NCBI GenBank assembly: GCA_021812245.1
Contig: JAKAOK010000005.1
Coordinates: 1-64,000, forward strand
DNA: 64,000 nucleotides
Direction: 5' to 3'
From: a bacterium
GTDB lineage: Bacteria > SZUA-79 > Acidulodesulfobacterales > Acidulodesulfobacteraceae
Shown here: piece after piece, positions 1-64,000 of the stretch
Layout of the letters: every line of letters begins with the position of its first letter
Position numbering within the stretch: the stretch's first letter is position 1
Notes under the pieces: generated by a model
What the model was told of the DNA's origin: nothing
The model's database searches: none
The model's input: the letters and a program-made list of their open reading frames with translations, nothing else
Position numbers and translations under genes: made by a program

Positions 1-358
1 TTTGTTTTTCACCTGATGGGTGAATATAATTAGCAATAATTATATCACTGAAAGACAGATAAATAAAGGAGTTTTTTAGTTTTTAGCTAAGTTTCTATCG
101 GCAAATTAGGGTTCGTCCCAAATCCCGATTTAGAAATTTATTTTCTGGCATTTCCATCCGTATCAAAGACATGCTTCGATAAACACGGATGGAAATATCG
201 CTTTCGCGGGAATCCAGTGTTATTTAGTATTAGAACTTATAAATATTTTCTAAATCGGGATTTGGGTTCGTTTCACTCGGAATGGCACTTTTACGTCATT
301 GCGAGCGTAGCGAAGCAATCTGTCTTGCGCATTTAAATAAAAATCAAAAGCTAATCCG
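1..358. repeat. Non-coding left edge with MITE-A copy
   Basis: No gene is seen here. Bases 117-266 form a 150-bp element whose ends are inverted copies of CCCAAATCCCGATTTAG. Its interior carries an inverted pair (CATTTCCATCCG / CGGATGGAAAT) and a REP-like GCTTTCGCGGGAATCCA module. A nearly identical 150-bp copy lies at 14864-15013. A half REP (GTCATTGCGAGCGTAGCGAAGCAATC) follows near 295-322. This is a non-autonomous repeat; no transposase is present in it. Confidence 0.85.
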
Positions 359-1189
359 TCAATAAACGTAAAAACCGGAAAGCTTGTAAATAAAAGTTCC
401 TATTATATTAAGCCTGTTTATAGTCCAGTAACGCGGAAAAGGATTATATCTCGCCGCATCATGTATTGCTTTAACAGCCGCCCTGTCTAAGATATTTTCC
501 CCTGAAGACCGTAAAATATGCACTCTGTAAATAGAACCGTTTTTATTAATCGAAAACTCTATTACAAGCAGTCCCGACAGCCCTTCTCTCCTTGCCTTAT
601 AAGGATATTCCCATACGTTTTCTATTTTGTTTTTAACATGCAGTAAATACGACGCATATTTTATCGTGGTAGTATTAAGATTTACCGTAGCCGATTTTAT
701 GCCGCGAGAGGGATTTTTTATTCCGGTTCCGGTCCGACTGGGCACGGCTTGATTAAAAAATTTTCCCATGGGGAAAAGATTGCTCAATCTTCGCCTGAGT
801 CTTGGCTGTGCAGACGCATTATTCGATACTATATGCGAATTACTTATAACCCTGCGCCTGTATTTATTTGCAAAACGCCTTTGAAAAGGAGCCGGAGGGG
901 TAAACGGAACCGGTGCGGAAGAAGAATTGCTTAAAGAAGGTGGAGCGTTCAGCCTTGTATTTTTTCGGGCGTAATGCGGCTTAACGCTTGCATATTTCGG
1001 ATTTTTTATTTTAAATTTTTCGAGATTTTTAATAAATTTGTAAGGCTCTACTAGAACGGGTTTTGTATATTTATGGTTTTTTTTAGACTTTTTATGTTCA
1101 TTATCGTACTTCAGTAAAAGCAAAATCAGCGCCGAATGTATTGCAATAGAAACGATAACCGCATATATAAGTACTTTATTGCTTTTCAT
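359..1189 (-). CDS. TonB-like energy transducer
   Basis: A 276-residue inner-membrane-anchored protein of TonB type, expected to pass proton-motive energy from ExbB/ExbD to outer-membrane receptors. One N-terminal membrane segment (about residues 7-26) follows a short basic cytoplasmic tail. A Pro/Ser/Arg-rich linker follows (APVPFTPPAPF and Arg-rich runs). The C-terminal 95 residues match the TonB C-terminal fold (VWEYPYKARREGLSG, VIEFSINKNGSI, SSGENILDRAAVKAI). No exbB, exbD or receptor gene lies beside it, so its partners are elsewhere. It is divergent from purC. A TolA-like or GspC-like role is less likely given the canonical TonB C-terminus. Confidence 0.85.
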   Translation of the reverse strand: MKSNKVLIYAVIVSIAIHSALILLLLKYDNEHKKSKKNHKYTKPVLVEPYKFIKNLEKFKIKNPKYASVKPHYARKNTRLNAPPSLSNSSSAPVPFTPPAPFQRRFANKYRRRVISNSHIVSNNASAQPRLRRRLSNLFPMGKFFNQAVPSRTGTGIKNPSRGIKSATVNLNTTTIKYASYLLHVKNKIENVWEYPYKARREGLSGLLVIEFSINKNGSIYRVHILRSSGENILDRAAVKAIHDAARYNPFPRYWTINRLNIIGTFIYKLSGFYVY

Positions 1190-1309
1190 GTTATGAATAA
1201 ATTTACAGTTATTTATTTATTTTACATTATTTTAAATTGATTTAAAATCATTTTAGATTTAAAATTATATTGATTTAATTAATTAATTTTATAAACATAG
1301 GAGGTGTTT

Positions 1310-2035
1310 ATGAAAGTTTCGGAAGAAAAAGGCTTTAAAAAAATTTATGAAGGCAAGGCTAAAATCCTTTATTTGTATGGCAAAGACGAAAGCAGGCTTG
1401 TAACCTACTTTAAAGACGATGCCACCGCATTTAACGGACAGAAAAAAGGAACTATTCTAAAAAAGGGGGGATTCAATAACGCCATATCCTCTTCCCTGTT
1501 TAAACTGTTAAAGAGCAAGGGCATAGAAAGCCATTTTATCGAAAAATTATCGGAAAGAGAAATGCTTGTTCATAATCTTAAAATGTTTCCGGTAGAGTTT
1601 GTAGTCAGAAACTATACCGCAGGAAGCCTCGCTAAAAAGATGGGCCTCGAAGAAGGAGTCAAACTGCTTTCCCCCGTCGTAGAACTGTATTTTAAAAGCG
1701 ACGAGCTCGGCGACCCTATGATTAACGAAACCTACGTAAAGGCATTCGACCTTGGAGAAACAAAAGATGTAGAAGAGGCTGAAAAAATCGCATTGAATAT
1801 AAACAAAATTCTAAAGGATTTCTTTGATAAAAACGGTCTTTTGCTCGTCGATTATAAACTGGAATTCGGAATTTTAAACGGAAAAGTTCTTTTGGCGGAC
1901 GAAATTACTCCCGATACTATGAGGCTGTGGGATAAGATAACGCTTGAAAAAGTCGATAAAGACAGATTCAGGCGCGACCTCGGCGGCGTAGAAGAAGCCT
2001 ATAAGCGCGTTTACGACATTACGTCTAATATATAA
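1310..2035 (+). CDS. purC: SAICAR synthase (PurC)
   Basis: Phosphoribosylaminoimidazole-succinocarboxamide synthase, which adds aspartate to CAIR in purine synthesis, in the cytoplasm. The N-terminus (KIYEGKAKILY) is the ATP-binding glycine/lysine motif. Family signatures FKDDATAFN, VEFVVRNYTAGSL and LVDYKLEFG are all present, and the 241-residue length is normal. I chose the ATG at 1310 rather than the track's GTG at 1304, because AGGAGG (1299-1304) overlaps the GTG but is spaced 5 nt from the ATG. It is monocistronic here, followed directly by a MITE-B repeat. Confidence 0.96.
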   Translation: MKVSEEKGFKKIYEGKAKILYLYGKDESRLVTYFKDDATAFNGQKKGTILKKGGFNNAISSSLFKLLKSKGIESHFIEKLSEREMLVHNLKMFPVEFVVRNYTAGSLAKKMGLEEGVKLLSPVVELYFKSDELGDPMINETYVKAFDLGETKDVEEAEKIALNINKILKDFFDKNGLLLVDYKLEFGILNGKVLLADEITPDTMRLWDKITLEKVDKDRFRRDLGGVEEAYKRVYDITSNI

Positions 2036-2038
2036 CGA

Positions 2039-2209
2039 CAGATTGGTTAGCTGCGCTGGACTTCGTCCGCTTGCGCTCGTAATGACGGACGTAAAAGCGT
2101 CATTGCGAGCATATCTTTGACTGCATTTATAAAACCAACGGTTTTATGCCGGCAAAGATGGGACGGACGAAGTCCAGCGTGGCTAACTCCGGCGCAGCTA
2201 ACCAATCTG
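2039..2209. repeat. MITE-B element between purC and peroxiredoxin
   Basis: A 171-bp element whose ends are inverted copies of CAGATTGGTTAGCTGCGC. It carries an inner palindrome made of CATATCTTTGACTGC and GGCAAAGATG around AAAACCAACGGTTTT. Related copies are at 17769-17841, 43020-43200 and 47055-47170, and the inner palindrome recurs nested inside a MITE-A copy near 51505-51575. It lies between the convergent ends of purC and the peroxiredoxin gene, where its hairpin could act as a transcript end (inference). Confidence 0.8.
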
Positions 2210-2215
2210 CTTTTT

Positions 2216-2839
2216 TTATTTCAACGCTTCGTAAACCTTGCCGACGACATCCGGTCCAGGCTTAATCGTTTTCCCGCCCTTATGCCATTTTGCCGGACAG
2301 ACTTCGTCGGGATGGGCGGATACGTATATATTAGCTTCCACCTTTCTGACAAGTTCGTCCGCATTCCTGCCGACGTTAAAGAAATTAACCTCAGAGGCGG
2401 TAAGGACGCCTTCCGGATTGATAATAAAAGTGCCTCTTAATGCAAGTCCGCTTTCTTCGTCATAAACGTCGAAAAGTCTTGAAACCTTTCCGGTAGGGTC
2501 TGCGCCCATAATAAACTTTACTTTTTCCAGAAGTTTCTCGTCTCTATGCCACGCCATATGAACAAAATGGGTATCGGTGCTTATAGAAACTATCTGCGCT
2601 CCCATTTTTTCCAGTTCATTCTGCTTTTCCGCATAATCGGCAAGCTCGGTCGGACATATAAACGTATAGTCTGCAGGATAAAATACCAGAATAGTCCATT
2701 TTTTATTTTTTTTAGCTTCTTCTAAGCTGAATTTTCCGAACCCATGGGTCTTCGGATCGTAGGTGTTAATCTCCCCGAAGGACGGAATCGGTTTACCGAT
2801 GGCCGCAATTTCAAATTCTTCATAACTTTCTTCGCACAT
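2216..2839 (-). CDS. 2-Cys peroxiredoxin (AhpC/TSA family)
   Basis: A thiol peroxidase that reduces H2O2 and organic or sulfur peroxides in the cytoplasm. The peroxidatic Cys62 lies in FYPADYTFICPTEL and the resolving Cys in HPDEVCPAKW near residue 175, giving a typical 2-Cys Prx1/AhpC layout. Length 207. No AhpF or thioredoxin reductase gene is adjacent. Upstream, on the same strand, there is a consensus promoter (2892-2920) and a Fur/PerR-like box (2874-2888) at the expected start site. The RBS is AAGGAGG before the ATG. A second, unrelated peroxidase (Tpx) is encoded at 15 kb. Confidence 0.95.
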   Translation of the reverse strand: MCEESYEEFEIAAIGKPIPSFGEINTYDPKTHGFGKFSLEEAKKNKKWTILVFYPADYTFICPTELADYAEKQNELEKMGAQIVSISTDTHFVHMAWHRDEKLLEKVKFIMGADPTGKVSRLFDVYDEESGLALRGTFIINPEGVLTASEVNFFNVGRNADELVRKVEANIYVSAHPDEVCPAKWHKGGKTIKPGPDVVGKVYEALK

Positions 2840-2873
2840 AAAAATACCTCCTTTTTTATAGGAACAGATTAAA

Positions 2874-2888
2874 TAGTAATAATTATCA
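2874..2888 (-). promoter_or_regulatory. Fur/PerR-like operator of peroxiredoxin
   Basis: On the minus strand TGATAATTATTACTA agrees with the 7-1-7 Fur-family core TGATAATnATTATCA at all but two positions. It begins only a few bases downstream of the -10 box, overlapping the expected transcription start, where a repressor would block initiation. PerR or Fur regulation of a peroxiredoxin is common in bacteria; which regulator binds here cannot be told from sequence. Confidence 0.5.
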
Positions 2889-2891
2889 TTA

Positions 2892-2920
2892 AATATATAT
2901 TATTTTTTTTAGTATGTCAA
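2892..2920 (-). promoter_or_regulatory. Sigma70-type promoter of peroxiredoxin
   Basis: TTGACA (2915-2920) and TATATT (2892-2897) on the minus strand, with a 17-bp AT-rich spacer. Predicted start is around 2884, leaving a leader of about 45 nt with an AAGGAGG ribosome-binding site. Confidence 0.7.
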
Positions 2921-2939
2921 GATAATTTATTACCCTAAA

Positions 2940-3229
2940 ATTGCCGACAGAAACCCTTGAAACTGCTATAAAGTTAAATAAATTCTGGATTCCCGCTTTA
3001 GCGATATTTCCGTCCAAGTTTATCAAAACATGTCTTTGATGCAGGCGGGAATCCATAATTAAAATTTTCTACCGGCAATTTTGGGATTACCGACGGTCAT
3101 AGTTTAATTATATCGCATAATAGGAGTTTTTCTTGATGAAGAGATAAACTTAAAAGGCAAAGAGAAGGCTTGCGTCCGCCATTAATCTTAATATGTAAGA
3201 TGATTAAGAGGATTGGGCGGGCGGCTTAT
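2940..3229. repeat. Intergenic REP-like repeat
   Basis: No gene is seen. Bases of about 2985-3060 hold a GGATTCCCGCTTTAGCGATATTTCCGTC-type module, with a CAAAACATGTCTTTGATG inner palindrome and a closing GCGGGAATCCA. It is flanked by a short inverted pair, CCTAAAATTGCCG / CGGCAATTTTGGG. It is a degenerate member of the same modular repeat set as the MITE-A interiors. The remaining 150 bp are unremarkable. Confidence 0.65.
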
Positions 3230-3865
3230 TTAATCGACCTTAATAATATAGGGCTTTACTTTGAATTTCTTTGATATAATATTTTCTATGGATTTAGCTC
3301 CTTTAGCCGTAGAAAATTTTCCGACCCTGACCTGCTGGTAAACAGCTTTTGCAGTCTTACCGGAAACGCTGATAGGAACTATATATGCAAAAAATCCCAT
3401 AGAATTAAGCTTGTCCGCCAGAGTTTTAGCCTGCGCATAATTTTTAAGAGCAGCCACTTGAATAGTATAATAAATTTTAGAATTAAAAGTCTTTTTTGTT
3501 ATATATTTATATACGTACACAGGTTTTTTTACGTAAACTATTTTAGTTTTTACTTCAGGTTTTGCAGCAGGTTTATTTTCGGGTTTTCTAACAATTTCCG
3601 TTTTTCCCTCTTTTATTTTACCTTTTTTTAAAGAGGCTAATTTTGAAATGGGAGCAAATTTTATATTATCTGCGGAAACGGGGTTTTGTTCTTCGGAGTT
3701 TTGTCCGGTCTTCGGCGTATTTTTATTTTTTAAGGCAGATTCTTTTATCGTTCCTTCTTTTGAGTTTTTAGGAGACAATTTTTTGCCTATAAAGAGCCCG
3801 AATACAAAAACTATAAATATTATTACCAGAAATACGGCAACGGCGGTAATCTTATCTTTTTTCAA
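3230..3865 (-). CDS. SPOR-domain membrane protein
   Basis: A 211-residue protein with one N-terminal membrane segment (about residues 7-27), a Lys/Pro-rich periplasmic linker and a C-terminal SPOR domain (YYTIQVAALKNYAQAKTLADKL ... VRVGKFSTAKGA). SPOR domains bind denuded septal peptidoglycan, so the protein probably acts at the division site or in cell-wall remodelling. It has the DedD/FtsN-like architecture, but the sequence does not decide which. It is one base from the upstream small Cys-rich gene, so the two are co-transcribed. Confidence 0.85.
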   Translation of the reverse strand: MKKDKITAVAVFLVIIFIVFVFGLFIGKKLSPKNSKEGTIKESALKNKNTPKTGQNSEEQNPVSADNIKFAPISKLASLKKGKIKEGKTEIVRKPENKPAAKPEVKTKIVYVKKPVYVYKYITKKTFNSKIYYTIQVAALKNYAQAKTLADKLNSMGFFAYIVPISVSGKTAKAVYQQVRVGKFSTAKGAKSIENIISKKFKVKPYIIKVD

Positions 3866-3866
3866 A

Positions 3867-4052
3867 TTAGTTTATCCTGTCGCTTTTAAAATTATTTATA
3901 AAGTGCATAAGTTCTTCAATGCCGGATATAGTAATCGAAACGTCTCTGGAAAAATCCGGACAATTGAAAATCTCGATTCCGGAAATGCTGTACTTTTTTT
4001 TGCAGACGCCCCTCCAACTGCATACAGCGCACAAAACCACATTCTCATCCAT
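3867..4052 (-). CDS. Small Cys-rich protein upstream of SPOR gene
   Basis: A 61-residue protein with four cysteines spaced C8-x2-C11-x5-C17 and C31, in the context CAVCSWRGVCKKKYS ... NCPDFSRDVSI. This resembles a small family of conserved hypothetical proteins I recall from deltaproteobacteria, with a C-x2-C-W-R-x2-C core. The four Cys could bind a metal or an Fe-S cluster. It ends one base before the SPOR gene, which argues that it is real. Function unknown. Confidence 0.6.
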   Translation of the reverse strand: MDENVVLCAVCSWRGVCKKKYSISGIEIFNCPDFSRDVSITISGIEELMHFINNFKSDRIN

Positions 4053-4316
4053 ATAATTTTATATCCTCTTTCCCGAATATTATTTAATATTAAAAATAAT
4101 TAAAAAATTTTAACTTTATTATACCATATACATTAATAAAAATAAATCCAAATAATATACCCTAATCCCGATTTAGAAATTTATATATTATATATCTGCA
4201 TAAAAATTTAAAAACTTAACTTATTTATTTTATATTGTTTAGTGTGGTAAAATAATACTGACGAAAAACAATAAGCCGCAGTTTAAATATTGCGGCTATA
4301 CTTGCGGGGAAGATAA
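4053..4316. other. Divergent intergenic region with a solo MITE-A end
   Basis: A 264-bp AT-rich spacer between the divergent Cys-rich and RNase E/G genes. Bases 4160-4184 (CCCTAATCCCGATTTAGAAA) match one terminus of the MITE-A family with no matching right end, so this is a solo end or a decayed copy. Promoters for both genes must lie here, but I cannot pick a convincing pair of boxes. Confidence 0.5.
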
Positions 4317-5882
4317 TTGACTAAAGAACTTATCATAAATAAAGATGATTTTGAAACGCGTATTGCATTAATAGAGGACGGCAAATTAGCCGAAATTTTT
4401 ATCGAACGCGACGAAAGTACTCCTAAGCACGGAAACATTTATAAAGGGAAGGTGATGCAGGTTCTTCCGGGCATTCAGGCTTCCTTCATCGACATAGGAT
4501 GGGAAAAATCGGCATTTTTATATGCCGGGGATTTTTTTGAGATAGAAGGTTCGGATTACGATTTTTTTGAATCTGGAGCCGAAGAATCCGAAAACGGAGA
4601 AAATTGCACAAGCGAAACAGAAACGGGGCGGGGCAGCAAACCAGACTTAAAACGCAAAAAACCTAAAAGGAATAGAAAAGGTCTGCCTAATATAGACCAA
4701 CTCGTCAAAAAAAATCAGGAAATTCTCGTGCAGATTGCCAAGGAGCCGGTAAAGACCAAAGGCGCCCGGGTTACAAGTCATATATCCCTTCCAGGCAGGT
4801 TCCTCGTATATATGCCGACCTCTTCGTCTATCGGAATATCAAGAAAAATAAGAAGCGACGCGGAGAAAAAAAGGCTTAAAAACATAGTCCTGAAATATAG
4901 GAGCGAGGGCACCGGTTTTATAATAAGAACCGCCGCCGAGAATGCCTCCGAAATAGACATCGAAAGAGACATCAAATTTCTTACGAGTTTATGGAACAAT
5001 ATATATAACGAACAGCTTAAAGCAAAAGCCCCTGAACTTATCTTCAGGGACATCGGTCTGTCTTTAAGAGTTTTAAGGGACTTTCTTAATAAAAAAATCG
5101 ATAAAATTATAATAGACGAAAAAGAAGAATACAAAAAGATTACCGAATTTCTTTCTATCCAGTCCCCCGAATACATTAACATCGTCGAGTTATACAAGGG
5201 CAAGGGCGGGGCTTCCTTGTTCGACCGCTTCAGCCTCGAAAAAGAAATTTCTAAGTCGCTGAACAAAAAAGTCTGGCTTAAATCGGGAGGCTATATAGTA
5301 ATAGACCACGCGGAGGCGCTTACGGCGATAGACGTTAATACCGGCAAGTTCGTCGGAAAGAGAAATTTTGAAGACACTATACTTAAAACAAATCTTGAAG
5401 CCGCAAAAGAAATAGCGTTTCAATTAAGACTCAGGAATATAGGCGGAATTATAGTAATCGACTTTATCGATATGGCTAAGGAAGACTCTAAAGAAAAAGT
5501 TTACAGAACTCTGGAAGAGTCGCTTAAAAACGACAGAGTCAAAACTACCATTAACAGAATAACGGAACTGGGGCTTGTCGAAATGACCAGAAAGAGGACG
5601 GGAAACAGTCTCGCAGCCGTGTTTTTGGAGCAATGCCCTATGTGCGAAGGCTCCGGTATGATAAAATCGACTCAGACCATCTGCTTTGAAATATTAAGAG
5701 CGGTTTCCCGCCATGCAAAAAGGACGAGGGCAAAAAAAATTACGGCTACCGTTCACCCGGGCGTTATGAATAAGCTGTATGAAAACGAAAAAATAATAAA
5801 AGCACTTGAAGAAAAAATAAATAAAACGATAAATATTAAAATGCAGGACGGTTTTTATCCGGAATATTTTGAAATTTCCTGA
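4317..5882 (+). CDS. rng: Ribonuclease E/G
   Basis: Endoribonuclease for rRNA maturation and mRNA decay. Residues 35-100 form the S1 domain (KGKVMQVLPGIQASFIDIG), interrupted by a charged insert rich in Glu/Ser/Lys (about residues 80-130). The catalytic DNase I-like part carries AIDVNTGKFVGK and IIVIDFIDM, which hold the two metal-binding Asp. The CPMCEGSG motif supplies the Cys pair for the Zn-link. The 521-residue length and lack of a long C-terminal scaffold favour RNase G over full RNase E. Start is TTG at 4317, preceded by GCGGGGA; no in-frame ATG fits better. Confidence 0.93.
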   Translation: MTKELIINKDDFETRIALIEDGKLAEIFIERDESTPKHGNIYKGKVMQVLPGIQASFIDIGWEKSAFLYAGDFFEIEGSDYDFFESGAEESENGENCTSETETGRGSKPDLKRKKPKRNRKGLPNIDQLVKKNQEILVQIAKEPVKTKGARVTSHISLPGRFLVYMPTSSSIGISRKIRSDAEKKRLKNIVLKYRSEGTGFIIRTAAENASEIDIERDIKFLTSLWNNIYNEQLKAKAPELIFRDIGLSLRVLRDFLNKKIDKIIIDEKEEYKKITEFLSIQSPEYINIVELYKGKGGASLFDRFSLEKEISKSLNKKVWLKSGGYIVIDHAEALTAIDVNTGKFVGKRNFEDTILKTNLEAAKEIAFQLRLRNIGGIIVIDFIDMAKEDSKEKVYRTLEESLKNDRVKTTINRITELGLVEMTRKRTGNSLAAVFLEQCPMCEGSGMIKSTQTICFEILRAVSRHAKRTRAKKITATVHPGVMNKLYENEKIIKALEEKINKTINIKMQDGFYPEYFEIS

Positions 5883-5892
5883 ATTATTATTA

Positions 5893-6074
5893 CCCTAATC
5901 CTTCATTAGAAAATATTTAATAAATTGCGAGAACCCGTCATTGCGAGCGCACTATTCCGTCATTGCGAGCGCAGCGAAGCAATCTAAAGCGAGATTGCTT
6001 CGCTGCGCTCGCAATGACATTATTAAGTGATTCAGGCAATTCATATATAAAAATTTCTAAATCGGGTTTGGGGT
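5893..6074. repeat. MITE-A copy with TGCGAGCGCAGCGAAGC palindrome
   Basis: Outer ends are CCCTAATCCTTCATTAG on the left and CTAAATCGGGTTTGGGG on the right. The interior holds a long hairpin made of CATTGCGAGCGCAGCGAAGC and its inverse around TAAAGCGAGA. The sister copy at 32079-32272 has the same layout and shared flanks (TTCAGGCAATTCATATATAAA). It fills the spacer between convergent rng and ftsB. Confidence 0.75.
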
Positions 6075-6116
6075 ATATTCAAATAATTGCAATAGTTTCT
6101 AAGGCGATTTAAGGTA

Positions 6117-6440
6117 TTATTTTTTCTTTGCCTTCTTATTTTTGTTTTTGCCGATAAATTTGAATACTATCTCGCCGGGCTTTATCATATTAAGTTTTTC
6201 CCTTGCCAGATTAGCGATATATTGTTTGTTATAAGTCAGTTCATAAATCTGACTGCTTATTTTTTTATTGCTTTTTTGAATTCCGGCAATATCTTTATCC
6301 ATACCTTGCTGTTCCGCCCTTAACCTATACACTTTGACCACGCCCTTAAGGCTGAAGAATATGATTAAGGCAAATAAAAAAACGAAAACGGTGCCTAATG
6401 TAAACTTAATATTAAGACTTTTTTCCTTGTTTGATTTCAT
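6117..6440 (-). CDS. FtsB/DivIC-type septum protein
   Basis: A 107-residue bitopic membrane protein of the DivIC/FtsB family. It has a short basic N-terminus, one membrane segment (about residues 13-30), and then a heptad-like coiled coil (YRLRAEQQGMDKDIAGIQ ... KISSQIYEL). The family C-terminal signature YIANLAREKLNMIKPGEIVFKF follows. It scaffolds the divisome with FtsL/FtsQ. It overlaps the end of thiC by 29 nt, so the two are translationally linked, an unusual neighbour for a division gene. It is the last gene of the cobalamin/thiamine run. Confidence 0.85.
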   Translation of the reverse strand: MKSNKEKSLNIKFTLGTVFVFLFALIIFFSLKGVVKVYRLRAEQQGMDKDIAGIQKSNKKISSQIYELTYNKQYIANLAREKLNMIKPGEIVFKFIGKNKNKKAKKK

Positions 6441-7710
6441 ATCTGAAATATTTTTTCACCCTTAACGGAGCGCAAAATTCCCCACACATACTGCATCCCG
6501 CCGTTTCATCGTTATTTTTAGACTTAAAAACCGCCCTTGAATAATCTGGGTCTATCGAATATCTGAACTGGCTTTCCCAGTCTATATCCCTTCTCGCTTT
6601 CGATATATTCAAATCGTCGCCCGTTTTCTTCAATTTTATCATGTCTCCTATATGGGCGGCAATCTTTGCCGATTTAACGCCTGTTTCCACGTCCTCTTCG
6701 GAAGGAAGGCCCAGATGTTCCGCCGGAGTCACGTAGCACAGAAAATCCGCTCCGAAAGAAGATGACAAAGCCCCGCCTATCGCCGAAGATATATGGTCGT
6801 AGCCTGCCGCAACGTCCGTAACGAGAGGCCCCAAAACATAAAACGGAGCATCGTTAGACATTTTCTTTTGAATTTTAACGTTGGCTTCTATCTCGTCTAT
6901 CGGAATATGTCCCGGACCTTCGACGATAGCCTGAACTCCATAATCTCTCGCAATATCGCAAAGCTCGCAGTTGATGATAAGTTCCTGCATATAAGCCCTA
7001 TCGAAAGAGTCCGCCGTAGCGCCAGCTCTTAAACCGTTTCCAAGACTCAATACCGTATCGTATTTTTTTAAAATTTTAAGCACGTCTTCAAACCTTTCGT
7101 ATAAAGGGTTTTCTTTATTGTTTTCTATCATCCACGCTATCATATACGCTCCCCCCTTGGAAACGAGACCGGCGTACCTGTAGGACTGCTTTTTCAATCT
7201 CTCCAAAGACATCATATTTAAACCGGAGTGTATCGCCATAAAAGAAACGCCGTCGGCGCACTGTTTTTCGATAACGTCTAAAACCAACTCATCCGGCATT
7301 TTTACGGGATTTTTATATATATCTATAGCTTCCCTGAATGCCTGATAAAGAGGAACGGTTCCGACCGGCAGAGAAGTATTGTTTAAAACTTCCTTTCTTA
7401 TAAGGTCTAAATCCCCTCCCACGCTAAGTTCCATTAACGTATCGGCTCCGGATTTTTCCGCGATAGCCGCCTTTCTTATTTCTTCGTCCAAATCTATATG
7501 ATTTGTGGAAGTCCCTATGCTTGCGTTTATTTTTGTAGTTAAATCTTTTCCTATCCCGACAAATTTGTCCCTGTTTTTATTGTGCAGGATAACGGCTTTG
7601 CCGCTTATTATGTTTTCTTTGAGCCTTTCTAATCCGACATTTTCTTTAGCCGAAACATATTTCATTCCGGCGGTGCATATATCTTTAAGCGCGTTTTCTT
7701 TTTCCGTCAT
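6412..7710 (-). CDS. thiC: Phosphomethylpyrimidine synthase ThiC
   Basis: Radical SAM enzyme converting aminoimidazole ribotide to HMP phosphate, the pyrimidine branch of thiamine synthesis. The C-terminal [4Fe-4S] motif C-x2-C-x4-C appears as CSMCGEFC. Conserved stretches VEGPGHIPIDEI, LGPLVTDVAAGYDHI and YVTPAEHLGLP are intact. The 432-residue length is the short bacterial form. Only 44 nt separate it from cbiA, leaving no room for a TPP riboswitch, so its expression should follow the cobalamin operon. Confidence 0.96.
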   Translation of the reverse strand: MTEKENALKDICTAGMKYVSAKENVGLERLKENIISGKAVILHNKNRDKFVGIGKDLTTKINASIGTSTNHIDLDEEIRKAAIAEKSGADTLMELSVGGDLDLIRKEVLNNTSLPVGTVPLYQAFREAIDIYKNPVKMPDELVLDVIEKQCADGVSFMAIHSGLNMMSLERLKKQSYRYAGLVSKGGAYMIAWMIENNKENPLYERFEDVLKILKKYDTVLSLGNGLRAGATADSFDRAYMQELIINCELCDIARDYGVQAIVEGPGHIPIDEIEANVKIQKKMSNDAPFYVLGPLVTDVAAGYDHISSAIGGALSSSFGADFLCYVTPAEHLGLPSEEDVETGVKSAKIAAHIGDMIKLKKTGDDLNISKARRDIDWESQFRYSIDPDYSRAVFKSKNNDETAGCSMCGEFCAPLRVKKYFRYEIKQGKKS

Positions 7711-7754
7711 ATATTTATTTCTCCTTGCGGCTATATCTATTTTTTAGTTTTAAA

Positions 7755-9320
7755 TTAATTTTTTGCGTTTTCTACGATATTTTTAGCTATTAATTTATTG
7801 GAATAAAACGATAAGTGGATATAACTGCCTACCGTATTTAAAATATTATACCCTTCCGGCTTAAATATACCCGGAGCGCTTATGCTTTCGTATTCCATTA
7901 CGTTTATGCAATCGTTAAGACCGCCGTAATAATTGCGGCTGACGTCGGAAGCGTCCTTATTATCCGCGCCGCCGCATCCGTTTCCGTTTATGGCGGTTCC
8001 GATAAGTTTGGAATAATGAAACTCGTGCCCGTTAGCCGTCAAACCGGCTTCGCCCAGAAACGTTTTTTCTTTGAGCCTGACGGTTCTATATCCCAGGGAA
8101 AGCCCGCCTTTATCCATAGAAGCGCGGAACGGAAAAATACCGGCGGCGGCGAAACTTTGCCGCTTATAAGTAATTTTTTCGCACAGATACATCAAACCGC
8201 CGCATTCAGCATATATTATACCATTATTTTTGAAGAATTCATAAATTTCTTTCCTGATAGGCGCATTTTCGGCAAGAGCGCCCGCATAAATTTCGGGATA
8301 ACCGCCGCCGATATAAACCGCCCGCGTCCGCTTAGGCAGAGATTTATCCCTTAAGGGACTGAAAAAAACTATTTCCGCGCCGAAACTTTTTAAAATTTCA
8401 AAATTAAAATTATAATAAAAAAAGAATGCTTTATCCAAAGCGACGGCGATTTTAGTTTTAGTTTTTTTAGGCTTATTAATCTTATTAATCTCTGCCGTTG
8501 CGTTCTTGCTCTCCGCACGGCTTTTTTTAAACAATTCATTAAAATCTTGGGAATTTTCTTTTAAGGTTTTTACCAGCAGGTTAAAATCTACGTTTTTAAA
8601 TACGGCATCTTTTATGCCTGAAACTGTTTTATCGAATGTTTTTTTGCCGCGCTTGCTTTCAAGGGAGGGAGCCGCCAATCCGAGATGTCTTTCTTTTATC
8701 GAAAAAACCGCTTCGTTATTTAAAACGTAGCCGAAAACCTCTATATCGGCAATGTTGCCTTTAATTTCTTTTAAGATTATCTCATAATGCCTTGTGGATG
8801 AAATATTATTTAAAATTACCCCGCAGACGTTTACGCCTCTTTTGTAATTTTTCAGTCCGTAAACCAACGAAGCCATAGTCGATGAAATTCTTTTGCAATC
8901 CATAACCAGAACGACCGGAAATTTAAATTTTTTTGCTATTGCGTATGAATTTCCATCGTAAAGCCCCATAGCGCTTTCTACGACAAACGCCTTTTCCCCG
9001 CAAATGTCATTCCCGCGTAGGCGGGAATCCAGTCTTTTTGCGCTTTCTTTTTTAGAAGGTTCGGTCATTACGGCGGCGCTTTTGCCCCCCGCGAAAAACC
9101 ATTCCGTTAACTGTTTGTCCGGTATCAGAAAAGGGTCTAAATTTTTTACGCAGACATCCGAATTTAAAGCCTCGGATAATATTACGGGGTCGATAAAATC
9201 CGGTCCCGCTTTATAAACGCTTAACGAGTAGCCCGCATCCTTCAGCGCCCTTGAAAAAGCTAGGGTTACGGTTGATTTACCAGAAGAAGACCTATCCGAT
9301 GCAAAATAAACGGCAAACAT
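7755..9320 (-). CDS. cbiA: Cobyrinate a,c-diamide synthase
   Basis: ATP- and glutamine-dependent amidation of cobyrinate carboxylates a and c. The N-terminal P-loop domain has SDRSSSGKSTVTL and the motif MGLYDG; the C-terminal class I glutaminase-like domain has AECGGLMYL with the nucleophilic Cys. At 521 residues it is longer than usual. Residues of about 94-107 (AKRLDSRLRGNDICG) are the translation of a REP palindrome (9006-9033, GGATTCCCGCCTACGCGGG) inserted in frame before the strand AFVVESAMGL. A lower-complexity Lys/Ala-rich linker also lies near residues 260-295. It sits 32 nt from cobS and 44 nt from thiC. Confidence 0.93.
   Translation of the reverse strand: MFAVYFASDRSSSGKSTVTLAFSRALKDAGYSLSVYKAGPDFIDPVILSEALNSDVCVKNLDPFLIPDKQLTEWFFAGGKSAAVMTEPSKKESAKRLDSRLRGNDICGEKAFVVESAMGLYDGNSYAIAKKFKFPVVLVMDCKRISSTMASLVYGLKNYKRGVNVCGVILNNISSTRHYEIILKEIKGNIADIEVFGYVLNNEAVFSIKERHLGLAAPSLESKRGKKTFDKTVSGIKDAVFKNVDFNLLVKTLKENSQDFNELFKKSRAESKNATAEINKINKPKKTKTKIAVALDKAFFFYYNFNFEILKSFGAEIVFFSPLRDKSLPKRTRAVYIGGGYPEIYAGALAENAPIRKEIYEFFKNNGIIYAECGGLMYLCEKITYKRQSFAAAGIFPFRASMDKGGLSLGYRTVRLKEKTFLGEAGLTANGHEFHYSKLIGTAINGNGCGGADNKDASDVSRNYYGGLNDCINVMEYESISAPGIFKPEGYNILNTVGSYIHLSFYSNKLIAKNIVENAKN
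9006..9033 (-). repeat. REP palindrome translated within cbiA
   Basis: CATTCCCGCGTAGGCGGGAATCC is the REP hairpin found throughout the window's intergenic repeats. Here it lies in frame inside cbiA and encodes LDSRLRGND on the minus strand. The reading frame is kept open on both sides. Confidence 0.85.
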
Positions 9321-9352
9321 AATTAAACCCGCCTAATTTAATAAATATTAAA

Positions 9353-10168
9353 TTAATAAAGTATTCCGTGAAAACCGATTAAAGCCGCCGTAAAGACAAC
9401 CTCCGATAGTTTTACTGTAAATCCTAGCATATCTCCGTTTACGCCTCCGAATCTTCTTCCGAAATAAAATGCGGCAAAAAGAACGGTAAAAACCGTAACA
9501 AGCAAAGAAAAAATACCGGCAAGTTTTAAAAAAAAATAGATTATTATCAGGGTAAAAACAGAGGCGGTTATAAGCGAGGCAGCATTCGTTCCTTCGGTAA
9601 ATATAGTTCCCGTTCCTTTAAAATTATCGGGCGTATCCGAAAAATAAGACATAACGACTATAGAATATCTTCCGGCGACGGGAAAAGTCAGCAGGACAAG
9701 ATACATAAAATTAAAATTAAGATTAAAGCCCTCATTTACTAAATTAAAACTTTTAACCGGTTCAGCCGATGTTATCAGCGACCACATTATCAAAACGTAA
9801 AAAATTACCGCCAGATTTCCGGCAGTTCCCGTATAGACATCTTTCATCGCCTTATAAAACCTGTTTTTATCCCCGCTTTTAAGATAGGCGAAAAAGCCGT
9901 CCGAAGTATCCGAAAGACCGTCAAAATGAAGCCCTCCGGTGATAATATACAGAAAAAAAATGGCTACTAAAATTGCGGGCTGGACGGACAAAAATTTATT
10001 AAAAACATAGAAAACTGCCGCCAATATTAGTCCTATCAATAATCCGGCAAAAGGAAAATATTTAATAGATTTTTTCAGGCTGTCTGGGTATAAAGCTCGG
10101 CTTTTTCCTTTCAATTTGAATACCGTTAAAAAATTTACGGCTTCGGATAATCCGCTCAATATAAACAT
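9353..10168 (-). CDS. cobS: Adenosylcobinamide-GDP ribazoletransferase CobS
   Basis: Integral membrane enzyme joining adenosylcobinamide-GDP to alpha-ribazole, the last assembly step of cobalamin. The 271 residues contain several hydrophobic segments and the Mg-binding signature GGLHFDGLSDTSDGFFA. A late GRRFGGVNGDMLGF motif is also typical of the family. It lies between cobT and cbiA in the same orientation. Confidence 0.95.
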   Translation of the reverse strand: MFILSGLSEAVNFLTVFKLKGKSRALYPDSLKKSIKYFPFAGLLIGLILAAVFYVFNKFLSVQPAILVAIFFLYIITGGLHFDGLSDTSDGFFAYLKSGDKNRFYKAMKDVYTGTAGNLAVIFYVLIMWSLITSAEPVKSFNLVNEGFNLNFNFMYLVLLTFPVAGRYSIVVMSYFSDTPDNFKGTGTIFTEGTNAASLITASVFTLIIIYFFLKLAGIFSLLVTVFTVLFAAFYFGRRFGGVNGDMLGFTVKLSEVVFTAALIGFHGILY

Positions 10169-10229
10169 ATTTTGTATTGTATTTAAAGGTTAAGTAAAGA
10201 TTGGTTAGCTGCGCTCGCAATGACAAAAT

Positions 10230-11351
10230 TTAACGGTTAAGTTTTGAAGCGATAACTCCGGCTTCGTCAAACGTCAGCATATTATTATACATATTCAGCG
10301 CCGTTTCTATTATCTTCATTGCGATAACCGCCCCCGTTCCTTCGCCGAGCCTCATCGATAAATCCAGTACTGGAGTTTTGCCGATAAGTTTGACGGCGGC
10401 TTTATGCCCCTTTTCCTTGGAAAGATGCCCAAGAAACATATAATCGGAAACACGGGGATTAATGTTTAAAGCGATTAGGGCGCCGGCGGTAGAAATAAAA
10501 CCGTCCACGACGACCGGGAGCCTGTTAATAGCGCATCCCAGTATAAATCCCGCTATCGCGCCTATCTCCAATCCGCCGACTCCGGCAAGGACATCGACGG
10601 CATCCCCGTTTCCGCCGTTCCGTATATTATATTTAATCGCCTTTTCAATAATTTCCGCTTTTTTTTTAATTACGTCCGAATTTACTCCCGTCCCTCTGCC
10701 GCAGACGAGTTCGGGTGGTTTTTTTGAATAAAAACAGGTGATTGCGGACGCCGGAGTCGTATTGCCTATTCCCATATCGCCGGTGGCGCAGATTTCGGCA
10801 CCTTTTTCCTTTACTATGCCCGCTATTTCTATCCCTTTAAGGATTGATTTAACCGCTTCTCCGGCGGTCATAGCCGGACCATTATTTATATTAAACGTTC
10901 CTTTTCTGACCTTGCAGTTTATAAAATTTGAAGACAAAGCCGCTCCAATGCCACCCATATCGGCATTTATCCCGACGTCCGCTACAAGAACGTTTGCGCC
11001 TGCCGAATCCGCTATGGTATTGATAGCCGCTCCTCCGTTCAGAAAATTTCTCACCATTTGGACGGTAACGTCCTGTTTGAACAGGCTGACGCCTTCTTCG
11101 ACTACGCCGTGGTCTCCGGCAAAAACACATACGAATTTATTGTTTAACTTGTTATTCGATATAGGTCTTTCTTCTTCCGTGATAGCGACGACGTCTTTTG
11201 CGAATTCTTCCAACCTGCCTAAGCTCCCTTTAGGCTTTATCAGCCTGTTGAGCCTGTTTTCAGCAATTTTATAAAACTTCCGCTTATCCACCGGTTTTAT
11301 TCCTCCGGTAAGAGAAAAAAGCTCGTCTCTGTCTTTCATATCGGCATCCAT
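10230..11351 (-). CDS. cobT: Nicotinate-nucleotide-dimethylbenzimidazole phosphoribosyltransferase CobT
   Basis: Makes alpha-ribazole phosphate from dimethylbenzimidazole and nicotinate mononucleotide, activating the lower ligand of B12. The 373-residue length is normal. Conserved CVFAGDHGVVEEGVS, GDMGIGNTTPASAI and the catalytic-Glu region RLGEGTGAVIAM are all present. A short REP-like half element (GATTGGTTAGCTGCGCTCGCAATGAC, near 10199-10224) sits in the cobT-cobS gap. Confidence 0.96.
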   Translation of the reverse strand: MDADMKDRDELFSLTGGIKPVDKRKFYKIAENRLNRLIKPKGSLGRLEEFAKDVVAITEEERPISNNKLNNKFVCVFAGDHGVVEEGVSLFKQDVTVQMVRNFLNGGAAINTIADSAGANVLVADVGINADMGGIGAALSSNFINCKVRKGTFNINNGPAMTAGEAVKSILKGIEIAGIVKEKGAEICATGDMGIGNTTPASAITCFYSKKPPELVCGRGTGVNSDVIKKKAEIIEKAIKYNIRNGGNGDAVDVLAGVGGLEIGAIAGFILGCAINRLPVVVDGFISTAGALIALNINPRVSDYMFLGHLSKEKGHKAAVKLIGKTPVLDLSMRLGEGTGAVIAMKIIETALNMYNNMLTFDEAGVIASKLNR

Positions 11352-11390
11352 AAAGAAATTATTTTTATTTATTATAAATTAGATTGATTT

Positions 11391-11990
11391 TTACTTTAAC
11401 GCCACCGGGTTTCCTGCAATAACGCAGTAAGCCTTATCGGAAAGGGCGGAAAGCTCCTGTTCCATTAAGCCGTTTAATTCGATAAATTTCCTGACGTACG
11501 CATCGACCGGCACAATATTGAAACCGAGGGAATCCGCGACGGTAACGACTGAACATTCGACTTTTGAAAGATATCTGAAAAATTTTATGACGTATTCGAG
11601 GGCGGAATCGTAACCTGATATATCTTTAAAAATAGACGAAAGCCATAATGTCATAGAATCTATAAGGATTACGCCGCTTTCCGGGGCGGGTTCGTAAGAT
11701 AAAAATTTGCTGATGCCGTCGATTTCCGCAGACAAATCTTCAAAATTTTCGTGAACGATAAAAGCCTTATCTCTCTTATCTTTGTGTTTTTTAATTTTTA
11801 AAGCCATCTCTTCGTCTTCGTATTTTCTTTGCCGTGCCGTCGCAATAAAATGAAGCGGACTGCGGCTTTTTTCGGTTAAATCCTGATGCCCGCCCGCGGC
11901 GATAGACGATTTATATAACGAAATAGCCGTTTCTTCTGCAAATCTTGATTTCCCCGAAGAAATCCCGCCGGTAATAAAAATTTTTGCCAT
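11391..11990 (-). CDS. cobU: Adenosylcobinamide kinase/guanylyltransferase CobU
   Basis: Bifunctional enzyme that phosphorylates adenosylcobinamide and adds GMP. The P-loop GGISSGKSRFAEE is at the N-terminus. The guanylylation region around KIKKHKDKRDKAF and the acidic LIDSMTLWLSS strand match the family. Length 199. It begins 4 nt after the GGDEF-EAL gene and is 39 nt from cobT, so all are likely one transcript. Confidence 0.94.
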   Translation of the reverse strand: MAKIFITGGISSGKSRFAEETAISLYKSSIAAGGHQDLTEKSRSPLHFIATARQRKYEDEEMALKIKKHKDKRDKAFIVHENFEDLSAEIDGISKFLSYEPAPESGVILIDSMTLWLSSIFKDISGYDSALEYVIKFFRYLSKVECSVVTVADSLGFNIVPVDAYVRKFIELNGLMEQELSALSDKAYCVIAGNPVALK

Positions 11991-11994
11991 ATTT

Positions 11995-14589
11995 TCAATT
12001 TTCCAAAAGTTTCTCGAATTTTGTTTCCTCTAACGGTTTGGATAATAAAAATCCCTGAATATAGTCGCATCCAAGCTCTTTTAGTAATTTAAATTGTTCC
12101 TCCGTTTCCACGCCCTCGGCAATAGATTTCATATTCAGCTTTTTTGAAAGATAAATTATCGTTTCGACTATATATCTGGAGTGTTTATCGGAAAGCATTT
12201 TTCTAACGAACGAAATATCTATCTTAAGAATATCGAACGGAAGGTCTGCCAGATACGACAAAGAAGAATAACCCGTTCCGAAATCGTCTATCGAAAGCCC
12301 GAGCCCGCTTTCTTTGAAATAACTCAAAAGCTTTCTCGAATATTCCAAATTATCGATAAAGGTTCTTTCTACTATATCGAGATTGAATAAATCAGATTTT
12401 ATGCCGTTTTTGTCTAGCGCCGCCTTGATGTTGTCTTTTATGTGCGGGTCGCCGAAACTTGCCGGAGAGATATTTACCGAAACGGGAACGACGTTGAACC
12501 CCTTGTCCGACCATATTTTCATCTTGGAAGCTACCTCGCCTAATATCCAGTTTTCAACCTTTGTAATCATTCCGCTTTGTTCCAGAAACGGTATGAATTC
12601 CATCGGCGGCGTCAGCCTGCCGTTTCTCTGCCACCTCAGAAGAGCCTCCGCACCTTTTATCGAACCTGTTTTTATATCGAAATAAGGCTGGTAATGCAGG
12701 ACGAATTGATTTTTTGCCATAGCCTCGTTAAGCCCGTTCCTTAGTTCCACCTTTTTCCTTGCGGATTCTTCGAACTCTTTTTTAAAAAATCCGACCGTAT
12801 TTTCGCCTTTTGATCTTGAATTAAGAAGGGCAGATTCGGCTTTATCGAACATATCCTGCGACGCGCCGGCGTCTTTAGGATAAAGAGATATTCCGGCGTT
12901 AAAAGATATATTTATCTTTTTGCCGTCCGGCATATAAGGTTCGTTAAGAGCATTTAAAATCCTGTTGACGATATTCAGAGCGTCTTCGTCGAATTTTAAT
13001 CGTTTTAAAAATACCGCAAATTTATCCGCCTCCCATCTTGCCGGAATATCGTAGCTTTTTATAATATTTTTTATCTTATTGGACATTTCTATCATTATTT
13101 TATTGCCTGTTTCAAAACCGAAAGTATGGTTTATCAAAGAAAAATTTACAGGGTTTATTATTGCAAGGGCGCAGGAGGGAGGCGCGCCCGGATAACCGGC
13201 ATCTTTTATAAATCCGTCTATCTTTTCTTTAAGCATTTTTTTGTTGGGAAGACCCGTGAGCGAATCGAAATGCATTAACTGCTCCATAGTTTCTTCGGCT
13301 TTTATCTCGCCGGTAATATCTTTTCCGGTCATTATAAAATATTCTATATCGCCGCCCGTACCGCCCGCATTAAAAGGCGTAATCGTCGTATAGCAATATA
13401 TATCGTCCCCGCCTCTCGTTTTATACGTGAATATATCGGTTAAGATTTTGCCGGAAGTAATAGTGCCAAGAAATTTTTCGGCAAACTCTTTTTTTCCGGA
13501 ACCGCCTTCGAATATTTTCGAGTAATGCTCGCCCGCAAGTTCGCTTGGAGGGTAGCCGAATATTTTATATGCGCTTTCGTTTACGTATAATATGTTAAAA
13601 TATTTATCTGCAATAATCGCGAAATCGGAACCTGAATCCAACGCAACCCGAATCATGGAGTGCCATTTTTCGTCTTCTATTTTGTCGAGCGCATAGTTTA
13701 TATCCATCATCATCTCTTTCAACAAATTATACGTATCTTTTTTAAAGAATCCGCTTTCGGCGGCATATAAAGAAAAGACGCCTATCGTTTTGCCCTTTTT
13801 TATGAGCGGCACGGCGGCGCTCGACAAATAGCCTCTTTTTACCTGTTCCTCTCTCCACGGCAGCATTAAAGGATTTTTTAAAGTATCGTTATTAATTACT
13901 ATTTTTGATTTCAGAAAAGATGTAATCAGCGGTCCCTTTTTTGCTTCAGGCGTATTTAAGCGCTGTTTTAAATAATCGACATAATCGTTTTTTTCATAAG
14001 AGAAGGAAAGTTTTATATTGATGTTGGAGTCAAAAAGCAGGATAAAAGAATTTACGAATAATCCTCTTTGCACTATTCTATTGCATATATCGGAAAATAA
14101 AGAATTTTCGTCTTTTGTCCTGACTATCAGCTGGTTTACTTCGGAAAGCGTGGCATACATCGTTTGAAGAGATATGAAAGAAAGAAATAAGCCGTCGTAC
14201 ATTTTCTGCTTCGAAACGTCAAGCACGAGAACCAGGCCGGCGGGCTTGCCGTTATAAGATATAGTGTATGCAAAAATAACGGAAGGCTTAAAAACGCCTT
14301 CTTTTGTTATATGCATATGGGTTATTTGTTCGGTGGCGAAAACTTCCCCTTTTATTCTTCTTTCCGCAAGTTTTTTTACCGCAGACTTGTATTCGTCGGC
14401 TATTATATCGTAAGGAGTTAAGAGGCTTAGCTCCTCTTCCGAATAGCCTATAAATTCCCTGAATGTTTTATTTGAACGAACAATCCTGCAGTCATCCTGA
14501 TAAATAAAGACCCCTATCGTCTTTGAACCGAACATGGCATCAACTAATCCGTCAAGGCTTTTAACATTAAAATCTTCCATTATTTTCAT
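11995..14589 (-). CDS. PAS-GAF-PAS-GGDEF-EAL signalling protein
   Basis: An 864-residue cytoplasmic sensor. The order is PAS (about 15-130), GAF-like (150-310), PAS with PAC (320-435), GGDEF (440-600) and EAL (610-864). The GGDEF signature is degenerate (RWEADKF where RxGGDEF is expected), so cyclase activity is doubtful. The EAL domain keeps EALLRW, DDFGTGYSSLSYL and KIDISFV, so it should hydrolyse c-di-GMP, with the GGDEF part possibly a GTP-sensing module. The start could be ATG 14589 or the in-frame ATG 14580. It directly precedes cobU. There are no membrane segments. Confidence 0.92.
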   Translation of the reverse strand: MKIMEDFNVKSLDGLVDAMFGSKTIGVFIYQDDCRIVRSNKTFREFIGYSEEELSLLTPYDIIADEYKSAVKKLAERRIKGEVFATEQITHMHITKEGVFKPSVIFAYTISYNGKPAGLVLVLDVSKQKMYDGLFLSFISLQTMYATLSEVNQLIVRTKDENSLFSDICNRIVQRGLFVNSFILLFDSNINIKLSFSYEKNDYVDYLKQRLNTPEAKKGPLITSFLKSKIVINNDTLKNPLMLPWREEQVKRGYLSSAAVPLIKKGKTIGVFSLYAAESGFFKKDTYNLLKEMMMDINYALDKIEDEKWHSMIRVALDSGSDFAIIADKYFNILYVNESAYKIFGYPPSELAGEHYSKIFEGGSGKKEFAEKFLGTITSGKILTDIFTYKTRGGDDIYCYTTITPFNAGGTGGDIEYFIMTGKDITGEIKAEETMEQLMHFDSLTGLPNKKMLKEKIDGFIKDAGYPGAPPSCALAIINPVNFSLINHTFGFETGNKIMIEMSNKIKNIIKSYDIPARWEADKFAVFLKRLKFDEDALNIVNRILNALNEPYMPDGKKINISFNAGISLYPKDAGASQDMFDKAESALLNSRSKGENTVGFFKKEFEESARKKVELRNGLNEAMAKNQFVLHYQPYFDIKTGSIKGAEALLRWQRNGRLTPPMEFIPFLEQSGMITKVENWILGEVASKMKIWSDKGFNVVPVSVNISPASFGDPHIKDNIKAALDKNGIKSDLFNLDIVERTFIDNLEYSRKLLSYFKESGLGLSIDDFGTGYSSLSYLADLPFDILKIDISFVRKMLSDKHSRYIVETIIYLSKKLNMKSIAEGVETEEQFKLLKELGCDYIQGFLLSKPLEETKFEKLLEN

Positions 14590-14726
14590 AAATTACGGTA
14601 AATTTACGCTATAATTTTATTATTTTTTTATTATTATATCATTAATGCGTGCTTTTATTAATAGGCTGGGTTATTTTTTTCGGTATTTGGATGTTTTGGT
14701 GAAGAATTTTGCGGTCGGGCTATTTG

Positions 14727-14743
14727 CCAGCCGTTTTGGCTGG
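14727..14743 (-). terminator. Hairpin directly after tRNA-Val
   Basis: On the minus strand CCAGCC-AAAAC-GGCTGG forms a 6-bp stem that begins within the tRNA's encoded CCA. It lacks a U-run, so it may be an RNA-processing signal rather than an intrinsic terminator. Confidence 0.4.
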
Positions 14744-14815
14744 TGGGCGCGGACGGTCTCGAACCGCCGGCTTCCACCGTGTGAAGGTGGCACTCTACCC
14801 CTGAGTTACGCGCCC
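14741..14815 (-). tRNA. tRNA-Val (CAC)
   Basis: 75 nt including an encoded CCA. On the minus strand the acceptor stem is GGGCGCG / CGCGCCC with discriminator A. The D-stem is ACTC/GAGT, the anticodon stem CCACC/GGTGG with loop TTCACAC (anticodon CAC, decoding GUG), and the T-stem GGCGG/CCGTC with loop TTCGAGA. All stems pair. Its promoter lies just upstream. Confidence 0.95.
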
Positions 14816-14826
14816 TTTTAAAATTT

Positions 14827-14855
14827 ATTATATAATTTAATATTTATTAATTCAA
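14827..14855 (-). promoter_or_regulatory. Promoter of tRNA-Val
   Basis: Minus strand TTGAAT (14850-14855), 17-bp spacer, TATAAT (14827-14832). The predicted start is 4-6 bases before the mature tRNA 5' end. The -35 box lies 9 bp from the adjacent MITE-A end. Confidence 0.7.
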
Positions 14856-14863
14856 GTGCGGAT

Positions 14864-15013
14864 CCCAAATCCCGATTTAGAAATTTATTTTCTGGCATTT
14901 CCATCCGTATCAAAGACATGCTTCGATAAACACGGATGGAAATATCGCTTTCGCGGGAATCCAGCGTTATTTAGCATTAGAACTTATAAATATTTTCTAA
15001 ATCGGGATTTGGG
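14864..15013. repeat. MITE-A copy, 150 bp
   Basis: Ends are CCCAAATCCCGATTTAG and its inverse. The element is almost base-for-base the same as 117-266, differing at a few positions (GCGTTATTTAGCAT for GTGTTATTTAGTAT). Such close identity between distant copies implies recent mobility or gene conversion. It fills the space between tpx and the tRNA. Confidence 0.85.
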
Positions 15014-15024
15014 CGGATATAAGA

Positions 15025-15534
15025 TTATTTTAAACCGTTCAGAGCTTTCAGCACGTCTTCGTAATCCGGTTCGTTCGTTATTTCGGGAACCAGCTGTTTA
15101 TAAATAATTTTGCCTTCTTTGTCCGCGATAAAAACGGCTCTTGCGGTGAGCCCTTTTAATGCGCCTTCGCCGATAATAACGCCGTATTTTTCCATATCTT
15201 TGTACCTGAAATCGGACGCCGCGGTAATATTTTTTATGCCGTAGCTTTCGCAGAACCTGTCCTGCGCAAAAGGCATGTCCATAGATATGACGTTGACATC
15301 TATATTGGTATATTTAGCAAGCATCTCGTTAAATTTTTTGGTTTCCATTTCGCAGACCGAAGTATCGAGAGAAGGCAGGGTAATTATTAACTGGATTTTT
15401 TCTTTTTTGCCGCCGACTTTTTTTTCTTTTAAATCCTTAGCGACTACTATGGCTTCCGGAGCGGTGTCTCCCAAGTTCAGCGCCGGTCCCGTCAAAGATG
15501 CGGAATTTCCTTTTATTAAAATAGTTTCAGCCAT
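15025..15534 (-). CDS. tpx: Thiol peroxidase Tpx
   Basis: Atypical 2-Cys peroxiredoxin, 169 residues. Peroxidatic Cys61 (LPSLDTSVCEMETKKF) and resolving Cys95 (MPFAQDRFCESYGI) are at the same positions as in E. coli Tpx. It reduces peroxides with thioredoxin. It is the last gene after iscU-tusA-iscS-like, 32 nt from the latter, which ties it to Fe-S/sulfur handling under oxidative stress. Confidence 0.95.
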   Translation of the reverse strand: MAETILIKGNSASLTGPALNLGDTAPEAIVVAKDLKEKKVGGKKEKIQLIITLPSLDTSVCEMETKKFNEMLAKYTNIDVNVISMDMPFAQDRFCESYGIKNITAASDFRYKDMEKYGVIIGEGALKGLTARAVFIADKEGKIIYKQLVPEITNEPDYEDVLKALNGLK

Positions 15535-15566
15535 TTTAATCCTCCTCTTTAATAATTTATTTATTT

Positions 15567-16751
15567 TTATTTTTTATTTCTTTTCATAACTTCTTCGTAG
15601 AGAGGGGACATCTCCCTCAATTTTTTAACTACGGCCGGAAGTTCTTTGACAAAATATTCCGCATCGTCGAGCGAGTTGTCTTCGCCGAGCGATATCAGCA
15701 GCGAACCCTGCGCAAGCGCCGGGTCAACTCCTATCGCGTTTAATACGTGAGACGACTTTAATATTTTAGACGTGCAGGCAGAGCCGCTTGCAACCATAAT
15801 TCCAATATTGTTAAGCCACATAAGCATAGACTCCCCCTCGATGTATTTTACGACAAAGTTAAGATTGTTGGGGAGCCTCTTTTCAGGATGTCCGTTTAAA
15901 TAAACCTCGTCGAGACCGCCAAGCACTCCGTCGGTAATCGCTTTTTGAATAGGCAGAAGATGCGCCGTCCTGTCTTTCAATTCTTTTTTGGCAAGTTCGC
16001 AGGCAACACCCGCTCCGGCTATCGCCGGAATGTTTTCCGTCCCGGCCCTTCTTCCGAACTCCTGAATACCGCCGTCGATAAGGGGCATTATGCGTATCCC
16101 TTTTTTAAGGTAAAAAAGCCCTACGCCTTTTGGGCCGTAAAACCTGTGCGGAGCGGCGGAAAGCATATCGACCCCAAGTTCTTTGACGTCCGTTTCTATG
16201 AAGCCGCAGGACGTGTTTGCATCCGTATGCATATAAGCCGCCGAATTTTCATGGACGATTTTTGAAATTTCTTTAATATCCTGAATAGTGCCGATTTCGT
16301 TTGAAGCCTGAGTAATGCTGGCGAGTATGGTATCTTTTCTTAAAGCGTTTTTAACGTCCTGCGGGTCAACCGAACCGTATTTATCGACGGGAACCTCGCT
16401 GAATTCAAAACCCAGTTTCGCTAAAGATTTAACGGAATTTAAAACGCTGAAATGCTCTATTTTAGAAACGATGATATGCCTGCCTTTGTCCATTCTCGCA
16501 AAAGCCGTTCCTTTTATCGCAATGTTGTTTGCTTCCGAACCGCTTCCCGTAAATATAACTTCCGTGCTCGCCGCATTTAAAAGCTCAGCCGCCCGAAGTC
16601 TGGCTTTGTCCAAGGCTTCCCTCGGTTCGTCGCCGAGCGTATGAATGCTTTGAGGATTTCCGTATTCCGCTATAAAATAAGGCTCCATGGCGTCTTTTAC
16701 TTCCCGCCTCATCTTCGTCGCCGCAAAGTGGTCGAAATTAATTATTTTCAA
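15567..16751 (-). CDS. IscS/NifS-like protein lacking PLP lysine
   Basis: Fold-type I aminotransferase class V protein of cysteine-desulfurase family, 394 residues. Conserved features remain: His100 (KIEHFSVL), Asp177 (HTDA), the GPKGVG loop and catalytic Cys326 (ASGSACTS). Three active-site residues are not as expected. The Schiff-base Lys of the S-x-H-K motif is Arg203 (APHRFYGPKG). The Gln after the Asp is Thr180 (DANT). The substrate-carboxylate Arg of the R-x-S-L-G motif is Leu352 (LLISLG). PLP-dependent desulfuration is therefore doubtful. Archaeoglobus IscS also lacks the lysine, a known precedent. It may act as a scaffold or Cys-ligand partner for IscU. Codon 203 reads AGG. Confidence 0.85.
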   Translation of the reverse strand: MKIINFDHFAATKMRREVKDAMEPYFIAEYGNPQSIHTLGDEPREALDKARLRAAELLNAASTEVIFTGSGSEANNIAIKGTAFARMDKGRHIIVSKIEHFSVLNSVKSLAKLGFEFSEVPVDKYGSVDPQDVKNALRKDTILASITQASNEIGTIQDIKEISKIVHENSAAYMHTDANTSCGFIETDVKELGVDMLSAAPHRFYGPKGVGLFYLKKGIRIMPLIDGGIQEFGRRAGTENIPAIAGAGVACELAKKELKDRTAHLLPIQKAITDGVLGGLDEVYLNGHPEKRLPNNLNFVVKYIEGESMLMWLNNIGIMVASGSACTSKILKSSHVLNAIGVDPALAQGSLLISLGEDNSLDDAEYFVKELPAVVKKLREMSPLYEEVMKRNKK

Positions 16752-16774
16752 TTTTGCCTCCCGATATTATTACC

Positions 16775-16860
16775 TTAATTGTCATTCCCGCGAAAGCGAT
16801 ATTTCCGTCCACGGCTTATCGAAGCACGCCTTCGATGTGGACGGAAATGCCAGTATTTAT
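16775..16860. repeat. REP-type repeat between tusA and iscS-like gene
   Basis: TTGTCATTCCCGCGAAAGCG followed by an inverted pair ATTTCCGTCCAC / GTGGACGGAAAT around TTATCGAAGCACGCC. This is the same interior module as in MITE-A copies but without their outer ends. It lies within the operon's intergenic leader and would form an RNA hairpin. Confidence 0.7.
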
Positions 16861-16896
16861 TATGTGTTGAAACAATTTTAACAATCTCTAATTTTC

Positions 16897-17121
16897 TTAT
16901 TTTTTCACGTAAACTATGTATTCGGGCAGATTTATTTCATAAGACATAAATTCATGTCCGGTTTTTTTGCAGTAGCTTTTTAAATCTTCTACGATGCCCT
17001 CGTCAGATGCCGTTACTTTTAATACCGAGCCGTCCGGAATTTTTTTAAATTCTTCCGCAACTTCCATTATCGGCATAGGACAAGATAATCCAAAAGTATC
17101 GAGTTCGTAATCGTAATTCAT
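16897..17121 (-). CDS. tusA: TusA-family sulfur carrier
   Basis: A 74-residue small protein with the family motif LSCPMPIMEV; the Cys in CPxP carries persulfide sulfur. It relays sulfur for tRNA thiolation, molybdenum cofactor synthesis or, in sulfur-metabolising bacteria, dissimilatory sulfur transfer. Here it sits between iscU and the IscS-like gene, so it may supply or accept sulfur in Fe-S assembly. Confidence 0.9.
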   Translation of the reverse strand: MNYDYELDTFGLSCPMPIMEVAEEFKKIPDGSVLKVTASDEGIVEDLKSYCKKTGHEFMSYEINLPEYIVYVKK

Positions 17122-17200
17122 ATTTTTGACCGCCTTGGCGCCGCCGTTTCGTTAGAGGCGGATGGACCATACCCGTCATTGCATATGTTTTAAATTTTAA

Positions 17201-17647
17201 TTAAGCATGCTCCAGCAAATCATGTTCGTCTTCGTCGTGTTCCGGTGTTTCCACCCTGCCTATGGGACCTTTGCCCGCTTTTCTCGCCCTGTAATCTTCA
17301 ATGGCAAGATGAAGGGCGTCGGCGGCAAGGTTAGAACAGTGCATCTTTACCGGAGGCAGTCCGTCTAAAGCCTCGGCGACCACCCCGTTAGAAACTTTTT
17401 CCGCTTCTTCGAGGGTCTTCCCTTTGACGAGTTCGGTTACCATGGAGCTTGTGGCTATAGCGGCGCCGCAGCCGAATGTTTTAAACTTTACGTCTTCGAT
17501 TTTATCGTCTTTAACTTTGATATATATTTTCATTATATCGCCGCAGGTCGGGTTTCCTAGTTCTCCTACCCCGTCCGCGTTTTCTATCTCACCCACATTC
17601 CTTGGATGCTGAAAGTGGTCCATTACTTTTTCCGAATATACCGGCAT
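17201..17647 (-). CDS. iscU: Fe-S cluster scaffold IscU
   Basis: Scaffold on which [2Fe-2S] clusters are built. Cluster ligands Cys35 (GNPTCGD, with Asp37), Cys60 (FGCGAAIA) and Cys103 (KMHCSNLA) are all present, and the chaperone-binding LPPVK motif is intact. The 148-residue length includes an extra acidic/His-rich C-terminal tail (HDEDEHDLLEHA). It is the first gene of the operon and lies behind an IscR-type site. Confidence 0.96.
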   Translation of the reverse strand: MPVYSEKVMDHFQHPRNVGEIENADGVGELGNPTCGDIMKIYIKVKDDKIEDVKFKTFGCGAAIATSSMVTELVKGKTLEEAEKVSNGVVAEALDGLPPVKMHCSNLAADALHLAIEDYRARKAGKGPIGRVETPEHDEDEHDLLEHA

Positions 17648-17707
17648 AATATTACCTCCCGATTTACATTTAAATTTGTTTTATGTAATTAATTTAGTTT
17701 ATAATAA

Positions 17708-17736
17708 ATTAAAACATACTTTACTAAATTAGTCAA
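17708..17736 (-). promoter_or_regulatory. Promoter of the iscU operon
   Basis: Minus strand TTGACT (17731-17736), 17-bp spacer, TTTAAT (17708-17713). The leader is about 55 nt and ends in GGGAGGTAATATT before the ATG. The -35 and spacer lie inside the palindromic operator. Confidence 0.65.
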
Positions 17737-17740
17737 GTAT
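17716..17740. promoter_or_regulatory. IscR type-1-like operator
   Basis: A 25-bp near-perfect palindrome with half sites ATACTTTACT and AGTCAAGTAT around AAATT. It fits the E. coli IscR type-1 consensus ATASYYGACT-RWWWY-AGTCRRSTAT at every position but one (T for G in the left GACT). It overlaps the -35 box and spacer, the usual place for an Rrf2-family repressor that senses Fe-S status. No Rrf2 gene is in the window. Confidence 0.7.
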
Positions 17741-17768
17741 TAGTGAAAAAAAAATTATGGGGCGGGTT

Positions 17769-17841
17769 GTCATTGCAAGCATATCTTTGGCTGTGATTAT
17801 AAAACCAACGGTTTTATGCAGGCAAAGATGCGAAGCAATCT
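17769..17841. repeat. MITE-B interior palindrome
   Basis: CATTGCAAGCATATCTTTGG and GGCAAAGATGCGAAGCAATC around AAAACCAACGGTTTT. It lies between iscU and the glycosyltransferase and could act as their transcript boundary. Confidence 0.65.
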
Positions 17842-17867
17842 ATGCGAAAGTATATAGCAGGGGGGGG

Positions 17868-18686
17868 TTATTTATAAAGTCCGAGCCTTAGCTTTATTAC
17901 TCCGAAGAAAGCCTCGAAAATAATACCGTTGGACATTTTAGATTTTCCCATCGTTCTTTCGTAAAATATTATGGGATACTCTTTAAAACCGCATCCCGCC
18001 TCCTTAAAGACTCTGTATTTCATCTCTATCTGAAATGCGTATCCTCTTGAACTTATGCCGCCGAGATTTATCTTTTTAAGGCAGTTTACGTCGTACATAT
18101 TGAAGCCGCCGGTTAAATCGCTTATTTTAATGCCGGTAACTAATTTTGCGTAAATATTTGCAAAGTAGGAAATCAAAAGCCGCTTCATACTCCAGTTTAT
18201 TATTCGTATTCCGCCGGAATAGCGGGAGCCGACAATCATTCCGCATTTTTCGGCTTCCATAAGGCTGACGAAGCCGGCAATCTCTTCGGGATTATGAGAA
18301 AAATCGCAGTCCATAGTCAATACGTAATCGTAGCCTTTTTCGACGGCAAAATTAAATGCGCCGGTATAAGCCGTTCCGAGTCCAAGTTTCTTTTCCCTTT
18401 CGATTAGAAAAAGATTTCTGCCTTCGCCGTCATTGTCATTGCGAGCGTTAGCGAAGCAATCTCCGCCTTTTACTCCGTTTCCGGCATCCCTGTTTTTTTG
18501 CTTTTTTATAAATTCCTTGACTATTTGGCCGGTGCCGTCCGGCGAATTGTCGTCTATTATTAAGAGGCTTATGGAATGGTTCGATTTTTTTACGGCTTCG
18601 GACTCGTTAAGGCTTAAAACGGAATTTGTCATCCGCCCTATATTGTCTTTTTCGTTATAAGTGGGTATTGCGACGAGTATTTTCAT
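17868..18686 (-). CDS. GT2 polyprenol-phosphate mannosyltransferase-like
   Basis: Family 2 glycosyltransferase related to dolichol-phosphate mannose synthase, 272 residues. The N-terminus has VAIPTYNEKDNI and LLIIDDNSPDGTG; the DxD motif is in LTMDCDFSHNPEEI. No C-terminal membrane domain follows, as in DPM1-type enzymes. Residues 74-86 (GGDCFANARNDND) are the translation of a REP palindrome (about 18433-18463), inserted before the conserved IEREKKLGLGTAY. It probably makes lipid-linked sugar for surface glycans, perhaps for the GT39 enzyme at 25 kb (inference). Confidence 0.88.
   Translation of the reverse strand: MKILVAIPTYNEKDNIGRMTNSVLSLNESEAVKKSNHSISLLIIDDNSPDGTGQIVKEFIKKQKNRDAGNGVKGGDCFANARNDNDGEGRNLFLIEREKKLGLGTAYTGAFNFAVEKGYDYVLTMDCDFSHNPEEIAGFVSLMEAEKCGMIVGSRYSGGIRIINWSMKRLLISYFANIYAKLVTGIKISDLTGGFNMYDVNCLKKINLGGISSRGYAFQIEMKYRVFKEAGCGFKEYPIIFYERTMGKSKMSNGIIFEAFFGVIKLRLGLYK
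18433..18463 (-). repeat. REP palindrome translated within GT2 gene
   Basis: CATTGCGAGCGTTAGCGAAG is the common TGCGAGCG/CGCTCGCA REP of this genome, here read in frame as GDCFANARND. Confidence 0.8.
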
Positions 18687-18729
18687 TTAATTACTTATAT
18701 AATAAATAAATCTGATACCTTTTTTTTGC

Positions 18730-18942
18730 TTACGCAACGACTAATTCAATAGGTAAAGACGTATCTACACCGACAGTTTTACTGACATATAATTTTTCAA
18801 TGCCGATTGTTGCGCCGAATTTATTTTTTTTCAATATAATACCTTCGCCTGCTTCTTCGGACATTGCTTCGTCCTCTGGATTTCCGAACCATATATCCAT
18901 AGTATCGGAATCTTTATTATAATAAACTTTTACTTTTCCCAT
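18730..18942 (-). CDS. DUF2283 protein, module 1
   Basis: A 70-residue protein of the DUF2283 family (VKVYYNKDSDTMDIWFG ... IGIEKLYVSK). DUF2283 proteins often follow a small DUF4258-type gene in toxin-antitoxin-like pairs; DUF2283 is the putative antitoxin. Here the upstream partner is a frameshifted gene (18930-19257) whose end overlaps this start by 13 nt. Function unproven. Confidence 0.8.
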   Translation of the reverse strand: MGKVKVYYNKDSDTMDIWFGNPEDEAMSEEAGEGIILKKNKFGATIGIEKLYVSKTVGVDTSLPIELVVA

Positions 18943-19257
18943 ATTGAATCCCCTTCTTTTATTTTATCCGTTGGATATGCCGTTATTAAAAAGCCTAGTG
19001 ACTTTGTATGTTTTGCCGCAATACAATATAGTTTATCGAATTTTTTATAATAAAGAAAAATTTCTTTGTCTATCTTACTCTGTCTTATTTCGTCAGGAAT
19101 TTTTAATGTATTTTTATAAATCCTCTTTATTTTTCATTACCGGGTGTTTTATATCGATAAGATATTGCCAATAATCGATTGTTGTTCTGACTTCAACATT
19201 TAATGGGGTTATTATCTTAAAAAATATCTTATCAATGTTTATAAAGCCATTTTCCAT
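18930..19257 (-). pseudogene. Frameshifted toxin-like partner of DUF2283 module 1
   Basis: Not in the ORF track. The minus strand ATG at 19257 gives VEVRTTIDYWQYLIDIKHPVM, then a stop soon after KNKEDL. A one-base shift near 19130 restores RIYKNTLKIPDEIRQSKIDK, LYYKKFDKLYCIAAKH and FLITAYPTDKIKEGDSIW, ending at 18930 inside the DUF2283 gene. The two halves join into one familiar small hypothetical-protein pattern (Y-W-x-Y-I-x-x-x-H-P ... L-x-x-P-D-E-I-R ... F-L-I-T-A-Y). I read it as a broken toxin of about 108 residues. A sequencing error cannot be excluded. Confidence 0.65.
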
Positions 19258-19271
19258 ATTGGTTTACTTAT

Positions 19272-19300
19272 ACGATACATCAATTTTATAAAATAATCAA
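19272..19300 (-). promoter_or_regulatory. Promoter of module 1, at repeat boundary
   Basis: Minus strand TTGATT (19295-19300), 17-bp spacer, TATCGT (19272-19277). The same arrangement, TTGATT-17-TATAGT followed by ATAAGTAAA, is seen before module 3 (21683-21711). In both, the -35 is formed by the end of the shared repeat (GTCAACTTGATT or GTCAATTTGATT). Confidence 0.5.
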
Positions 19301-19489
19301 ATTGACATAACGGCAAATTATTAAAAAACGGTAAATGCAAGCGGGAGTGGAATACGGAGGCAGACGATTTTAAAAATAGGCGGGCAGGGGTTTATGAAAG
19401 TATAAAAGCATTGCTTTTATGGCTTTTAAGTCTGCCAAAATGGCTTTTAAGTCTGCCGAAGTGAAATAAATCTGACACCTTTATTTTTT
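19295..19489. repeat. Cassette-boundary repeat, copy 1
   Basis: On the plus strand it starts AATCAAATTGACATAACGGC and includes GGTAAATGCAAGCGGGAGTGG, a GGAGGCAGACGATTTTAAAAAT block and two copies of ATGGCTTTTAAGTCTGCC. It ends AAATAAATCTGACACCTTTATT. A close relative with the same middle block is at 21003-21173, and shorter relatives are at 20389-20456, 21706-21826, 21878-22074 and 22150-22235. It separates the RAYT gene from module 1. Confidence 0.75.
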
Positions 19490-19490
19490 A

Positions 19491-20222
19491 TTAAAATAAT
19501 GTGGTTGGCATTGTTACTTTAACAGGTCGCCCTTTTCCCCGTTTTTCTATTCTTCTTCCGATTATCTGCTCTACAGAATCAGTAAAATAGCTGTTTCCCG
19601 TAAGCTGGCCTCGATTTAAAACTCCTCTCAGAAAATCTAATTCGCCCGATGGTATATTTTCCTGAAGGAACTTTGAGTATTTTTCGCGCCTTATTTCTTC
19701 CTTTTCGCTCAAACCAAGAAACATTGGATCTAAATCTATATCCATATCCCTGTCGGACTGCTCTTTTACTTTGTCGCTGCTCATTCTTGTAATATAACTT
19801 GACCACCTATAATCCGACGGTTTTTCTACAATATTTGCCCGAACTGGATTTAATTCGATATAACGGCAACAGGCTAATAAATATTGGTCTCTTTGCACAG
19901 GGCTTGATTTATACCTGCTTTCCCACAATGTTCCGCTTCTGCCTTCTAATATATTAAAATAACGGGTGGTTCGTCCGGCAAGTGTTTTCATAAATACCCA
20001 CAGATTTGAAACTTCATCTCCGGGCTGTAGAAGTAAATGAATATGATTAGTCATAAGGCAATAAGCAAATACTTTTATTTCAAATTTAATTTTTAATTCC
20101 TGTATATTTTTAAGATAATTATTAAAATCTTCGTCTTGCGCAAATATTACCTGCCTGTTATGTCCTCGTTGAACTATGTGGTGAGGGCAATTTGGCAGCA
20201 GGATTCTTTTAGTTCTCGGCAT
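19491..20222 (-). CDS. REP-associated tyrosine transposase (RAYT)
   Basis: A 243-residue single-strand transposase of the IS200-like Y1 superfamily. N-terminal MPRTKRILLPN and VQRGHNRQVIF are RAYT hallmarks. The metal-binding HxH is His60/His62 (TNHIHLLL) and the likely catalytic Tyr is Tyr88 (TRYFN). Downstream ELNPVRANIVEKPSDYRWSSY is also typical. RAYTs are single-copy housekeeping-like enzymes linked to REP palindromes rather than classic IS elements. No flanking IS ends are seen. Both sides carry the C-type repeat ending (AAATCTGTCCCC or AAATCTGACACC). It is intact. Confidence 0.93.
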   Translation of the reverse strand: MPRTKRILLPNCPHHIVQRGHNRQVIFAQDEDFNNYLKNIQELKIKFEIKVFAYCLMTNHIHLLLQPGDEVSNLWVFMKTLAGRTTRYFNILEGRSGTLWESRYKSSPVQRDQYLLACCRYIELNPVRANIVEKPSDYRWSSYITRMSSDKVKEQSDRDMDIDLDPMFLGLSEKEEIRREKYSKFLQENIPSGELDFLRGVLNRGQLTGNSYFTDSVEQIIGRRIEKRGKGRPVKVTMPTTLF

Positions 20223-20388
20223 ATTTAATTATTCCGTCAATTATTCCGCAAAATTATTATGCTTTTGATTATTATTATTTAATTTAAATTTTTAATTCTA
20301 ATTTTTTATTATTATAATAAACGAAAGTTAAAATATTATGATGGAAATGTTAAAGAAATGTTAAATTTTTGTTGCAGAATGATTACAA

Positions 20389-20456
20389 TGAACCGGCAAA
20401 CGCAGGCGGGAGTAGAGGAATAAATAAGGAATAAATAAATCTGTCCCCTTTATTCT
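20389..20456. repeat. Cassette-boundary repeat, copy 2 (short)
   Basis: ACCGGCAAACGCAGGCGGGAGT followed by AATAAATAAATCTGTCCCC. It sits between the RAYT gene's start and the end of DUF2283 module 2. It lacks the GTCAACTTGATT end. Confidence 0.7.
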
Positions 20457-20677
20457 TATACGGCTATCTTTTCTAAGGGTATATTTTCTATAGAGATGTT
20501 TGAAAGTTCGGCGGGATTAAGTTTTTCGCTTGCATCGAGAATCTCGATTCCAACTATATGTCCTTTTTCATCAATATCTACCGTTACCCCTTTTTCCACA
20601 TCCATCGAATCGACTATTTTTGCATCTCTAATTTTAATATATAGTGCATCCACATCTTTACTGTACTCGATTTTCAT
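20456..20677 (-). CDS. DUF2283 protein, module 2
   Basis: 73 residues with the family pattern YSKDVDALYIKIRDAKI ... DIDEKGHIVGIEILDAS. It follows the DUF4258 gene by 11 nt, making a complete small-gene pair of toxin-antitoxin type. Its stop lies against a repeat copy. Confidence 0.85.
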   Translation of the reverse strand: MKIEYSKDVDALYIKIRDAKIVDSMDVEKGVTVDIDEKGHIVGIEILDASEKLNPAELSNISIENIPLEKIAV

Positions 20678-20688
20678 AAAATTAACCT

Positions 20689-20928
20689 CTAAAAAGATTT
20701 AAAAGATTTTTTTCTAATAGTCACGGTTATAATCAAAATATTATCATTTTCTTCCTTAAATGTGACCCTTATAAACCTATTGCCTATATATTTATAAGCA
20801 TTTTTTCTGTCTTTAGCGTCAAATTCTATATAATCGGCTCGATTCACAACAGAACTAATCTCTTCTTCCGAGACATTCCTGTCTTTCATTCTTTTTCTTG
20901 CATGTCTGCAATAATTTATAGGTTTCAT
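20689..20928 (-). CDS. DUF4258 protein, module 2
   Basis: 79 residues: HARKRMKDRNVSEEEISSVV near the N-terminus, then beta-rich RFIRVTFKEENDNILIITVTI. DUF4258 proteins resemble small RelE/BrnT-like toxins in size and pairing, but activity is unproven. Unlike module 3 it has no GTCAACTTGATT end directly upstream; its leader is different. Confidence 0.85.
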   Translation of the reverse strand: MKPINYCRHARKRMKDRNVSEEEISSVVNRADYIEFDAKDRKNAYKYIGNRFIRVTFKEENDNILIITVTIRKKSFKSF

Positions 20929-21002
20929 TCGTCCTTTTTATAATTTAACATAAAAAATATTATCCGTCTATTTATTTTTTCACTAAAAAAATAAAATAAT
21001 TA

Positions 21003-21173
21003 AGCTAATCTAAAGTTAAGTTGGCATAATTGGAAATTACGGCAAATGCAGGCGGAAGTAGGATACGGAGGCAGACGATTTTAAAAATATGCGGGTAGGG
21101 GTTGTGAAAGTATAAAAGCATTGCTTTTATGGCTTTTAAGTCTGCCGGAGTGAAATAAATCAGATACCTTTAC
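21003..21173. repeat. Cassette-boundary repeat, copy 3
   Basis: Shares with copy 1 the blocks GGCAGACGATTTTAAAAATA, GTATAAAAGCATTGCTTTTATGG and CTTTTAAGTCTGCC, and the end GTGAAATAAATCAGATACC. It separates module 2 from module 3. Confidence 0.75.
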
Positions 21174-21190
21174 TTCTATTCTGATCTCGC

Positions 21191-21403
21191 TTATGCCGTC
21201 TTTTCAATTTCGTATTGCAAAGGGAAAAGCTTGTCGAGAGCAACATGCTTTGACGCATCTATTATCTCTATTCCGACAATTTTATCATGTTCGCCTATAT
21301 CTAAAACCACGTCTTCGGAAACCCGCCTATTAATCAAATCTTGTTTTATCTCGTCTAACCTGATATATAAAAGGTCGGTTTTATCGCTGTAAAAAATATT
21401 CAT
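21191..21403 (-). CDS. DUF2283 protein, module 3
   Basis: 71 residues (MNIFYSDKTDLLYIRLDEIKQ ... VVLDIGEHDKIVGIEIIDAS). I start it at ATG 21403, not the track's 21418, because this ATG overlaps the DUF4258 stop as ATGA. That 4-nt overlap is typical of translationally coupled pairs. Confidence 0.85.
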   Translation of the reverse strand: MNIFYSDKTDLLYIRLDEIKQDLINRRVSEDVVLDIGEHDKIVGIEIIDASKHVALDKLFPLQYEIEKTA

Positions 21404-21669
21404 AAAATATTCTCCCATTTGCCGTAAAAAACATATACTGTTACGGTAATTATTTTTTCTTTTTCGATAATAAAAAATACTTCTATTCTTTTCTGCTCAT
21501 AGAAATTGTTAAGGCGCTTTTTCTTAAATTCGTAAACCTTAGCTTTCCCGATTCGCCCGTATTTTGCCTCAATCGAAAAACCGCTCAGTATGACGTCTTT
21601 AATCTCAATCTCGTTAGCTCCTCTTTCTTGCGCCCGCTCCAGCGTGTGCCGGTCTATTTGTATTTCCAT
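21400..21669 (-). CDS. DUF4258 protein, module 3
   Basis: 89 residues: RHTLERAQERGANEIEIKDVI, then KVYEFKKKRLNNFYEQKRIEV and a beta-strand end IITVTVYVFYGKWE. It is the putative toxin partner of the overlapping DUF2283 gene. It is a divergent paralogue of module 2, not a recent copy. Confidence 0.85.
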   Translation of the reverse strand: MEIQIDRHTLERAQERGANEIEIKDVILSGFSIEAKYGRIGKAKVYEFKKKRLNNFYEQKRIEVFFIIEKEKIITVTVYVFYGKWENIL

Positions 21670-21682
21670 ATGTTTTACTTAT

Positions 21683-21711
21683 ACTATAAATGAATTTATA
21701 AAAATAATCAA
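21683..21711 (-). promoter_or_regulatory. Promoter of module 3, at repeat boundary
   Basis: Minus strand TTGATT (21706-21711), 17-bp spacer, TATAGT (21683-21688), followed by ATAAGTAAA before the gene. The -35 is the end of the repeat element. Confidence 0.55.
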
Positions 21712-22235
21712 GTTGACGCAACGGAAAATTCTAAAAATAAAAATAAGGGAAAGGGAATAAAATACGGCAAACGCAGGGCGGGAGTGGGGAAATAAATAAA
21801 TCTGTCCCCTTTATTTCCCTCCCCTTTATTTCCCTCCCCTTTATTTCCCTCCCCTTTATTTCCTTTATTAAATAATCAAGTTAACATAATGGAATTTTAT
21901 GGCGGCGGGGAATAAAAACCTGCTGCGCAGATTCAAGCGGGAGTGGGGAAATAAATAAATCTGTCCCCTTTATTTTAAGTTAACATAATGGAATTTTATG
22001 GCGGCGGGGAATAAAAACCTGCTGCGCAGATTCAAGCGGGAGTGGGGAAATAAATAAATCTGTCCCCTTTATTTCCCTCCCCTTTATTTCCTTTATTAGT
22101 CCCCTTTATTTAATAACATAAATTTTAAAGATATGAAAAACAGAAAATAAATCAAGTTGACATAACGGCAAATTATGAGAAAATACGGCAAACGCAGGTG
22201 GGAGTAAGGAAATAAATAAATCTGTCCCCTTTATT
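21706..22235. repeat. Repeat cluster between module 3 and Cyc2-like gene
   Basis: No gene is seen in 21670-22316. It holds four copies of the cassette-boundary repeat: about 21706-21826, two tandem copies at 21878-21976 and 21977-22074 (period 99 bp, almost identical), and 22150-22235. Each ends AAATAAATAAATCTGTCCCC. Between them, 21806-21863 is a near-perfect tandem array of a 15-bp unit, CCCTTTATTTCCCTC, about four copies. Confidence 0.85.
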
Positions 22236-22245
22236 AAGAAAGAAA

Positions 22246-22277
22246 AAAGCGGAAAGGCTGGAAAGCCTTTCCGCTTT
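22246..22277 (-). terminator. Intrinsic terminator of Cyc2-like gene
   Basis: A 14-bp perfect stem (AAAGCGGAAAGGCT / AGCCTTTCCGCTTT) with a 4-nt loop, followed on the minus strand by TTTCTTTC. It lies 40 nt after the gene's stop codon. Confidence 0.85.
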
Positions 22278-22316
22278 AGTTTTTTTAGTTTTTATTATAA
22301 TACTGCGTTAGCAGGA

Positions 22317-23714
22317 TTAGAACGCGAAGTCAAGACCTGTGCCGAGCAAATTGGCTTCTGTTTTATTTGTAATTGTATAACCAAGATAAAGATGCGCATT
22401 ATAGGCTAAATTAATAGTGGCCTGAAGGGCAAGGGCGTCTTTTATGCCTTCGTCACAAACACCAGTCGGTTCATTGCTGTAAGCACTGCCGTATAAACCA
22501 GAATTTGGACAAGCAGATGTTCCATTGACGGATTCTTGCAAGTTTTTATGTGTCCAAGAATACGTTGCATAATCAGCCGAAAGCATAATTCCATTATTCA
22601 TTATAGGTAATATATAACGCCCATAAACTTCAAAAGTGCTATATCCATTGCTTGAATTAGTATTGCCGACAACGCTGCCGTTTAAATAAATATTGGTTGA
22701 TGCTAACGACGGATTCCCATACGGATGATTGTCGCTCTGGACCATATAGGTCAAGCCAAGCTCGTAAACGTCGTTTGCAAGGTCAACATCGACGCCGTTA
22801 ATCGTAACGCGGTTGGTCCACGACGCCGCTCCACCTATAGGTTCTGCAACGGTCGCGCCGTAGTAACCCAATTCTAACTGACCCATCGGAATCGGTGCAT
22901 ATTCTTTTAACTGGTAGGAATATTCCATTGCATTTGAAACTTGAGAGTTAAGAGGTGCAGCCTCTCCTACAGTGGTGCCTGCATCATTCGTAACCGATAC
23001 TTTATACCATAAATGATAACCCGGCGTTCCGTAAAGAGCAAAACCGGCGTTTCTCGCATGGATCAAAGCGCCTTTTTCGCCGTCTACGCCGACGTTCAAA
23101 TACTGTCCGTTTGCTACTGGACCCGAAGGAAGATAGAAGGGTGCCTGCCTGTAGAAATACGGGCTTGCGGTTGTTACCTGACCTAATTTTAAGTTAAACA
23201 GATGAGGAGCTACTCCTAATCCGCTGCCAAGACCGTTGATTGATGCGAATATCTGTTTGCCGGTAAGACTTTGGCCTGCGTTAAATTTGTAATGCACATA
23301 GAAAGAAATTGAATCTGCAAGCGGGGTGTAAAGCTTAAATGCGCCCGCATCGACGATATCGGCAGATGCTCCAAACGCATCTGTTGATGCGATTACATTT
23401 TCATTAGTCGTGTGTTGATAGCTGATAATCGGCTCCACCATTACCGGAATCGGCCATGGGTTCGGAAGGCTTAAGCCTTCGGTAATCTGCGTTGCGTCCG
23501 CAGGGGTTCCGTTTGTGCCCGGAAGCCTGAAGCCGTTTCTCCAGAACGCTCTTCCGAACGGGTTAAGGTTTGGGAAAACCGTGTGGCAAACTGCGCATGA
23601 AAAATGATACTTTTGTGCAAAGCTCGGGATTGCGTTTGCTTTTTTCGGCACTAATGCGAACGAAAGCGCCAAAACAAACAAGGCAACCATAGTTACCGCT
23701 AATTTTCTTTTCAT
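22317..23714 (-). CDS. Cyc2-like monoheme cytochrome-porin fusion
   Basis: 465 residues. The signal peptide ends near KKANA. The mature start, IPSFAQKYHFSCAVCH, carries one heme c motif (CAVCH) followed by FPNLNPFGRAFWRNGFRLPG. The rest is rich in alternating aromatic/polar strands and ends in LDFAF, as outer-membrane beta-barrels do. This layout, one N-terminal heme plus a porin of 400+ residues, is that of Cyc2, the outer-membrane Fe(II)-oxidising cytochrome, although FAQKYHFS departs from the usual FARQTG. A periplasmic-type monoheme cytochrome c is encoded just upstream. Electron exchange with extracellular iron is inferred; other cytochrome-porins cannot be ruled out. Confidence 0.7.
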   Translation of the reverse strand: MKRKLAVTMVALFVLALSFALVPKKANAIPSFAQKYHFSCAVCHTVFPNLNPFGRAFWRNGFRLPGTNGTPADATQITEGLSLPNPWPIPVMVEPIISYQHTTNENVIASTDAFGASADIVDAGAFKLYTPLADSISFYVHYKFNAGQSLTGKQIFASINGLGSGLGVAPHLFNLKLGQVTTASPYFYRQAPFYLPSGPVANGQYLNVGVDGEKGALIHARNAGFALYGTPGYHLWYKVSVTNDAGTTVGEAAPLNSQVSNAMEYSYQLKEYAPIPMGQLELGYYGATVAEPIGGAASWTNRVTINGVDVDLANDVYELGLTYMVQSDNHPYGNPSLASTNIYLNGSVVGNTNSSNGYSTFEVYGRYILPIMNNGIMLSADYATYSWTHKNLQESVNGTSACPNSGLYGSAYSNEPTGVCDEGIKDALALQATINLAYNAHLYLGYTITNKTEANLLGTGLDFAF

Positions 23715-23855
23715 AACTTTCCTCTCTATTAAAGTTAAAGTTAAAGTTAAAAATTAAATTAAATTAAATTTAGAACTTGATTTTCTACTGCAATTTTTTA
23801 ATCTTTCTCAGTCTTTCTCCTCCGCCACCTCCTTAAAAGATTTTATATATAGATA

Positions 23856-23884
23856 TTTATATATCTAAAATTACCGTTTGTCAA
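23856..23884 (-). promoter_or_regulatory. Proximal promoter of Cyc2-like gene
   Basis: Minus strand TTGACA (23879-23884), 17-bp spacer, TATAAA (23856-23861). The -35 overlaps an inverted repeat (TTCAAAC..GTTTGA). The leader would be about 135 nt. Confidence 0.55.
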
Positions 23885-23952
23885 ACTTTTTGTTTGAACC
23901 GATAATCATAATATATATCGTCCGCCTAAGCTAATACTTTAACATTGATTTA

Positions 23953-23980
23953 ATTATAATACCTATATTTTATATGTCAA
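23953..23980 (-). promoter_or_regulatory. Distal promoter of Cyc2-like gene
   Basis: Minus strand TTGACA (23975-23980), 16-bp spacer, TATAAT (23953-23958): both hexamers are perfect sigma70 consensus. The predicted leader is about 230 nt. Confidence 0.7.
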
Positions 23981-24005
23981 GACCTTTTTTGACTTTTTTT
24001 ACCCT

Positions 24006-24395
24006 TTATTTTAACGAGTCAAGATAAGACGCAAGCTCGAAAAGTTCTTTTTTAGAAAGCATTTTGTGGTCGGGCATAATAGCCATATAAGACTTTCCGT
24101 CTATTTTTACGGTAGAGCCGGGTTTAAAATTCTTGGACGGCGTAGCTATCTGAACTTCAAGCCATTTAATAGAATGTTTTAATGCGGCTTCTTTTGAAAG
24201 ATTCGGCCCTACGCTTCCGCCTTTTTTACCTATTTTATGGCAGGCAAAACAGTCTATACCTTTTTTGTTGGAATGGATAAGCTGTTTGCCGAGCTGGGCA
24301 GCGGATAACTTGACGGGGGCGTTAAGAGCATGAACCGCTATGTAGCCGAGAACAATAACGATAACTATAAATATTACGGTTAGACCTTTTTTCAT
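24006..24395 (-). CDS. Monoheme cytochrome c
   Basis: 129 residues. The N-terminal hydrophobic segment (about residues 5-24) is an uncleaved anchor or signal. The heme site is CFACH, followed by KGGSVGPNLS. The distal Met is probably in YMAIMPDHKMLSKKEL, and ELASYLDSL is the usual C-terminal helix. It is a class I-type cytochrome c and the most likely periplasmic electron partner of the Cyc2-like protein, 290 bp downstream on the same strand. Confidence 0.88.
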   Translation of the reverse strand: MKKGLTVIFIVIVIVLGYIAVHALNAPVKLSAAQLGKQLIHSNKKGIDCFACHKIGKKGGSVGPNLSKEAALKHSIKWLEVQIATPSKNFKPGSTVKIDGKSYMAIMPDHKMLSKKELFELASYLDSLK

Positions 24396-24473
24396 AAAAC
24401 CCCTCTTAAAAGATGTTGAATTAAAAATTTATTAAACAGATTGTTTCGCTAACGCTCGCAATGACGACATAAG

Positions 24474-24992
24474 TTAATAATCGAATTTCATTAAAGCGTT
24501 TACCGTATGAGGTTTGAGTTTGTCCGCCCCGTTTAGAAACGAAAGCTCCGCGAGAAACGCCGTATCTACGACTTCCGCACCGAAACTTTCGACCAGTCCT
24601 AGCGTCGCGAGAGCCGTTCCTCCGGTCGCAAGGACGTCGTCTGCGATAATAACCCTGTCGCCCGCCTTTAACGCATCTTTATGAATTTCCAGCGTTGCGC
24701 TTCCGTATTCGAGGTCGTAGCTTAAAGAGGAACATTCGTAAGGAAGCTTGCCGGGTTTTCTGACCATTATGACGCCTGCGCCGAGCCTGTATGCAACCGG
24801 AGCGCCGACGACGAAGCCTCTTGCTTCTATGCAGACGACGTAATCGATTTTTTTGGAACTATAAGAATCCGTCAACGAATCTACTGCATAGGCAAACGCC
24901 TTTGCATCTGCAAGAAGCGGCGTAATATCTTTAAAGTTAATTCCTTTTTTGGGGAAATCGGGGATTTCCCTGATAAATTGTTTTAAGTCCAT
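24474..24992 (-). CDS. apt: Adenine phosphoribosyltransferase
   Basis: Purine salvage enzyme making AMP from adenine and PRPP, 172 residues. The PRPP loop is VIIADDVLATGGTALA. IPDFPKKGINFKDITPLL and IEARGFVVGAPVAYRLG are family signatures. It has its own perfect-consensus promoter. A GGGAACAGATTT palindrome lies in the 5' leader. Confidence 0.96.
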   Translation of the reverse strand: MDLKQFIREIPDFPKKGINFKDITPLLADAKAFAYAVDSLTDSYSSKKIDYVVCIEARGFVVGAPVAYRLGAGVIMVRKPGKLPYECSSLSYDLEYGSATLEIHKDALKAGDRVIIADDVLATGGTALATLGLVESFGAEVVDTAFLAELSFLNGADKLKPHTVNALMKFDY

Positions 24993-25016
24993 TTATAAAG
25001 CTCCGATATTCTTAAG

Positions 25017-25041
25017 GGGAACAGATTTGAAATCTGTTCCC
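25017..25041. repeat. C-type palindrome in apt leader
   Basis: GGGAACAGATTT-G-AAATCTGTTCCC is a perfect 25-bp palindrome between the apt promoter and start codon. It would form a strong hairpin in the leader RNA about 25 nt before the ATG. Confidence 0.85.
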
Positions 25042-25052
25042 GGTCAAGAATA

Positions 25053-25081
25053 ATTATATATTTCCGAAAGCTAATTGTCAA
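25053..25081 (-). promoter_or_regulatory. Promoter of apt
   Basis: Minus strand TTGACA (25076-25081), 17-bp spacer, TATAAT (25053-25058): perfect hexamers and spacing. It lies in the gap after the GT39 gene. Confidence 0.75.
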
Positions 25082-25113
25082 TACCGGAAAGCTGAATTTT
25101 TTTCATAAATCGG

Positions 25114-27003
25114 TCAATACATCCTGTAATTGCCGAAGCGACGTTCGGCGGCGGAAGCGTTAAAATCTTTCATCAGATACAGATAATACGTTCTTACCGG
25201 TTTAAATTTAACGTAAATATCGAGCCTGCCTATTTTTTTTACCGATTTAAAAAACGGCGCATATTTTTGGACGGGATTCAGCATATATTTGTTATCCATA
25301 ACAAACAGGGCATTTTCTCCGTTTATTTTGTTCAGGTTCTGCCGGAGGTCGTACTGGTTTAAAAAACCGGATATATTATAAATATTTACGGCAGGCTTGT
25401 ATCCGCCGTAATAGACGAGTTCGTCGGCAATGGCATAGTGGTGCGTAAGGATAAAGAGCGGACGGTAAGCCGCCTTATAGCCTTTATAAACGATTCCTAT
25501 ATACTTTGCGCCGTGCCGCCAACCGAAAAGGTCGTTCGTTATGTCGGCGGTGGAAGGTTTGCCCGGAATATGCGGGATGAGCGAAAACACCCCGCCCTTT
25601 CTAAGCCGCTTTTCTTTGTCGATATAACGTATTATTTTACCTACCGGTATGGAATTATAATAAATCTGGTTATATACGACAAGGGACAAAAAGAAACCGG
25701 AAAAGAGGGCGAAATAGACGTAATATTTGAGGAAAAAGAAAAAGGGGACAGATTTATTTATTCCCAAGTTGCTGCTTGACTTTGCCGAACTGTTCGTTTG
25801 AGAATAAAAAATATCTGTCCCCTTTTTCTTTTCTTGTTTCCGCGTAAACAGGTCGGCGGAATAACCCATAACTGGAAATACGGCGAGATAACCTATGTCC
25901 GGCCAGTGGACGAGAATTCTGTGGGAATAGCCGTTTATAACGAAAAATAATAGAATAGGAATAGACAAACAGACGGAAAACAGCAAAGATTCACGGACGC
26001 CGCCGGTGGAAAAGGGGACGGATTTTAAATCTGTCCCCTTTTCTTCTTTGTCGAACCGCCCCGTCGGCCGAAGGCCGACACCCCTCCTTTTAAGTAGGGG
26101 AGCTATATAGAAAAAAACTCCTATTAAAAATATATATATAAACGGCGTAATAACCAGAACCTGTCCGAACCAGCCGGCGGCCAAAAGGGGAAAACCCGGC
26201 TTGGGGTGCGAAAAACCGTGCGAAAGCTGAAACTTAAACGATATAAAATTATGCGTAAAATTCCAGTATATTACCGGCGAAAAAACAAGAAGCGCTACGG
26301 CAAGAGCCATATAAGGATAAAATGTTTTTAAAAAACGTCTGTTTCGTCCGGAAACAAGCAGATACAGAAGAACGGCGGGCGGGATGAGCGCGGCGGTGTA
26401 TTTGCTTAAAAACGCAAAGCCGAGGGAGATACCGGCGAGGAGCCAGTAAGAAGAAAAAAAAGAAAAAAAGGGGACAGATTTATTTTTTGCTTTGCAAAAA
26501 AAAAGATCTGTCCCCTTTTTTTCTTTCATCGTCTTATTCCCCTCTGCCGCTTTATAAAAAAATATAAAAAAACAGAGAGTAAAAAACAACAGGGGGGCAT
26601 CGGGAAGCGCCATAACGGAAAGAATCATTCCAAAAATAACGGCGGACAGAAAAAATAAAAACGAGAAAAAAGCCGCCCGTTTGTTTTTAAATAAAATATA
26701 AGAAAGGTAATATACTAAAAATCCGTCTAAGAAAGAAAAGATAACTGCGCCGAGCCTGACCGAAAGCTGGCTTTTGCCGAAAATACCGTCAAAAACGTAT
26801 ATAATCCAGCCGATAAGAGGGGCGTCGTCGAGATAGCCTAAAGACGGTTTCAACGACCATACATAATAATGCGCTTCGTCGTTGCCGAGGTTAAGAGTGG
26901 AAGCAAGATGAATATGGATGATAAGCGCAACCAGAGAAATGAGAATTAAATAAATCTCATATTGAAATTTACCGATATACAAACTCAATTTTTGCCTGCT
27001 CAA
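25114..27003 (-). CDS. GT39-family glycosyltransferase with in-frame repeats
   Basis: Multi-pass inner-membrane transferase of the ArnT/PMT type (GT-C fold), 629 residues, using a polyprenyl-phosphate sugar. The N-terminal loop LNLGNDEAHYYVWSLKPSLGY, with the acidic pair, is the family active-site region. Translated palindromes are found at about residues 161-183 (KKGTDLFF ... NKSVPFF), 305-335 (RRGVGLRPTG then EKGTDLKSVPF) and 391-424 (KKKGTDIF ... NKSVPFF), all between membrane segments. Without them the protein would be about 80-90 residues shorter, nearer the family norm. It is 5 nt after the kinase gene. Confidence 0.88.
   Translation of the reverse strand: MSRQKLSLYIGKFQYEIYLILISLVALIIHIHLASTLNLGNDEAHYYVWSLKPSLGYLDDAPLIGWIIYVFDGIFGKSQLSVRLGAVIFSFLDGFLVYYLSYILFKNKRAAFFSFLFFLSAVIFGMILSVMALPDAPLLFFTLCFFIFFYKAAEGNKTMKEKKGTDLFFCKAKNKSVPFFSFFSSYWLLAGISLGFAFLSKYTAALIPPAVLLYLLVSGRNRRFLKTFYPYMALAVALLVFSPVIYWNFTHNFISFKFQLSHGFSHPKPGFPLLAAGWFGQVLVITPFIYIFLIGVFFYIAPLLKRRGVGLRPTGRFDKEEKGTDLKSVPFSTGGVRESLLFSVCLSIPILLFFVINGYSHRILVHWPDIGYLAVFPVMGYSADLFTRKQEKKKGTDIFYSQTNSSAKSSSNLGINKSVPFFFFLKYYVYFALFSGFFLSLVVYNQIYYNSIPVGKIIRYIDKEKRLRKGGVFSLIPHIPGKPSTADITNDLFGWRHGAKYIGIVYKGYKAAYRPLFILTHHYAIADELVYYGGYKPAVNIYNISGFLNQYDLRQNLNKINGENALFVMDNKYMLNPVQKYAPFFKSVKKIGRLDIYVKFKPVRTYYLYLMKDFNASAAERRFGNYRMY
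25733..25832 (-). repeat. C-type palindrome, GT39 insertion 3
   Basis: AAAAGGGGACAGATTTATTT and ATATCTGTCCCCTTTTTC are inverted ends around about 60 bp, wholly in frame. It encodes KKKGTDIFYS ... NKSVPFFF. Confidence 0.85.
26010..26105 (-). repeat. Two adjacent palindromes, GT39 insertion 2
   Basis: AAAAGGGGACGGATTTTAAATCTGTCCCCTTTT (26013-26045) encodes EKGTDLKSVPF. Next to it CGTCGGCCGAAGGCCGACACC (about 26060-26085) encodes GVGLRPTG. Two different repeat families are inserted side by side in one loop. Confidence 0.8.
26459..26524 (-). repeat. C-type palindrome, GT39 insertion 1
   Basis: AAAAGGGGACAGATTTATTT and AGATCTGTCCCCTTTTTT are inverted ends with a TTTTTGCTTTGCAAAAA inner palindrome. 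It encodes KKGTDLFFCKAKNKSVPFF in frame. Confidence 0.85.
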
Positions 27004-27008
27004 ATTTA

Positions 27009-28814
27009 TTATAAAGCGCCTGCTATAATTATAGTTTTCATTAATCCGTTAAATCTGTCTTTCAGTTCCAAAGCGGCATCGATTTGCGCAAATAAGGCAG
27101 TGTCGCTGCCGACGGCGGTCAACGGCTCTAATTCTTTTTCCGAAGGCTCCTCAAAATATTCCTTCTGGTTAAAATAAACCGCGGCATCTGCTTCGGAATA
27201 ATCGTTTAAACCGGCGGCGGCTGAATCGGCGTTTGCGCCGCCGACGCCGAACCTGTCCGCAAGCCTTTTTAATATAATTTCTTCTTTTTCTTTTTCGTCA
27301 TATATTTTAGAATATACGAATATAAAAATACAGTCTTTTTTATTAAAACTATTAATTATTTTTTCGCGGTGGGCGTGCTTTAAGAATGTAGCGTCGAATA
27401 TTACGCTGCCGCCGTTTCCCTGCCGCCCGCCGTTTTCAAATTCTTTAAGTCCTTCTTCGAGCATGGTTTCGTAAACCTTTACGTTTGCGTCAGCCGAATA
27501 TTTGACGGACTTATCCGCCCCGCCGAATAAGTTCTGCCTTATTTCGTCCGTGGAAACGATTCGCGCGTAAAACCACTCGGAAAGCAGGCGGGAAAGCGAA
27601 GACTTGCCGCTGCCGGAAAGACCGCAATTAAGAATAACGACCCGTTTTTTTGCCAGGGCAAGATAAAAAGCCGCCAGATTGAAATATTTAAGGGCTTTTG
27701 CGGGCGCGTCTCCTCCGGGGGAAAGCATGGAAATCTTAGTTCTGACTATCGCCCTGTAGGCTTTAAAAAAAGGTATCACGAAAGGTTCGTATTTCTCGAA
27801 CGGGGCAATGGATTTTAAATAGTTAAAACAGTTTTTATAATAGCCGAAAAACAGGACGGATTCATAAAAATAGCCGTTAAATTCAAAATCCATAAGTAAA
27901 AAGGCAATGTCTAAATATATATCCTGGCATCTGTATCTTTCGTCAAATTCGACGCAGTCCATAAGACAGGTTCCGTTAACGCGGCGAGGGTCTAAAACAG
28001 CTATATGCTCCATTCTTAAATCCCCGTGAACGTCCCTGACGAAGCCGCCTTCGGCGCGGAGGCGGATAAATTCGGAGAAAATAGAAGACTCAAGGAAAGA
28101 ACTGTAAGCAGAGCGGAAGGAAGAGCAAGAAAGGGATAGAATGGAAAAAAAGGGGGCAAATATTTTTTTTTCGGTTTTTTGAAAAAATAAATCTGTCCCC
28201 TTTTTTTCATTGCCCTTTTTTTCATTCTTTTCTTCTATTATTTTATAATTGTCGTCCCAGTTTGCCTTATAAACATCGTAACCGCCGAATTTAGAAATTC
28301 TTTTCGCGGTTCGGGCGGTCTTATGAAACAGGTATATTCTTTTCGCGGTTTTTTTTAGAATATCGTTTATTTTTATTGCGGAAACCGTCTGATTACTTTT
28401 CAAGATATTATTTAAAAAACAGTCGGAATTTACCCTTCTCATCCTGACAAAGACGTCTATGAGCCTACCACCCTTAAATCCGGTGAACTGCTTGTCCTTT
28501 TTCTGCCTGAGTTCTACCAAATCAAGATAAATACCGGAGCAGGCTCTTCTGTTTAAAGACAGTTCGCGTTTTGCGAAAAAAATTCTCTTTTTGAGGGTCG
28601 TATAATCGACGAAGCCGAAATTTACCGGTTTTTTTTGCTTGTAGGCGAACTTAGGGGTTAAATAAACCCGCGATATATGGGTTTCGATAACTGCCGCCCC
28701 GCCAGAACCGCCCCGCCCTGACGAACCCCCCTCCTCGGCATTAAAAGAAAAGGGGACGGATTTGAAATCCGTCCCCTTTTCTTTCCATTCTTCCTTCTTT
28801 TCTTCATCGCGCAT
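27009..28814 (-). CDS. APH-like/P-loop kinase fusion with in-frame repeats
   Basis: 601 residues. The N-terminal part belongs to the aminoglycoside-phosphotransferase-like fold (ETHISRVYLTPKFAYKQKKPVNFGF, VRDVHGDLRMEHI with the catalytic HGD, CVEFDERYRCQDIYLDIAFLLMD). The C-terminal part is an AAA/zeta-like kinase with P-loop GLSGSGKSS (398-406). This two-domain architecture is a known uncharacterised family; the substrate is unknown. Residues 11-25 (KEKGTDFKSVPFSF) and 199-224 (KKGNEKKGTDLFFQKT) are translated palindromes. The true start may lie at or inside the first one, because family members usually begin shortly before ETHIS. Confidence 0.82.
   Translation of the reverse strand: MRDEEKKEEWKEKGTDFKSVPFSFNAEEGGSSGRGGSGGAAVIETHISRVYLTPKFAYKQKKPVNFGFVDYTTLKKRIFFAKRELSLNRRACSGIYLDLVELRQKKDKQFTGFKGGRLIDVFVRMRRVNSDCFLNNILKSNQTVSAIKINDILKKTAKRIYLFHKTARTAKRISKFGGYDVYKANWDDNYKIIEEKNEKKGNEKKGTDLFFQKTEKKIFAPFFSILSLSCSSFRSAYSSFLESSIFSEFIRLRAEGGFVRDVHGDLRMEHIAVLDPRRVNGTCLMDCVEFDERYRCQDIYLDIAFLLMDFEFNGYFYESVLFFGYYKNCFNYLKSIAPFEKYEPFVIPFFKAYRAIVRTKISMLSPGGDAPAKALKYFNLAAFYLALAKKRVVILNCGLSGSGKSSLSRLLSEWFYARIVSTDEIRQNLFGGADKSVKYSADANVKVYETMLEEGLKEFENGGRQGNGGSVIFDATFLKHAHREKIINSFNKKDCIFIFVYSKIYDEKEKEEIILKRLADRFGVGGANADSAAAGLNDYSEADAAVYFNQKEYFEEPSEKELEPLTAVGSDTALFAQIDAALELKDRFNGLMKTIIIAGAL
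28146..28206 (-). repeat. C-type palindrome, kinase insertion 2
   Basis: AAAAAGGGGGCAAATATTTT and AAATAAATCTGTCCCCTTTT are imperfect inverted ends, in frame. The left end has drifted (GGGGGCAAAT for GGGGACAGAT), so this copy is older than the N-terminal one. Confidence 0.75.
28747..28785 (-). repeat. C-type palindrome, kinase insertion 1
   Basis: AAAAGGGGACGGATTT and AAATCCGTCCCCTTTT form a near-perfect palindrome in frame close to the N-terminus. It encodes EKGTDFKSVPFSF. Confidence 0.85.
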
Positions 28815-28826
28815 CGGCGTTTACCC

Positions 28827-29747
28827 TTACAGACCGGCGTCCGCCGCCATTTTTCTGAGTTTTTTTAAGGATTTGACTTCTATCTGCCTTATGCGTTCTT
28901 TGGTAAGGCCGAAAACAAGCCCTACTTCGTTAAGCGTCCACGGTTTTTCGTAATTAAGCCCGTACCTTAAAATTATAACTTTTCTTTCTATGTCGGCAAG
29001 ATTAAACAGCCATTTATTGAGGAGATTCAAAGTTTCGATTCTGTCGAGTATATCGAAAGGCGACGTAGCGTTCTCGTCGGCTCTAATTAAATTGGAAAAG
29101 GACATATTTCCGTCGTCTTCGTCGTTATTCTGCGAATAAGGCGCATCTAAAGAGTAAATATTGCCGATTAAACCTAAAATCTTTTCCAGCTTTTTTTCTT
29201 TAATGCCCATATGACCGGCTACTTCGCTGAAATTGGGCTCTCTTTTAATTTCGCCCGTAACTTCCCTTATCGCTCTCGTATATTTATAAAGATTTTCGGA
29301 TATGTGGATAGGGAGCCTCACGACCCTGCCGGAATTCAGTATTCCCCGTTCGATAGTCTGCCTTATCCACCATATGGCATACGTAGAAAATCTGAAGCCT
29401 TTTTTCGGCTTGAATCTTTCCACTGCTTTTATAAGTCCGATATTTCCTTCCATAATTAGGTCGTCGAAGGACAGCCCCCTGCCGAGAAACCTTTTTGCCA
29501 CGCTGATTACAAGTCCAAGATTGGATTTTATCATCAAATCCCTTGCCTGTTCGTCTCCTTCGCTTATCTTAAGCGCAAGTTCGTATTCCTGTTCTTTGGT
29601 AAGAAGCGAATATTTTTTCAGGTATTTAAGATACCGGCTCGAAATTACGTTATCTTCCGACTTTACATACTTGCCGCCGAAATCGTTTTCGGCAATATCC
29701 GATACGGGTTCGTCAGAACCCGCACCGTTGAGGCGTTTGCGCTTCAT
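28827..29747 (-). CDS. rpoS: RpoS-like sigma factor
   Basis: Group 2 sigma70-family factor, 306 residues. Region 2 has DLIMEGNIGLIKAVERF and FSTYAIWWIRQTIERGI; region 3 has RVVRLPIHISENL; region 4.2 has WTLNEVGLVFGLTKERIRQIE. Lack of region 1.1 and the RQTIERxI-x-N signature fit RpoS rather than RpoD. The gene order surE-pcm-rpoS is that of the enterobacterial stationary-phase locus, which supports the call. It overlaps pcm by 35 nt, and the kinase gene follows by 12 nt. Confidence 0.88.
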   Translation of the reverse strand: MKRKRLNGAGSDEPVSDIAENDFGGKYVKSEDNVISSRYLKYLKKYSLLTKEQEYELALKISEGDEQARDLMIKSNLGLVISVAKRFLGRGLSFDDLIMEGNIGLIKAVERFKPKKGFRFSTYAIWWIRQTIERGILNSGRVVRLPIHISENLYKYTRAIREVTGEIKREPNFSEVAGHMGIKEKKLEKILGLIGNIYSLDAPYSQNNDEDDGNMSFSNLIRADENATSPFDILDRIETLNLLNKWLFNLADIERKVIILRYGLNYEKPWTLNEVGLVFGLTKERIRQIEVKSLKKLRKMAADAGL

Positions 29748-30366
29748 ATCCGTTTTTCCCTATAAGTTTGACAAAATTTGCTGGGGCTATTTCCTTCGAA
29801 AACATAGTCCCGTTTTTCTTTTCTATTACGCAGATATTTTGAGAGCCGTTCCTTTCTACGGGCGCAACCATAATCCCTCCTTCGCCGAGCTGGTTAAACA
29901 AGGCCGGAGGAATATCCGGCGAACAGGCTGTTATAAGTATCCTATCGTAAGGGGCGTATTCGCCGAAACCTATCGACCCGTCGCCCATAATAAAAGTTAC
30001 GGTATGTATGTTTAACGCTTCTATAACGCTTCTCGCCTTTAAAGACAAATCTCTTATGCGCTCTATAGTGAAAACCGAAGCGCAGAGCTGTGAGAGGACG
30101 GCGGCTTGATAGCCCGAACCAGTTCCTATCTCTAAAACTTTATGATTTTTATTTAAGGCAAGCGCCTGCGTCATAAGCGCTACGGTGTAAACGCTGGAAA
30201 TAGTCTGGTTATGCCCGATAGGGAGCGGGGATTCTCCCCAGCACATATCTGCGGTCCTGAAAGGCTGTTCTACAAACCTCTCACGCGGAATTTTCCCGAG
30301 AGCGTCAAGGACGGCGGCAGAAGTTATGCCTTTAGAAGTCAGACTATCGATTATTTTTGCGTTCAT
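29713..30366 (-). CDS. pcm: Protein-L-isoaspartate O-methyltransferase
   Basis: Repairs isoaspartyl damage using SAM, 217 residues. SAM-binding motif I is VLEIGTGSGYQAAVLS. The N-terminal IPRERFVEQPFRTADMCWGESPLPIGHNQTIS is typical. It sits between surE and rpoS as in the E. coli stress-survival cluster. Confidence 0.96.
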   Translation of the reverse strand: MNAKIIDSLTSKGITSAAVLDALGKIPRERFVEQPFRTADMCWGESPLPIGHNQTISSVYTVALMTQALALNKNHKVLEIGTGSGYQAAVLSQLCASVFTIERIRDLSLKARSVIEALNIHTVTFIMGDGSIGFGEYAPYDRILITACSPDIPPALFNQLGEGGIMVAPVERNGSQNICVIEKKNGTMFSKEIAPANFVKLIGKNGYEAQTPQRCGF

Positions 30367-30419
30367 ATCATAATATTAACTTAAATCACCGTTAAAGACT
30401 ATTTAAATCTCTATATGGA

Positions 30420-30500
30420 TTCCTGCTTTCGCAGATATTCCCGTCTGCATCAAAGACATGCTTTGATAAACGCAGACGGGAATATCTGCGAAAGCAGGAA
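30420..30500. repeat. 81-bp near-perfect hairpin between surE and pcm
   Basis: TTCCTGCTTTCGCAGATATT at the left is exactly inverted at the right. An inner pair CCCGTCTGC / GCAGACGGG surrounds ATCAAAGACATGCTTTGAT. A tail AACGAAGTACAGCGAAGCTCATCCAG is shared with the MITE-A copies at 42260 and 48401. It lies between two co-oriented genes and may attenuate or stabilise the transcript. Confidence 0.85.
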
Positions 30501-30535
30501 ACGAAGTACAGCGAAGCTCATCCAGAAAAGGTATT

Positions 30536-31345
30536 TTAAATTTCATTTAAAGATAAATCGACGTTTTTTAATTTTTCTATAGCTTTATAATTCGTCATAT
30601 CGAGATGAATCGGCGTAATAGAAATAAGCCCGTTATGCACGGCTTCGTAATCGCTTCCCTCAATATCGTCGAACCTTATATTCTTGCCCCATATCCAGTA
30701 ATATTTTCTTCCCCTCGGGTCCATTTTTTCGACTACGAAGTCTTCGAAATAACGCTTGCCCTGTTTAGTAATGCGGTATTCAAAAGGATTCTTTTCTTTT
30801 TTAATTATAGTCTGTGGGATATTCACGTTTAAAAGGGTATTCTCCGAAAAACCGCTTTTATTAAAGATGGACGCAAGATTAGATACGAACATGGCCGCTT
30901 TTCTAAAAGAGGCTTCGAGGTCTTCCTCAAGCGATGCGTCTTTAGGCAGATAGCCGCCCCCTTTATTTACTACTAAAGAAACGGCGATTGATTTTATCCC
31001 CATAACTGCCCCCTCCATAGCGGCGGAAACCGTTCCCGAATAGATAACGTCGTCGCAGATATTGCCGCCGTAGTTGATTCCGGAAATAACAAGGTCTGGT
31101 TTTGTTTTTAAAATGGAGTGAACGGCGATATTGACCGCATCGGTGGGCGTGCCGTCAACCGAATATATATTCGGTTTTATCTCGTTAACCCTTAAAGGCC
31201 TGTCTATAGTCAGGGAGTGGGAGCTTGCGCTTCTTTCTCTGTCGGGAGCAACGATAACGACGTCCGCAGATTTTTTAAGCTCTTCGAATAAAATATTTAT
31301 TCCCGTCGCATAAACTCCGTCGTCGTTTGAAAGAAGAATATTCAA
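30536..31345 (-). CDS. surE: 5'-nucleotidase SurE
   Basis: Metal-dependent nucleoside-5'-monophosphate phosphatase of stationary-phase survival, 269 residues. N-terminal LLSNDDGVYATGI holds the metal-binding Asp pair. DRERSASSHSLTIDRPLRV and VISGINYGGNICDDVIYSGTVSAAMEG are diagnostic. Its start overlaps the merR stop by 4 nt. Confidence 0.96.
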   Translation of the reverse strand: MNILLSNDDGVYATGINILFEELKKSADVVIVAPDRERSASSHSLTIDRPLRVNEIKPNIYSVDGTPTDAVNIAVHSILKTKPDLVISGINYGGNICDDVIYSGTVSAAMEGAVMGIKSIAVSLVVNKGGGYLPKDASLEEDLEASFRKAAMFVSNLASIFNKSGFSENTLLNVNIPQTIIKKEKNPFEYRITKQGKRYFEDFVVEKMDPRGRKYYWIWGKNIRFDDIEGSDYEAVHNGLISITPIHLDMTNYKAIEKLKNVDLSLNEI

Positions 31346-31704
31346 TTTTGTTTCCCTGTTTTTCTTGACGACAAAAGGGATTTAATGGAGTTAAGCTCGT
31401 CTTTGACGCCTTTCAGCAGCGATGAACCGCCGCTTTCGGACGCATTTGAATTATTTGACCTTATAGCTTTTTTTGCCCCTTCTATCGTAAATTTTTTATC
31501 GTATAAATAATCTTTTACAAGCAGCAGCTTTTCGATGTCCGACTTGGAATAAAGCCTATGGCTGCTTTTAGACTTATAAGGCCTTAAAAAAGAAAATTCG
31601 GTTTCCCAATATCTGATGACGTAAGGTTCTACGCCGATTTTCTTAGCGGCTTCGCCGATTTTATAATAATATTTTTCATTTATCTCGTCTGCCTTCGGTT
31701 CCAT
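31342..31704 (-). CDS. MerR-family regulator
   Basis: 120 residues. The winged helix-turn-helix has YYKIGEAAKKIGVEPYVIRYWETEF and SHRLYSKSDIEKLLLVKDYLYD, then a short helical tail. It has no metal-binding Cys, so it is not a metal sensor. The ihfA-merR-surE order recurs in deltaproteobacteria. It overlaps ihfA by 29 nt and surE by 4 nt, indicating tight coupling. Confidence 0.9.
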   Translation of the reverse strand: MEPKADEINEKYYYKIGEAAKKIGVEPYVIRYWETEFSFLRPYKSKSSHRLYSKSDIEKLLLVKDYLYDKKFTIEGAKKAIRSNNSNASESGGSSLLKGVKDELNSIKSLLSSRKTGKQN

Positions 31705-31993
31705 TTTTATATTTTTTATTTATTTCCGATTTAAAAACAACGGAAGGCTTGAATTTTACGACCTTTCTTTCGCTTATAATAATGGCTTCTCCCGTCTGAG
31801 GATTTCTTCCTTTTCTCGCTTTCTTTTCTTTAACGGTAAAATTTCCGAAACCGTTAAACTTTATGGTTCCCGCCTCTTCGGCTTCCGCTTTTATAAGGTC
31901 GAAAAAAGAGGCGACGTAAGCCATAGATTCGGCGGTAGATAGTCCGACTTTGGAGCGGACTTTAGCCGCTAAATCTGCTCTTGTTAACGCCAT
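31676..31993 (-). CDS. ihfA: Integration host factor alpha-like/HU-family protein
   Basis: 105 residues, DNA-bending histone-like protein. MALTRADLAAKVRSKVGLS, the beta arm region KEKKARKGRNPQTGEAIIIS and the final VKFKPS match IHF/HU. Synteny with merR favours IHF alpha over HU. It is the first gene of the surE-pcm-rpoS run. Confidence 0.92.
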   Translation of the reverse strand: MALTRADLAAKVRSKVGLSTAESMAYVASFFDLIKAEAEEAGTIKFNGFGNFTVKEKKARKGRNPQTGEAIIISERKVVKFKPSVVFKSEINKKYKNGTEGRRDK

Positions 31994-32078
31994 AATTTAT
32001 AAAACTCCATGATATAAGATAATATTATGAACCGCCCGTCAGGCTGACATTAATTTTTAATTTAGATTTAGGCGGAAA

Positions 32079-32272
32079 CCCAAATACCGATTTAGAAAGT
32101 ATTTAATAAATTCCAATATTCCGTCATTGCGAGAACCAGTCATTGCGAGCGTAGCGAAACAATCTAAAGCGAGATTGTTTCGCTACGCTCGCAATGACGG
32201 AATAGTGCGCTCACAATGACGTTATTAAGTAATTCAGGTAATTCATATATAAAAATTCCCAAATCGGGATTT
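32079..32272. repeat. MITE-A copy abutting rplT stop codon
   Basis: Left end CCCAAATACCGATTTAG, right end CCAAATCGGGATTTA. Inside is a hairpin of TGCGAGCGTAGCGAAAC and its inverse around TAAAGCGAGA, as in 5893-6074. The right end overlaps the rplT TAA, so the element lies exactly at the gene's end. Confidence 0.8.
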
Positions 32273-32621
32273 ATGCCGCGAGGGCTTCCTTGACGATGCC
32301 CGAAAAAGCGGCAGAATCGGAAAGAGCTATTTCCGATAAAACCTTCCGGTTTAAGCCGATTCCCTTCTTGTTTAGCGCATCCATAAATTTGGAATAGGAA
32401 ATGCCGTTTTCTCTGCATGCGGCGTTAATTCTCACAATCCACATACCCCTGAACTCTCTTTTTTTGACTTTTCTATCTCTGTAAGCATAATTAAGTCCTT
32501 TATTGACGGCTTCCTGCGCCGACTTGAAGAGCCTGCTTCTTGCGCCGTAATATCCTTTCGCCGCTTTCAACACTCTCTTATGTCTTTTTTTGGTTAAAAT
32601 ACCTCTTTTTACCCTTGGCAT
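32271..32621 (-). CDS. rplT: 50S ribosomal protein L20
   Basis: 116 residues. PRVKRGILTKKRHKRVLKAAKGYYGARSRL and the FMDALNKKGIGLNRKVLSEIA C-terminal region are canonical. It is the last gene of the infC-rpmI-rplT operon. Its stop codon TAA is part of the abutting MITE-A terminus (GCATAAATCCCGATT). Confidence 0.97.
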   Translation of the reverse strand: MPRVKRGILTKKRHKRVLKAAKGYYGARSRLFKSAQEAVNKGLNYAYRDRKVKKREFRGMWIVRINAACRENGISYSKFMDALNKKGIGLNRKVLSEIALSDSAAFSGIVKEALAA

Positions 32622-32667
32622 TATCTTTGCTCCTTATTATCTAAATATTTTTTTTATATATACCATA

Positions 32668-32871
32668 TTATAAATACGGAATAAGCTTTTTTACGTTTAG
32701 CGAATCTACCGAATTAACTACGGAGGATTTTTTCAGCCTGTTCTTTCTGCCGCGTTTTTTTGAAGTTAATATATGGCTTTTATTGGCTTTATGATGAACG
32801 ACAAGTCCGTTTGCCGTAACTTTAAATCTTTTTTTCGCTCCTTTTTTAGTCTTTATTTTTATCTTTGCCAT
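32668..32871 (-). CDS. rpmI: 50S ribosomal protein L35
   Basis: 67 residues, basic: KTKKGAKKRFKVTANG and HILTSKKRGRKNRLKKSS are typical. It sits between infC and rplT as in most bacteria. Confidence 0.97.
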   Translation of the reverse strand: MAKIKIKTKKGAKKRFKVTANGLVVHHKANKSHILTSKKRGRKNRLKKSSVVNSVDSLNVKKLIPYL

Positions 32872-32906
32872 TTTTACTCCTTTTATTTATATATCTTAAT
32901 TTTACT

Positions 32907-33509
32907 TTATATTTTTTCAGCGGTACACTCTTCAGCTTTAACCGCTCCTTTGGATTTTTCTTTTCCGGCGTCCTTCTCCGCCGGTTTTTTCGTCTTTACC
33001 GGAACTAAGACCGTACTGAATGTTCTTTTTACGTCGGGCTTAATAGGAAACTCGGGAATGCCGAATTCTTTAACGTCTTCGATGACTCTTAATATTACTT
33101 TAATGCCGAGTTCCGTATGCGCAAGCTCCCTGCCTTTAAACGTAACGGTCAATTTTACTTTATTGCCGTCTTTAAGGAAAGAAATCGCATTTTTTAATTT
33201 AAATTGATAGTCGTGTTCGTCGGTGTTGGGTCTGAATTTGACTTCTTTTATGTGTATTACGACCTGTTTTTTCTTTGCTTCCTGAGCTTTCTTGTTCTGC
33301 TCGTATTTAAATTTACCGAAATCCATTATCCTGCAAACCGGCGGTTTTGCATCTTCCGAAACTTCCACCAGGTCTAAAAATTTTTCCTTCGCAAGTTTAA
33401 TAGCTTCGTATAAAGGCATTATGCCCGCCTGTTTCCCTTCTTCGTCGATAACCCTGACTTCTTTCGCCCTGATATTTTCGTTTATATATGTTTTGTTATT
33501 CTTTTGTAT
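32907..33509 (-). CDS. infC: Translation initiation factor IF-3
   Basis: The track's ATG at 33419 truncates the protein by 30 residues. Upstream in the same frame is [20 protein letters not shown], the universal IF-3 N-terminus. There is no ATG, GTG or TTG at its head. The best start is ATA at 33509, 5 nt after GGAGAGG. Rare start codons (AUU in E. coli) are a known feature of infC, through which IF-3 limits its own translation. The full protein is about 200 residues and includes [20 protein letters not shown] and the C-terminal [11 protein letters not shown] tail. Confidence 0.9.
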
Positions 33510-33552
33510 ATTAACCTCTCCTTTATTTTTATATTTTTTTATTTAGCATTAA

Positions 33553-33581
33553 ATTATTACATAATTTGCAACGGGTGTCAA
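33553..33581 (-). promoter_or_regulatory. Promoter of infC-rpmI-rplT
   Basis: Minus strand TTGACA (33576-33581), 16-17 bp spacer, TAATAA or AATAAT (33553-33559). It overlaps the bamD stop codon, so the ribosomal operon starts independently of bamD. Confidence 0.6.
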
Positions 33582-34327
33582 CTTGAAAAATAGGAAGGAT
33601 ATTTTGTTTTAAGGATACCCATATAATGGGCTTCCATTTTTTTATTGCCGGTATTTTTGTAACAGACGGCAAGATAATAAAGAGTCTTTGGGATAACCGG
33701 CACGTTTTTGGAACCGTACTGGCTCAAAACGGTTTTAAACATATATATAGCGGGTTTCCAAAGACTTGCGTTGTAATAATACAGCCCCGTGAAAAAAGTG
33801 TTTTCCGACAATTTTATATCTATGAACCTTATATACTTAAACGCTTTTTTTGAATATTTAGAATAAGGGTACTTGGATATAAGTTTCTCGAACGTCGTCT
33901 TCGCGCTTCTCAGGGGACTCTGGCTTCTTCCGACCGCCTCTTTTCTTTTGTAAAAAGACATCGCTTCGTAAAACATGGCAAAAGGAGCATATTTAGAGCG
34001 GGGGTGCAAGTGGATGAAGTCTAAATAAGCGCCCTGTGCCTCGATATATTTGCCTTCAAGATAATATGCGTCTCCGAGTTTCAGTTCCGCTTTCTTAGTA
34101 TTGCGGTATGAAGGATAATTTTCGATAAGCGCCCTAAAATTTTTGGCAGCTCCGCTATAATTCTTGTTTTGCGAATCATGCAGGGCTTTTTGATAATAAA
34201 CGTCCGGCGGCAGTATGTTTTTCTTGACGTTTTTGCCGCAGCCGGAAAGCATAACGGAAAAAGCCGATGTTATAGCTGCTGCGGTTAAAAATAAAATTAA
34301 ACTGCTGTTTCTTTTTGTCTTATTCAT
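33578..34327 (-). CDS. bamD: Outer-membrane assembly lipoprotein BamD
   Basis: 249 residues. The lipoprotein signal ends in VMLSGC (lipobox). TPR-like repeats follow (YYQKALHDSQNKNYSGAAKNF, AELKLGDAYYLEGKYIEAQ, ALKTLYY-like motifs near the end). It is a subunit of the BAM complex that folds outer-membrane beta-barrels. It shares orientation with the LolB-like lipoprotein and alaS upstream. Confidence 0.88.
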   Translation of the reverse strand: MNKTKRNSSLILFLTAAAITSAFSVMLSGCGKNVKKNILPPDVYYQKALHDSQNKNYSGAAKNFRALIENYPSYRNTKKAELKLGDAYYLEGKYIEAQGAYLDFIHLHPRSKYAPFAMFYEAMSFYKRKEAVGRSQSPLRSAKTTFEKLISKYPYSKYSKKAFKYIRFIDIKLSENTFFTGLYYYNASLWKPAIYMFKTVLSQYGSKNVPVIPKTLYYLAVCYKNTGNKKMEAHYMGILKTKYPSYFSS

Positions 34328-34339
34328 ATTTACTTATGA

Positions 34340-34366
34340 GGGGGACAGATTTAAAATCTGTCCCCG
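34340..34366. repeat. C-type palindrome between bamD and LolB-like gene
   Basis: GGGGGACAGATTT and AAATCTGTCCCC form a perfect hairpin. It is an intergenic example of the element that is translated inside the GT39 and kinase genes. Confidence 0.85.
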
Positions 34367-34370
34367 ATAA

Positions 34371-35153
34371 TTATTGAATTATTTTACTTCCCTTAGAAAG
34401 CACGACTTTTATTTTAACATTATATAAATAATCGTCAACATATATTTTCAACGGCACCATGCTTCCGCCTTTTAACATATAGTCTTTGAAGCGGACGGTT
34501 TCGGTAGTTTTTTTATGCGCGACCGCCGTTATTTTGCGGATAAGATAGTTTTTGCCGACGCAGATATAATAGCTGTCCGCCGTTTTATCGGAGAGCGGGC
34601 GGTAGTCGAAGAAAAAACCTCTGTTCGTATTATAAAACAAGTCCGCTTTTTTAATTTTATCTAAACTGTCCATATTTAAGAATATTTTAAAAACCCCTAA
34701 TAATCTCTGGTACGTTAACATCTTCCCTTTATATTTTTTATCGAAGTCTATGGATTCAAGCCTGCCGTGTTTCGGGTCTGAAAAAACGGCCATATTTCCG
34801 GCTTTAGATATTTTTGCATAAAAAAGCACGTTCCCGTACATATCGAGAATAGTAAACTGCATATATTTTCCGCCGACGTACTTATAAAGCCCCGCCTGCT
34901 CGAAAGAGAAATGGGCGCTTCCGGCGGATATTTCAAGTCTTCCCGACAACCCTTTGAACCGTCCATAATTTTTATAGAGTCCGGCTAAAACTTCGCTTCT
35001 GCTTTTATAATGCGATACGGCGGCTTTGCCTGAGGGTAGGGAAGCCGTCTTAACGTAAGACGCGCATCCGCTCAAACCTAAGGATATAAATAATGCTGAT
35101 ATAAAAAATACGGATATTAACGGCGTTAAACGTCTAAACTTAAGCTTTTGCAA
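34371..35153 (-). CDS. LolB-like outer-membrane lipoprotein
   Basis: 260 residues. The signal peptide with lipobox GLSGC is followed by a region of beta strands (GRLEISAGSAHFSFEQAGLYKYV, MQFTILDMYGNVLFYAKIS) that resembles the LolA/LolB or DUF4292 fold. It may receive lipoproteins at the outer membrane. LolB identity is inferred from fold-like pattern and context with bamD, not from a decisive motif. Its start overlaps the alaS end by 14 nt. Confidence 0.6.
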   Translation of the reverse strand: MQKLKFRRLTPLISVFFISALFISLGLSGCASYVKTASLPSGKAAVSHYKSRSEVLAGLYKNYGRFKGLSGRLEISAGSAHFSFEQAGLYKYVGGKYMQFTILDMYGNVLFYAKISKAGNMAVFSDPKHGRLESIDFDKKYKGKMLTYQRLLGVFKIFLNMDSLDKIKKADLFYNTNRGFFFDYRPLSDKTADSYYICVGKNYLIRKITAVAHKKTTETVRFKDYMLKGGSMVPLKIYVDDYLYNVKIKVVLSKGSKIIQ

Positions 35154-37833
35154 CCAAGCCCTCCGCCATTATATTTTCGACGATATTTTCTATATCGCCG
35201 AATTTTGAAACTTCTATGCCGCCGCCCTGCGAAAAGTCTTTTTTGCCGCCTCCTTTTCCGCCGACTTCCGCATTTATAAGTTTTATTATTTTAGAAGCGT
35301 CGGCGTTCCCTTCGGCAGAAACTATATAGACTAATTTTTCGTCGTTAAGGTTAGAAACGAAAATAACGGCGCTGTCTCCGGAAGGAAAATCGTTCCTTGA
35401 TTTAAGTGCATTAATAAGGTCTTTCAGCTCTTCGCCCGAAATGTTTTTAAATTTGGATATTAAATATTTAATGCCTCCCGTTTCGGCGGTTTTAAACGAT
35501 TCGATAAGACGTCCGGCTTCAAAATTATTTAATTTTAATTTAAGCTCTTCGTTGGCTTTTTCCAAAAATTCGTAATCGTAGAACAGTTTGATTATTTTAT
35601 TATATACGTCCGCTCTGGAGGAATTTAGTAGCTTAGCTATGTTAGTTATGTTGTCTTCCTCGACGTATAAATAGTTCAGATAATTCAAACCGGTTACGGC
35701 TTCGATTCGCCTGATGCCCGAAGCTATCGAAGATTCTCCCAAAATTTTAAAGAATCCTATCTCCCCCGTTCTCGAAACATGGGTTCCCCCGCAAAATTCT
35801 TTTGAAACGCCGCCCATAGACACTACCCTGACTTTTTCTTCGTATTTATCGTCGAAAAAGTGAAGCGCTCCCAAATTTAAAGCGGTTTTTACGTCGAGTT
35901 CTTCGACTTTGACATCCATATCCGCAAAAATATATTCGTTGACCGAAGTTTCTATGTTTCGGATTTCATCGTCCGTAAGCGGTTTTCCATATGAGAAATC
36001 AAACCTGAGCCTTTCCGAATCCACATAGGAACCCTGCTGTGAAACATGGCTTCCGAGAATTTTCCTCAGCGAAGCCTGTAAAAGGTGGACGGCACTGTGG
36101 TTGGAGGCGGTTTTATCTCTGGTTTCTTTATCTACCGAAAATTTTGCTTCTGCCGGAAAAACAGGGGCGGACTGTATAGATTCGGATACCGCCGCGCCGC
36201 CTGTAAAAATTCTTCCGTAATGCAGTATTATGCCGTTTTTGGTTTTGTAGGCGCCGGATACCAATGCCGAAAACGAACGGTTTCCGTCAGTCCATTTTAT
36301 ATCGCCCTTATCGCCGGTCTGTCCGCCGCCTTCAGGATAAAACGGGGTTGAATCGGCCGCAATATAATAAAAACCGCCGTCCTCTATCGTCGGGGCAGGT
36401 TCTCCGTTTTCGCCGAATATGCCGGTAATATTTGCGGCGGTTTCAATATTTGCGTATCCCATAAAATTTGTTTTGGGAATTCCGGATATTATGTCGGGAA
36501 TACCCTGCTTTTCCTTTTTTTGCTTTGAACCTTTTTTCTGAATATCCATTAATTTGCCGAATGTTTTTAAATCGATGGATAAACCGTTTTCTCCCGCTAT
36601 ATCTATTGCAATATCTACCGGAAACCCCTTTTCGTCGTATAGTTTAAATATAAAATCGCCGGGCACCGTTTTTTCTTTTTTATTTTTCAATTCCGAAATT
36701 TTTTCGTCCAATAGCTTAATACCCTGTCCTACGGTATCGGTAAACTTATCGTACTCTTCAGAAATTATTTTCTCGAAAACGGCCAGACCGTCCCTGACCT
36801 CAGGATAAAACCCGCCCATAACGATTACTGCGGTATTGCCGAGATAAATTAAGTTTTCAAGTCCGATATTAAGTTTTAAAGCATACCTTATCAGCCTCCT
36901 TAAAATCCTTCTGAATACATATCCTCTGCCCTCGTTTGAAGGAAACACCGATTCCGCGGATAAAAAAACGGATGTCCTTATATGGTCGCTTATGACTCTA
37001 GCGGCGGTATCGTAGGCTTCGTCGCCGCTGTTGTAGCGCCTGCCGGCGATAGCGTCTATTTCGTTTATGTAAGGAATAAAAACGTCGGTATCGTAGTTGG
37101 ATTTAACTTTCTGCAAAACCCTTAATATTCTTTCGAGCCCCATACCGGTATCTATAGACGGCTTTGGAAGTTTTGAAACGGCGCCTGCGTGGTTTTTGTT
37201 AAATTCCATAAAAACAAGATTCCATATTTCCAAATATCTTCCGCAGTCGCAGTTTATATCGCAGCCTTTATGACCCGTCTCCGAATATCCGGTATCGAAA
37301 AATATCTCGCTCGAATAGCCGCAGGGGCCGGTTTCTCCCATCTGCCAAAAATTTGTTTCGTCGCCGAGTTTAAAAATCTTTTTTTCGTCGAAGCCGACAA
37401 CGTCTTTCCATATGGAATAACCTTCGTCGTCCTTAGCGTTCACGGTAACGTATATTTTATCCATATCTATTTCGATAACGTCTTTTAAAAATTCGTACGC
37501 TAACAGAACGGCTTCCTTTTTGAAATAGTCGCCGAACGAAAAATTTCCGAGCATTTCAAAGAACGTATGGTGGCGCGATGTTTTCCCTACGTTTTCTAGG
37601 TCGTTATGTTTGCCTCCGGCTCTCATGCATTTCTGAACGGTTACCGCACGGGGCATAGGGGCGGGGGCGGCTCCGGTAAAATAGTCTTTAAACTGAACCA
37701 TTCCGGCATTGGTAAACATAATGGAATCGTCGCCTGCCGGAATTAAAGACGAGCCCTGAACTAATATATGTCCTTTTTCCGTAAAAAATTTAATAAATAT
37801 TTCTCTTAATTCGTTTGATAATAAATTTTTCAT
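35140..37833 (-). CDS. alaS: Alanyl-tRNA synthetase
   Basis: 897 residues, full length. Class II catalytic core (FEMLGNFSFGDYFKKEA, GMGLERI), then the editing domain with Zn ligands SNHSAVHLL and CGGTHVSRTGEIG. The C-terminal oligomerisation domain has the glycine-rich GGKGGGKKDFSQGG. All expected parts are present. It is 4 nt after recX. Confidence 0.97.
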   Translation of the reverse strand: MKNLLSNELREIFIKFFTEKGHILVQGSSLIPAGDDSIMFTNAGMVQFKDYFTGAAPAPMPRAVTVQKCMRAGGKHNDLENVGKTSRHHTFFEMLGNFSFGDYFKKEAVLLAYEFLKDVIEIDMDKIYVTVNAKDDEGYSIWKDVVGFDEKKIFKLGDETNFWQMGETGPCGYSSEIFFDTGYSETGHKGCDINCDCGRYLEIWNLVFMEFNKNHAGAVSKLPKPSIDTGMGLERILRVLQKVKSNYDTDVFIPYINEIDAIAGRRYNSGDEAYDTAARVISDHIRTSVFLSAESVFPSNEGRGYVFRRILRRLIRYALKLNIGLENLIYLGNTAVIVMGGFYPEVRDGLAVFEKIISEEYDKFTDTVGQGIKLLDEKISELKNKKEKTVPGDFIFKLYDEKGFPVDIAIDIAGENGLSIDLKTFGKLMDIQKKGSKQKKEKQGIPDIISGIPKTNFMGYANIETAANITGIFGENGEPAPTIEDGGFYYIAADSTPFYPEGGGQTGDKGDIKWTDGNRSFSALVSGAYKTKNGIILHYGRIFTGGAAVSESIQSAPVFPAEAKFSVDKETRDKTASNHSAVHLLQASLRKILGSHVSQQGSYVDSERLRFDFSYGKPLTDDEIRNIETSVNEYIFADMDVKVEELDVKTALNLGALHFFDDKYEEKVRVVSMGGVSKEFCGGTHVSRTGEIGFFKILGESSIASGIRRIEAVTGLNYLNYLYVEEDNITNIAKLLNSSRADVYNKIIKLFYDYEFLEKANEELKLKLNNFEAGRLIESFKTAETGGIKYLISKFKNISGEELKDLINALKSRNDFPSGDSAVIFVSNLNDEKLVYIVSAEGNADASKIIKLINAEVGGKGGGKKDFSQGGGIEVSKFGDIENIVENIMAEGLVAKA

Positions 37834-37837
37834 ATAT

Positions 37838-38332
37838 TCAAATTTTATTTAATATATCTTCGATTATTCCGGAAGAAAAACCCCTGCTCTGTAAAAAATC
37901 ATATAGTTTTTTTTTAAATATCAGCTCGTTTTCCCTGTATTTTATCAGCGATACTTTCTTTTTGTCCATAGCTTTAAGCGCCGCAACCCGTTCCTCGTCC
38001 TCGGCATAGAACTTTTCCATAAGTTCGTCTATAATGCTCTTATTGACCCCTTTTTTGTATAATTCGTAACTTAATTTTATCCTTCCGATGAGTCTTCGTT
38101 TACCGTTTTCTATAAGTCGTCCGGCAAACGCCTCATCGTTTAAATATCCGTATTCTTTTAATTTTTTAACCGCCCTGCCGGTATCCTCGGTCGAAAATCC
38201 TTTTTTTATAAGCTTTTCGGCAATCTGTTTTTCGGAAAAAGGTCTTGCGGAAATAAGCCGGAGCGAATAATCCTGCGCCGTTCCAATGGCTTTAGACTTT
38301 CTTTTAGAAATATTTTCCTGCGATACTTTCAA
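37838..38332 (-). CDS. recX: Regulatory protein RecX
   Basis: 164 residues, small helical inhibitor of RecA filaments. RPFSEKQIAEKLIKKGF, LKEYGYLNDEAFAGRLIENG and a C-terminal LQSRGFSSGIIEDIL follow the three-repeat RecX pattern. It lies with recA but separated from it by pilT. Confidence 0.9.
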   Translation of the reverse strand: MKVSQENISKRKSKAIGTAQDYSLRLISARPFSEKQIAEKLIKKGFSTEDTGRAVKKLKEYGYLNDEAFAGRLIENGKRRLIGRIKLSYELYKKGVNKSIIDELMEKFYAEDEERVAALKAMDKKKVSLIKYRENELIFKKKLYDFLQSRGFSSGIIEDILNKI

Positions 38333-38359
38333 ATTAAGCGCTCCGCCCGGGTTAACCTT

Positions 38360-39646
38360 TTAAGTGGTCCAGTAAGAACTTGAACCGCCGGAAGCGGAAC
38401 CTGCGCCTGCCGCAGCTGAACCTGAGACCGGCTCCGAAGACTGGGCCTGCGGCCGGTCGGAAACGCGGGCATGCTCTTCGCCCGAACCCGAACCCATACC
38501 TTGGTTTATGCCTTCGCTTGAAGAATTGACCCCCGATATCAACAGGGCAAGGTCGTTGGGGGATGTGGATTCGGCTAAAGCATCTTCGTAGGTTATCAAA
38601 CCAGCCTTATAAAAATTATAAAGCGACTGGTCGAACGTCTGCATTCCGTATTGAATATTTCCGCTCTTTATGTAATCCCTTATGCTTGCTGTTTTATCTT
38701 CGTTCGAGATACATTCTTTTATCGTCTCGGTGCCTATCATTATTTCTATGGATGGAAGACGTCCTTTTTTATCGGCTCTGATTATGAGCCTTTGGGATAT
38801 TACGGCGGAAATAACGGAAGCAAGCTGTATTCTTATCTGTTTTTGCTGGTAAGGTGGAAAAACCGCTATAATTCGGTTAATAGTTTCCTGTGCATCCAAG
38901 GTATGAAGCGTGCTCATAACGAGATGCCCCGTTTCGGCGGCGGTTATGGCGGTTTCTATGGTTTCGAGGTCGCGCATTTCGCCGACTAAAATAACGTCTG
39001 GGTCCTGCCTCAGCGCTTCTCTTAGTCCGTGGGAAAAAGAATAAACGTCCACCCCGAGTTCCCGCTGATTTATTGCGGCTTTTATATCTTTATGAAGATA
39101 TTCTATAGGGTCTTCCACCGTTATAATGTTAACCGGCTTGTTATTATTGATATAATCTATCATAGAAGCAAGCGTAGTCGATTTTCCGCTTCCGGTAATG
39201 CCGGTAACGAGTATAAGTCCTCTTTCCTTAAGGGCGATGGATTTGATTATTTCCGGAAGATTAAGCGAGTCGAAAGCCGGAATATTAAACGGGATATATC
39301 TCATCGCAATGCTTAACGAGTTTCTCTGCGAATATATATTTACCCTGAATCTGCCAACGCCGGACAGGCTGTAGGCAAGATCGACATCCCTGTTCTCCTG
39401 AAATACTTTAAGCTGATGCTTATCCATCATACTTCCGGCTATTTTTTCGATTACTTCCTTGGACATTACGCCGAAACTTTCCTGCCGGTAAATATCGCCG
39501 TCTATTCTAAAAATGGGGTAAGTATTTACCTTTAGATGAATGTCCGACGCCCCTTTATCTACCGCAGTTTTTAAGATAGTTTCTACAAGGGACGGCTGTC
39601 CGCCGGACTGATAAGATTGATTAGATTGAACAATTGTTTCGTTCAT
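38360..39646 (-). CDS. pilT: Twitching motility ATPase PilT
   Basis: Hexameric retraction ATPase of type IV pili, 428 residues. Walker A GITGSGKSTTLASM, Asp box TVEDPIEYLH, Walker B DPDVILVGEMRDLETI and His box HLVMSTLHT are all intact, with the AIRA-type motif replaced by the usual IRIQLASVISAVISQRLI region. The last 55 residues are a Ser/Gly/Ala-rich tail (SGSAAAGAGSASGGSSS) not seen in typical PilT, which ends near residue 370. Confidence 0.94.
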   Translation of the reverse strand: MNETIVQSNQSYQSGGQPSLVETILKTAVDKGASDIHLKVNTYPIFRIDGDIYRQESFGVMSKEVIEKIAGSMMDKHQLKVFQENRDVDLAYSLSGVGRFRVNIYSQRNSLSIAMRYIPFNIPAFDSLNLPEIIKSIALKERGLILVTGITGSGKSTTLASMIDYINNNKPVNIITVEDPIEYLHKDIKAAINQRELGVDVYSFSHGLREALRQDPDVILVGEMRDLETIETAITAAETGHLVMSTLHTLDAQETINRIIAVFPPYQQKQIRIQLASVISAVISQRLIIRADKKGRLPSIEIMIGTETIKECISNEDKTASIRDYIKSGNIQYGMQTFDQSLYNFYKAGLITYEDALAESTSPNDLALLISGVNSSSEGINQGMGSGSGEEHARVSDRPQAQSSEPVSGSAAAGAGSASGGSSSYWTT

Positions 39647-39685
39647 TTTATCGATACTTATTTAAGTTATATTTAGTATAAAATA

Positions 39686-39733
39686 ACCGCCCCGTCAGGC
39701 TAACGCCTGCCTCACCTCCTTAAAAAGGAGGCG
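39686..39733. repeat. D-type hairpins between recA and pilT
   Basis: Minus strand CGCCTCCTTTTTAAGGAGGTG and CAGGCGTTAGCCTGACGGGG hairpins in series. Related bits appear beside GT39 insertion 2 and near 32035. It may act as a recA transcript end. Confidence 0.6.
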
Positions 39734-39751
39734 AGTTAAAGTTTAATTAAT

Positions 39752-40822
39752 TTATACCTTAAGATTAAATTTGTCTAAAATTTTGGAATATATCTCGTCG
39801 CGGAGCGCCGGATTGTTTTTAAGCGTTTCTTTGGCGGCTTCCCTTCCCTGCCCCAATCTTTCTTTGCCGTAACTGAACCATGTTCCCGATTTTTCTATTA
39901 TACCGTTGTCGGAACCGAGGTCCACTATGTCGCCTTCCAAAGATATTCCACTATCGTAAATTATGTCGAACTCCGCCTCTTTAAAGGGCGGCGCAACTTT
40001 ATTTTTGACGATTCTCGCTTTCGTGCGCGAACCTACGATCTCGTCGCCTTTTTTAATTGAACCGATTCTTCTTATGTCGATTCTGACGGAAGCATAAAAT
40101 TTAAGGGCGTTGCCTCCCGTCGTGGTTTCGGGAGAACCGAACATAACGCCGATTTTCATTCTTATCTGATTGATAAATATTACGGAAGTATTTGATTTTG
40201 CTATTGCGGAAGTAAGCTTTCTCAGCGCCTGCGACATAAGACGGGCTTGAAGCCCCATATGCGCATCCCCCATATCCCCTTCTATTTCTGCCTTTGGAAC
40301 AAGAGCGGCGACCGAATCTATAACTAAAACGTCGATGGAACCGGACCTCACAAGAGAATCCGCAATCTCCAAGGCTTCTTCGCCGGTGCCGGGCTGAGAG
40401 ATTACGAGTTCGTCAACGTTTACACCTATTTTTTTTGCGTATTTTAAATCGAGGGCATGTTCGGCATCGATAAATGCCGCAATACCGCCTTTTTTTTGAG
40501 CCTGAGCGACGATTTGAAGGGTAAGCGTGGTTTTCCCCGAGGATTCGGGACCGAATATCTCTATGACCCTTCCTTTCGGTATTCCGCCGATGCCAAGGGC
40601 GATATCTAAAGACAGTGAACCGGTAGGGATAGACTGAATATCTTCTGCCGGCGGTTTTCCACCGAGTTTCATTACCGCTCCGACTCCGAACTGCTTTTCT
40701 ATTTGGGCTATGGCAAGGTCCAACGCTTTTATCTTCTGCTCCTGCATAGGCTGTTCCTTAACTTTATTTTCTGATGGGAACGCACTCAAGTCCACTTTAT
40801 TGCCGCCGGATTTTAACGCCAT
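39752..40822 (-). CDS. recA: Recombinase RecA
   Basis: 356 residues. Walker [47 protein letters not shown] and the L2 region [29 protein letters not shown] are all canonical. It carries a longer than usual N-terminal extension (about 30 residues before [17 protein letters not shown]). It has its own promoter. There is no E. coli-type LexA box (CTG-N10-CAG) upstream. Confidence 0.98.
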
Positions 40823-40864
40823 AATTATTCCTTCCTTTTCTTATTTTATTTTTTTTATTTAAAA

Positions 40865-40893
40865 GTTATATCTTAAAAAAGAAATATTATCAA
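40865..40893 (-). promoter_or_regulatory. Promoter of recA
   Basis: Minus strand TTGATA (40888-40893), 17-bp spacer, TATAAC (40865-40870), in the cinA-recA gap. RBS GGAAGGAA precedes the ATG. Confidence 0.6.
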
Positions 40894-40905
40894 GTTAAAT
40901 TATTG

Positions 40906-42183
40906 TTACGTCTTTATTAAAGACTGCGGCATCCCGCTTATAAGGCGGTAAATCCAGAACAACGCCATTTTTGCGGTATATGCTTTAACGTCCAAGCGGG
41001 AACCGGAAAACGAATATTTTCTCGACTCTTTTACTTTAGGACTGGAAAGGGCTATAAAAACCGTTCCCACTGGATAATTATCGTATTCGGTTTTAGGTCC
41101 GGCAAAACCTGTAACGGCAATGCCTATGTCCGCCTTTGCATTTTCTCTTGCTTTTTCCGCCATTTCTATGGCGCATTTATCCGATACCGCGCCCTCTTTT
41201 TCTATAACCGCTTTATCTACTCCGAGAATATCGGTTTTTGCGTAATTTGAATACACCACGCCGCCGTAAACAAAATAAGCGGAAGCTCCCGGTAAATCCG
41301 TAAGCTTATTGGAAATATAGCCGCCGGTAAGCGATTCCGCAACCGCAATCTTAATCCCGTTTTCTTTAAGAAGATACGAGCATACTATATGAAGTTCGTC
41401 GTCGTCGAAACCGTAAAGATAATCTTTAAAAATTTCGCCGACTTTATTATCGATTAATTTTATATTTTCGTTAAGTTTCTGGGTAGAAACGCCGTTAACG
41501 GCGGCGGATATAATGAATTCGCCGTATGAAAATTCATAATTTAGACTGCATTCCGCCGTTTTTTTTAATTTTTCGAAAAGAATCTCGAATTCTTTTTCCT
41601 TTAAACCGAAGAGCTTATATTTTCTTAATCTGACAAAATAATTGATGCCGAGCTTGCCGAGCATTTTTCCGAGTATATGGTTTTTAAACATATTTACGGC
41701 ATTTTTAGGTTCAAGCGGCATAGCCGCAAAAAATACGGGTTCGGTCAGATAAAAGCCGGAAATCCCTGAATTCTGGTTCGGAACGATAAAAGAATGTTCG
41801 GGAAAATAGCAGGCTTTTTCGTTAAAAGGATTAAAAGCCTTTTTATCGGATTCATAGACAAGCGCCATTAAATCTGCGGCATCTTTGCTTCTGACCAGTT
41901 CTCTCTTAAAGACCGAGGAAGCGGTATCGTGGGTTAAAAAAAGGTCTTCCTTCATACCGCCGCACACTATAACGAAAGAATCGCCTGACGCCATATAAGA
42001 CATTACTTTATATATGGCATCTCTCTGGCTTTCCGGCATTATTACGGCTTCTTTAAACCCCAAACCGTAATTCGAAAGTACGTCGGAAAGCTCCCGTATA
42101 ATTTCTCCAGCTTCCGCAAAATTATAATTATCGGCTATGACAAGAATTTTAATATCTTTAACGTCTTTGTCTTTAGTTTCCAT
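40906..42183 (-). CDS. cinA: CinA-like protein with degenerate N-domain
   Basis: 425 residues. The C-terminal nicotinamide-nucleotide amidase domain is intact (IAVAESLTGGYISNKLTDLPGAS, GAVSDKCAIEMA, IAVTGFAGP). The N-terminal MoCF-like domain is eroded: the usual GTELL start and GGLGPTxDD motif are replaced by CGGMKEDLFLTHD. Pyrophosphatase activity is therefore doubtful. Neighbourhood with recA matches cinA-recA linkage in other bacteria. Confidence 0.85.
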   Translation of the reverse strand: METKDKDVKDIKILVIADNYNFAEAGEIIRELSDVLSNYGLGFKEAVIMPESQRDAIYKVMSYMASGDSFVIVCGGMKEDLFLTHDTASSVFKRELVRSKDAADLMALVYESDKKAFNPFNEKACYFPEHSFIVPNQNSGISGFYLTEPVFFAAMPLEPKNAVNMFKNHILGKMLGKLGINYFVRLRKYKLFGLKEKEFEILFEKLKKTAECSLNYEFSYGEFIISAAVNGVSTQKLNENIKLIDNKVGEIFKDYLYGFDDDELHIVCSYLLKENGIKIAVAESLTGGYISNKLTDLPGASAYFVYGGVVYSNYAKTDILGVDKAVIEKEGAVSDKCAIEMAEKARENAKADIGIAVTGFAGPKTEYDNYPVGTVFIALSSPKVKESRKYSFSGSRLDVKAYTAKMALFWIYRLISGMPQSLIKT

Positions 42184-42491
42184 TTTTAAGATTTAGTTTA
42201 AATAATTTTAGCATATTATTTTAACATTTTAACATTTTTTTAGAAAACTTTTTCTTATTCCCGAATCCCGATTTAGAAATTTATTTTCTGGATGAGCTTC
42301 GCTGTACTTCGTTTCCTGCTTTCGCAGATATTCCCGTCTGCGTTTATCAAAGCATGTCTTTGATGCAGACGGGAATGACAATTCCGGAATTTAAGATTTC
42401 ACCCAACGGGTGTCATTCCCGCGGAAGCGGGAATCCAGTGTTATTTAGTATTAGAACTTATAAATATTTTCTAAATCGGGATTTGGGGTTA
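42184..42491. repeat. MITE-A copy, 228 bp, between pgpA and cinA
   Basis: No gene is seen; the 60-codon ORF at 42354 is made of repeat. Ends near 42260 and 42487 are AATCCCGATTTAG and its inverse. The interior combines TTTCCTGCTTTCGCAGATATT, a CCCGTCTGCG palindrome, a CCCAACGGGTGTCATTCCCG block and a GCGGGAATCCAG module. The copy at 48401-48628 has the same length and modules in the opposite orientation. Confidence 0.85.
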
Positions 42492-42998
42492 TTAAAATCC
42501 TGCGATAACGACTATTATAAACCGCAAGACTATTAAAGAGAAAACGGCGGCGGCGAGGTCGTCGAGCATAATGCCGAACCCGCCCGGGACTTTTTTGTCG
42601 ATTATTCCGATAGGAAAAGGCTTTAATATATCGAAGAAACGAAATAAAATAAGACCGAGCATGGCATATAAAACTGCGTTAAACGCCGAAAAATGCACCC
42701 ATAAAATCCCCGCCATAGTTGCCAGATATCCCAGCACTTCATCTATTACGACGAAAGGCGGGTCGGCGATGCCGGATATTTTTTCCGCCTTGGACGAAAA
42801 ATAAACCCCCAAAATAAATATAAACAGGCAGAGCGCTATATAATAAAGCGGATTTAAAAACCTTATGAACAATATATATAATAGAAATGCGGCAACGGAA
42901 CCAGCCGTACCCGGACCGTACGGAAAAAATCCGACGTAAAAAAACGAAGATATAAAAATCGATATATTAAAATTACTGAATCCTTTAAATTTATCCAT
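42492..42998 (-). CDS. pgpA: Phosphatidylglycerophosphatase A
   Basis: 168 residues, inner-membrane enzyme making phosphatidylglycerol. YVGFFPYGPGTAGSVAA is the family signature, and PFVVIDEVLGYLATMAG and PGGFGIMLDDLAAAVFSL carry conserved acidic residues. Its last codons lie next to the MITE-A end. Confidence 0.92.
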   Translation of the reverse strand: MDKFKGFSNFNISIFISSFFYVGFFPYGPGTAGSVAAFLLYILFIRFLNPLYYIALCLFIFILGVYFSSKAEKISGIADPPFVVIDEVLGYLATMAGILWVHFSAFNAVLYAMLGLILFRFFDILKPFPIGIIDKKVPGGFGIMLDDLAAAVFSLIVLRFIIVVIAGF

Positions 42999-43019
42999 AA
43001 AACTGACTCCTTTTACTTA

Positions 43020-43200
43020 TCATTGCGAGCGCATGAGATTGCTTCGCTGTGCTGGAGTTAGCTTCGCTGGACTTCGTCCGCTTCGCTCGCAATGACGGCA
43101 CAGTGTTATCGCGAGCATATCTTTGACTGCGTTTATAAAACCAACGGTTTTATGCAGGCAAAGATGGGACGGATGAAGTCCGGCGAAGCTAACCAATCTG
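43020..43200. repeat. MITE-B copy upstream of pgpA
   Basis: TGCGAGCGCATGAGATTGCTTCGC and GCTTCGCTGGACTTCGTCCGC at one end, the CATATCTTTGACTGCG / GGCAAAGATG palindrome, and GGACGGATGAAGTCCGGCGAAGC ... AACCAATCTG at the other. It lies between rodA and pgpA. Confidence 0.75.
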
Positions 43201-43210
43201 TTTTTATTTT

Positions 43211-44323
43211 TTACGACTGAAATTTATATCTTCTCATCGAAATATTCAAAAGTATAGCCGCCGCCGACATATCGACCACGAGCGACGTCCCTCCATAGCT
43301 GAAAAATGGAAGCGGAACCCCGACGACCGGCAAAAGCCCGACGGTCATAAACATATTTATTACCGCGTGAAAGGTGATAATGCCGAGGGCGCCGCCGCCG
43401 AGAAGAAATCCCTGCAATTTTTTTGCCCTGTAAACTATTTTAAAACCCTTTATTATAACGATAAAATATAACGATATAAGAACCAGTCCGCCGAAAAAAC
43501 CAAACTGCTGCATAAACGTGGAAAATATAAAATCGGTGTGTTTCGCGGGCAAAAAATCTAAAGTGCTCTGCGAACCGTTTCCGAACCCGTTTCCGAAAAA
43601 CCTGCCCGCCCCCACCGCTATTTCCGATTGTATAATATTGTATCCCGCCCCAAGATAATCTTTAGCAGGGTGCAGAAATATAAGTATTCTGCTTTTTTGA
43701 TAAGATTTTAACCTGAACCACAAAAGCGGACCTACGACCAGCGCAATTCCCGTAAGAATCGTCATCGAACTTTTTTTGATTCCGGCAAGAAAAATCATAA
43801 TAAAACCGATAAACAAAACGATAAGCGCTGTCCCTAGGTCAGGCTCTTTTGCTATCAATAGCGCGGGCAATAAGATTATTATAAACGGAATTATGAGTCC
43901 TTTGATAGAATAGCCTTTTTTATTTTCATACGATGTAAAATACTTGACAAGAGCAAATATTAAGCCTATTTTCATAAGCTCCGACGGCTGAAACGAAAAC
44001 ATGCCCAGTGAAATCCACCTTGAAGCCCCGTGGGTAATTCTGCCTTTTAACAGGACGACCGTAATAAATATTAAAATAAAACCGTAAATATAATAGGCGG
44101 ATTCTATAAGCGTATTATAATCTATACTTATCATTAAGAACATTATAAAGAAGGCTATTATAAACCAGATAATCTGTTTTATTACATAGGGGTCTAAGAA
44201 ATCCTTATGGTTTGCGCTTAAAGAACCGTAAAGATTTATAATGCCTATAACGGAGATTAGAATAACCGTGAAAAACATTATAAAATCAAAATTTTTAGCG
44301 TACTGGTTATCCAATATTTTCAT
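43211..44323 (-). CDS. rodA: Rod-shape glycosyltransferase RodA
   Basis: SEDS-family peptidoglycan polymerase, 370 residues with about ten membrane segments. RWISLGMFSFQPSELMKIGLI, KEPDLGTALIV and the loop SEIAVGAGRFFGNGFGNGSQSTLDFLPAKHTDFIFS are canonical. GVPLPFFSYGGTSL closes the family signature. It pairs with MrdA, encoded immediately upstream (1 nt apart). Confidence 0.96.
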   Translation of the reverse strand: MKILDNQYAKNFDFIMFFTVILISVIGIINLYGSLSANHKDFLDPYVIKQIIWFIIAFFIMFLMISIDYNTLIESAYYIYGFILIFITVVLLKGRITHGASRWISLGMFSFQPSELMKIGLIFALVKYFTSYENKKGYSIKGLIIPFIIILLPALLIAKEPDLGTALIVLFIGFIMIFLAGIKKSSMTILTGIALVVGPLLWFRLKSYQKSRILIFLHPAKDYLGAGYNIIQSEIAVGAGRFFGNGFGNGSQSTLDFLPAKHTDFIFSTFMQQFGFFGGLVLISLYFIVIIKGFKIVYRAKKLQGFLLGGGALGIITFHAVINMFMTVGLLPVVGVPLPFFSYGGTSLVVDMSAAAILLNISMRRYKFQS

Positions 44324-44324
44324 A

Positions 44325-46232
44325 TTAAAAACTCGTATATATGAAGCTCGGCAGTTTGCTTTTGCCTTTTTTGCCGTTCTTGGTTTTTTTATGCAAAGAC
44401 GGTTTCCATAAGCCTTTTTGCTCTAAATATTTTTCTACTATCTTTTTGGCAATAACCGCAGCATTAGCTCCGAGAAATCTGGCGTGCATATCTAATACCA
44501 CGACGGCTATTTTAGGATCGTCCAAAGGGGCAAATCCGACAAACCATGCGTTATCGCGGTATTTTCTCGGTATATATTTTATATCGTAAATAGAATATGT
44601 TTTTGAAATAATCTGGGCGGTTCCGGTTTTCCCGCAAAACTTTATGCCTTTTATTCTGGCGTTTATTGCCGTTCCGTAATTTTTGCTTACGACTTCGCAA
44701 AGACCTTTTTTAACGGCGTTAAGGTATTTTTGCTTTATATTTATGCGCCGAACGAATTTAGGCTTCATTTCTTTTAATATCTTTCCGTTCCAAGATACTA
44801 TCTTTTTTAACAGAAACGGTCTGTAAAGATTTCCCCCGTTGGCGATAGCGCTGTATGCCATTAAAAGCTGAATAGGAGAAACAAGGTCGTAACTCTGTCC
44901 TATGATGGCGGAAAGAGTAGAACCTTTATACCACCGGCTGTGATATTTTTGATAAACAAGCCGCCTTGTCGGTATAAATCCAGGATTTTCGTCGGGAAGG
45001 TCTATTCCGGTTTTTTCTCCCAGACCTAATCTGCGGGCGTAATCTGCCAGTTGGTCTATGCCTATCCTGACACCTATGGAATAAAAATACGTATCGACCG
45101 ACTCCGCAATCGCTCTGTATAAGTTTACTTTAGAATTTTGATATGGATTCCAGTTATAAAATACTGCATCGCCCAGTTTAAAAGTCGGACCGGAATAAAT
45201 CTTTTCTTTGGGGGTAACCAAATGCAAAGAAAGAGCGGCGATAGATGCAACCGCTTTAAAAGTCGAACCTGGAGCAAGAGCGTTTTGAATACCTTTGTTC
45301 TGTAAAGGATGTTCATCGTTGTTTATAATTGCGTCCCAGTGCTTGCCGCTAATACCCTCCGAAAAATAAAAAGGATTAAAAGACGGCGTTGATACCATAG
45401 CCAGAATTTTTCCGTTGTCGGGATTCACTGCGATTACCGCGCCCTCTCTTTTTTTCATAAGCTTGTATGCAAGTTTTTGCAGGGAAAAATCAAGCGTGGT
45501 ATATATATTAGCGCCCATAACCGGCTTTTTAATAACTATATTGCCTATAGGTTCGCCCTTGGAATTCACCACTATTCTCTTCTCTCCGTCTTTGCCATGC
45601 AGATATTTTTGATAGTAATATTCGAGTCCGGTTTCTCCTATAATATCGGATGAGTTGAGATAGCCGTATTTTTTTTCTTTTAACTCCGATGAAGATACCG
45701 GACCGACGTAGCCGAAAATCTGGGCACCCATTTTTCCGTAAGGATAATGCCTTATGGGAATTTTTGCTATAAAAAAGCCTTTCAGAAAGAGCTTGTTTAC
45801 CTCAAACTTAGACAGTTCTTTAACAGAAATATTGCGGATTAAAATAATAGGTTCGTAGGGGGGCAAAAATTCTTCTTTTTTTACTTTTTGTAAAATTTTT
45901 CTATAGCTTTTATGCATCAAACCCGCAAGAAACTTGAACTCCGTTTTCTTTTTTTTTACCCGGGACAAAGTAACGGCAATATTAAACGAAGATTCGTTAT
46001 TTACGAAGATTTTGCCGCCTCTCGAAAGTATATCGCCTCTCGGAGCCGTAAGATACATTACTCTTGTGGCATTATCTTTTGCCAGTTTATAATAGTAGCC
46101 GCCTTTTACGATCTGCAGATAAAAAAGCCTGACGATTAAGATTAAAAGCAGTATCGTAACGATAATCGCAAGTAAATTAATCCTGTTTTTCTGCCCTTTT
46201 AATATTCCGTTTTCGTTATATAGCGACGACAT
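44325..46232 (-). CDS. mrdA: Penicillin-binding protein 2
   Basis: Transpeptidase of the elongasome, 635 residues. One N-terminal membrane anchor (about residues 19-40), a PBP dimerisation domain, then active-site GSTFKAVA (SxxK), the SVD triad region and CGKTGTAQ. The N-terminal APRGDILSRGG and GYVGPVSSSELKE are family marks. It ends in a Lys-rich tail. Co-transcribed with rodA. Confidence 0.96.
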   Translation of the reverse strand: MSSLYNENGILKGQKNRINLLAIIVTILLLILIVRLFYLQIVKGGYYYKLAKDNATRVMYLTAPRGDILSRGGKIFVNNESSFNIAVTLSRVKKKKTEFKFLAGLMHKSYRKILQKVKKEEFLPPYEPIILIRNISVKELSKFEVNKLFLKGFFIAKIPIRHYPYGKMGAQIFGYVGPVSSSELKEKKYGYLNSSDIIGETGLEYYYQKYLHGKDGEKRIVVNSKGEPIGNIVIKKPVMGANIYTTLDFSLQKLAYKLMKKREGAVIAVNPDNGKILAMVSTPSFNPFYFSEGISGKHWDAIINNDEHPLQNKGIQNALAPGSTFKAVASIAALSLHLVTPKEKIYSGPTFKLGDAVFYNWNPYQNSKVNLYRAIAESVDTYFYSIGVRIGIDQLADYARRLGLGEKTGIDLPDENPGFIPTRRLVYQKYHSRWYKGSTLSAIIGQSYDLVSPIQLLMAYSAIANGGNLYRPFLLKKIVSWNGKILKEMKPKFVRRINIKQKYLNAVKKGLCEVVSKNYGTAINARIKGIKFCGKTGTAQIISKTYSIYDIKYIPRKYRDNAWFVGFAPLDDPKIAVVVLDMHARFLGANAAVIAKKIVEKYLEQKGLWKPSLHKKTKNGKKGKSKLPSFIYTSF

Positions 46233-46235
46233 ATT

Positions 46236-47018
46236 TCATTTGCATAAAATTTTCGACATTTCGTCATGGATTAAACCGTTGGAAGCAAGTATCCTTTTTT
46301 TATAAATATCCAGCGGCCTTTTGCAAAAATCAGTGACGATGCCTCCAGCCTCTTTTATTATTAAACTTCCCGAAGCCATATCCCATGGATTGAGATTAAG
46401 TTCCCAGTATCCGTCGAGAAATCCGGCGGCGGTATAACAGATATCTAAAACCGCCGAGCCGAGCCGCCTTATGCCTCTCACGTTAATGGAAATATCCCTG
46501 AAATGGTCAAAATTATTATCAGGATTAATTTTTTTATCGTACGGAAAACCGGTTGAAAGCAGGCTCCTCTCGAACGCCGCCGTTTTAGAAACGTTAATTT
46601 TTTTGCCGTTTAAATATGCCCCGCCGTTTTTAACGGCATAAAACATCTCTTTTAAAACCGGATTATACGCGCATCCCATAATTATTTCGGAATCTTTTTC
46701 CAACGCCGCCGAAAAACAAAAAATAGGAAGTCCATGGGCATAATTCGTCGTGCCGTCAAGCGGATCTATAATCCATTTGAATTTGGAATTATTAGAAATA
46801 TTAAGGTTATCTTCTTCGGCAAGAATAGAATGGGAAGGAAACGCTCTTTTAATGCTCAGGACGGCATAATTCTGGGAAGCCGCATCCGCTTCCGTAACTA
46901 TATCGACCGGACCCTTATATTTTACGGTATGGGTTTTTCTGAAAGTTTTAGAAATAATTTTTCCGCAGTCTTTAGCAAGTCCGACCGCAAAATCTAAATA
47001 ATTTTGTAAATCTTCCAT
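46236..47018 (-). CDS. suhB: Inositol monophosphatase family (SuhB-like)
   Basis: Mg-dependent phosphatase, about 261 residues. ILAEEDN, WIIDPLDGTTNYAHGLP and WDMASGSLIIKEAGG are the metal and substrate motifs. The track's start at 47177 adds about 53 residues (TGRLVSCAGVSCAG ... VGFINAVKDMLAM) that are only the translation of the upstream MITE-B copy. I place the start at ATG 47018; ATG 47036 is the alternative. It may also act on rRNA transcription, as SuhB does in E. coli. Confidence 0.9.
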   Translation of the reverse strand: MEDLQNYLDFAVGLAKDCGKIISKTFRKTHTVKYKGPVDIVTEADAASQNYAVLSIKRAFPSHSILAEEDNLNISNNSKFKWIIDPLDGTTNYAHGLPIFCFSAALEKDSEIIMGCAYNPVLKEMFYAVKNGGAYLNGKKINVSKTAAFERSLLSTGFPYDKKINPDNNFDHFRDISINVRGIRRLGSAVLDICYTAAGFLDGYWELNLNPWDMASGSLIIKEAGGIVTDFCKRPLDIYKKRILASNGLIHDEMSKILCK

Positions 47019-47054
47019 ATTTAACTTCTTTACCATTAATTTTTCAATAATAGC

Positions 47055-47170
47055 GTCCGTCATTGCTAGCATATCTTTGACTGCGTTTATAAAACCAACG
47101 GTTTTATGCAGGCAAAGATGGGACGGATGAAGTCCGGCGCAGCTAACTCCAGCGCAACTAACCAATCTGC
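47055..47170. repeat. MITE-B copy upstream of suhB
   Basis: GTCATTGCTAGCATATCTTTGACTGCG, the AAAACCAACGGTTTT centre, and GGACGGATGAAGTCCGGCGCAGC ... AACCAATCTG. It leaves an open frame that a gene caller joins to suhB. Confidence 0.8.
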
Positions 47171-47259
47171 CCGTCATAAAACCTTTTTGCTCTTTACTTT
47201 TATGAGATTGCTTCGTCGCTGACGCTCCTCGTAATTATACACTATTTTGTCAAATAAAA

Positions 47260-48306
47260 TTAATAGGGATGAAACGCCGATAAAGCATTTCTGTTGATTT
47301 TAACGTTTGATTTAGACTCTAAATAATCAACGTAATCATCGAGAAATTCCTGCTCTTTCTGAAAACCGTAAAGCTCTTTTTCTTTCAATAATGCTTCTCC
47401 GCCACCCTTAGTCTTTGGATTAGAAACATATTCGGGAAAATAAACCTTTAATATTTTAATTGCGGCATACCCCGATTTTACAGGGAAAACCGCCGCTACG
47501 ACCTCGCCTTGCCCTGTAGAAAATATCGATTTCAAGATGCTTCCGCTCATAGAATATTTTTTGAAATAAGGCGATTTTACCAGATTTATCTCCGAAAAAA
47601 GAGGAATTTCCTGCACCGCTCCTCCGTATTTTTTTGCCTGTACGCTAAAGTCTTTATTATACAACACCGCTTTCTTTAGAAAATCGTCCGCCCCGTTTTT
47701 TGAGCCAAAAGCGGCTATTTCAAAAGAAACGGATTTATTTTTAATTTTATAGTCGTTTAAAAATTGAATGTCGGCTACGCTGAAAGATTCGGCTATTATT
47801 CTTCTAATATAAGTTCTCGCTATTTCGGCTTTATATTTTTTTTCAAAACTTGCGGGAGTGGTATGGTTGGCAAGCAGAACGTCTTTAAATAATCTGCCGC
47901 TGAACTTTCCGCCTTTTTGGAACTCCTGAAAAGACGCGATATTACGCGCTATAAATCCGTTGGAAACATTTATTCCGAATACGTCTTTTCTCGATTCCAA
48001 AACTCTGTCGGCAATCAATGAGGAGAGAGCGGAACCGGTTAAATCCAGTTCGCTTAATTCCTTTTGCGTTAATTTTTTTCCGTAAAGTTTCTCGTATTCA
48101 TTTTCGAGCTTTCCGTAATACCTGCTTAACTCGTTTAGCGATATTCCCTTTCCGGCTACCGTGGCGGCATCCTGAGGCGAAACGCCCCTTCCGACGCCCA
48201 TGATATATGGAAGAAAACTAAAGCCGACGATAAATAAAAGTCCTACGAGTACGGTAATAATTTTACCGGCGGTATGGGCATAAAATCTTCTTAAAAAATC
48301 AAGCAT
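47260..48306 (-). CDS. PpiD/SurA-like periplasmic chaperone
   Basis: 348 residues. N-terminal membrane anchor (IITVLVGLLFIVGFSFL, about residues 15-33). The SurA_N-type domain has VAGKGISLNELSRYYGKLENEYEKLYG and LTGSALSSLIADRVL. The C-terminal part is much shorter than in PpiD (about 620 residues), and no clear parvulin PPIase motif is visible. It is probably a PpiD-like folding factor at the Sec exit that has lost the isomerase domain. It is bounded by MITEs on both sides. Confidence 0.7.
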   Translation of the reverse strand: MLDFLRRFYAHTAGKIITVLVGLLFIVGFSFLPYIMGVGRGVSPQDAATVAGKGISLNELSRYYGKLENEYEKLYGKKLTQKELSELDLTGSALSSLIADRVLESRKDVFGINVSNGFIARNIASFQEFQKGGKFSGRLFKDVLLANHTTPASFEKKYKAEIARTYIRRIIAESFSVADIQFLNDYKIKNKSVSFEIAAFGSKNGADDFLKKAVLYNKDFSVQAKKYGGAVQEIPLFSEINLVKSPYFKKYSMSGSILKSIFSTGQGEVVAAVFPVKSGYAAIKILKVYFPEYVSNPKTKGGGEALLKEKELYGFQKEQEFLDDYVDYLESKSNVKINRNALSAFHPY

Positions 48307-48635
48307 AATTGTTTAAAGCTCCTTAAAGAATTTTAATATTTTATTTCTATTGCATTATATTTTATATTCAGGCTGAAATTTATGCAAATATTTTCTTCTA
48401 CCCAAATCCCGATTTAGAAAATATTTATAAGTTCTAATACTAAATAACACTGGATTCCCGCTTTCGCGGGAATGACACCCGTTGGGTGAAATCTTAAATT
48501 CCGGAATTGTCATTCCCGTCTGCATCAAAGACATGCTTTGATAAACGCAGACGGGAATATCTGCGTAGGCAGGAAACGAAGTACAGCGAAGCTCATCCAG
48601 AAAATAAATTTCTAAATCGGGATTTGGGTTCTAAT
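48307..48635. repeat. MITE-A copy, 228 bp, between mreD and PpiD-like gene
   Basis: No gene is seen. Ends at 48401 and 48628 are CCCAAATCCCGATTTAG and its inverse. Same modules as 42260-42487 but reversed, differing by only a few bases such as GCGTAGGCAGG. The first 95 bp are AT-rich spacer. Confidence 0.85.
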
Positions 48636-49178
48636 TTATAAATATATTAATTTATTCTTTTTTAGAAAATTTTTATATCCTACTTTTTTAAACAAGAAAA
48701 ATACTGCGGGGGCAAAAAGAGCCGTCGAAACGGATACCGGGAAACCGTAGAAAAGGATAAAATTCCAGTATAAAAAATGCATGCCGTAGCAATAAAAAAC
48801 TATCAAGAAAAGCGTAAGATAATAAACCCATGAGGCGATAAACACCGTCAGTATCTCGGTCGCCGCATTATCGTAAGGAATTTTGCGCCATAAAATATAT
48901 GAAACTACATAAGATACCGTTCCTATGAATCCGAAAACGGCTGGATTTAAAGGCGTCATAGAACCGTATATATAAAATAATATATAAGACGTAAACCATC
49001 CCGGATATATGTCTAAATATGCCGATATATATGCTAAACCGGCTATGGCAAGATTGGGAAAGACATATAAACCGCCGGAACTAAAATTATCGTTAAAAAT
49101 GAGGGATAGCGTCATTAAAAACAAAAATAAACATATTATGTAAATATATTTGTAAAGATTATTTCTCGACGAGGACAT
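48636..49178 (-). CDS. mreD: MreD-like membrane protein
   Basis: 180 residues with about five membrane segments (LFLFLMTLSLIF, LAIAGLAYISAYL, AVFGFIGTVSYVVSYILW, YYLTLFLIVFYCYG, ALFAPAVFFLF). MreD is poorly conserved; the assignment rests mainly on position directly after mreC, which it overlaps by 20 nt, and on size and topology. Confidence 0.75.
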   Translation of the reverse strand: MSSSRNNLYKYIYIICLFLFLMTLSLIFNDNFSSGGLYVFPNLAIAGLAYISAYLDIYPGWFTSYILFYIYGSMTPLNPAVFGFIGTVSYVVSYILWRKIPYDNAATEILTVFIASWVYYLTLFLIVFYCYGMHFLYWNFILFYGFPVSVSTALFAPAVFFLFKKVGYKNFLKKNKLIYL

Positions 49179-49983
49179 ATTTGCCGTTAAATAAATTTTT
49201 ATATGGAATTATGGTTATCCGTTGAAATATGTTATAGCTCTTTTTCTTTATCAGGATTATCCTGCCTACGTATATGCCGGGGGTAAAAACGCCTCCGAGG
49301 CCGGACGTCAAAATTTTGTCCCCTTTATTGACCTTTTTGGAATTAAATACAAATCTCATTTTAAGATAACCGTTGCCTATTCCCTGCGCTATGCCCATAG
49401 TTCCGGTATCCGCATCTATTACGGAAAAAACGCATTTTGGATTGGTAATCGGAATTACTCTGGAACGGCTGCGCCCTGCATAAACGACGCGCCCTACCAC
49501 TCCGTCGTAAGAAATAACGCCGTCTCCGTTTTTAATTCCGTCTTTTGTGCCTTTATTTATATAGAGGCTGTAAAACCAGCCTTCTATCCCGTGAAACAGA
49601 ACGGCGGCGGGAACTGTTTTTTTGTCTATAGAGTTTTTTAAAAACAGGAGGGTTTTTAAACTCCTGTTTTCTATGCTGTAGTCCCTATAAAGGTTCAGCT
49701 TAAATTTTATCTTTTTTAATTCCGACTTAAGCTTTTTGTTTTGCTCTTTAACGGATAAGACGTCGATATAATTTTTATAAAGCTTTTCGGAAATACCGAC
49801 GGGATAATCTACGGCTTTATATATTGAATATACGGAATCGCTTATAAAATCAGAAAATAAACCGCCGAATTTAATTCCGTTTAAAGAAAGTATATAAATC
49901 GAAGCCGATATTATTATAATTACCAGAAGAACTAAGGCGTCCTTGTGTTTTTTTAGCTTTAATCTTTTAATAAATTTTCCCAC
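49159..49983 (-). CDS. mreC: Rod-shape protein MreC
   Basis: 274 residues. One N-terminal membrane segment (about 17-33), a coiled-coil region (VLSVKEQNKKLKSELKKIKFKLNL), then the double beta-barrel domain (GDGVISYDGVVGRVVYAGRSRSRVIPI, LTSGLGGVFTPGIYVGRI). It links MreB to PBP2/RodA. Confidence 0.94.
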   Translation of the reverse strand: MGKFIKRLKLKKHKDALVLLVIIIISASIYILSLNGIKFGGLFSDFISDSVYSIYKAVDYPVGISEKLYKNYIDVLSVKEQNKKLKSELKKIKFKLNLYRDYSIENRSLKTLLFLKNSIDKKTVPAAVLFHGIEGWFYSLYINKGTKDGIKNGDGVISYDGVVGRVVYAGRSRSRVIPITNPKCVFSVIDADTGTMGIAQGIGNGYLKMRFVFNSKKVNKGDKILTSGLGGVFTPGIYVGRIILIKKKSYNIFQRITIIPYKNLFNGKYVLVEK

Positions 49984-50016
49984 AACGATTAATGGTTACA
50001 ATTACCGATTATCCGA

Positions 50017-51662
<1,646 letters not shown>

Positions 51663-52646
51663 TCAGTCCTCCGCCGCGCCTGCGAAAAATATTTTAGAAT
51701 TAAGCATATATCTGTCTAACGGTTTTGAATACTGGCTCCATTGGGCGTTGTTATTATCCATAAAATCGGCAAACTGGTTTTCTTTTGAATCCATATTGTC
51801 TATATAATGCAGAAGAAAAGCCTCCAGCGTCTTAGGTCTTTTAGGGGAGCCGTATTCCAACTCTCCGTGATGCGATATTATAGAATGGAGCAGGAGCAAT
51901 TTTAAATTTTCGGGGAAACCCGGTATTTCGGCTATTTTTTTATTTACGGCATCTGCGCCGAGAACTATATGTCCGAGAAGCCTTCCTTCATCCGAATATT
52001 CCGTAACGTTGTTTTTAACTCTCAGCTCTTCGGTTTTTCCCGCATCGTGAAGAAATATCGAAGCCAAAAGAATATCTTTTATTACATACCGCATGTAGTG
52101 TTCGGAAAGAAAAACTCCTATTTTTATCATGCTGAGCGTGTGTTCGAGTAATCCGCCTACATATGCATGGTGGATTGATTTTGCGGCGGGCAGAGTTTTT
52201 AACAGTTTTATATAATTTTCGTCCCCAAAAAATTTGTCAGTAAGTTTTATGATATATTCATCGGTCAAGTTTTCTTTTAAAATAGATTTAAGTTCTTGAA
52301 ACATCGATTCAATATCATTTCTGGAAGATTTGAGGAACAACGCCATTGCTTCCGCATCAAGCAGGTCGTGCCCGACTTTTTCTATTTCCGAGATGCCGAG
52401 CTGTAATTCGTTCTGGAATACCGAGGTTTTAGATTTTACTCTGACGATGTCTCCGATATCGAACAGAGGAGCTAATTTTTCTGCGTTATCCCATATATAG
52501 CCCTTAATTTCCCCCGTTTTATCGGATAATTTCAAATAAACATAAGGTTTTCCGGTTTTTCCGGTAGCCTGCGATTTGCTTTTAACGAGAAATATCGAAT
52601 CTACTTTTTGATTTTCCTTTATATCCGAAACTAAAATTTTTTCCAT
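51663..52646 (-). CDS. YhaM-like HD-domain 3'-5' exoribonuclease
   Basis: 327 residues. N-terminal OB-fold (FLVKSKSQATGKTGKPYVYLKLSDKTGEIKGYIWD) binds nucleic acid. The HD domain has IHHAYVGGLLEHTLSMIKIG and ASIFLHDAGKTEEL, then HSIISHHGELEYGSPKRP. It resembles YhaM/CBF1-type exoribonucleases that act on RNA and single-stranded DNA. It is flanked on both sides by MITE-A copies, so it is transcribed alone. Confidence 0.88.
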   Translation of the reverse strand: MEKILVSDIKENQKVDSIFLVKSKSQATGKTGKPYVYLKLSDKTGEIKGYIWDNAEKLAPLFDIGDIVRVKSKTSVFQNELQLGISEIEKVGHDLLDAEAMALFLKSSRNDIESMFQELKSILKENLTDEYIIKLTDKFFGDENYIKLLKTLPAAKSIHHAYVGGLLEHTLSMIKIGVFLSEHYMRYVIKDILLASIFLHDAGKTEELRVKNNVTEYSDEGRLLGHIVLGADAVNKKIAEIPGFPENLKLLLLHSIISHHGELEYGSPKRPKTLEAFLLHYIDNMDSKENQFADFMDNNNAQWSQYSKPLDRYMLNSKIFFAGAAED

Positions 52647-53037
52647 ATATGTTTTTTCCTATCGGTTTATATTAGCAAAACGGGGTTGAAAAATCAAACG
52701 GAATTACTATGGTCCAAATCCCGATTTAGAAAATATTTATAAGTTCTAATGCTGAATAACACTGGATTCCTGCTTTCGCAGGAATGACTATTCGGGAATT
52801 GAGGTTTTAACCCAAAGGGTGTCATTCCTGCGAAAGCAGGAATCCAGAATTTACATATAAAAGAAACATCTAAATATTTTCTAATGCAGGATTAAGGTAC
52901 ATGGTTCGAATCCCGATTTATAAATTTTTAATATATGAATTATCTGGATTACTTAATTCCGTCATTGCTGCGCTCGCAATGACGGAATATTAGAATTTAT
53001 TAAATATTTTCTAAATCGGGATTAGGTACCTGAGGGA
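52647..53037. repeat. Two MITE-A copies between YhaM-like and TatD-rSAM genes
   Basis: No gene is seen. 52713-52898 begins CCAAATCCCGATTTAG and ends GCAGGATTAAGGT, with TTCCTGCTTTCGCAGGAATGAC hairpins inside. 52906-53027 begins TCGAATCCCGATTTA and ends CTAAATCGGGATTAGG, with a short TGCTGCGCTCGCAATGACGG module. The second ends 10 bp before the TatD-rSAM stop codon. Confidence 0.8.
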
Positions 53038-54480
53038 TTATCCTACATCGTTATAATACCTCAACTTAAAATCGACTCCGAGGTTTTTTGCAAGCTCTTC
53101 TATATAGGCAATATCGACGTCCGGCAAATCTATTGCCGTAACGGCAACGTTTTTTATGTGCTTTTTAGATTCCTTGACAAACTCGAGAACCGAAGCATAG
53201 GCATCTATTCCTTTGACGGTGAGCTGCGGACCGCAAATAACATTATACAGAGCGCTATTCTGGGCATTAAGACTTATGCTTACGCTGTCTATAAGCCCTT
53301 CAAGCTCGGCGGCTATATTGCGTCCGTAAACGGCATTAGCAAGCCCGTCGGTATCGAGCCGGACTTTTATATCGCCCGCGATATTTTTTACGGCTTTAGC
53401 GGCTTCTTTAAGAATTTCTATCCTTAAGGTCGGCTCCCCCAGTCCGCAAAATACGATTTCGTTAAAATTATAATAGCGGAAAACGGATGAGACTACTTCG
53501 CCTGCCGACGGCTCTTTTTTCAATTCGAGATTATACCCTTTTACGCAAAAATTAGTTTTGCCGCCCTGATATTTAGGACAGAACGTGCATCTGTTAGTGC
53601 ATTTGTTAGTAAGGTTTACGTAAACCGAATTTCTAATTTTATAAGCGACCGCAGGGTAAAAACCGCCGACGCCTTCCAGCGAAAAAAGGTTAACTGTATT
53701 TTGGACGGTTAAATAGTCTAATTTTTCCCTTTCGACGCCTTTTTCTCCCGCTGCCGCTTCAAGAACAAAGCTAACGTACGACGGTTCGCTCCTTTTCCCT
53801 CTGAAGGATTGCGGGGCAAGATATGGACTGTCGGTTTCTATGAGTATCTTTTCGTCTGGAATTTCTCTAAGCGCAGCCCTTAATCCATCATTTTTTTTAT
53901 ACGTTATGTTTCCCGAAAAAGATATAAAAAAGCCCATTTTTAAAAATTCGTCCGCTATTCCCCGTTCGGCGGATGAAAAACAATGGATAACGCCGCCGAA
54001 AAAACTGTCGGGATTTTTTACGTATTCTTTTAAAATATCTACTGCGTCTTCGTAGGCGTCTCTTACGTGAACTATGACCGGAAGCCTGTTTGCCGAGGCA
54101 AGCCTAAGCTGAAACTTAAATAATTCTTTCTGTTTAATTTTAATTTTTTCAAAATCTTCTTTTGAAATGCCGGGTAAAAAATAATCTAACCCGATTTCTC
54201 CTACCGCAACAATCTTTTTTTTATTTTTTGAATAATATTTTTCGAACAGTTCCGATATGCCTTCAAGGTCTTTATAAGGGCTTTTAGGATGGACTCCGAG
54301 GGTGGTATAAATATTATCGTGCAAACCGGCTATCCCGATAGTTTTTTCAATCCTTTCGTTTTGGGCTAAAGAACCGATTGAAACGGCATGCGTCACGCCG
54401 TTTTCCGACATTCTCGCAAGAACGTCTTTAAGGTCGGAATCGAACTCCGGCATTTCAAGATGGCAGTGTGAATCAATCAT
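53038..54480 (-). CDS. TatD nuclease fused to radical SAM domain
   Basis: 480 residues. Residues 1-265 are a TatD-type metal-dependent DNase (MIDSHCHLEMPEFDSD, VAVGEIGLDYF, VIHCFSSAERG, ILIETDSPYLAPQSFRGKR). Residues 280-480 are a radical SAM domain with the C-x3-C-x2-C cluster motif at Cys294/298/301 (TNKCTNRCTFCPK) and IVFCGLGEPTLRIEIL as the GGE-like SAM strand. TatD-linked radical SAM proteins are known as a family; here the two are one polypeptide. The reaction is unknown. It is 2 nt after metG. Confidence 0.9.
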   Translation of the reverse strand: MIDSHCHLEMPEFDSDLKDVLARMSENGVTHAVSIGSLAQNERIEKTIGIAGLHDNIYTTLGVHPKSPYKDLEGISELFEKYYSKNKKKIVAVGEIGLDYFLPGISKEDFEKIKIKQKELFKFQLRLASANRLPVIVHVRDAYEDAVDILKEYVKNPDSFFGGVIHCFSSAERGIADEFLKMGFFISFSGNITYKKNDGLRAALREIPDEKILIETDSPYLAPQSFRGKRSEPSYVSFVLEAAAGEKGVEREKLDYLTVQNTVNLFSLEGVGGFYPAVAYKIRNSVYVNLTNKCTNRCTFCPKYQGGKTNFCVKGYNLELKKEPSAGEVVSSVFRYYNFNEIVFCGLGEPTLRIEILKEAAKAVKNIAGDIKVRLDTDGLANAVYGRNIAAELEGLIDSVSISLNAQNSALYNVICGPQLTVKGIDAYASVLEFVKESKKHIKNVAVTAIDLPDVDIAYIEELAKNLGVDFKLRYYNDVG

Positions 54481-54482
54481 TT

Positions 54483-56087
54483 TTATTCTTCAAATTTTAT
54501 TCTTGGAAACAGGATTTCGGTTTTTTCCGATATGCGGCATCCGTCTTTAAATAGTTTCCGGCAATTATCCGCCATATCTTCGGGGCGCGCCGAAAAACCC
54601 GCCGAATCGAATGGCTTGATATTTAATATGCCGTTAATTTTTCCCGACGTTTCCGGCATAAACGGGTAAATCAGATAAGATATATAATAAATAGAAACGG
54701 CGGCGGTCTTCAATATTTTCAATAAATTCGTTTTTTCTTCCGGGTCTTCCATATTTAATTTCCACGGCGCCGAATCGTTTATATATTTGTTCAGAGTGTT
54801 TATAAACCTGAATATATCTTCCAAAATCTTTGCAAAATCGTAATCGTCGTATCTGCCGTTTAAACCCTTTAAGATATCGTAAGCGGTTTTCAAAACCGCC
54901 CCGTCTTCGGAAACGCCGCCTCCCGGAACCATCCCACCCGTATATTTATTTAACATTGCAGCGGTTCTGGAAACTAAATTTCCAAGGTCGTTCGCAAGTC
55001 CCGAATTGTATCTCACGACAAAATTATCGATATTAAAGTCGCCGTCCAGACCGAGGGTGATTTCGCTTAAAAGATAATACCTGAGCGCATCAGGGCCGAA
55101 TTTATTAATCAACGATACCGGATCAACGACGTTTCCAAGGGACTTCGACATCTTTTTACCGTCTGTAAGCCACCAGCCGTGAGCCATTATGGTTTTAGGG
55201 GGTTCAAGTCCCAAAGCGAAAAGCATAATAGGCCAGTAAACGGCATGGAATTTAAGAATATCTTTCCCTACTATATGGTTGGCCGATTTAAAAAAGGAGG
55301 TAAAATCAGGATTTTTGCCGTCAATAAAATCTTCGTATCCCAAACCGGTCAGATAGTTTAAAAGAGCGTCAAACCAGACGTATATGATATGTTTATCGTC
55401 GCCCGGCACGGGAATTCCCCATTTAAAAGAAGTTCTTGATATGCTTAAATTTTTCAACCCTTCGTTTACGAAAGACAAAACCTCATTTTTCCTGAAATCC
55501 GGTTTTATAAAACCATAGTTGCGCGATATATAATCTAAAAGTTTTTTCTCATATTTGTCTAATTTTAAAAAATAGCTCTCTTCTTTGACTTTAACGGCCT
55601 GCCTTCCGCACTGCGGACATTTGCCTTCGATAAGAGATTTTTCCGTAAGGAAGGTTTCGCAGGGAGTGCAGTACCATCCTTCGTATTCGGACAAATACAC
55701 ATCGCCGTTTTCCAACAATTTTTCGAAAGCAATCCGGACGGTTTTTATATGGTCGGCATCGGTAGTTCTGATAAACCTGTCATACGATATATTAAGTTCC
55801 GAAAAAAGCTCTTTGAATTTAATATACACGGAATCGGCAAGGTCTTTAGGCGTCATGCCTCTTAAATTTGCTTCTTTTTCTATTTTCAATCCATGTTCGT
55901 CCGTTCCCGTAAGAAAAAAAACCATGTAACCGGAAAGCCTTTTAAATCTAGCGATAGAATCGGCTATCACCGTGGAATACGCATGTCCTATATGCGGCTT
56001 ATCGTTTACGTAATAAATAGGGGTCGTAACGTAAAAATAGCCGTTAATTTTACCGCTATCGCGATTATTGCTCGTCATAACCGTCAT
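54483..56087 (-). CDS. metG: Methionyl-tRNA synthetase
   Basis: 534 residues, class I. TPIYYVNDKPHIGHAYST holds the HIGH motif. A single Zn-binding knuckle, CTPCETFLTEKSLIEGKCPQC, is present, and KMSKSLGN is the second signature. The short C-terminus has no tRNA-binding EMAP/Trbp111 domain. The annotated start overlaps the PSP1 gene by 23 nt; the ATG four codons in could be used instead. Confidence 0.96.
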   Translation of the reverse strand: MTVMTSNNRDSGKINGYFYVTTPIYYVNDKPHIGHAYSTVIADSIARFKRLSGYMVFFLTGTDEHGLKIEKEANLRGMTPKDLADSVYIKFKELFSELNISYDRFIRTTDADHIKTVRIAFEKLLENGDVYLSEYEGWYCTPCETFLTEKSLIEGKCPQCGRQAVKVKEESYFLKLDKYEKKLLDYISRNYGFIKPDFRKNEVLSFVNEGLKNLSISRTSFKWGIPVPGDDKHIIYVWFDALLNYLTGLGYEDFIDGKNPDFTSFFKSANHIVGKDILKFHAVYWPIMLFALGLEPPKTIMAHGWWLTDGKKMSKSLGNVVDPVSLINKFGPDALRYYLLSEITLGLDGDFNIDNFVVRYNSGLANDLGNLVSRTAAMLNKYTGGMVPGGGVSEDGAVLKTAYDILKGLNGRYDDYDFAKILEDIFRFINTLNKYINDSAPWKLNMEDPEEKTNLLKILKTAAVSIYYISYLIYPFMPETSGKINGILNIKPFDSAGFSARPEDMADNCRKLFKDGCRISEKTEILFPRIKFEE

Positions 56088-56853
56088 TCGTAAAGACGGC
56101 GGCAGGCGTTTCCTCTACCTCCATTCCGGCTTTCTCCGTTATTTTAGTTTCTGCAGGCGATTTTTCTTCGTTATGGTTATCGGCGGCATATTTATCCTTG
56201 CAGATGTCCTCGCCATACACAGGCGGGTCAAAAGCAAGACAGCATAAAAGCCTGCCGCAATAACCTACGAACTTGCTGGTATTCTGGCATTGCAGCTTGG
56301 TGATTTTAGAAGTTACCGCATTCATCTCGTTTACTATTGAAGTACAGCAGCAAACTCTTCCGCAAACACCTATTCCGCCCAAAATTTTGCATTCGTCGCG
56401 GATGTTAATCTGGCGCATTTCTATCCTTAAATGAAATCTCGCGGCAAGAATTTTCACAAGCTCTCTGAAATCGACCCTCTCTTCCGCGCTGTAATAAAAA
56501 ACAAGTTTATTTTCGGAGGGCATATACTTAACCCTTAACAATTTCATTATAAGTTTAAGTTCTTCCGCATTTTTTCTGCAGAAATCCAAACCTTCGTTCT
56601 CTATCCGATAATGTATATACTTCTCGCCGGTTTCAAAAGGAAAAAGTTTTCTGATTATCGAACAGGCGTGTTGCGAATGAGAGATATTGCCGCCGCCATC
56701 CTCAAAAATTTTGGCTTCTCTTGAAACTGTTCCTAAATAAATAATTTTATCCTGTTCGACAAGTACTCTGTCGTTCACGGAAAGTTCGGGAATTTTCGTA
56801 ACGCATTCTAATGTGTAACCCATTTCAATTATTTTTACTTCGGCTATTCTCAT
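56065..56853 (-). CDS. PSP1-domain protein (RicT/YaaT-like)
   Basis: 262 residues. The Cys-rich core, GGIGVCGRVCCCTSIV and FVGYCGRLLCCLAFD, plus FCRKNAEELKLIMKLLRVKYMPSENKLVFYYSAEERVDF, is the PSP1 family signature. In Bacillus the homologue YaaT (RicT) is encoded beside holB and works with RNase Y in RNA maturation; the same neighbour is found here. The Cys may bind Fe-S clusters. Confidence 0.9.
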   Translation of the reverse strand: MRIAEVKIIEMGYTLECVTKIPELSVNDRVLVEQDKIIYLGTVSREAKIFEDGGGNISHSQHACSIIRKLFPFETGEKYIHYRIENEGLDFCRKNAEELKLIMKLLRVKYMPSENKLVFYYSAEERVDFRELVKILAARFHLRIEMRQINIRDECKILGGIGVCGRVCCCTSIVNEMNAVTSKITKLQCQNTSKFVGYCGRLLCCLAFDPPVYGEDICKDKYAADNHNEEKSPAETKITEKAGMEVEETPAAVFTNDGYDEQ

Positions 56854-56887
56854 CTTTTAATATATTTTTTAAGTTTACGCAATGTTT

Positions 56888-58006
56888 TCATAAGGACAAA
56901 AGTTTCGAGAAATAAGAATCAGCCGCTATAGATTTGTTTAAATTATAGCTATTTATTTTTTCTATATGCTCCACGGTCGATTCTATCATATATCCGATAT
57001 CCTTTGAAGATACTGCCGAATCTAAGGCAAACCTTTTTATTTCGTCCGCAATATCTTCATTATATAATAATTTTTCACTTTTTGACATCTTATAAATATA
57101 AATATCCCTGAGAATGAATAAAATTAATTCAAATACGGCACTTTTATCCTCATTTTCTTCTGCCGAGACGGCGCACTTTTCTAAAACTTTTGCCTTACCT
57201 TTTTTTTCCATAGCATTAAATTTAGCTGATATTTCATAAGGGTTTTTATTAATGTTTTTATTTTTATATTCCTCAAATAATTCCTTAAAAATCGTATTAA
57301 TCAAAAAATTTCTCTTTTCTAAATATCTGCCTTCGACCAGCCCGCGAAAACCGGAGTAACTGCCTCTTGAGAGTTTAGAATAAAATTTTAACGTTTCACC
57401 CGGGATATCCGGGAATTCCGATTTAAAAACATCCGATAAGACTTCGCCAGGGACGGGACTGAACCCTAGCAGGAGGCATCTCGATATGACGGTCGGCAAA
57501 AGCATGCCTGCGTTAGAAGTTACGAGAATGAAGACGGTTTTTCCCCGCGGCTCTTCAAGCATTTTCAATAAAGCGTTTGCGGCGGACGCATTCATAGAAG
57601 AGGCTTCGTCGATAATAATAAACCTGTATCCGGGATAAGCGGGGGTCAAACTAAGAAATGAATCTATTTTATGAATGCTTTCTATTTTAACGGCGCTTCC
57701 GGATGGCTCTATAATCAGGAGATTCGGGCTTACGCCGTTTAAAAAGCTTAGGCAGGAAGGACATTTCCCGCAAAAATTCAAATTCAGGGAAGAACTACCG
57801 CCTTCACCGGAAAAAGCCCTGTAATCTCCGCATAAAACGGAGACGGCAAATGCGGTTGCCGTAAATTTTTTTCCGATGTTCTTCTGGCCGTAAAACAAAA
57901 GTCCTGAAGGCATTCTACCGCCGGCAAACAAACCGTTTAAAAACTCTAACTGCTTTTTATGTCCGGCAATATTAGAAATATCGTAATTTTTATAATCCGA
58001 ATCCAT
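56888..58006 (-). CDS. holB: DNA polymerase III delta prime subunit
   Basis: Clamp-loader subunit, 372 residues. The P-loop is degenerate (FYGQKNIGKKFTATAF), as is common in delta prime. The zinc module shows CGKCPSC; IIIDEASSMNASAANALLKMLEEPRGKTVFILVTS is the conserved Walker B to sensor region. It lies 81 nt after tmk and 34 nt before the PSP1 gene. Confidence 0.9.
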   Translation of the reverse strand: MDSDYKNYDISNIAGHKKQLEFLNGLFAGGRMPSGLLFYGQKNIGKKFTATAFAVSVLCGDYRAFSGEGGSSSLNLNFCGKCPSCLSFLNGVSPNLLIIEPSGSAVKIESIHKIDSFLSLTPAYPGYRFIIIDEASSMNASAANALLKMLEEPRGKTVFILVTSNAGMLLPTVISRCLLLGFSPVPGEVLSDVFKSEFPDIPGETLKFYSKLSRGSYSGFRGLVEGRYLEKRNFLINTIFKELFEEYKNKNINKNPYEISAKFNAMEKKGKAKVLEKCAVSAEENEDKSAVFELILFILRDIYIYKMSKSEKLLYNEDIADEIKRFALDSAVSSKDIGYMIESTVEHIEKINSYNLNKSIAADSYFSKLLSL

Positions 58007-58021
58007 AAATTAATCCTTATT

Positions 58022-58078
58022 TATTTGTCATTGCTAGTGCATGAGGTTGCTTCGCTAACGCTCGCAATGACACCGTTT
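58022..58078. repeat. REP hairpin between tmk and holB
   Basis: TTGTCATTGCTAGTGCATGAGGTTGC and GCTTCGCTAACGCTCGCAATGAC form an imperfect palindrome of the TGCGAGCG type. Confidence 0.55.
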
Positions 58079-58087
58079 TGTCATTTT

Positions 58088-58750
58088 TTACGGTTTTCTT
58101 TTTTCTAACATTTTCAAAATATCCTCTCCGACCTCTCCGGCAATTTTTTCTATCGGCGCGGAAGCATCTATTAATTTAATCCGTTCCTTGTGCTTTTCCG
58201 AAAGGCACAGGTAATTTTTTCTAACAGAGTTAAAAAACTCCGGCGGACGGGAGTCGAAACCGTCTATTTTACACACTCTGCCGCTTAACCTGCCCAGTGC
58301 CGTTTCCGGTTTTAAATCAAATAAATATGTTCTATCGATAGAAAATTTTTTTTGCTTAAGAATAAATTCGCTTACATAAAATATAAAGTTTTTCAAATGT
58401 TTATCTTCCAGGGTATTATTAAGTCCCGCCGCCTGATACGCAAACGTGGAATCGATAAACCTGTCGCAGATTATAACGTCTAAACAGTTTAATTTTGCTT
58501 TGATTTCGTCTATATGGACTGTTCTATCGGCGGAAAAAAGGAACAGCGCAGTCAAGGCGCCAAGGGGGGCGGCGGTTTCCGTGCGTGAGCCGAGAATCTC
58601 GCCTCGTATAAATTTTCCGAGCGGCGTTTCGGTCGGTTCTTTTATAAGCATCGTTTTGTATCCGTCTTTCTCCAAGCGCGCCTTTAGAATTTTGGAAACG
58701 GTGGTCTTGCCGGAACCGTCTATTCCTTCAAGCGTTATAAAAATACCCAT
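58088..58750 (-). CDS. tmk: Thymidylate kinase
   Basis: 220 residues. Walker A GIDGSGKTTVSKIL, IKEPTETPLGKFIR and CDRFIDSTFAYQAAGLN are canonical. Makes dTDP. It leads the tmk-holB-PSP1-metG-tatD/rSAM run. Confidence 0.96.
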   Translation of the reverse strand: MGIFITLEGIDGSGKTTVSKILKARLEKDGYKTMLIKEPTETPLGKFIRGEILGSRTETAAPLGALTALFLFSADRTVHIDEIKAKLNCLDVIICDRFIDSTFAYQAAGLNNTLEDKHLKNFIFYVSEFILKQKKFSIDRTYLFDLKPETALGRLSGRVCKIDGFDSRPPEFFNSVRKNYLCLSEKHKERIKLIDASAPIEKIAGEVGEDILKMLEKRKP

Positions 58751-59171
58751 ATTAAATATACTAAAAAAATTTCAAAAAATAAATTTAGGTTTATTTTTTT
58801 ATTTTATCATAACTGCCGGAAAAGTTGTCGGGAAAACTGCAAATCCCTCCGGCAGTAAAGAATAACCCTAATCCCGATTTAGAAAATATTTATAAGTTCT
58901 AATACTGAATAACAATGGATTCCCGCTTTCGCGATATTTCCGTCTGCGTTTATCAAAGCATGTCTTTGATGCAGACAGAAATGGACACCCGTTGGGTGAA
59001 ATCTTAAATCCCCATATTGTCATTCCCGCGAAAGCGATATTTCCATCCGTGTTTATCGAAGCATGTCTTTGATACGGATGGAAATGCCAGAAAATAAATT
59101 TCTAAATTGGGATTTGGGAATAAAATAAATCTGTCCCTTTTTAAAAAAGTTGTTATATAATATAAGCTTAT
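58751..59171. repeat. MITE-A copy and divergent spacer
   Basis: No gene is seen. 58866-59118 is a 253-bp MITE-A copy, ends CCCTAATCCCGATTTAG and CTAAATTGGGATTTGGG. Its interior holds GATTCCCGCTTTCGCGATATT, CGTCTGCG, CACCCGTTGGGTG and CATCCGTGTTTATCGAAGC modules. Next comes AAATAAATCTGTCCCTTTTT (C-type end). TATAAT at 59156 lies only 10 nt before the queA ATG, so a nearly leaderless transcript is possible, but no -35 is evident. Confidence 0.8.
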
Positions 59172-60263
59172 ATGAACATAGATTTATTCGATTATAAATT
59201 CGACGAAAAACAGATTGCGAAATATCCGGCGTTTGACCGTAGCGAGGCAAGACTGCTTGCCGTGGACGTCCAAAATTTTAAAATAGAACATAAAAAATTC
59301 TATGAAATAACGGAATACATAAATGAGGGCGACGTCGTAGCGGTTAACAACTCTTACGTAAAAAAAGCCAGAATATTCGGGAAAAGGGATTCTGGAGGCA
59401 AAGTAGAAATATTTATAACGGAATTTCCTATAAAAATATCCTTTCCTTTAAAACTGAAATCACTCTTGAAATCCCACAAAACCGTTAAGGAAGGTGAGGA
59501 AATTACCGTAAGCGGACAGGCGGATATTCAAAGCCGGCGGACGGTTTTCAAAACCGTCAAAGCGGTCAAAAACTTGGGAGAAGGAAATTACGAAATATTA
59601 ATAAAAACGAAGGAGGATTACGATTATATTTTCGGCAAATGTGCTCTAATTCCCCTTCCGCCTTACATAAAACGGGCGGCGGAAGAAGCCGACGATTTAT
59701 ATTACCAGACGGTTTACGCCGACGATTCGGCCGGATTTTCCGTAGCCGCTCCTACCGCCGGTTTACACTTTAACGATAAAACCATAAGCCGAATAAAAGA
59801 AAAAGGTGGAATTTTCACCTCGGTTTCTTTAAATATCGGACTCGGAACTTTCCTTCCGGTAAGAACCGCCGACATAAGGAAACATAACATACATAAAGAA
59901 ACCTACTCTATTTCTAAAGAAACGGCAGATACGATAAATAGCGCGGTAAAATCAGGCAATAAAATAATATTGACCGGAACTTCCACGGTCCGATGCATAG
60001 AATCTTCGGCGAAAGCAGATAGCGGCGTTATTAAAGCGGTCTACGGAGAAAATCTCGAAACTTCGCTTTATATTTATCCCGGATATAAATTTAAAATAAC
60101 TAAAAATCTCATTACGAACTTTCATCAGCCGAAATCGTCCCTTTATATTATGATTTGCGCCTTAATAGGCATAGAAAAAACAAGGTCGGTTTACGAAGAG
60201 GCCATAAAAAAGGGCTACTCGCTTTTCAGCTACGGCGACGCAATGTATCTGTATAATATATAA
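59172..60263 (+). CDS. queA: tRNA preQ1 ribosyltransferase-isomerase QueA
   Basis: Transfers and isomerises ribose from SAM onto preQ1-tRNA in queuosine synthesis, 363 residues. FDYKFDEKQIAKYPAFDRSEARLL, AAPTAGLHFN, GLGTFLPVRTADI and LITNFHQPKSSLYIMICALIG are signatures. No clear Shine-Dalgarno sequence precedes the ATG. tgt follows 27 nt later. Confidence 0.96.
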   Translation: MNIDLFDYKFDEKQIAKYPAFDRSEARLLAVDVQNFKIEHKKFYEITEYINEGDVVAVNNSYVKKARIFGKRDSGGKVEIFITEFPIKISFPLKLKSLLKSHKTVKEGEEITVSGQADIQSRRTVFKTVKAVKNLGEGNYEILIKTKEDYDYIFGKCALIPLPPYIKRAAEEADDLYYQTVYADDSAGFSVAAPTAGLHFNDKTISRIKEKGGIFTSVSLNIGLGTFLPVRTADIRKHNIHKETYSISKETADTINSAVKSGNKIILTGTSTVRCIESSAKADSGVIKAVYGENLETSLYIYPGYKFKITKNLITNFHQPKSSLYIMICALIGIEKTRSVYEEAIKKGYSLFSYGDAMYLYNI

Positions 60264-60290
60264 TATATAATATATATATAAAGTTAGCAT

Positions 60291-61403
60291 ATGGCATTTA
60301 AAATAATTAAAAAAGATGGGCGCACCGCCGCAAGAACGGGCATACTCGAAACAAAAAACGGAACGATAGAAACGCCGGTTTTTATGCCGGTCGGGACCAT
60401 AGGCACGGTAAAATCGCTGTCGCCCTTCGAAATATACGATGAAGGTTTCAGAATTATGCTGTCCAACACCTATCATCTTTTTTTAAGGCCGGGAACGGAA
60501 GTAATCCAAAAATTCGGCTCCCTGAGAAACTTTACCGGATATAAAGGCTCTATACTGACCGATTCCGGCGGGTTTCAAATTTTCAGCCTTGCAAAGTTCG
60601 CAAAGATTAAAGACGAGGGCGTAGAGTTTATGTCCCATATAGACGGAGAAACCCATTTTTTCACCCCCGAACGCGTAATAGAAATCCAACAGGCTTTGGA
60701 TTCCGATATAATGATGCAGTTGGACGTTTTTTCCGGACCCGGAGCAAAAAGAGAAAAAGCGGAAAAAGATTTAGATACGACTTTAAAATGGGCGGAAAAA
60801 TCTATTAAAGCTAAAAACGGAACTGCATCGGCAATTCCGAAAAATATGCTCTTCCTCATAACGCAGGGCAACTTTTTTGAAGATCTGAGGGAAAAATCCG
60901 CCCGCATAATGACCGGAATGGATGCCGACGGTTATGCGGTAGGAGGGCTCGCCGTGGGCGAAACAAAAGAAATTATGCTGAGAATGCTTGAAATTTCCGC
61001 GTCCAATCTTCCGGAAAACAAACCCCGCTATCTTATGGGCGTCGGAACTCCTTCCGATATAGTCAACGCCGTATCTCTGGGAATAGATATGTTCGACTGC
61101 GTCCTGCCGACGAGAAACGCAAGGAACGGCTTTGTTTTTACATCTCGGGGAACGGTCAACATAAAAAATTCTTCGTATAAATCCGAAACTTTGCCTATCG
61201 ACCCCGAATGCGATTGCTTTTGCTGTAAAAATTTCAGCGCCGCATACGTCCGGCATGCTTTTATGAGCAGGGAAATATTTGCGCAGAGGCTTTTGACTAT
61301 TCATAATCTACATTTCTATCAAAATTTGATTTTATGTATAAGGCGGTCTATCGGCGACGGCAGTTTTTATGATTTTTCCAAAAATTATTCATCTTTATTT
61401 TGA
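60291..61403 (+). CDS. tgt: tRNA-guanine transglycosylase
   Basis: Exchanges G34 for preQ1, 370 residues. TDSGGFQIFSLAKF carries the general acid-base Asp, and DMFDCVLPTRNARNG the nucleophilic Asp. Zn ligands are in ECDCFCCKNFSAAYVRH and the later His. Pairs with queA. Confidence 0.97.
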   Translation: MAFKIIKKDGRTAARTGILETKNGTIETPVFMPVGTIGTVKSLSPFEIYDEGFRIMLSNTYHLFLRPGTEVIQKFGSLRNFTGYKGSILTDSGGFQIFSLAKFAKIKDEGVEFMSHIDGETHFFTPERVIEIQQALDSDIMMQLDVFSGPGAKREKAEKDLDTTLKWAEKSIKAKNGTASAIPKNMLFLITQGNFFEDLREKSARIMTGMDADGYAVGGLAVGETKEIMLRMLEISASNLPENKPRYLMGVGTPSDIVNAVSLGIDMFDCVLPTRNARNGFVFTSRGTVNIKNSSYKSETLPIDPECDCFCCKNFSAAYVRHAFMSREIFAQRLLTIHNLHFYQNLILCIRRSIGDGSFYDFSKNYSSLF

Positions 61404-61430
61404 CTTTCTTTAAATATAAATATAATATAA
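61400..61430 (+). promoter_or_regulatory. Possible promoter of yajC-secDF
   Basis: TTGACT (61400-61405, overlapping the tgt stop) with a TATAAT 15 bp, or TAATAT 17 bp, downstream. Several AT-rich -10-like hexamers make the exact choice uncertain. Confidence 0.35.
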
Positions 61431-61481
61431 TAAAATTCCCGAATTAATAAAATAATAAATTTAATAGAAAAAGGAGCAAGT

Positions 61482-61832
61482 ATGAAAATTTTATCTGTTT
61501 TATTTAGTCAGTTCTCGGTTAAAAACGCCTATGCCGCTTCAGGCGCAGCGTCCGCTTCAGGAGGCTGGGAATCGACTTTAATGAATTTTGCGCCGCTTAT
61601 CGCTATCGTGGCCATCTTTTACCTTTTGGTAATACTTCCCCAGCAAAAAAGAACTAAAGAGCATAAAAAAATGATAGAATCTCTTAAGGTCGGAGACGAA
61701 GTTCTGACTACCGGAGGCATATTCGGCATTATTACCGGAATAGCCGACCAGCTTTTTACTATAGAAATAGCAAAAGACGTTAAAATCAAAATTACCAAAA
61801 GCGCCATTGCGACGAAAACCGTAAAACAGTAA
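61482..61832 (+). CDS. yajC: Sec translocase accessory subunit YajC
   Basis: 116 residues. One membrane segment (about LIAIVAIFYLLVIL), then LPQQKRTKEHKKMIESLKVGDEVLTTGGIFGII, the family signature. RBS AAAGGAGC. It leads secD and secF. Confidence 0.95.
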   Translation: MKILSVLFSQFSVKNAYAASGAASASGGWESTLMNFAPLIAIVAIFYLLVILPQQKRTKEHKKMIESLKVGDEVLTTGGIFGIITGIADQLFTIEIAKDVKIKITKSAIATKTVKQ

Positions 61833-61893
61833 AAACGGTAGAATTTAAAATATTTTATAATTTAACAAGTATAATTTTCTTTTATGGTGGAGC

Positions 61894-63474
61894 TTGATGA
61901 AACCGGTTAAAACTCGAGTAATTTTAATAGCCGTATTTATTTTTATATCTTTTTTTTCGATAATCCCTTCCATCTACCCAAATACACCGGCATGGTGGAA
62001 AGCCGTAATAGGAAATGCAGAAATGCATCTAGGACTGGACCTTCAGGGCGGCGTCTATCTCGTCGAAAAAGTCGAGGCCGATAAGGCCGTAAAAGAAAAA
62101 TTATATAAAGACTACTCCGATATAAAATCTTTCATAAAAACTAAAAACATCGGCAAGGGCAAAGATTTAACATTTAGAGACGATTACATAGTTTTGAGCG
62201 GAAGCCTCTTGAAAAATAAACCGGCGGTTTCCAGCCTTAAAAATTATCTGAAAAACCATCATATTTCTTTGCGGTTATCCGGCGATACGATAAATTTTAA
62301 ACCGTCGGCTCTTGCTTTATATAAAAAAGAAGCCGTGGGGGGGGCCGTCGAAGTAATGAGGAACAGGATAGACCAGTTCGGACTCGTGGCTCCAAAAATC
62401 GCCCGCCAGGGAAAAGATTTAATAGTGGTAGAAATGCCGGGGGTAAAAAACGTCAAACAAGCCATCAAACTCATAGGAAAAACCGCAAGGCTTACTTTTA
62501 AGCTTGTGGACGACAAACATAATCTGATGAATGCATTAAACGGAAATGTTCCGAAAGGCGACGAAATTCTATACCACGCTACATACAATAAATATACGCA
62601 TAAAACGGCAAAAAGACCTTATCTTATACAAAAAGCGGTGTTGATGGACGGAGCCGCTATTTCAAGCGCAAACGTTCAGATGAACCGCTATAATCAGCCC
62701 GTCGTTGGGGTTTCTTTGAACTCGGCCGGAGCAAAACAGTTTGGAAATATCACTACAAAATATACCGGCGAAAGACTGGCTATTATACTCGATAACAACG
62801 TTATTTCCGCTCCGGTTATAGAAGAGCCTATACTCGGCGGAAACGCGTCTATTTCCGGACGCTTTACCATGGCGCAGGCAAACAATCTCGCAATCGCTCT
62901 CCGTTCCGGCGCATTGCCGGCTCCCGTAAAAATAATACAGAATAATACGGTAGGTCCTACCCTTGGAGCAGACTCGATACACGACGGAATACTTGCCGCA
63001 ATAGTAGGCACTATTCTCGTTATCGGTTTTATGATATTTTATTACAAACTTTCCGGTTTAATCGCGGATTTCGCCCTCATAGAAAACGTCCTGTTCCTTA
63101 TGGCGGCGCTTTCACTGTTCGGAGCAACGCTCACGCTACCGGGCATTGCCGGAATTATTTTGACCATAGGTATGTCCGTTGACTCCAATGTCCTTATTTT
63201 TGAAAGAATACGGGAGGAACTCAGAGAAGGAAAGCCTGTCGTAATAGCCGTAGAAAACGGATACAATAAAGCCTTTTTTACTATTTTGGATTCACACGTT
63301 ACGGCTCTTATTACCGCGGCGGTTCTTTTTTATTTCGGTTCAGGACCCGTAAAGGGTTTTGCCGTAACGCTGTCTTTGGGCATAATGATTAACCTGTTCA
63401 CTTCTTTAGTCGGCACAAAGGTTATATTCGATATGATATCAAACAAAAAAGAACTTAATAAATTAAGTATTTAA
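61894..63474 (+). CDS. secD: Protein translocase subunit SecD
   Basis: 526 residues. N-terminal membrane segment, periplasmic P1 domain (GLDLQGGVYLVEKV, VEVMRNRIDQFGLVAPKIARQG), then GAKQFGNITTKYTGERLAIILDN. The five C-terminal membrane segments contain GPTLGADSI and GMSVDSNVLIFERIREEL. It uses proton flow to aid late steps of export. Start ATG follows GGTGGAGCTTG. Confidence 0.97.
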   Translation: MMKPVKTRVILIAVFIFISFFSIIPSIYPNTPAWWKAVIGNAEMHLGLDLQGGVYLVEKVEADKAVKEKLYKDYSDIKSFIKTKNIGKGKDLTFRDDYIVLSGSLLKNKPAVSSLKNYLKNHHISLRLSGDTINFKPSALALYKKEAVGGAVEVMRNRIDQFGLVAPKIARQGKDLIVVEMPGVKNVKQAIKLIGKTARLTFKLVDDKHNLMNALNGNVPKGDEILYHATYNKYTHKTAKRPYLIQKAVLMDGAAISSANVQMNRYNQPVVGVSLNSAGAKQFGNITTKYTGERLAIILDNNVISAPVIEEPILGGNASISGRFTMAQANNLAIALRSGALPAPVKIIQNNTVGPTLGADSIHDGILAAIVGTILVIGFMIFYYKLSGLIADFALIENVLFLMAALSLFGATLTLPGIAGIILTIGMSVDSNVLIFERIREELREGKPVVIAVENGYNKAFFTILDSHVTALITAAVLFYFGSGPVKGFAVTLSLGIMINLFTSLVGTKVIFDMISNKKELNKLSI

Positions 63475-63492
63475 TAAATACGGAGTCGAAAA

Positions 63493-64000
63493 TTGGAATT
63501 CATTAAAAACACGCATTATGATTTTATAGCTAAAAGAAAATATTCGTTCGTCTTATCGTCCATTCTGGTAATATTCGGTATAATCGAAATTATAACGATG
63601 ATAGCCGGAGCGGCTAAGATAGGAATAGATTTTACCGGCGGACTGTCTATGGAACTGGCGTTTAAACATAAAATTTCTATATCTTCCGTCCGAAAAATAC
63701 TGATACCCGCGGGATTCAAAGACGTAAAATTAGTTAAAATCAAGGGCAAAAACGATATTATAATCCAAACCAAAGCGGCGGCGAAAGATTTGAACGCTTA
63801 TACCGCAGAAATTAAGCAGGTCGTTAAAAAATCCTTCGAAAAAAACCCGCCCAAAGTGGTCAGCAGTGAAATGATAGGGCCGTCCGTAGGAAAAAAACTT
63901 TCGAGAGACGCCGTTATCGCTATTATCATATCTATTATTGCAATAATATTGTATATCACATGGCGGTTCGAATTCAGATTCGGCCTTGCGGCGGCCATAG
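63493..64000 (+). CDS. secF: Protein translocase subunit SecF, partial
   Basis: Absent from the ORF track because it runs off the right edge. TTG at 63493 begins MEFIKNTHYDFIAKRKYSF; membrane segment LVIFGIIEIITMIAG follows, then IGIDFTGGLSMELAF, the SecF signature, and SSEMIGPSVGKKL. About 169 codons are present of roughly 300. The start choice rests on 18-nt spacing from secD and frame continuity; no ATG is available earlier. Confidence 0.93.
   Translation, partial: MEFIKNTHYDFIAKRKYSFVLSSILVIFGIIEIITMIAGAAKIGIDFTGGLSMELAFKHKISISSVRKILIPAGFKDVKLVKIKGKNDIIIQTKAAAKDLNAYTAEIKQVVKKSFEKNPPKVVSSEMIGPSVGKKLSRDAVIAIIISIIAIILYITWRFEFRFGLAAAI

Follow-up and report, generated by a model that had tools for sequence, protein, structure and literature searches.

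A Lys-less IscS homolog encoded beside TusA and IscU in Candidatus Acidulodesulfobacterales and its distribution in bacteria and archaea

In Candidatus Acidulodesulfobacterales (SZUA-79), a lineage from acid mine drainage whose members were reported to be facultative anaerobes carrying dsrEFH and dsrAB of the reductive type (PMC6776010), the scaffold protein IscU is encoded beside an IscS-like protein that lacks the Schiff-base Lys and the substrate-binding Arg of cysteine desulfurases and keeps their catalytic Cys. The most probable role of this putatively PLP-dead IscS, to which we assign a probability of roughly 60%, would be to dock IscU and to relay sulfur to it through the Cys, with TusA persulfide or sulfide as the supply. 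The gene lies in a 64,000-nucleotide stretch of DNA (contig JAKAOK010000005.1, positions 1-64,000), hereafter referred to as the window.

Residues lost and retained in the IscS homolog

ORF reading and alignment placed the gene at positions 15567-16751 on the minus strand of the window, with a TTG start codon, 394 codons and no internal stop. The product matched Pfam PF00266 (E 1.1e-64), and a PDB search with it returned desulfurase chains with E-values down to 6e-114. Judged by its sequence, the protein is a full-length homolog of the IscS/NifS type (PLP fold type I). It scored below the curated cut-off of every listed NCBIfam desulfurase family, with 433 against a cut-off of 531 for TIGR03402 and 347 against 643 for TIGR02006. 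The closest solved sequence match was a group of 406-residue chains named cysteine desulfurase (PDB 9wep, 9wer, 9wew, 9wf8, 9wfb, 9wfe and 9wfy), which are seemingly variants of one protein.

Residue equivalences were taken from an alignment with E. coli K-12 IscS. The alignment and the codons bore out the three substitutions that the initial annotation had noted: Arg203 (codon AGG, 16143-16145) replaces the Schiff-base Lys (E. coli K206), Thr180 (ACG, 16212-16214) replaces a Gln (Q183), and Leu352 (CTG, 15696-15698) replaces the Arg that binds the substrate carboxylate (R354), all on the minus strand. The catalytic loop Cys (C328) is kept as Cys326 (TGC, 15774-15776, minus strand). The Gln had been described as the position stacking on PLP, which was not borne out; from general knowledge of the fold, we take the His (E. 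coli H104, here His100) to stack on PLP and the Gln to contact the ring oxygen. His100 and Asp177 (E. coli D180) are both retained in the Lys-less protein, as are Ser72 and Thr238 of the cofactor site. An AlphaFold2 model built from 12 close orthologues was poor (mean pLDDT 49.5) and was set aside.

We also compared Lys-less with Lys-bearing IscS proteins as classes. In the alignment, Lys and Arg were both absent from 29/29 Lys-less rows and present in 86/86 Lys-bearing rows; as the class was defined by the Lys, with one protein (L101, described below) set aside, the informative part of this contrast is the Arg. The catalytic loop Cys was present in all 29 Lys-less rows. Ten columns whose conservation reaches 90% or more among Lys-bearing IscS proteins, including E. 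coli N155, Q183, H205, K206 and R354, are lost in the Lys-less class, which retains C328, H104, D180, E311, mostly T243, and the SP motif near the C-terminus. This comparison points to loss of the reaction site alongside retention of the Cys loop and of positions that belong to the fold. Loss of desulfurase chemistry in the Lys-less protein is thus predicted with strong support. We infer inactivity from the residue losses together with the case of Archaeoglobus fulgidus IscS (AfIscS), which was reported to be devoid of desulfurase activity and whose Cys ligates the cluster on IscU (PMC7585200, PMC8617193). AfIscS has Asp, Ala and Leu at the Lys, Gln and Arg positions (DATASVG, SSNDIYG and GTLLLTLG).

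Conservation and gene context within the phylum

The phylum was sampled with 30 genomes from six genera. Full-length orthologues were present in 27 of them, counting the query itself, with identities of 79-97%. One further genome contained an orthologue fragment at a contig edge, and no match was found in G022 (91% complete) and G023 (59% complete). Arg203, Leu352 and Cys326 were invariant in all 27 orthologues across the six genera, and position 180 was occupied by Thr, Ala or Ser, and never by Gln. The initial annotation had proposed an examination of sister genomes and had argued from the coordinated losses against a sequencing error, and the agreement among the orthologues confirmed this view. 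The invariant residues in 27 independent assemblies, a median dN/dS of 0.042 (118 orthologue pairs with dS of 0.05-2) and synonymous codon changes at the substituted positions, with Leu352 encoded by five different codons and Arg203 by AGA and AGG, rule out chance or error, and a pseudogene or a fault in sequencing or assembly is a negligible explanation. Purifying selection retains the Lys-less protein.

Two genes upstream on the same minus strand are of particular relevance. A tusA-like sulfurtransferase gene (16897-17121) encodes 74 residues with a CPMP motif (Pfam PF01206, E 1.9e-20), and the iscU scaffold gene (17201-17647) encodes 148 residues in which three Cys motifs and LPPVK are kept (PF01592, E 5.9e-52). 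Downstream is a gene for a tpx-like peroxiredoxin (15025-15534, minus strand; PF08534), whose linkage is confined to several loci of the same genus and for which we claim no part in the mechanism. The window also contains a REP-like element, TGTCATTCCCGCGAAAGCG, in nine copies per 64 kb (allowing up to three mismatches), where none is expected by chance. One copy is situated between tusA and the Lys-less iscS (16780-16798), and an ORF at 19491-20222 resembles a REP-associated transposase, named from its sequence only.

On contigs of sufficient length, IscU and TusA genes adjoin the Lys-less gene across the phylum with few exceptions. The order is iscU-tusA-iscS, often followed by tpx, in most of the phylum loci near that of the window, and iscS-iscU-tusA in more distant ones. 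The three Cys motifs are retained in the IscU partners. The persistence of the linkage despite rearranged gene order points to a joint function of the Lys-less IscS, IscU and TusA. A contig end assigned to the Micrarchaeota bin KMA_Bin02 (L060) is 90% identical to the window protein and carries tusA upstream; this is probably a mis-binned Acidulodesulfobacterales contig.

Concerning other Fe-S proteins, a second, canonical desulfurase, which the initial annotation had suggested looking for, was found on a separate contig. It carries the Lys, Gln, Arg and Cys, and its gene is part of the series cysE-iscR-iscS-mnmA, in which the gene names derive from sequence. Orthologues of this IscS occur in other genomes of the phylum, with mnmA adjoining in four of the five examined. 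On the other hand, the iscU gene at the Lys-less locus was the only NifU_N match in the source genome, and in nine phylum genomes from six genera, several of them 97-100% complete, there was exactly one NifU_N scaffold gene per genome, adjoining the Lys-less gene. A SufB/D match was found in 0/30 phylum genomes, and the control genomes were 14/14 positive. Taken together, the only recognised scaffold of the phylum adjoins an IscS without the standard catalytic residues; scaffolds of another type, or genes missed in incomplete assemblies, may exist in addition.

Lys-less IscS proteins beyond the phylum

In a domain-wide sample of bacteria, at least 20 of the 261 genomes from outside the phylum encoded Lys-less IscS proteins, and an archaeal sample contained them in several archaea. 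These counts are lower bounds, as they cover the fetched part of listed matches that extend to E 1e-90 for bacteria and 1e-75 for archaea. The Lys is replaced by Gln, Ser, Arg, Asp, Thr, His, Val, Gly or Asn, and in all Lys-less proteins that were read the Arg is also gone (Leu, Val, Ile, Thr or Gly in its place) and the Cys is kept. Our literature search, among open-access papers, found no account of such proteins as a class in bacteria, of their linkage to TusA or DsrE, or of their location next to a phylum's sole recognised scaffold; already known are the Lys-less IscS in Archaeoglobus and, by sequence, IscS1 of Methanosarcina acetivorans.

In a quick maximum likelihood tree from a free search, the Lys-less proteins fell into two clades, of which one contained AfIscS and the other the window protein. 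With the trait columns masked, a tree uniting all Lys-less rows and L101 was 27 lnL units above the free quick search (p-AU 0.786). A single family including AfIscS is therefore the better-scoring tree and is not rejected, which falls short of proof; two origins are also possible. L101 (genome G126, 2989-4158) keeps the Lys and Gln, has Leu for the substrate Arg and branches within the Lys-less clade. Its gene lies about 1.35 kb from TusA, and it is possibly an intermediate or a reversion. Several archaea (L157, L159, L183 and L185, in G654, G592, G614 and G674, respectively) encode tandem pairs in which the Gln is replaced by Ile in a Lys-bearing IscS and the Arg by Leu in the adjacent Lys-less one, which may reflect a division of labour.

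Gene neighbourhoods were compared at loci flanked on each side by at least about 1.25 kb of sequence, with TusA scored when on the same strand within 1 kb. TusA was found at 11/20 Lys-less loci against 1/71 Lys-bearing loci (p = 4e-8), and the sole Lys-bearing locus with TusA adjoins a Lys-less gene. An unbiased clustering of neighbours at 32 Lys-less loci (six of them representatives of the phylum) and 84 Lys-bearing loci ranked TusA first (21/32 against 1/84) and a DsrE-type protein second (9/32 against 0/84; Pfam PF13686/PF02635). The set around the window gene had been described as otherwise standard, but TusA beside IscS marks the Lys-less class and not ordinary IscS loci. Outside the phylum, TusA is missing within 1 kb at roughly half of the Lys-less loci, and some are without an adjacent IscU. 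Preferential adjacency of the Lys-less IscS to IscU was examined and rejected (13/20 against 41/71), IscU accompanying both classes. The TusA-binding patch known from E. coli (W45, E49 and D52) displayed no special conservation: Lys-less proteins retain it no more than Lys-bearing ones do.

SUF was rarer in the genomes carrying the Lys-less gene, with 2/20 against 157/241 other genomes (p = 1.4e-6) and against 34/72 genomes with a Lys-bearing IscS of similar score (p = 0.004); this scarcity may partly reflect anaerobic life. The neighbourhood and SUF tests, as well as the dsrA test given below, treat genomes as independent. As the tree offers only two to three independent contrasts, a phylogenetic sign test of Lys loss against TusA is unable to reach significance, and the TusA association is most appropriately viewed as a stable feature of a single deep clade.

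Sulfur supply to IscU and known systems

If the Lys-less IscS does not desulfurate cysteine, its sulfur probably comes from another carrier. We propose that the catalytically dead protein, devoid of the Schiff-base Lys and the Arg for the substrate carboxylate, would be retained as a docking platform for IscU, with Cys326 on the loop presumed to act as a sulfur relay or a transient cluster ligand. The neighbouring TusA would deliver the sulfur as persulfide, having itself been charged either by sulfane carriers of the DsrE type or by the canonical IscS encoded next to mnmA; free sulfide is a possible alternative source. It is the gene linkage that favours TusA as the presumed donor. In E. coli, IscS docks both TusA and IscU, with the Cys loop approximately 4 Å from the TusA Cys (PMC2854127). 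Points that count against a relay from TusA include the competition of the two partners for IscS in E. coli (PMC2854127) and the lack of any better conservation, in the Lys-less class, of the surface to which TusA binds in E. coli. The canonical IscS of the genome could also supply IscU alone. On a broader scale we would put forward tentatively, at somewhat less than even odds, that a "desulfurase-independent ISC" is widespread in bacteria and archaea, in which sulfur would pass from DsrE/TusA to the Cys of a PLP-dead IscS and on to IscU, the reverse of the usual direction from IscS to TusA, as the main Fe-S route in the absence of SUF.

A different source of sulfur has to be considered on the basis of Archaeoglobus IscS, namely free sulfide, in which case the dead IscS would do no more than contribute a Cys that transiently ligates the cluster on IscU, and TusA would be incidental or part of another pathway. 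The Cys of AfIscS, a protein with the same triple loss, ligates the IscU cluster (PMC7585200); in E. coli without IscS, sulfide feeds IscU and rescues the cells (PMC13015791); the minimal system SMS runs on sulfide (PMC12192291); and sulfate reduction has been reported for the phylum itself (PMC6776010). The initial annotation had likewise suggested that a sulfide-rich lifestyle could make desulfuration unnecessary. The distribution does not bear this out. A dsrA match was present in 3/20 Lys-less carriers outside the phylum against 19/241 other genomes (p = 0.23), and five genomes within the phylum without a dsrA match (G002-G006) still carry the Lys-less gene, so that sulfate reduction was rejected as the determinant, with the reservation that dsrA represents one sulfide source only. 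Supply by sulfide also leaves the strong linkage to TusA and DsrE unexplained, and we regard it as unlikely.

The presence in this genome and its relatives of a canonical desulfurase that has all four residues (Lys, Gln, Arg and Cys) raises the question of whether the enzyme beside mnmA hands persulfide directly to IscU, with the dead IscS acting as a regulator, stabiliser or chaperone of IscU that transfers no sulfur. A mere stabiliser would not need the Cys, yet this residue never varies in the phylum and is present in every Lys-less row. Moreover, the canonical gene was not seen next to an iscU, the sole NifU_N gene being at the Lys-less locus in each phylum genome tested, and the AfIscS-like genome G679 has no match to a canonical desulfurase. 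An accessory role without sulfur transfer is thus hard to maintain, and we hold it to be decidedly improbable.

Retention of His100, Asp177, Ser72 and Thr238 would be consistent with a protein that still uses PLP, either without the usual Lys or through another one, and releases the sulfur of cysteine by an altered mechanism. The Schiff-base Lys and the substrate Arg are both gone, further pocket residues drift in the class, and AfIscS with the identical losses was reported to be inactive (PMC7585200, PMC8617193), all of which make such cryptic activity very hard to credit.

Returning to the docking and relay platform, the TusA/DsrE link bears on a question raised by the archaeal protein. The structure of AfIscS and IscU with a shared cluster was questioned because AfIscS is not a functional desulfurase, and the source of sulfur was left open (PMC8617193). 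The link provides a concrete candidate for this missing source and small proteins on which to test it. Dead IscS proteins span bacteria and archaea, frequently have TusA and carriers of the DsrE type as neighbours, and within one whole phylum are encoded next to its sole recognised scaffold for Fe-S assembly; for the Lys-less class, annotation as "cysteine desulfurase" is misleading.

Among known systems, the window protein most resembles A. fulgidus IscS (PDB 4eb5, 4eb7 and 4hvk; D199K mutant 4r5f), a full-length homolog with the triple loss and the catalytic Cys kept, and the Lys-less iscS clusters with iscU as do genes for proteins of the AfIscS type. It differs in having Arg and Thr as replacements of the Lys and Gln, and in its occurrence in a bacterial acid-mine lineage. 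The precedent of AfIscS for an IscS that serves IscU without desulfuration, pointed out in the initial annotation, is supported by its Asp, Ala and Leu and is compatible with one common clade for the two proteins. A close relative of AfIscS (L168) is encoded in an overlapping tusA-iscS-iscU cluster in the 2.2-Mb genome of the archaeon G679, in which a canonical desulfurase was looked for and not found. That genome has SufB/D, whereas the window organism has one canonical IscS and a single IscU, and gave no SufB/D match. IscS1 of M. acetivorans is also a Lys-less homolog encoded with IscU and proposed to be AfIscS-like, but M. acetivorans, unlike the window organism, has two further iscSU clusters and SUF (PMC7585200).

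With canonical IscS/NifS (E. coli IscS; TIGR03402, TIGR02006), the window protein shares full-length homology, an IscU neighbour, the Cys loop and the C-terminal SP motif, and TusA and IscU, both neighbours in the window, are known partners of E. coli IscS; unlike these enzymes, it is devoid of the Schiff-base Lys, the Gln and the substrate Arg, and stays under the listed NCBIfam cut-offs. Finally, the window genes resemble the minimal Fe-S systems MIS and SMS in forming a small, scaffold-centred set and, like SMS, would include no active desulfurase of their own; MIS, in contrast, was described with a cysteine desulfurase, and SMS uses SufBC and sulfide in place of IscU and a dead IscS (PMC12192291).

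Follow-up and report, generated by a model that had tools for sequence, protein, structure and literature searches.

Intragenic REP-like elements are not confined to Rickettsia and have already been described in many other bacteria (PMC3733652, PMC6006769), and the REPs of one group of TnpA-Y1 proteins, subclass 2.4, sit in frame inside their own tnpA genes (PMC6006769). Another group, subclass 2.1, is characterized by NHVH and YIELNP motifs, a median length of 238 aa and a C-terminal extension, and no REP was found for it (PMC6006769). Most of the genes called TIRYT belong to this subclass (PMC6006769, PMC3733652), and the terminal motif that flanks them is GGGGWSAS (PMC3733652). Here we analyze a locus at which short palindromes are predicted to be translated within a GT39-type membrane glycosyltransferase, and we consider it probable that they represent a TIRYT-linked, REPIN-like family of mobile palindromes, spread by a RAYT and tolerated in frame. 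A sequence-only reading of the window (the whole stretch of 64,000 nucleotides analyzed) had recognized in-frame insertion of elements from two families into loops, an interpretation that stands, and had overlooked the RAYT/TIRYT link, the spread across phyla and the intragenic REP-like elements that were already known.

The GT39 open reading frame (ORF) matches PMT_2 (1.6e-29), as well as PMT, in Pfam. A phmmer search of the PDB gave no match at E <= 0.01, and an AlphaFold model computed from a three-sequence alignment was unusable (pLDDT 35, pTM 0.23). Pairwise comparison with seven congeners yielded dN values of 0.12-0.18 and dS values of 0.66-1.35, with dN/dS of about 0.13-0.2, so that the gene is evolving under purifying selection. 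Conservation extends to the residues that surround the inserts. The coordinates given for it earlier were correct, as was the claim that it harbors at least four palindromes from two families, namely a GTCGGCC hairpin and, from the main family, three elements of the form GGGGACAGATTT..AAATCTGTCCCC with lengths of 79, 25 and 46 bp (Table 1). Of the three, just the 25-bp one is a plain palindrome, and in the remaining two a longer centre separates the two arms. In the long forms (25744-25822 and 26470-26515, as well as L022, L086 and L309), the arms are unequal, with GGGGACAGATTTATTTATT on one side and GGGGACAGAT(C/A)TTTTTTATT on the other. The GTCGGCC hairpin (26063-26079; VGLRPT, residues 309-314) is paired with a second hairpin in a two-hairpin element (26059-26100).

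All inserts are in frame and the read-through contains no stop, confirming that the palindromes keep the gene open and add codons for peptides of the KGTDLKSVPF type; since the lengths of 79, 46 and 25 bp are all 1 mod 3, a frame that enters at (K)GTD exits at SVP. A search of the open literature for the peptide GTDLKSVP found no paper. The inserts occupy three K/R-rich loops, each flanked by hydrophobic segments and variable in length among the 26 orthologues aligned from within the family, in agreement with the earlier placement between membrane segments, and the positive-inside rule predicts that the three loops are cytoplasmic.

Table 1. Features of the window, in order of position.
Feature	Position	Strand	Details or basis
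RAYT / TnpA-Y1 gene, 243 aa	19491..20222	-	PF01797 1.7e-13, residues 11-123; NHIH, YIELNP
RAYT-flanking half-site GGGGACAGATTTATTTATT, first of a same-orientation series	20428..20454	-	21 nt identical to an arm of the 79-bp GT39 element
Four further half-sites (21798, 21957, 22056, 22218) in ~100-nt direct repeats	21791..22235	-	
Intergenic copy, variant common to both arms, GGGAACAGATTTGAAATCTGTTCCC	25017..25041		
GT39-type membrane glycosyltransferase gene (PMT_2/PMT), 629 aa	25114..27003	-	ORF call; Pfam; orthologues; dN/dS
79-bp element, loop 3, residues 394-420, peptide KGTDIFYSQTNSSAKSSSNLGINKSVP	25744..25822	-	Sequence
25-bp palindrome, loop 2, residues 322-330, KGTDLKSVP	26014..26038	-	Sequence
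Second-family two-hairpin element CCCCGTCGGCCGAAGGCCGAC-A-CCCCTCCTTTTAAGTAGGGG, loop 2, read as APLLKRRGVGLRPTG	26059..26100	-	Sequence
46-bp element, loop 1, residues 163-178, peptide KGTDLFFCKAKNKSVP	26470..26515	-	Sequence
Kinase-like ORF (AAA_33 domain), 601 aa, second insert-bearing gene	27009..28814	-	ORF, domain match
Degenerate element in kinase-like ORF, KGTDLFFQKTEKKIFAPF	about 28148..28200	-	Loop variable among orthologues
Intact 25-bp palindrome GGGGACGGATTTGAAATCCGTCCCC, KGTDFKSVPF, 14 residues from N-terminus of kinase-like ORF	28752..28776	-	
Intergenic 25-bp copy, perfect	34341..34365		

The half-site is strongly enriched well beyond this gene. At one mismatch or fewer, GGGGACAGATTT occurs 19 times in the window versus 0.36 expected from shuffles of the window, and across the whole genome (G000; 1.78 Mb, 61 contigs) there are 39+37 = 76 half-sites versus 5+5 = 10 for the reversed pattern. 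When elements with at most one mismatch per half-site were classified in G000, seven were found inside convincing genes: three in GT39, two in the neighbouring kinase-like ORF, one in DnaE and one in an NtrC-type regulator, so that 5 of these 7 interior elements fall in GT39 and the kinase-like ORF. The DnaE insert lies in a loop of variable length (14 orthologues), and the NtrC-type insert, a GGGGTCAG variant, separates the AAA+ part from the HTH part, to judge by the sequence. All seven begin in the G(T/S)D frame, the sole frame that is open for any central base; the GTD..SVP reading is thus the easiest one to tolerate. In addition, a perfect palindrome was observed in another frame (GQILNLSP) at the extreme N-terminus of an apparent lysyl-tRNA synthetase ORF (L002, G000:C4, ~1501-1525), where it could belong to the 5' untranslated region instead of the coding sequence. 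The second palindrome family, GTCGGCCNNNGGCCGACACCCCTCCTT, is present in 10 of 16 genus genomes, with none for the reversed pattern. It has 2 copies in G000 versus 20 in G011, at least one of the latter being in GT39, where it is read as RGVGRRPTG.

Comparison of orthologues distinguishes insertion from mere drift in loop length. In the alignment, the segments that correspond to loops 1-3 measure 43, 57 and 47 aa in the GT39 of the window, while element-free loops in the same genus are mostly of 15-30 aa (loop 1 has 17-20 aa in G011 and G013, and loop 3 has 15-18 aa in seven species). The expectation that homologues lacking the repeats have shorter loops thus mostly held within the genus; it failed in the sister genus, whose Asn/Lys-rich GT39 loops are equally long and contain no palindromes. 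Loop length by itself is therefore no proof of insertion, and these loops must generally accept extra residues. Within the genus, the same loops carry a KGTDFKSVPF insert in G012 and G004, a GQISNLSP insert, in another frame, in G008 and G015, and an RGVGRRPTG-type insert in G001, G008, G010, G011 and G015. More tellingly, the 79-bp element has copies in the kinase-like ORF of G008 (92% identical; L309:1539-1617) and of G010 (90% identical; L310:3172-3248), in both of which GT39 loop 3 is empty, and G007 has the 46-bp element, at 98% identity, in its kinase-like ORF (L314:2007-2052), where the orientation of the copy relative to the gene is opposite to that in GT39, while its GT39 loop 1 is empty. 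The same unit therefore sits in different genes in different species, and we conclude from these sequence comparisons that the 79- and 46-bp GT39 elements are real insertions. Concerning loop 2, we note that the right flank of the elements in G000, G004 and the G007 paralogue, TTTCCACCG, is the same as the mirrored loop-1 host flank of G012, CGGTGGAAA, as if the loop-2 copies were derived from a loop-1 copy with a captured flank.

The RAYT, the sole Y1_Tnp gene found in G000, lies approximately 5 kb from GT39. It scores 75.3 bits against NF047646 (REP_Tyr_transpos), slightly below the 80-bit cut-off, and by its motifs it matches subclass 2.1, i.e. the 'TIRYT' type. The sequence GGGGACAG, present in the consensus copies of the palindrome, fits GGGGWSAS. 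Next to the RAYT of the window, the five half-sites AATAAATAAATCTGTCCCCTTTATT are direct rather than inverted repeats, and the gene is thus no textbook TIRtron in G000. In G063 (L300), the RAYT is enclosed by inverted GGGGACAG repeats, and in two gammaproteobacterial MAGs, SJ243 and SJ336 (L291, L292), GGGGACAGATTTATTTTT..AAAAATAAATCTGTCCCC elements stand on either side of a long RAYT. Overall, GGGGACAG was found at 9 of 19 long-type RAYT loci versus none of 11 IS200-type loci, and in 5 of the 7 genus genomes with this RAYT type the distance from the gene to GT39 and/or the kinase-like ORF is 0.5-6 kb. Y1_Tnp genes were present in 37 of 41 carrier genomes versus 20 of 31 control genomes without the palindrome, a co-occurrence that is weak because Y1_Tnp is common and the carriers are no random sample. 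In G012, whose genome is 91% complete, many elements were found and no RAYT was detected.

An array of small-gene cassettes (18425-22236), with DUF2283/DUF4258 pairs, adjoins the RAYT, and a corresponding array in G003 (L147, G003:C16, 1-6700) carries HicA/HicB. The cassettes are separated by ~100-nt direct repeats that end in AAATAAATCTG(TCCCC|ACACC)TTTATT. Those common to the window and G003 are 95-96% identical and differ in order, dnaE being 83% and the kinase-like gene 74-82% identical between the two; on sequence grounds, they look like horizontally shuffled, toxin-antitoxin-like cassettes bounded by the RAYT motif. The G003 array ends within a gene for a family-2 glycosyltransferase, of which the window has an intact copy (17868-18686), and 210 nt of this region occur twice, with 99% identity, at the ends of the G003 array (L147:138-347 and 6481-6690).

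Beyond the genus, the perfect palindrome was found in at least 117 stretches from MAGs and isolates of several phyla, with labels that include Deltaproteobacteria/Syntrophales, Gammaproteobacteria (Marinobacter, Halorhodospira, Thioalkalivibrio), Nitrospirae, Coprothermobacterota, Clostridium and Geobacter. When up to three mismatches were allowed, there were 15-59 copies in four carriers and 17 in G000, with none for the reversed control, and zero copies in 31 genomes of unrelated families. Across 80 stretches taken from other genomes, ORFs of at least 200 aa contain 46 of the 90 perfect palindromes and cover 82% of the DNA, indicating that genes are avoided yet frequently entered; the phases of these 46 are 24/11/11. 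A tblastn search detected no RAYT similar to that of the window within a few kb of the 117 perfect-palindrome stretches of other phyla, which lowers our confidence in the proposed partnership.

We envisage that the family unit consists of two inverted GGGGACAGATTT(ATTTATT) half-sites around a variable centre, forming a short, dispersed and mobile element whose half-site would also bound the adjacent RAYT gene, itself present in a single copy. This RAYT, as an HUH-type single-strand endonuclease, most likely acts on the half-sites and would mobilize the elements, spreading them mostly near its own locus. Copies that enter genes would persist if they land in a loop or linker and have a total length that preserves the frame; the GT39 and kinase-like genes appear, from the sequences compared, to tolerate mobile DNA in flexible loops. 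The inserted peptides, presumably without a function of their own, would then evolve as neutral loop filling. The flanks are compatible with such a scheme: in 133 flank pairs, no direct repeat of 3-5 nt stood clearly above shuffled flanks, and the lack of a target-site duplication argues against a DDE-type MITE and is consistent with HUH chemistry. A 6-nt repeat around the DnaE insert was for this reason not counted as a target-site duplication.

The flanks also provide arguments for another explanation, which we regard as unlikely, namely that the palindromes arise in place: a half-site GGGGACAGATTT on a nicked or stalled strand would fold back, and template switching would produce an inverted duplication that includes host bases, the RAYT being either the nicking enzyme or irrelevant. 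Among the 133 perfect palindromes from other phyla, mirroring extends by at least 4 nt into the unique flanks in 16 (1.2 expected) and reaches a mirroring score of at least 6 nt in 12 (0.28 expected), and for the elements of the genus and family at least 6 nt are mirrored in 18 of 52 (1.4 expected). Non-consensus 24/25-mers have the same variant in both arms in 8 cases and not in 6. In loop 1 of the G012 GT39, 14 nt are mirrored, among them the host sequence AAAGCGGTGGA, common to orthologues, which is copied as TCCACCGCTTT, a sequence absent from the aligned orthologues. Host coding DNA has here been duplicated in inverted orientation, which suggests that fold-back synthesis took place in at least that case. 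However, most elements show no flank mirroring, and where it occurs it might reflect insertion into pre-existing palindromes, a possibility that only the G012 case decides against. Moreover, elements of 46 and 79 bp that share an interior recur in different genes of different species, which requires that a unit has moved. A combination of both ideas, which we also hold to be rather improbable, is that the subclass 2.1 RAYT nicks GGGGACAG half-sites and leaves a free 3' end that folds back to serve as primer; palindromes would then originate on the spot and take up host coding sequence in inverted copy. The same motif would bound the exchangeable toxin-antitoxin-like cassettes beside the RAYT, and the whole would amount to a broader single-strand DNA editing that diversifies protein loops.

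A function for the hairpins, either as RNA or DNA structures that regulate the gene or as peptides active in the loops, seems very improbable to us. They do form strong inverted repeats in the transcript, and several orthologues have inserts at the same loops; yet the number, place, orientation and family of the inserts vary among close relatives, others lack them in an otherwise conserved protein, and the same elements occur in DnaE, in the NtrC-type regulator and in intergenic space. Finally, the idea that the loops are simply variable low-complexity regions in which palindromes appear by chance or through assembly artefacts, for which the long palindrome-free loops of the sister genus could be invoked, was rejected as highly implausible, given half-site frequencies far above chance, copies shared across genes, their absence from the 31 control genomes versus 15-59 copies in carriers, and independent assemblies that carry the elements at orthologous and other sites.

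How does the RAYT-spread family that we favour relate to known systems? Since RPE, intragenic GTAG/CGTC REPs and subclass 2.4 REPs are known, it is not categorically new. MITEs are likewise short, non-coding, mobile inverted repeats, but they are associated with target-site duplication and a DDE-type enzyme, whereas no duplication was detected here and the candidate partner is of HUH type. The likeness to Rickettsia RPE (including RPE-4/RPE-6, which are CGTC REPs) pointed out in the sequence-only reading holds, in that both are in-frame palindromes in unrelated genes, several per gene and apparently tolerated; as it also stated, the sequence differs. The hosts differ too. RPE-4/RPE-6 have a CGTC terminal tag, which is missing here from cores and flank composition alike, the cores ending in GGGG/CCCC and the terminal motif being GGGGACAG. 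REPIN/REP systems with RAYTs resemble the present one in their inverted pairs of half-sites, in a Y1 gene near some copies, in in-frame insertion in flexible regions and in conserved stem mismatches, as deduced for the long forms from their unequal arms. They differ in the GT[AG]G foot, as no GTAG/GTGG is seen in the flank base composition of 133 palindromes, and in the transposase, which by motif belongs here to the subclass for which PMC6006769 found no REP.

By its motif, our family falls with the TIRtrons/TIRYT (Di Nocera et al. 2013, PMC3733652), with which it shares the fit to the terminal motif, a Y1 transposase with subclass 2.1 motifs and dispersed copies that are often inverted dimers. 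In TIRtrons, inverted TIRs flank the transposase, whereas the window RAYT has direct repeats; the inverted arrangement is seen in L300, and whole elements lie on both sides of the gene in L291 and L292. In the available parts of PMC3733652 and PMC6006769 we found no description of translated in-gene TIR copies or of TIRs spread across phyla. Relative to these, what appears to be new is a TIRYT-motif element in coding sequence, one consensus across phyla, the closeness of the RAYT to the genes that received elements, and the duplication of host flanks in inverted form, the latter being a mechanistic clue. The family also illustrates how loops of membrane proteins and polymerases acquire sequence from mobile DNA. 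Subclass 2.1 RAYTs, which are common and reported without REPs, gain a candidate substrate and a putative cut site, GGGGACAG, with GGGGACAGATTTATTT and the 25-bp palindrome as candidate single-stranded substrates. Lastly, CGTC/RPE elements have no known transposase (PMC3733652), whereas in the present family the elements share their motif with a candidate transposase, and in-frame palindromes of the RPE type thus gain the candidate enzyme that they were missing.
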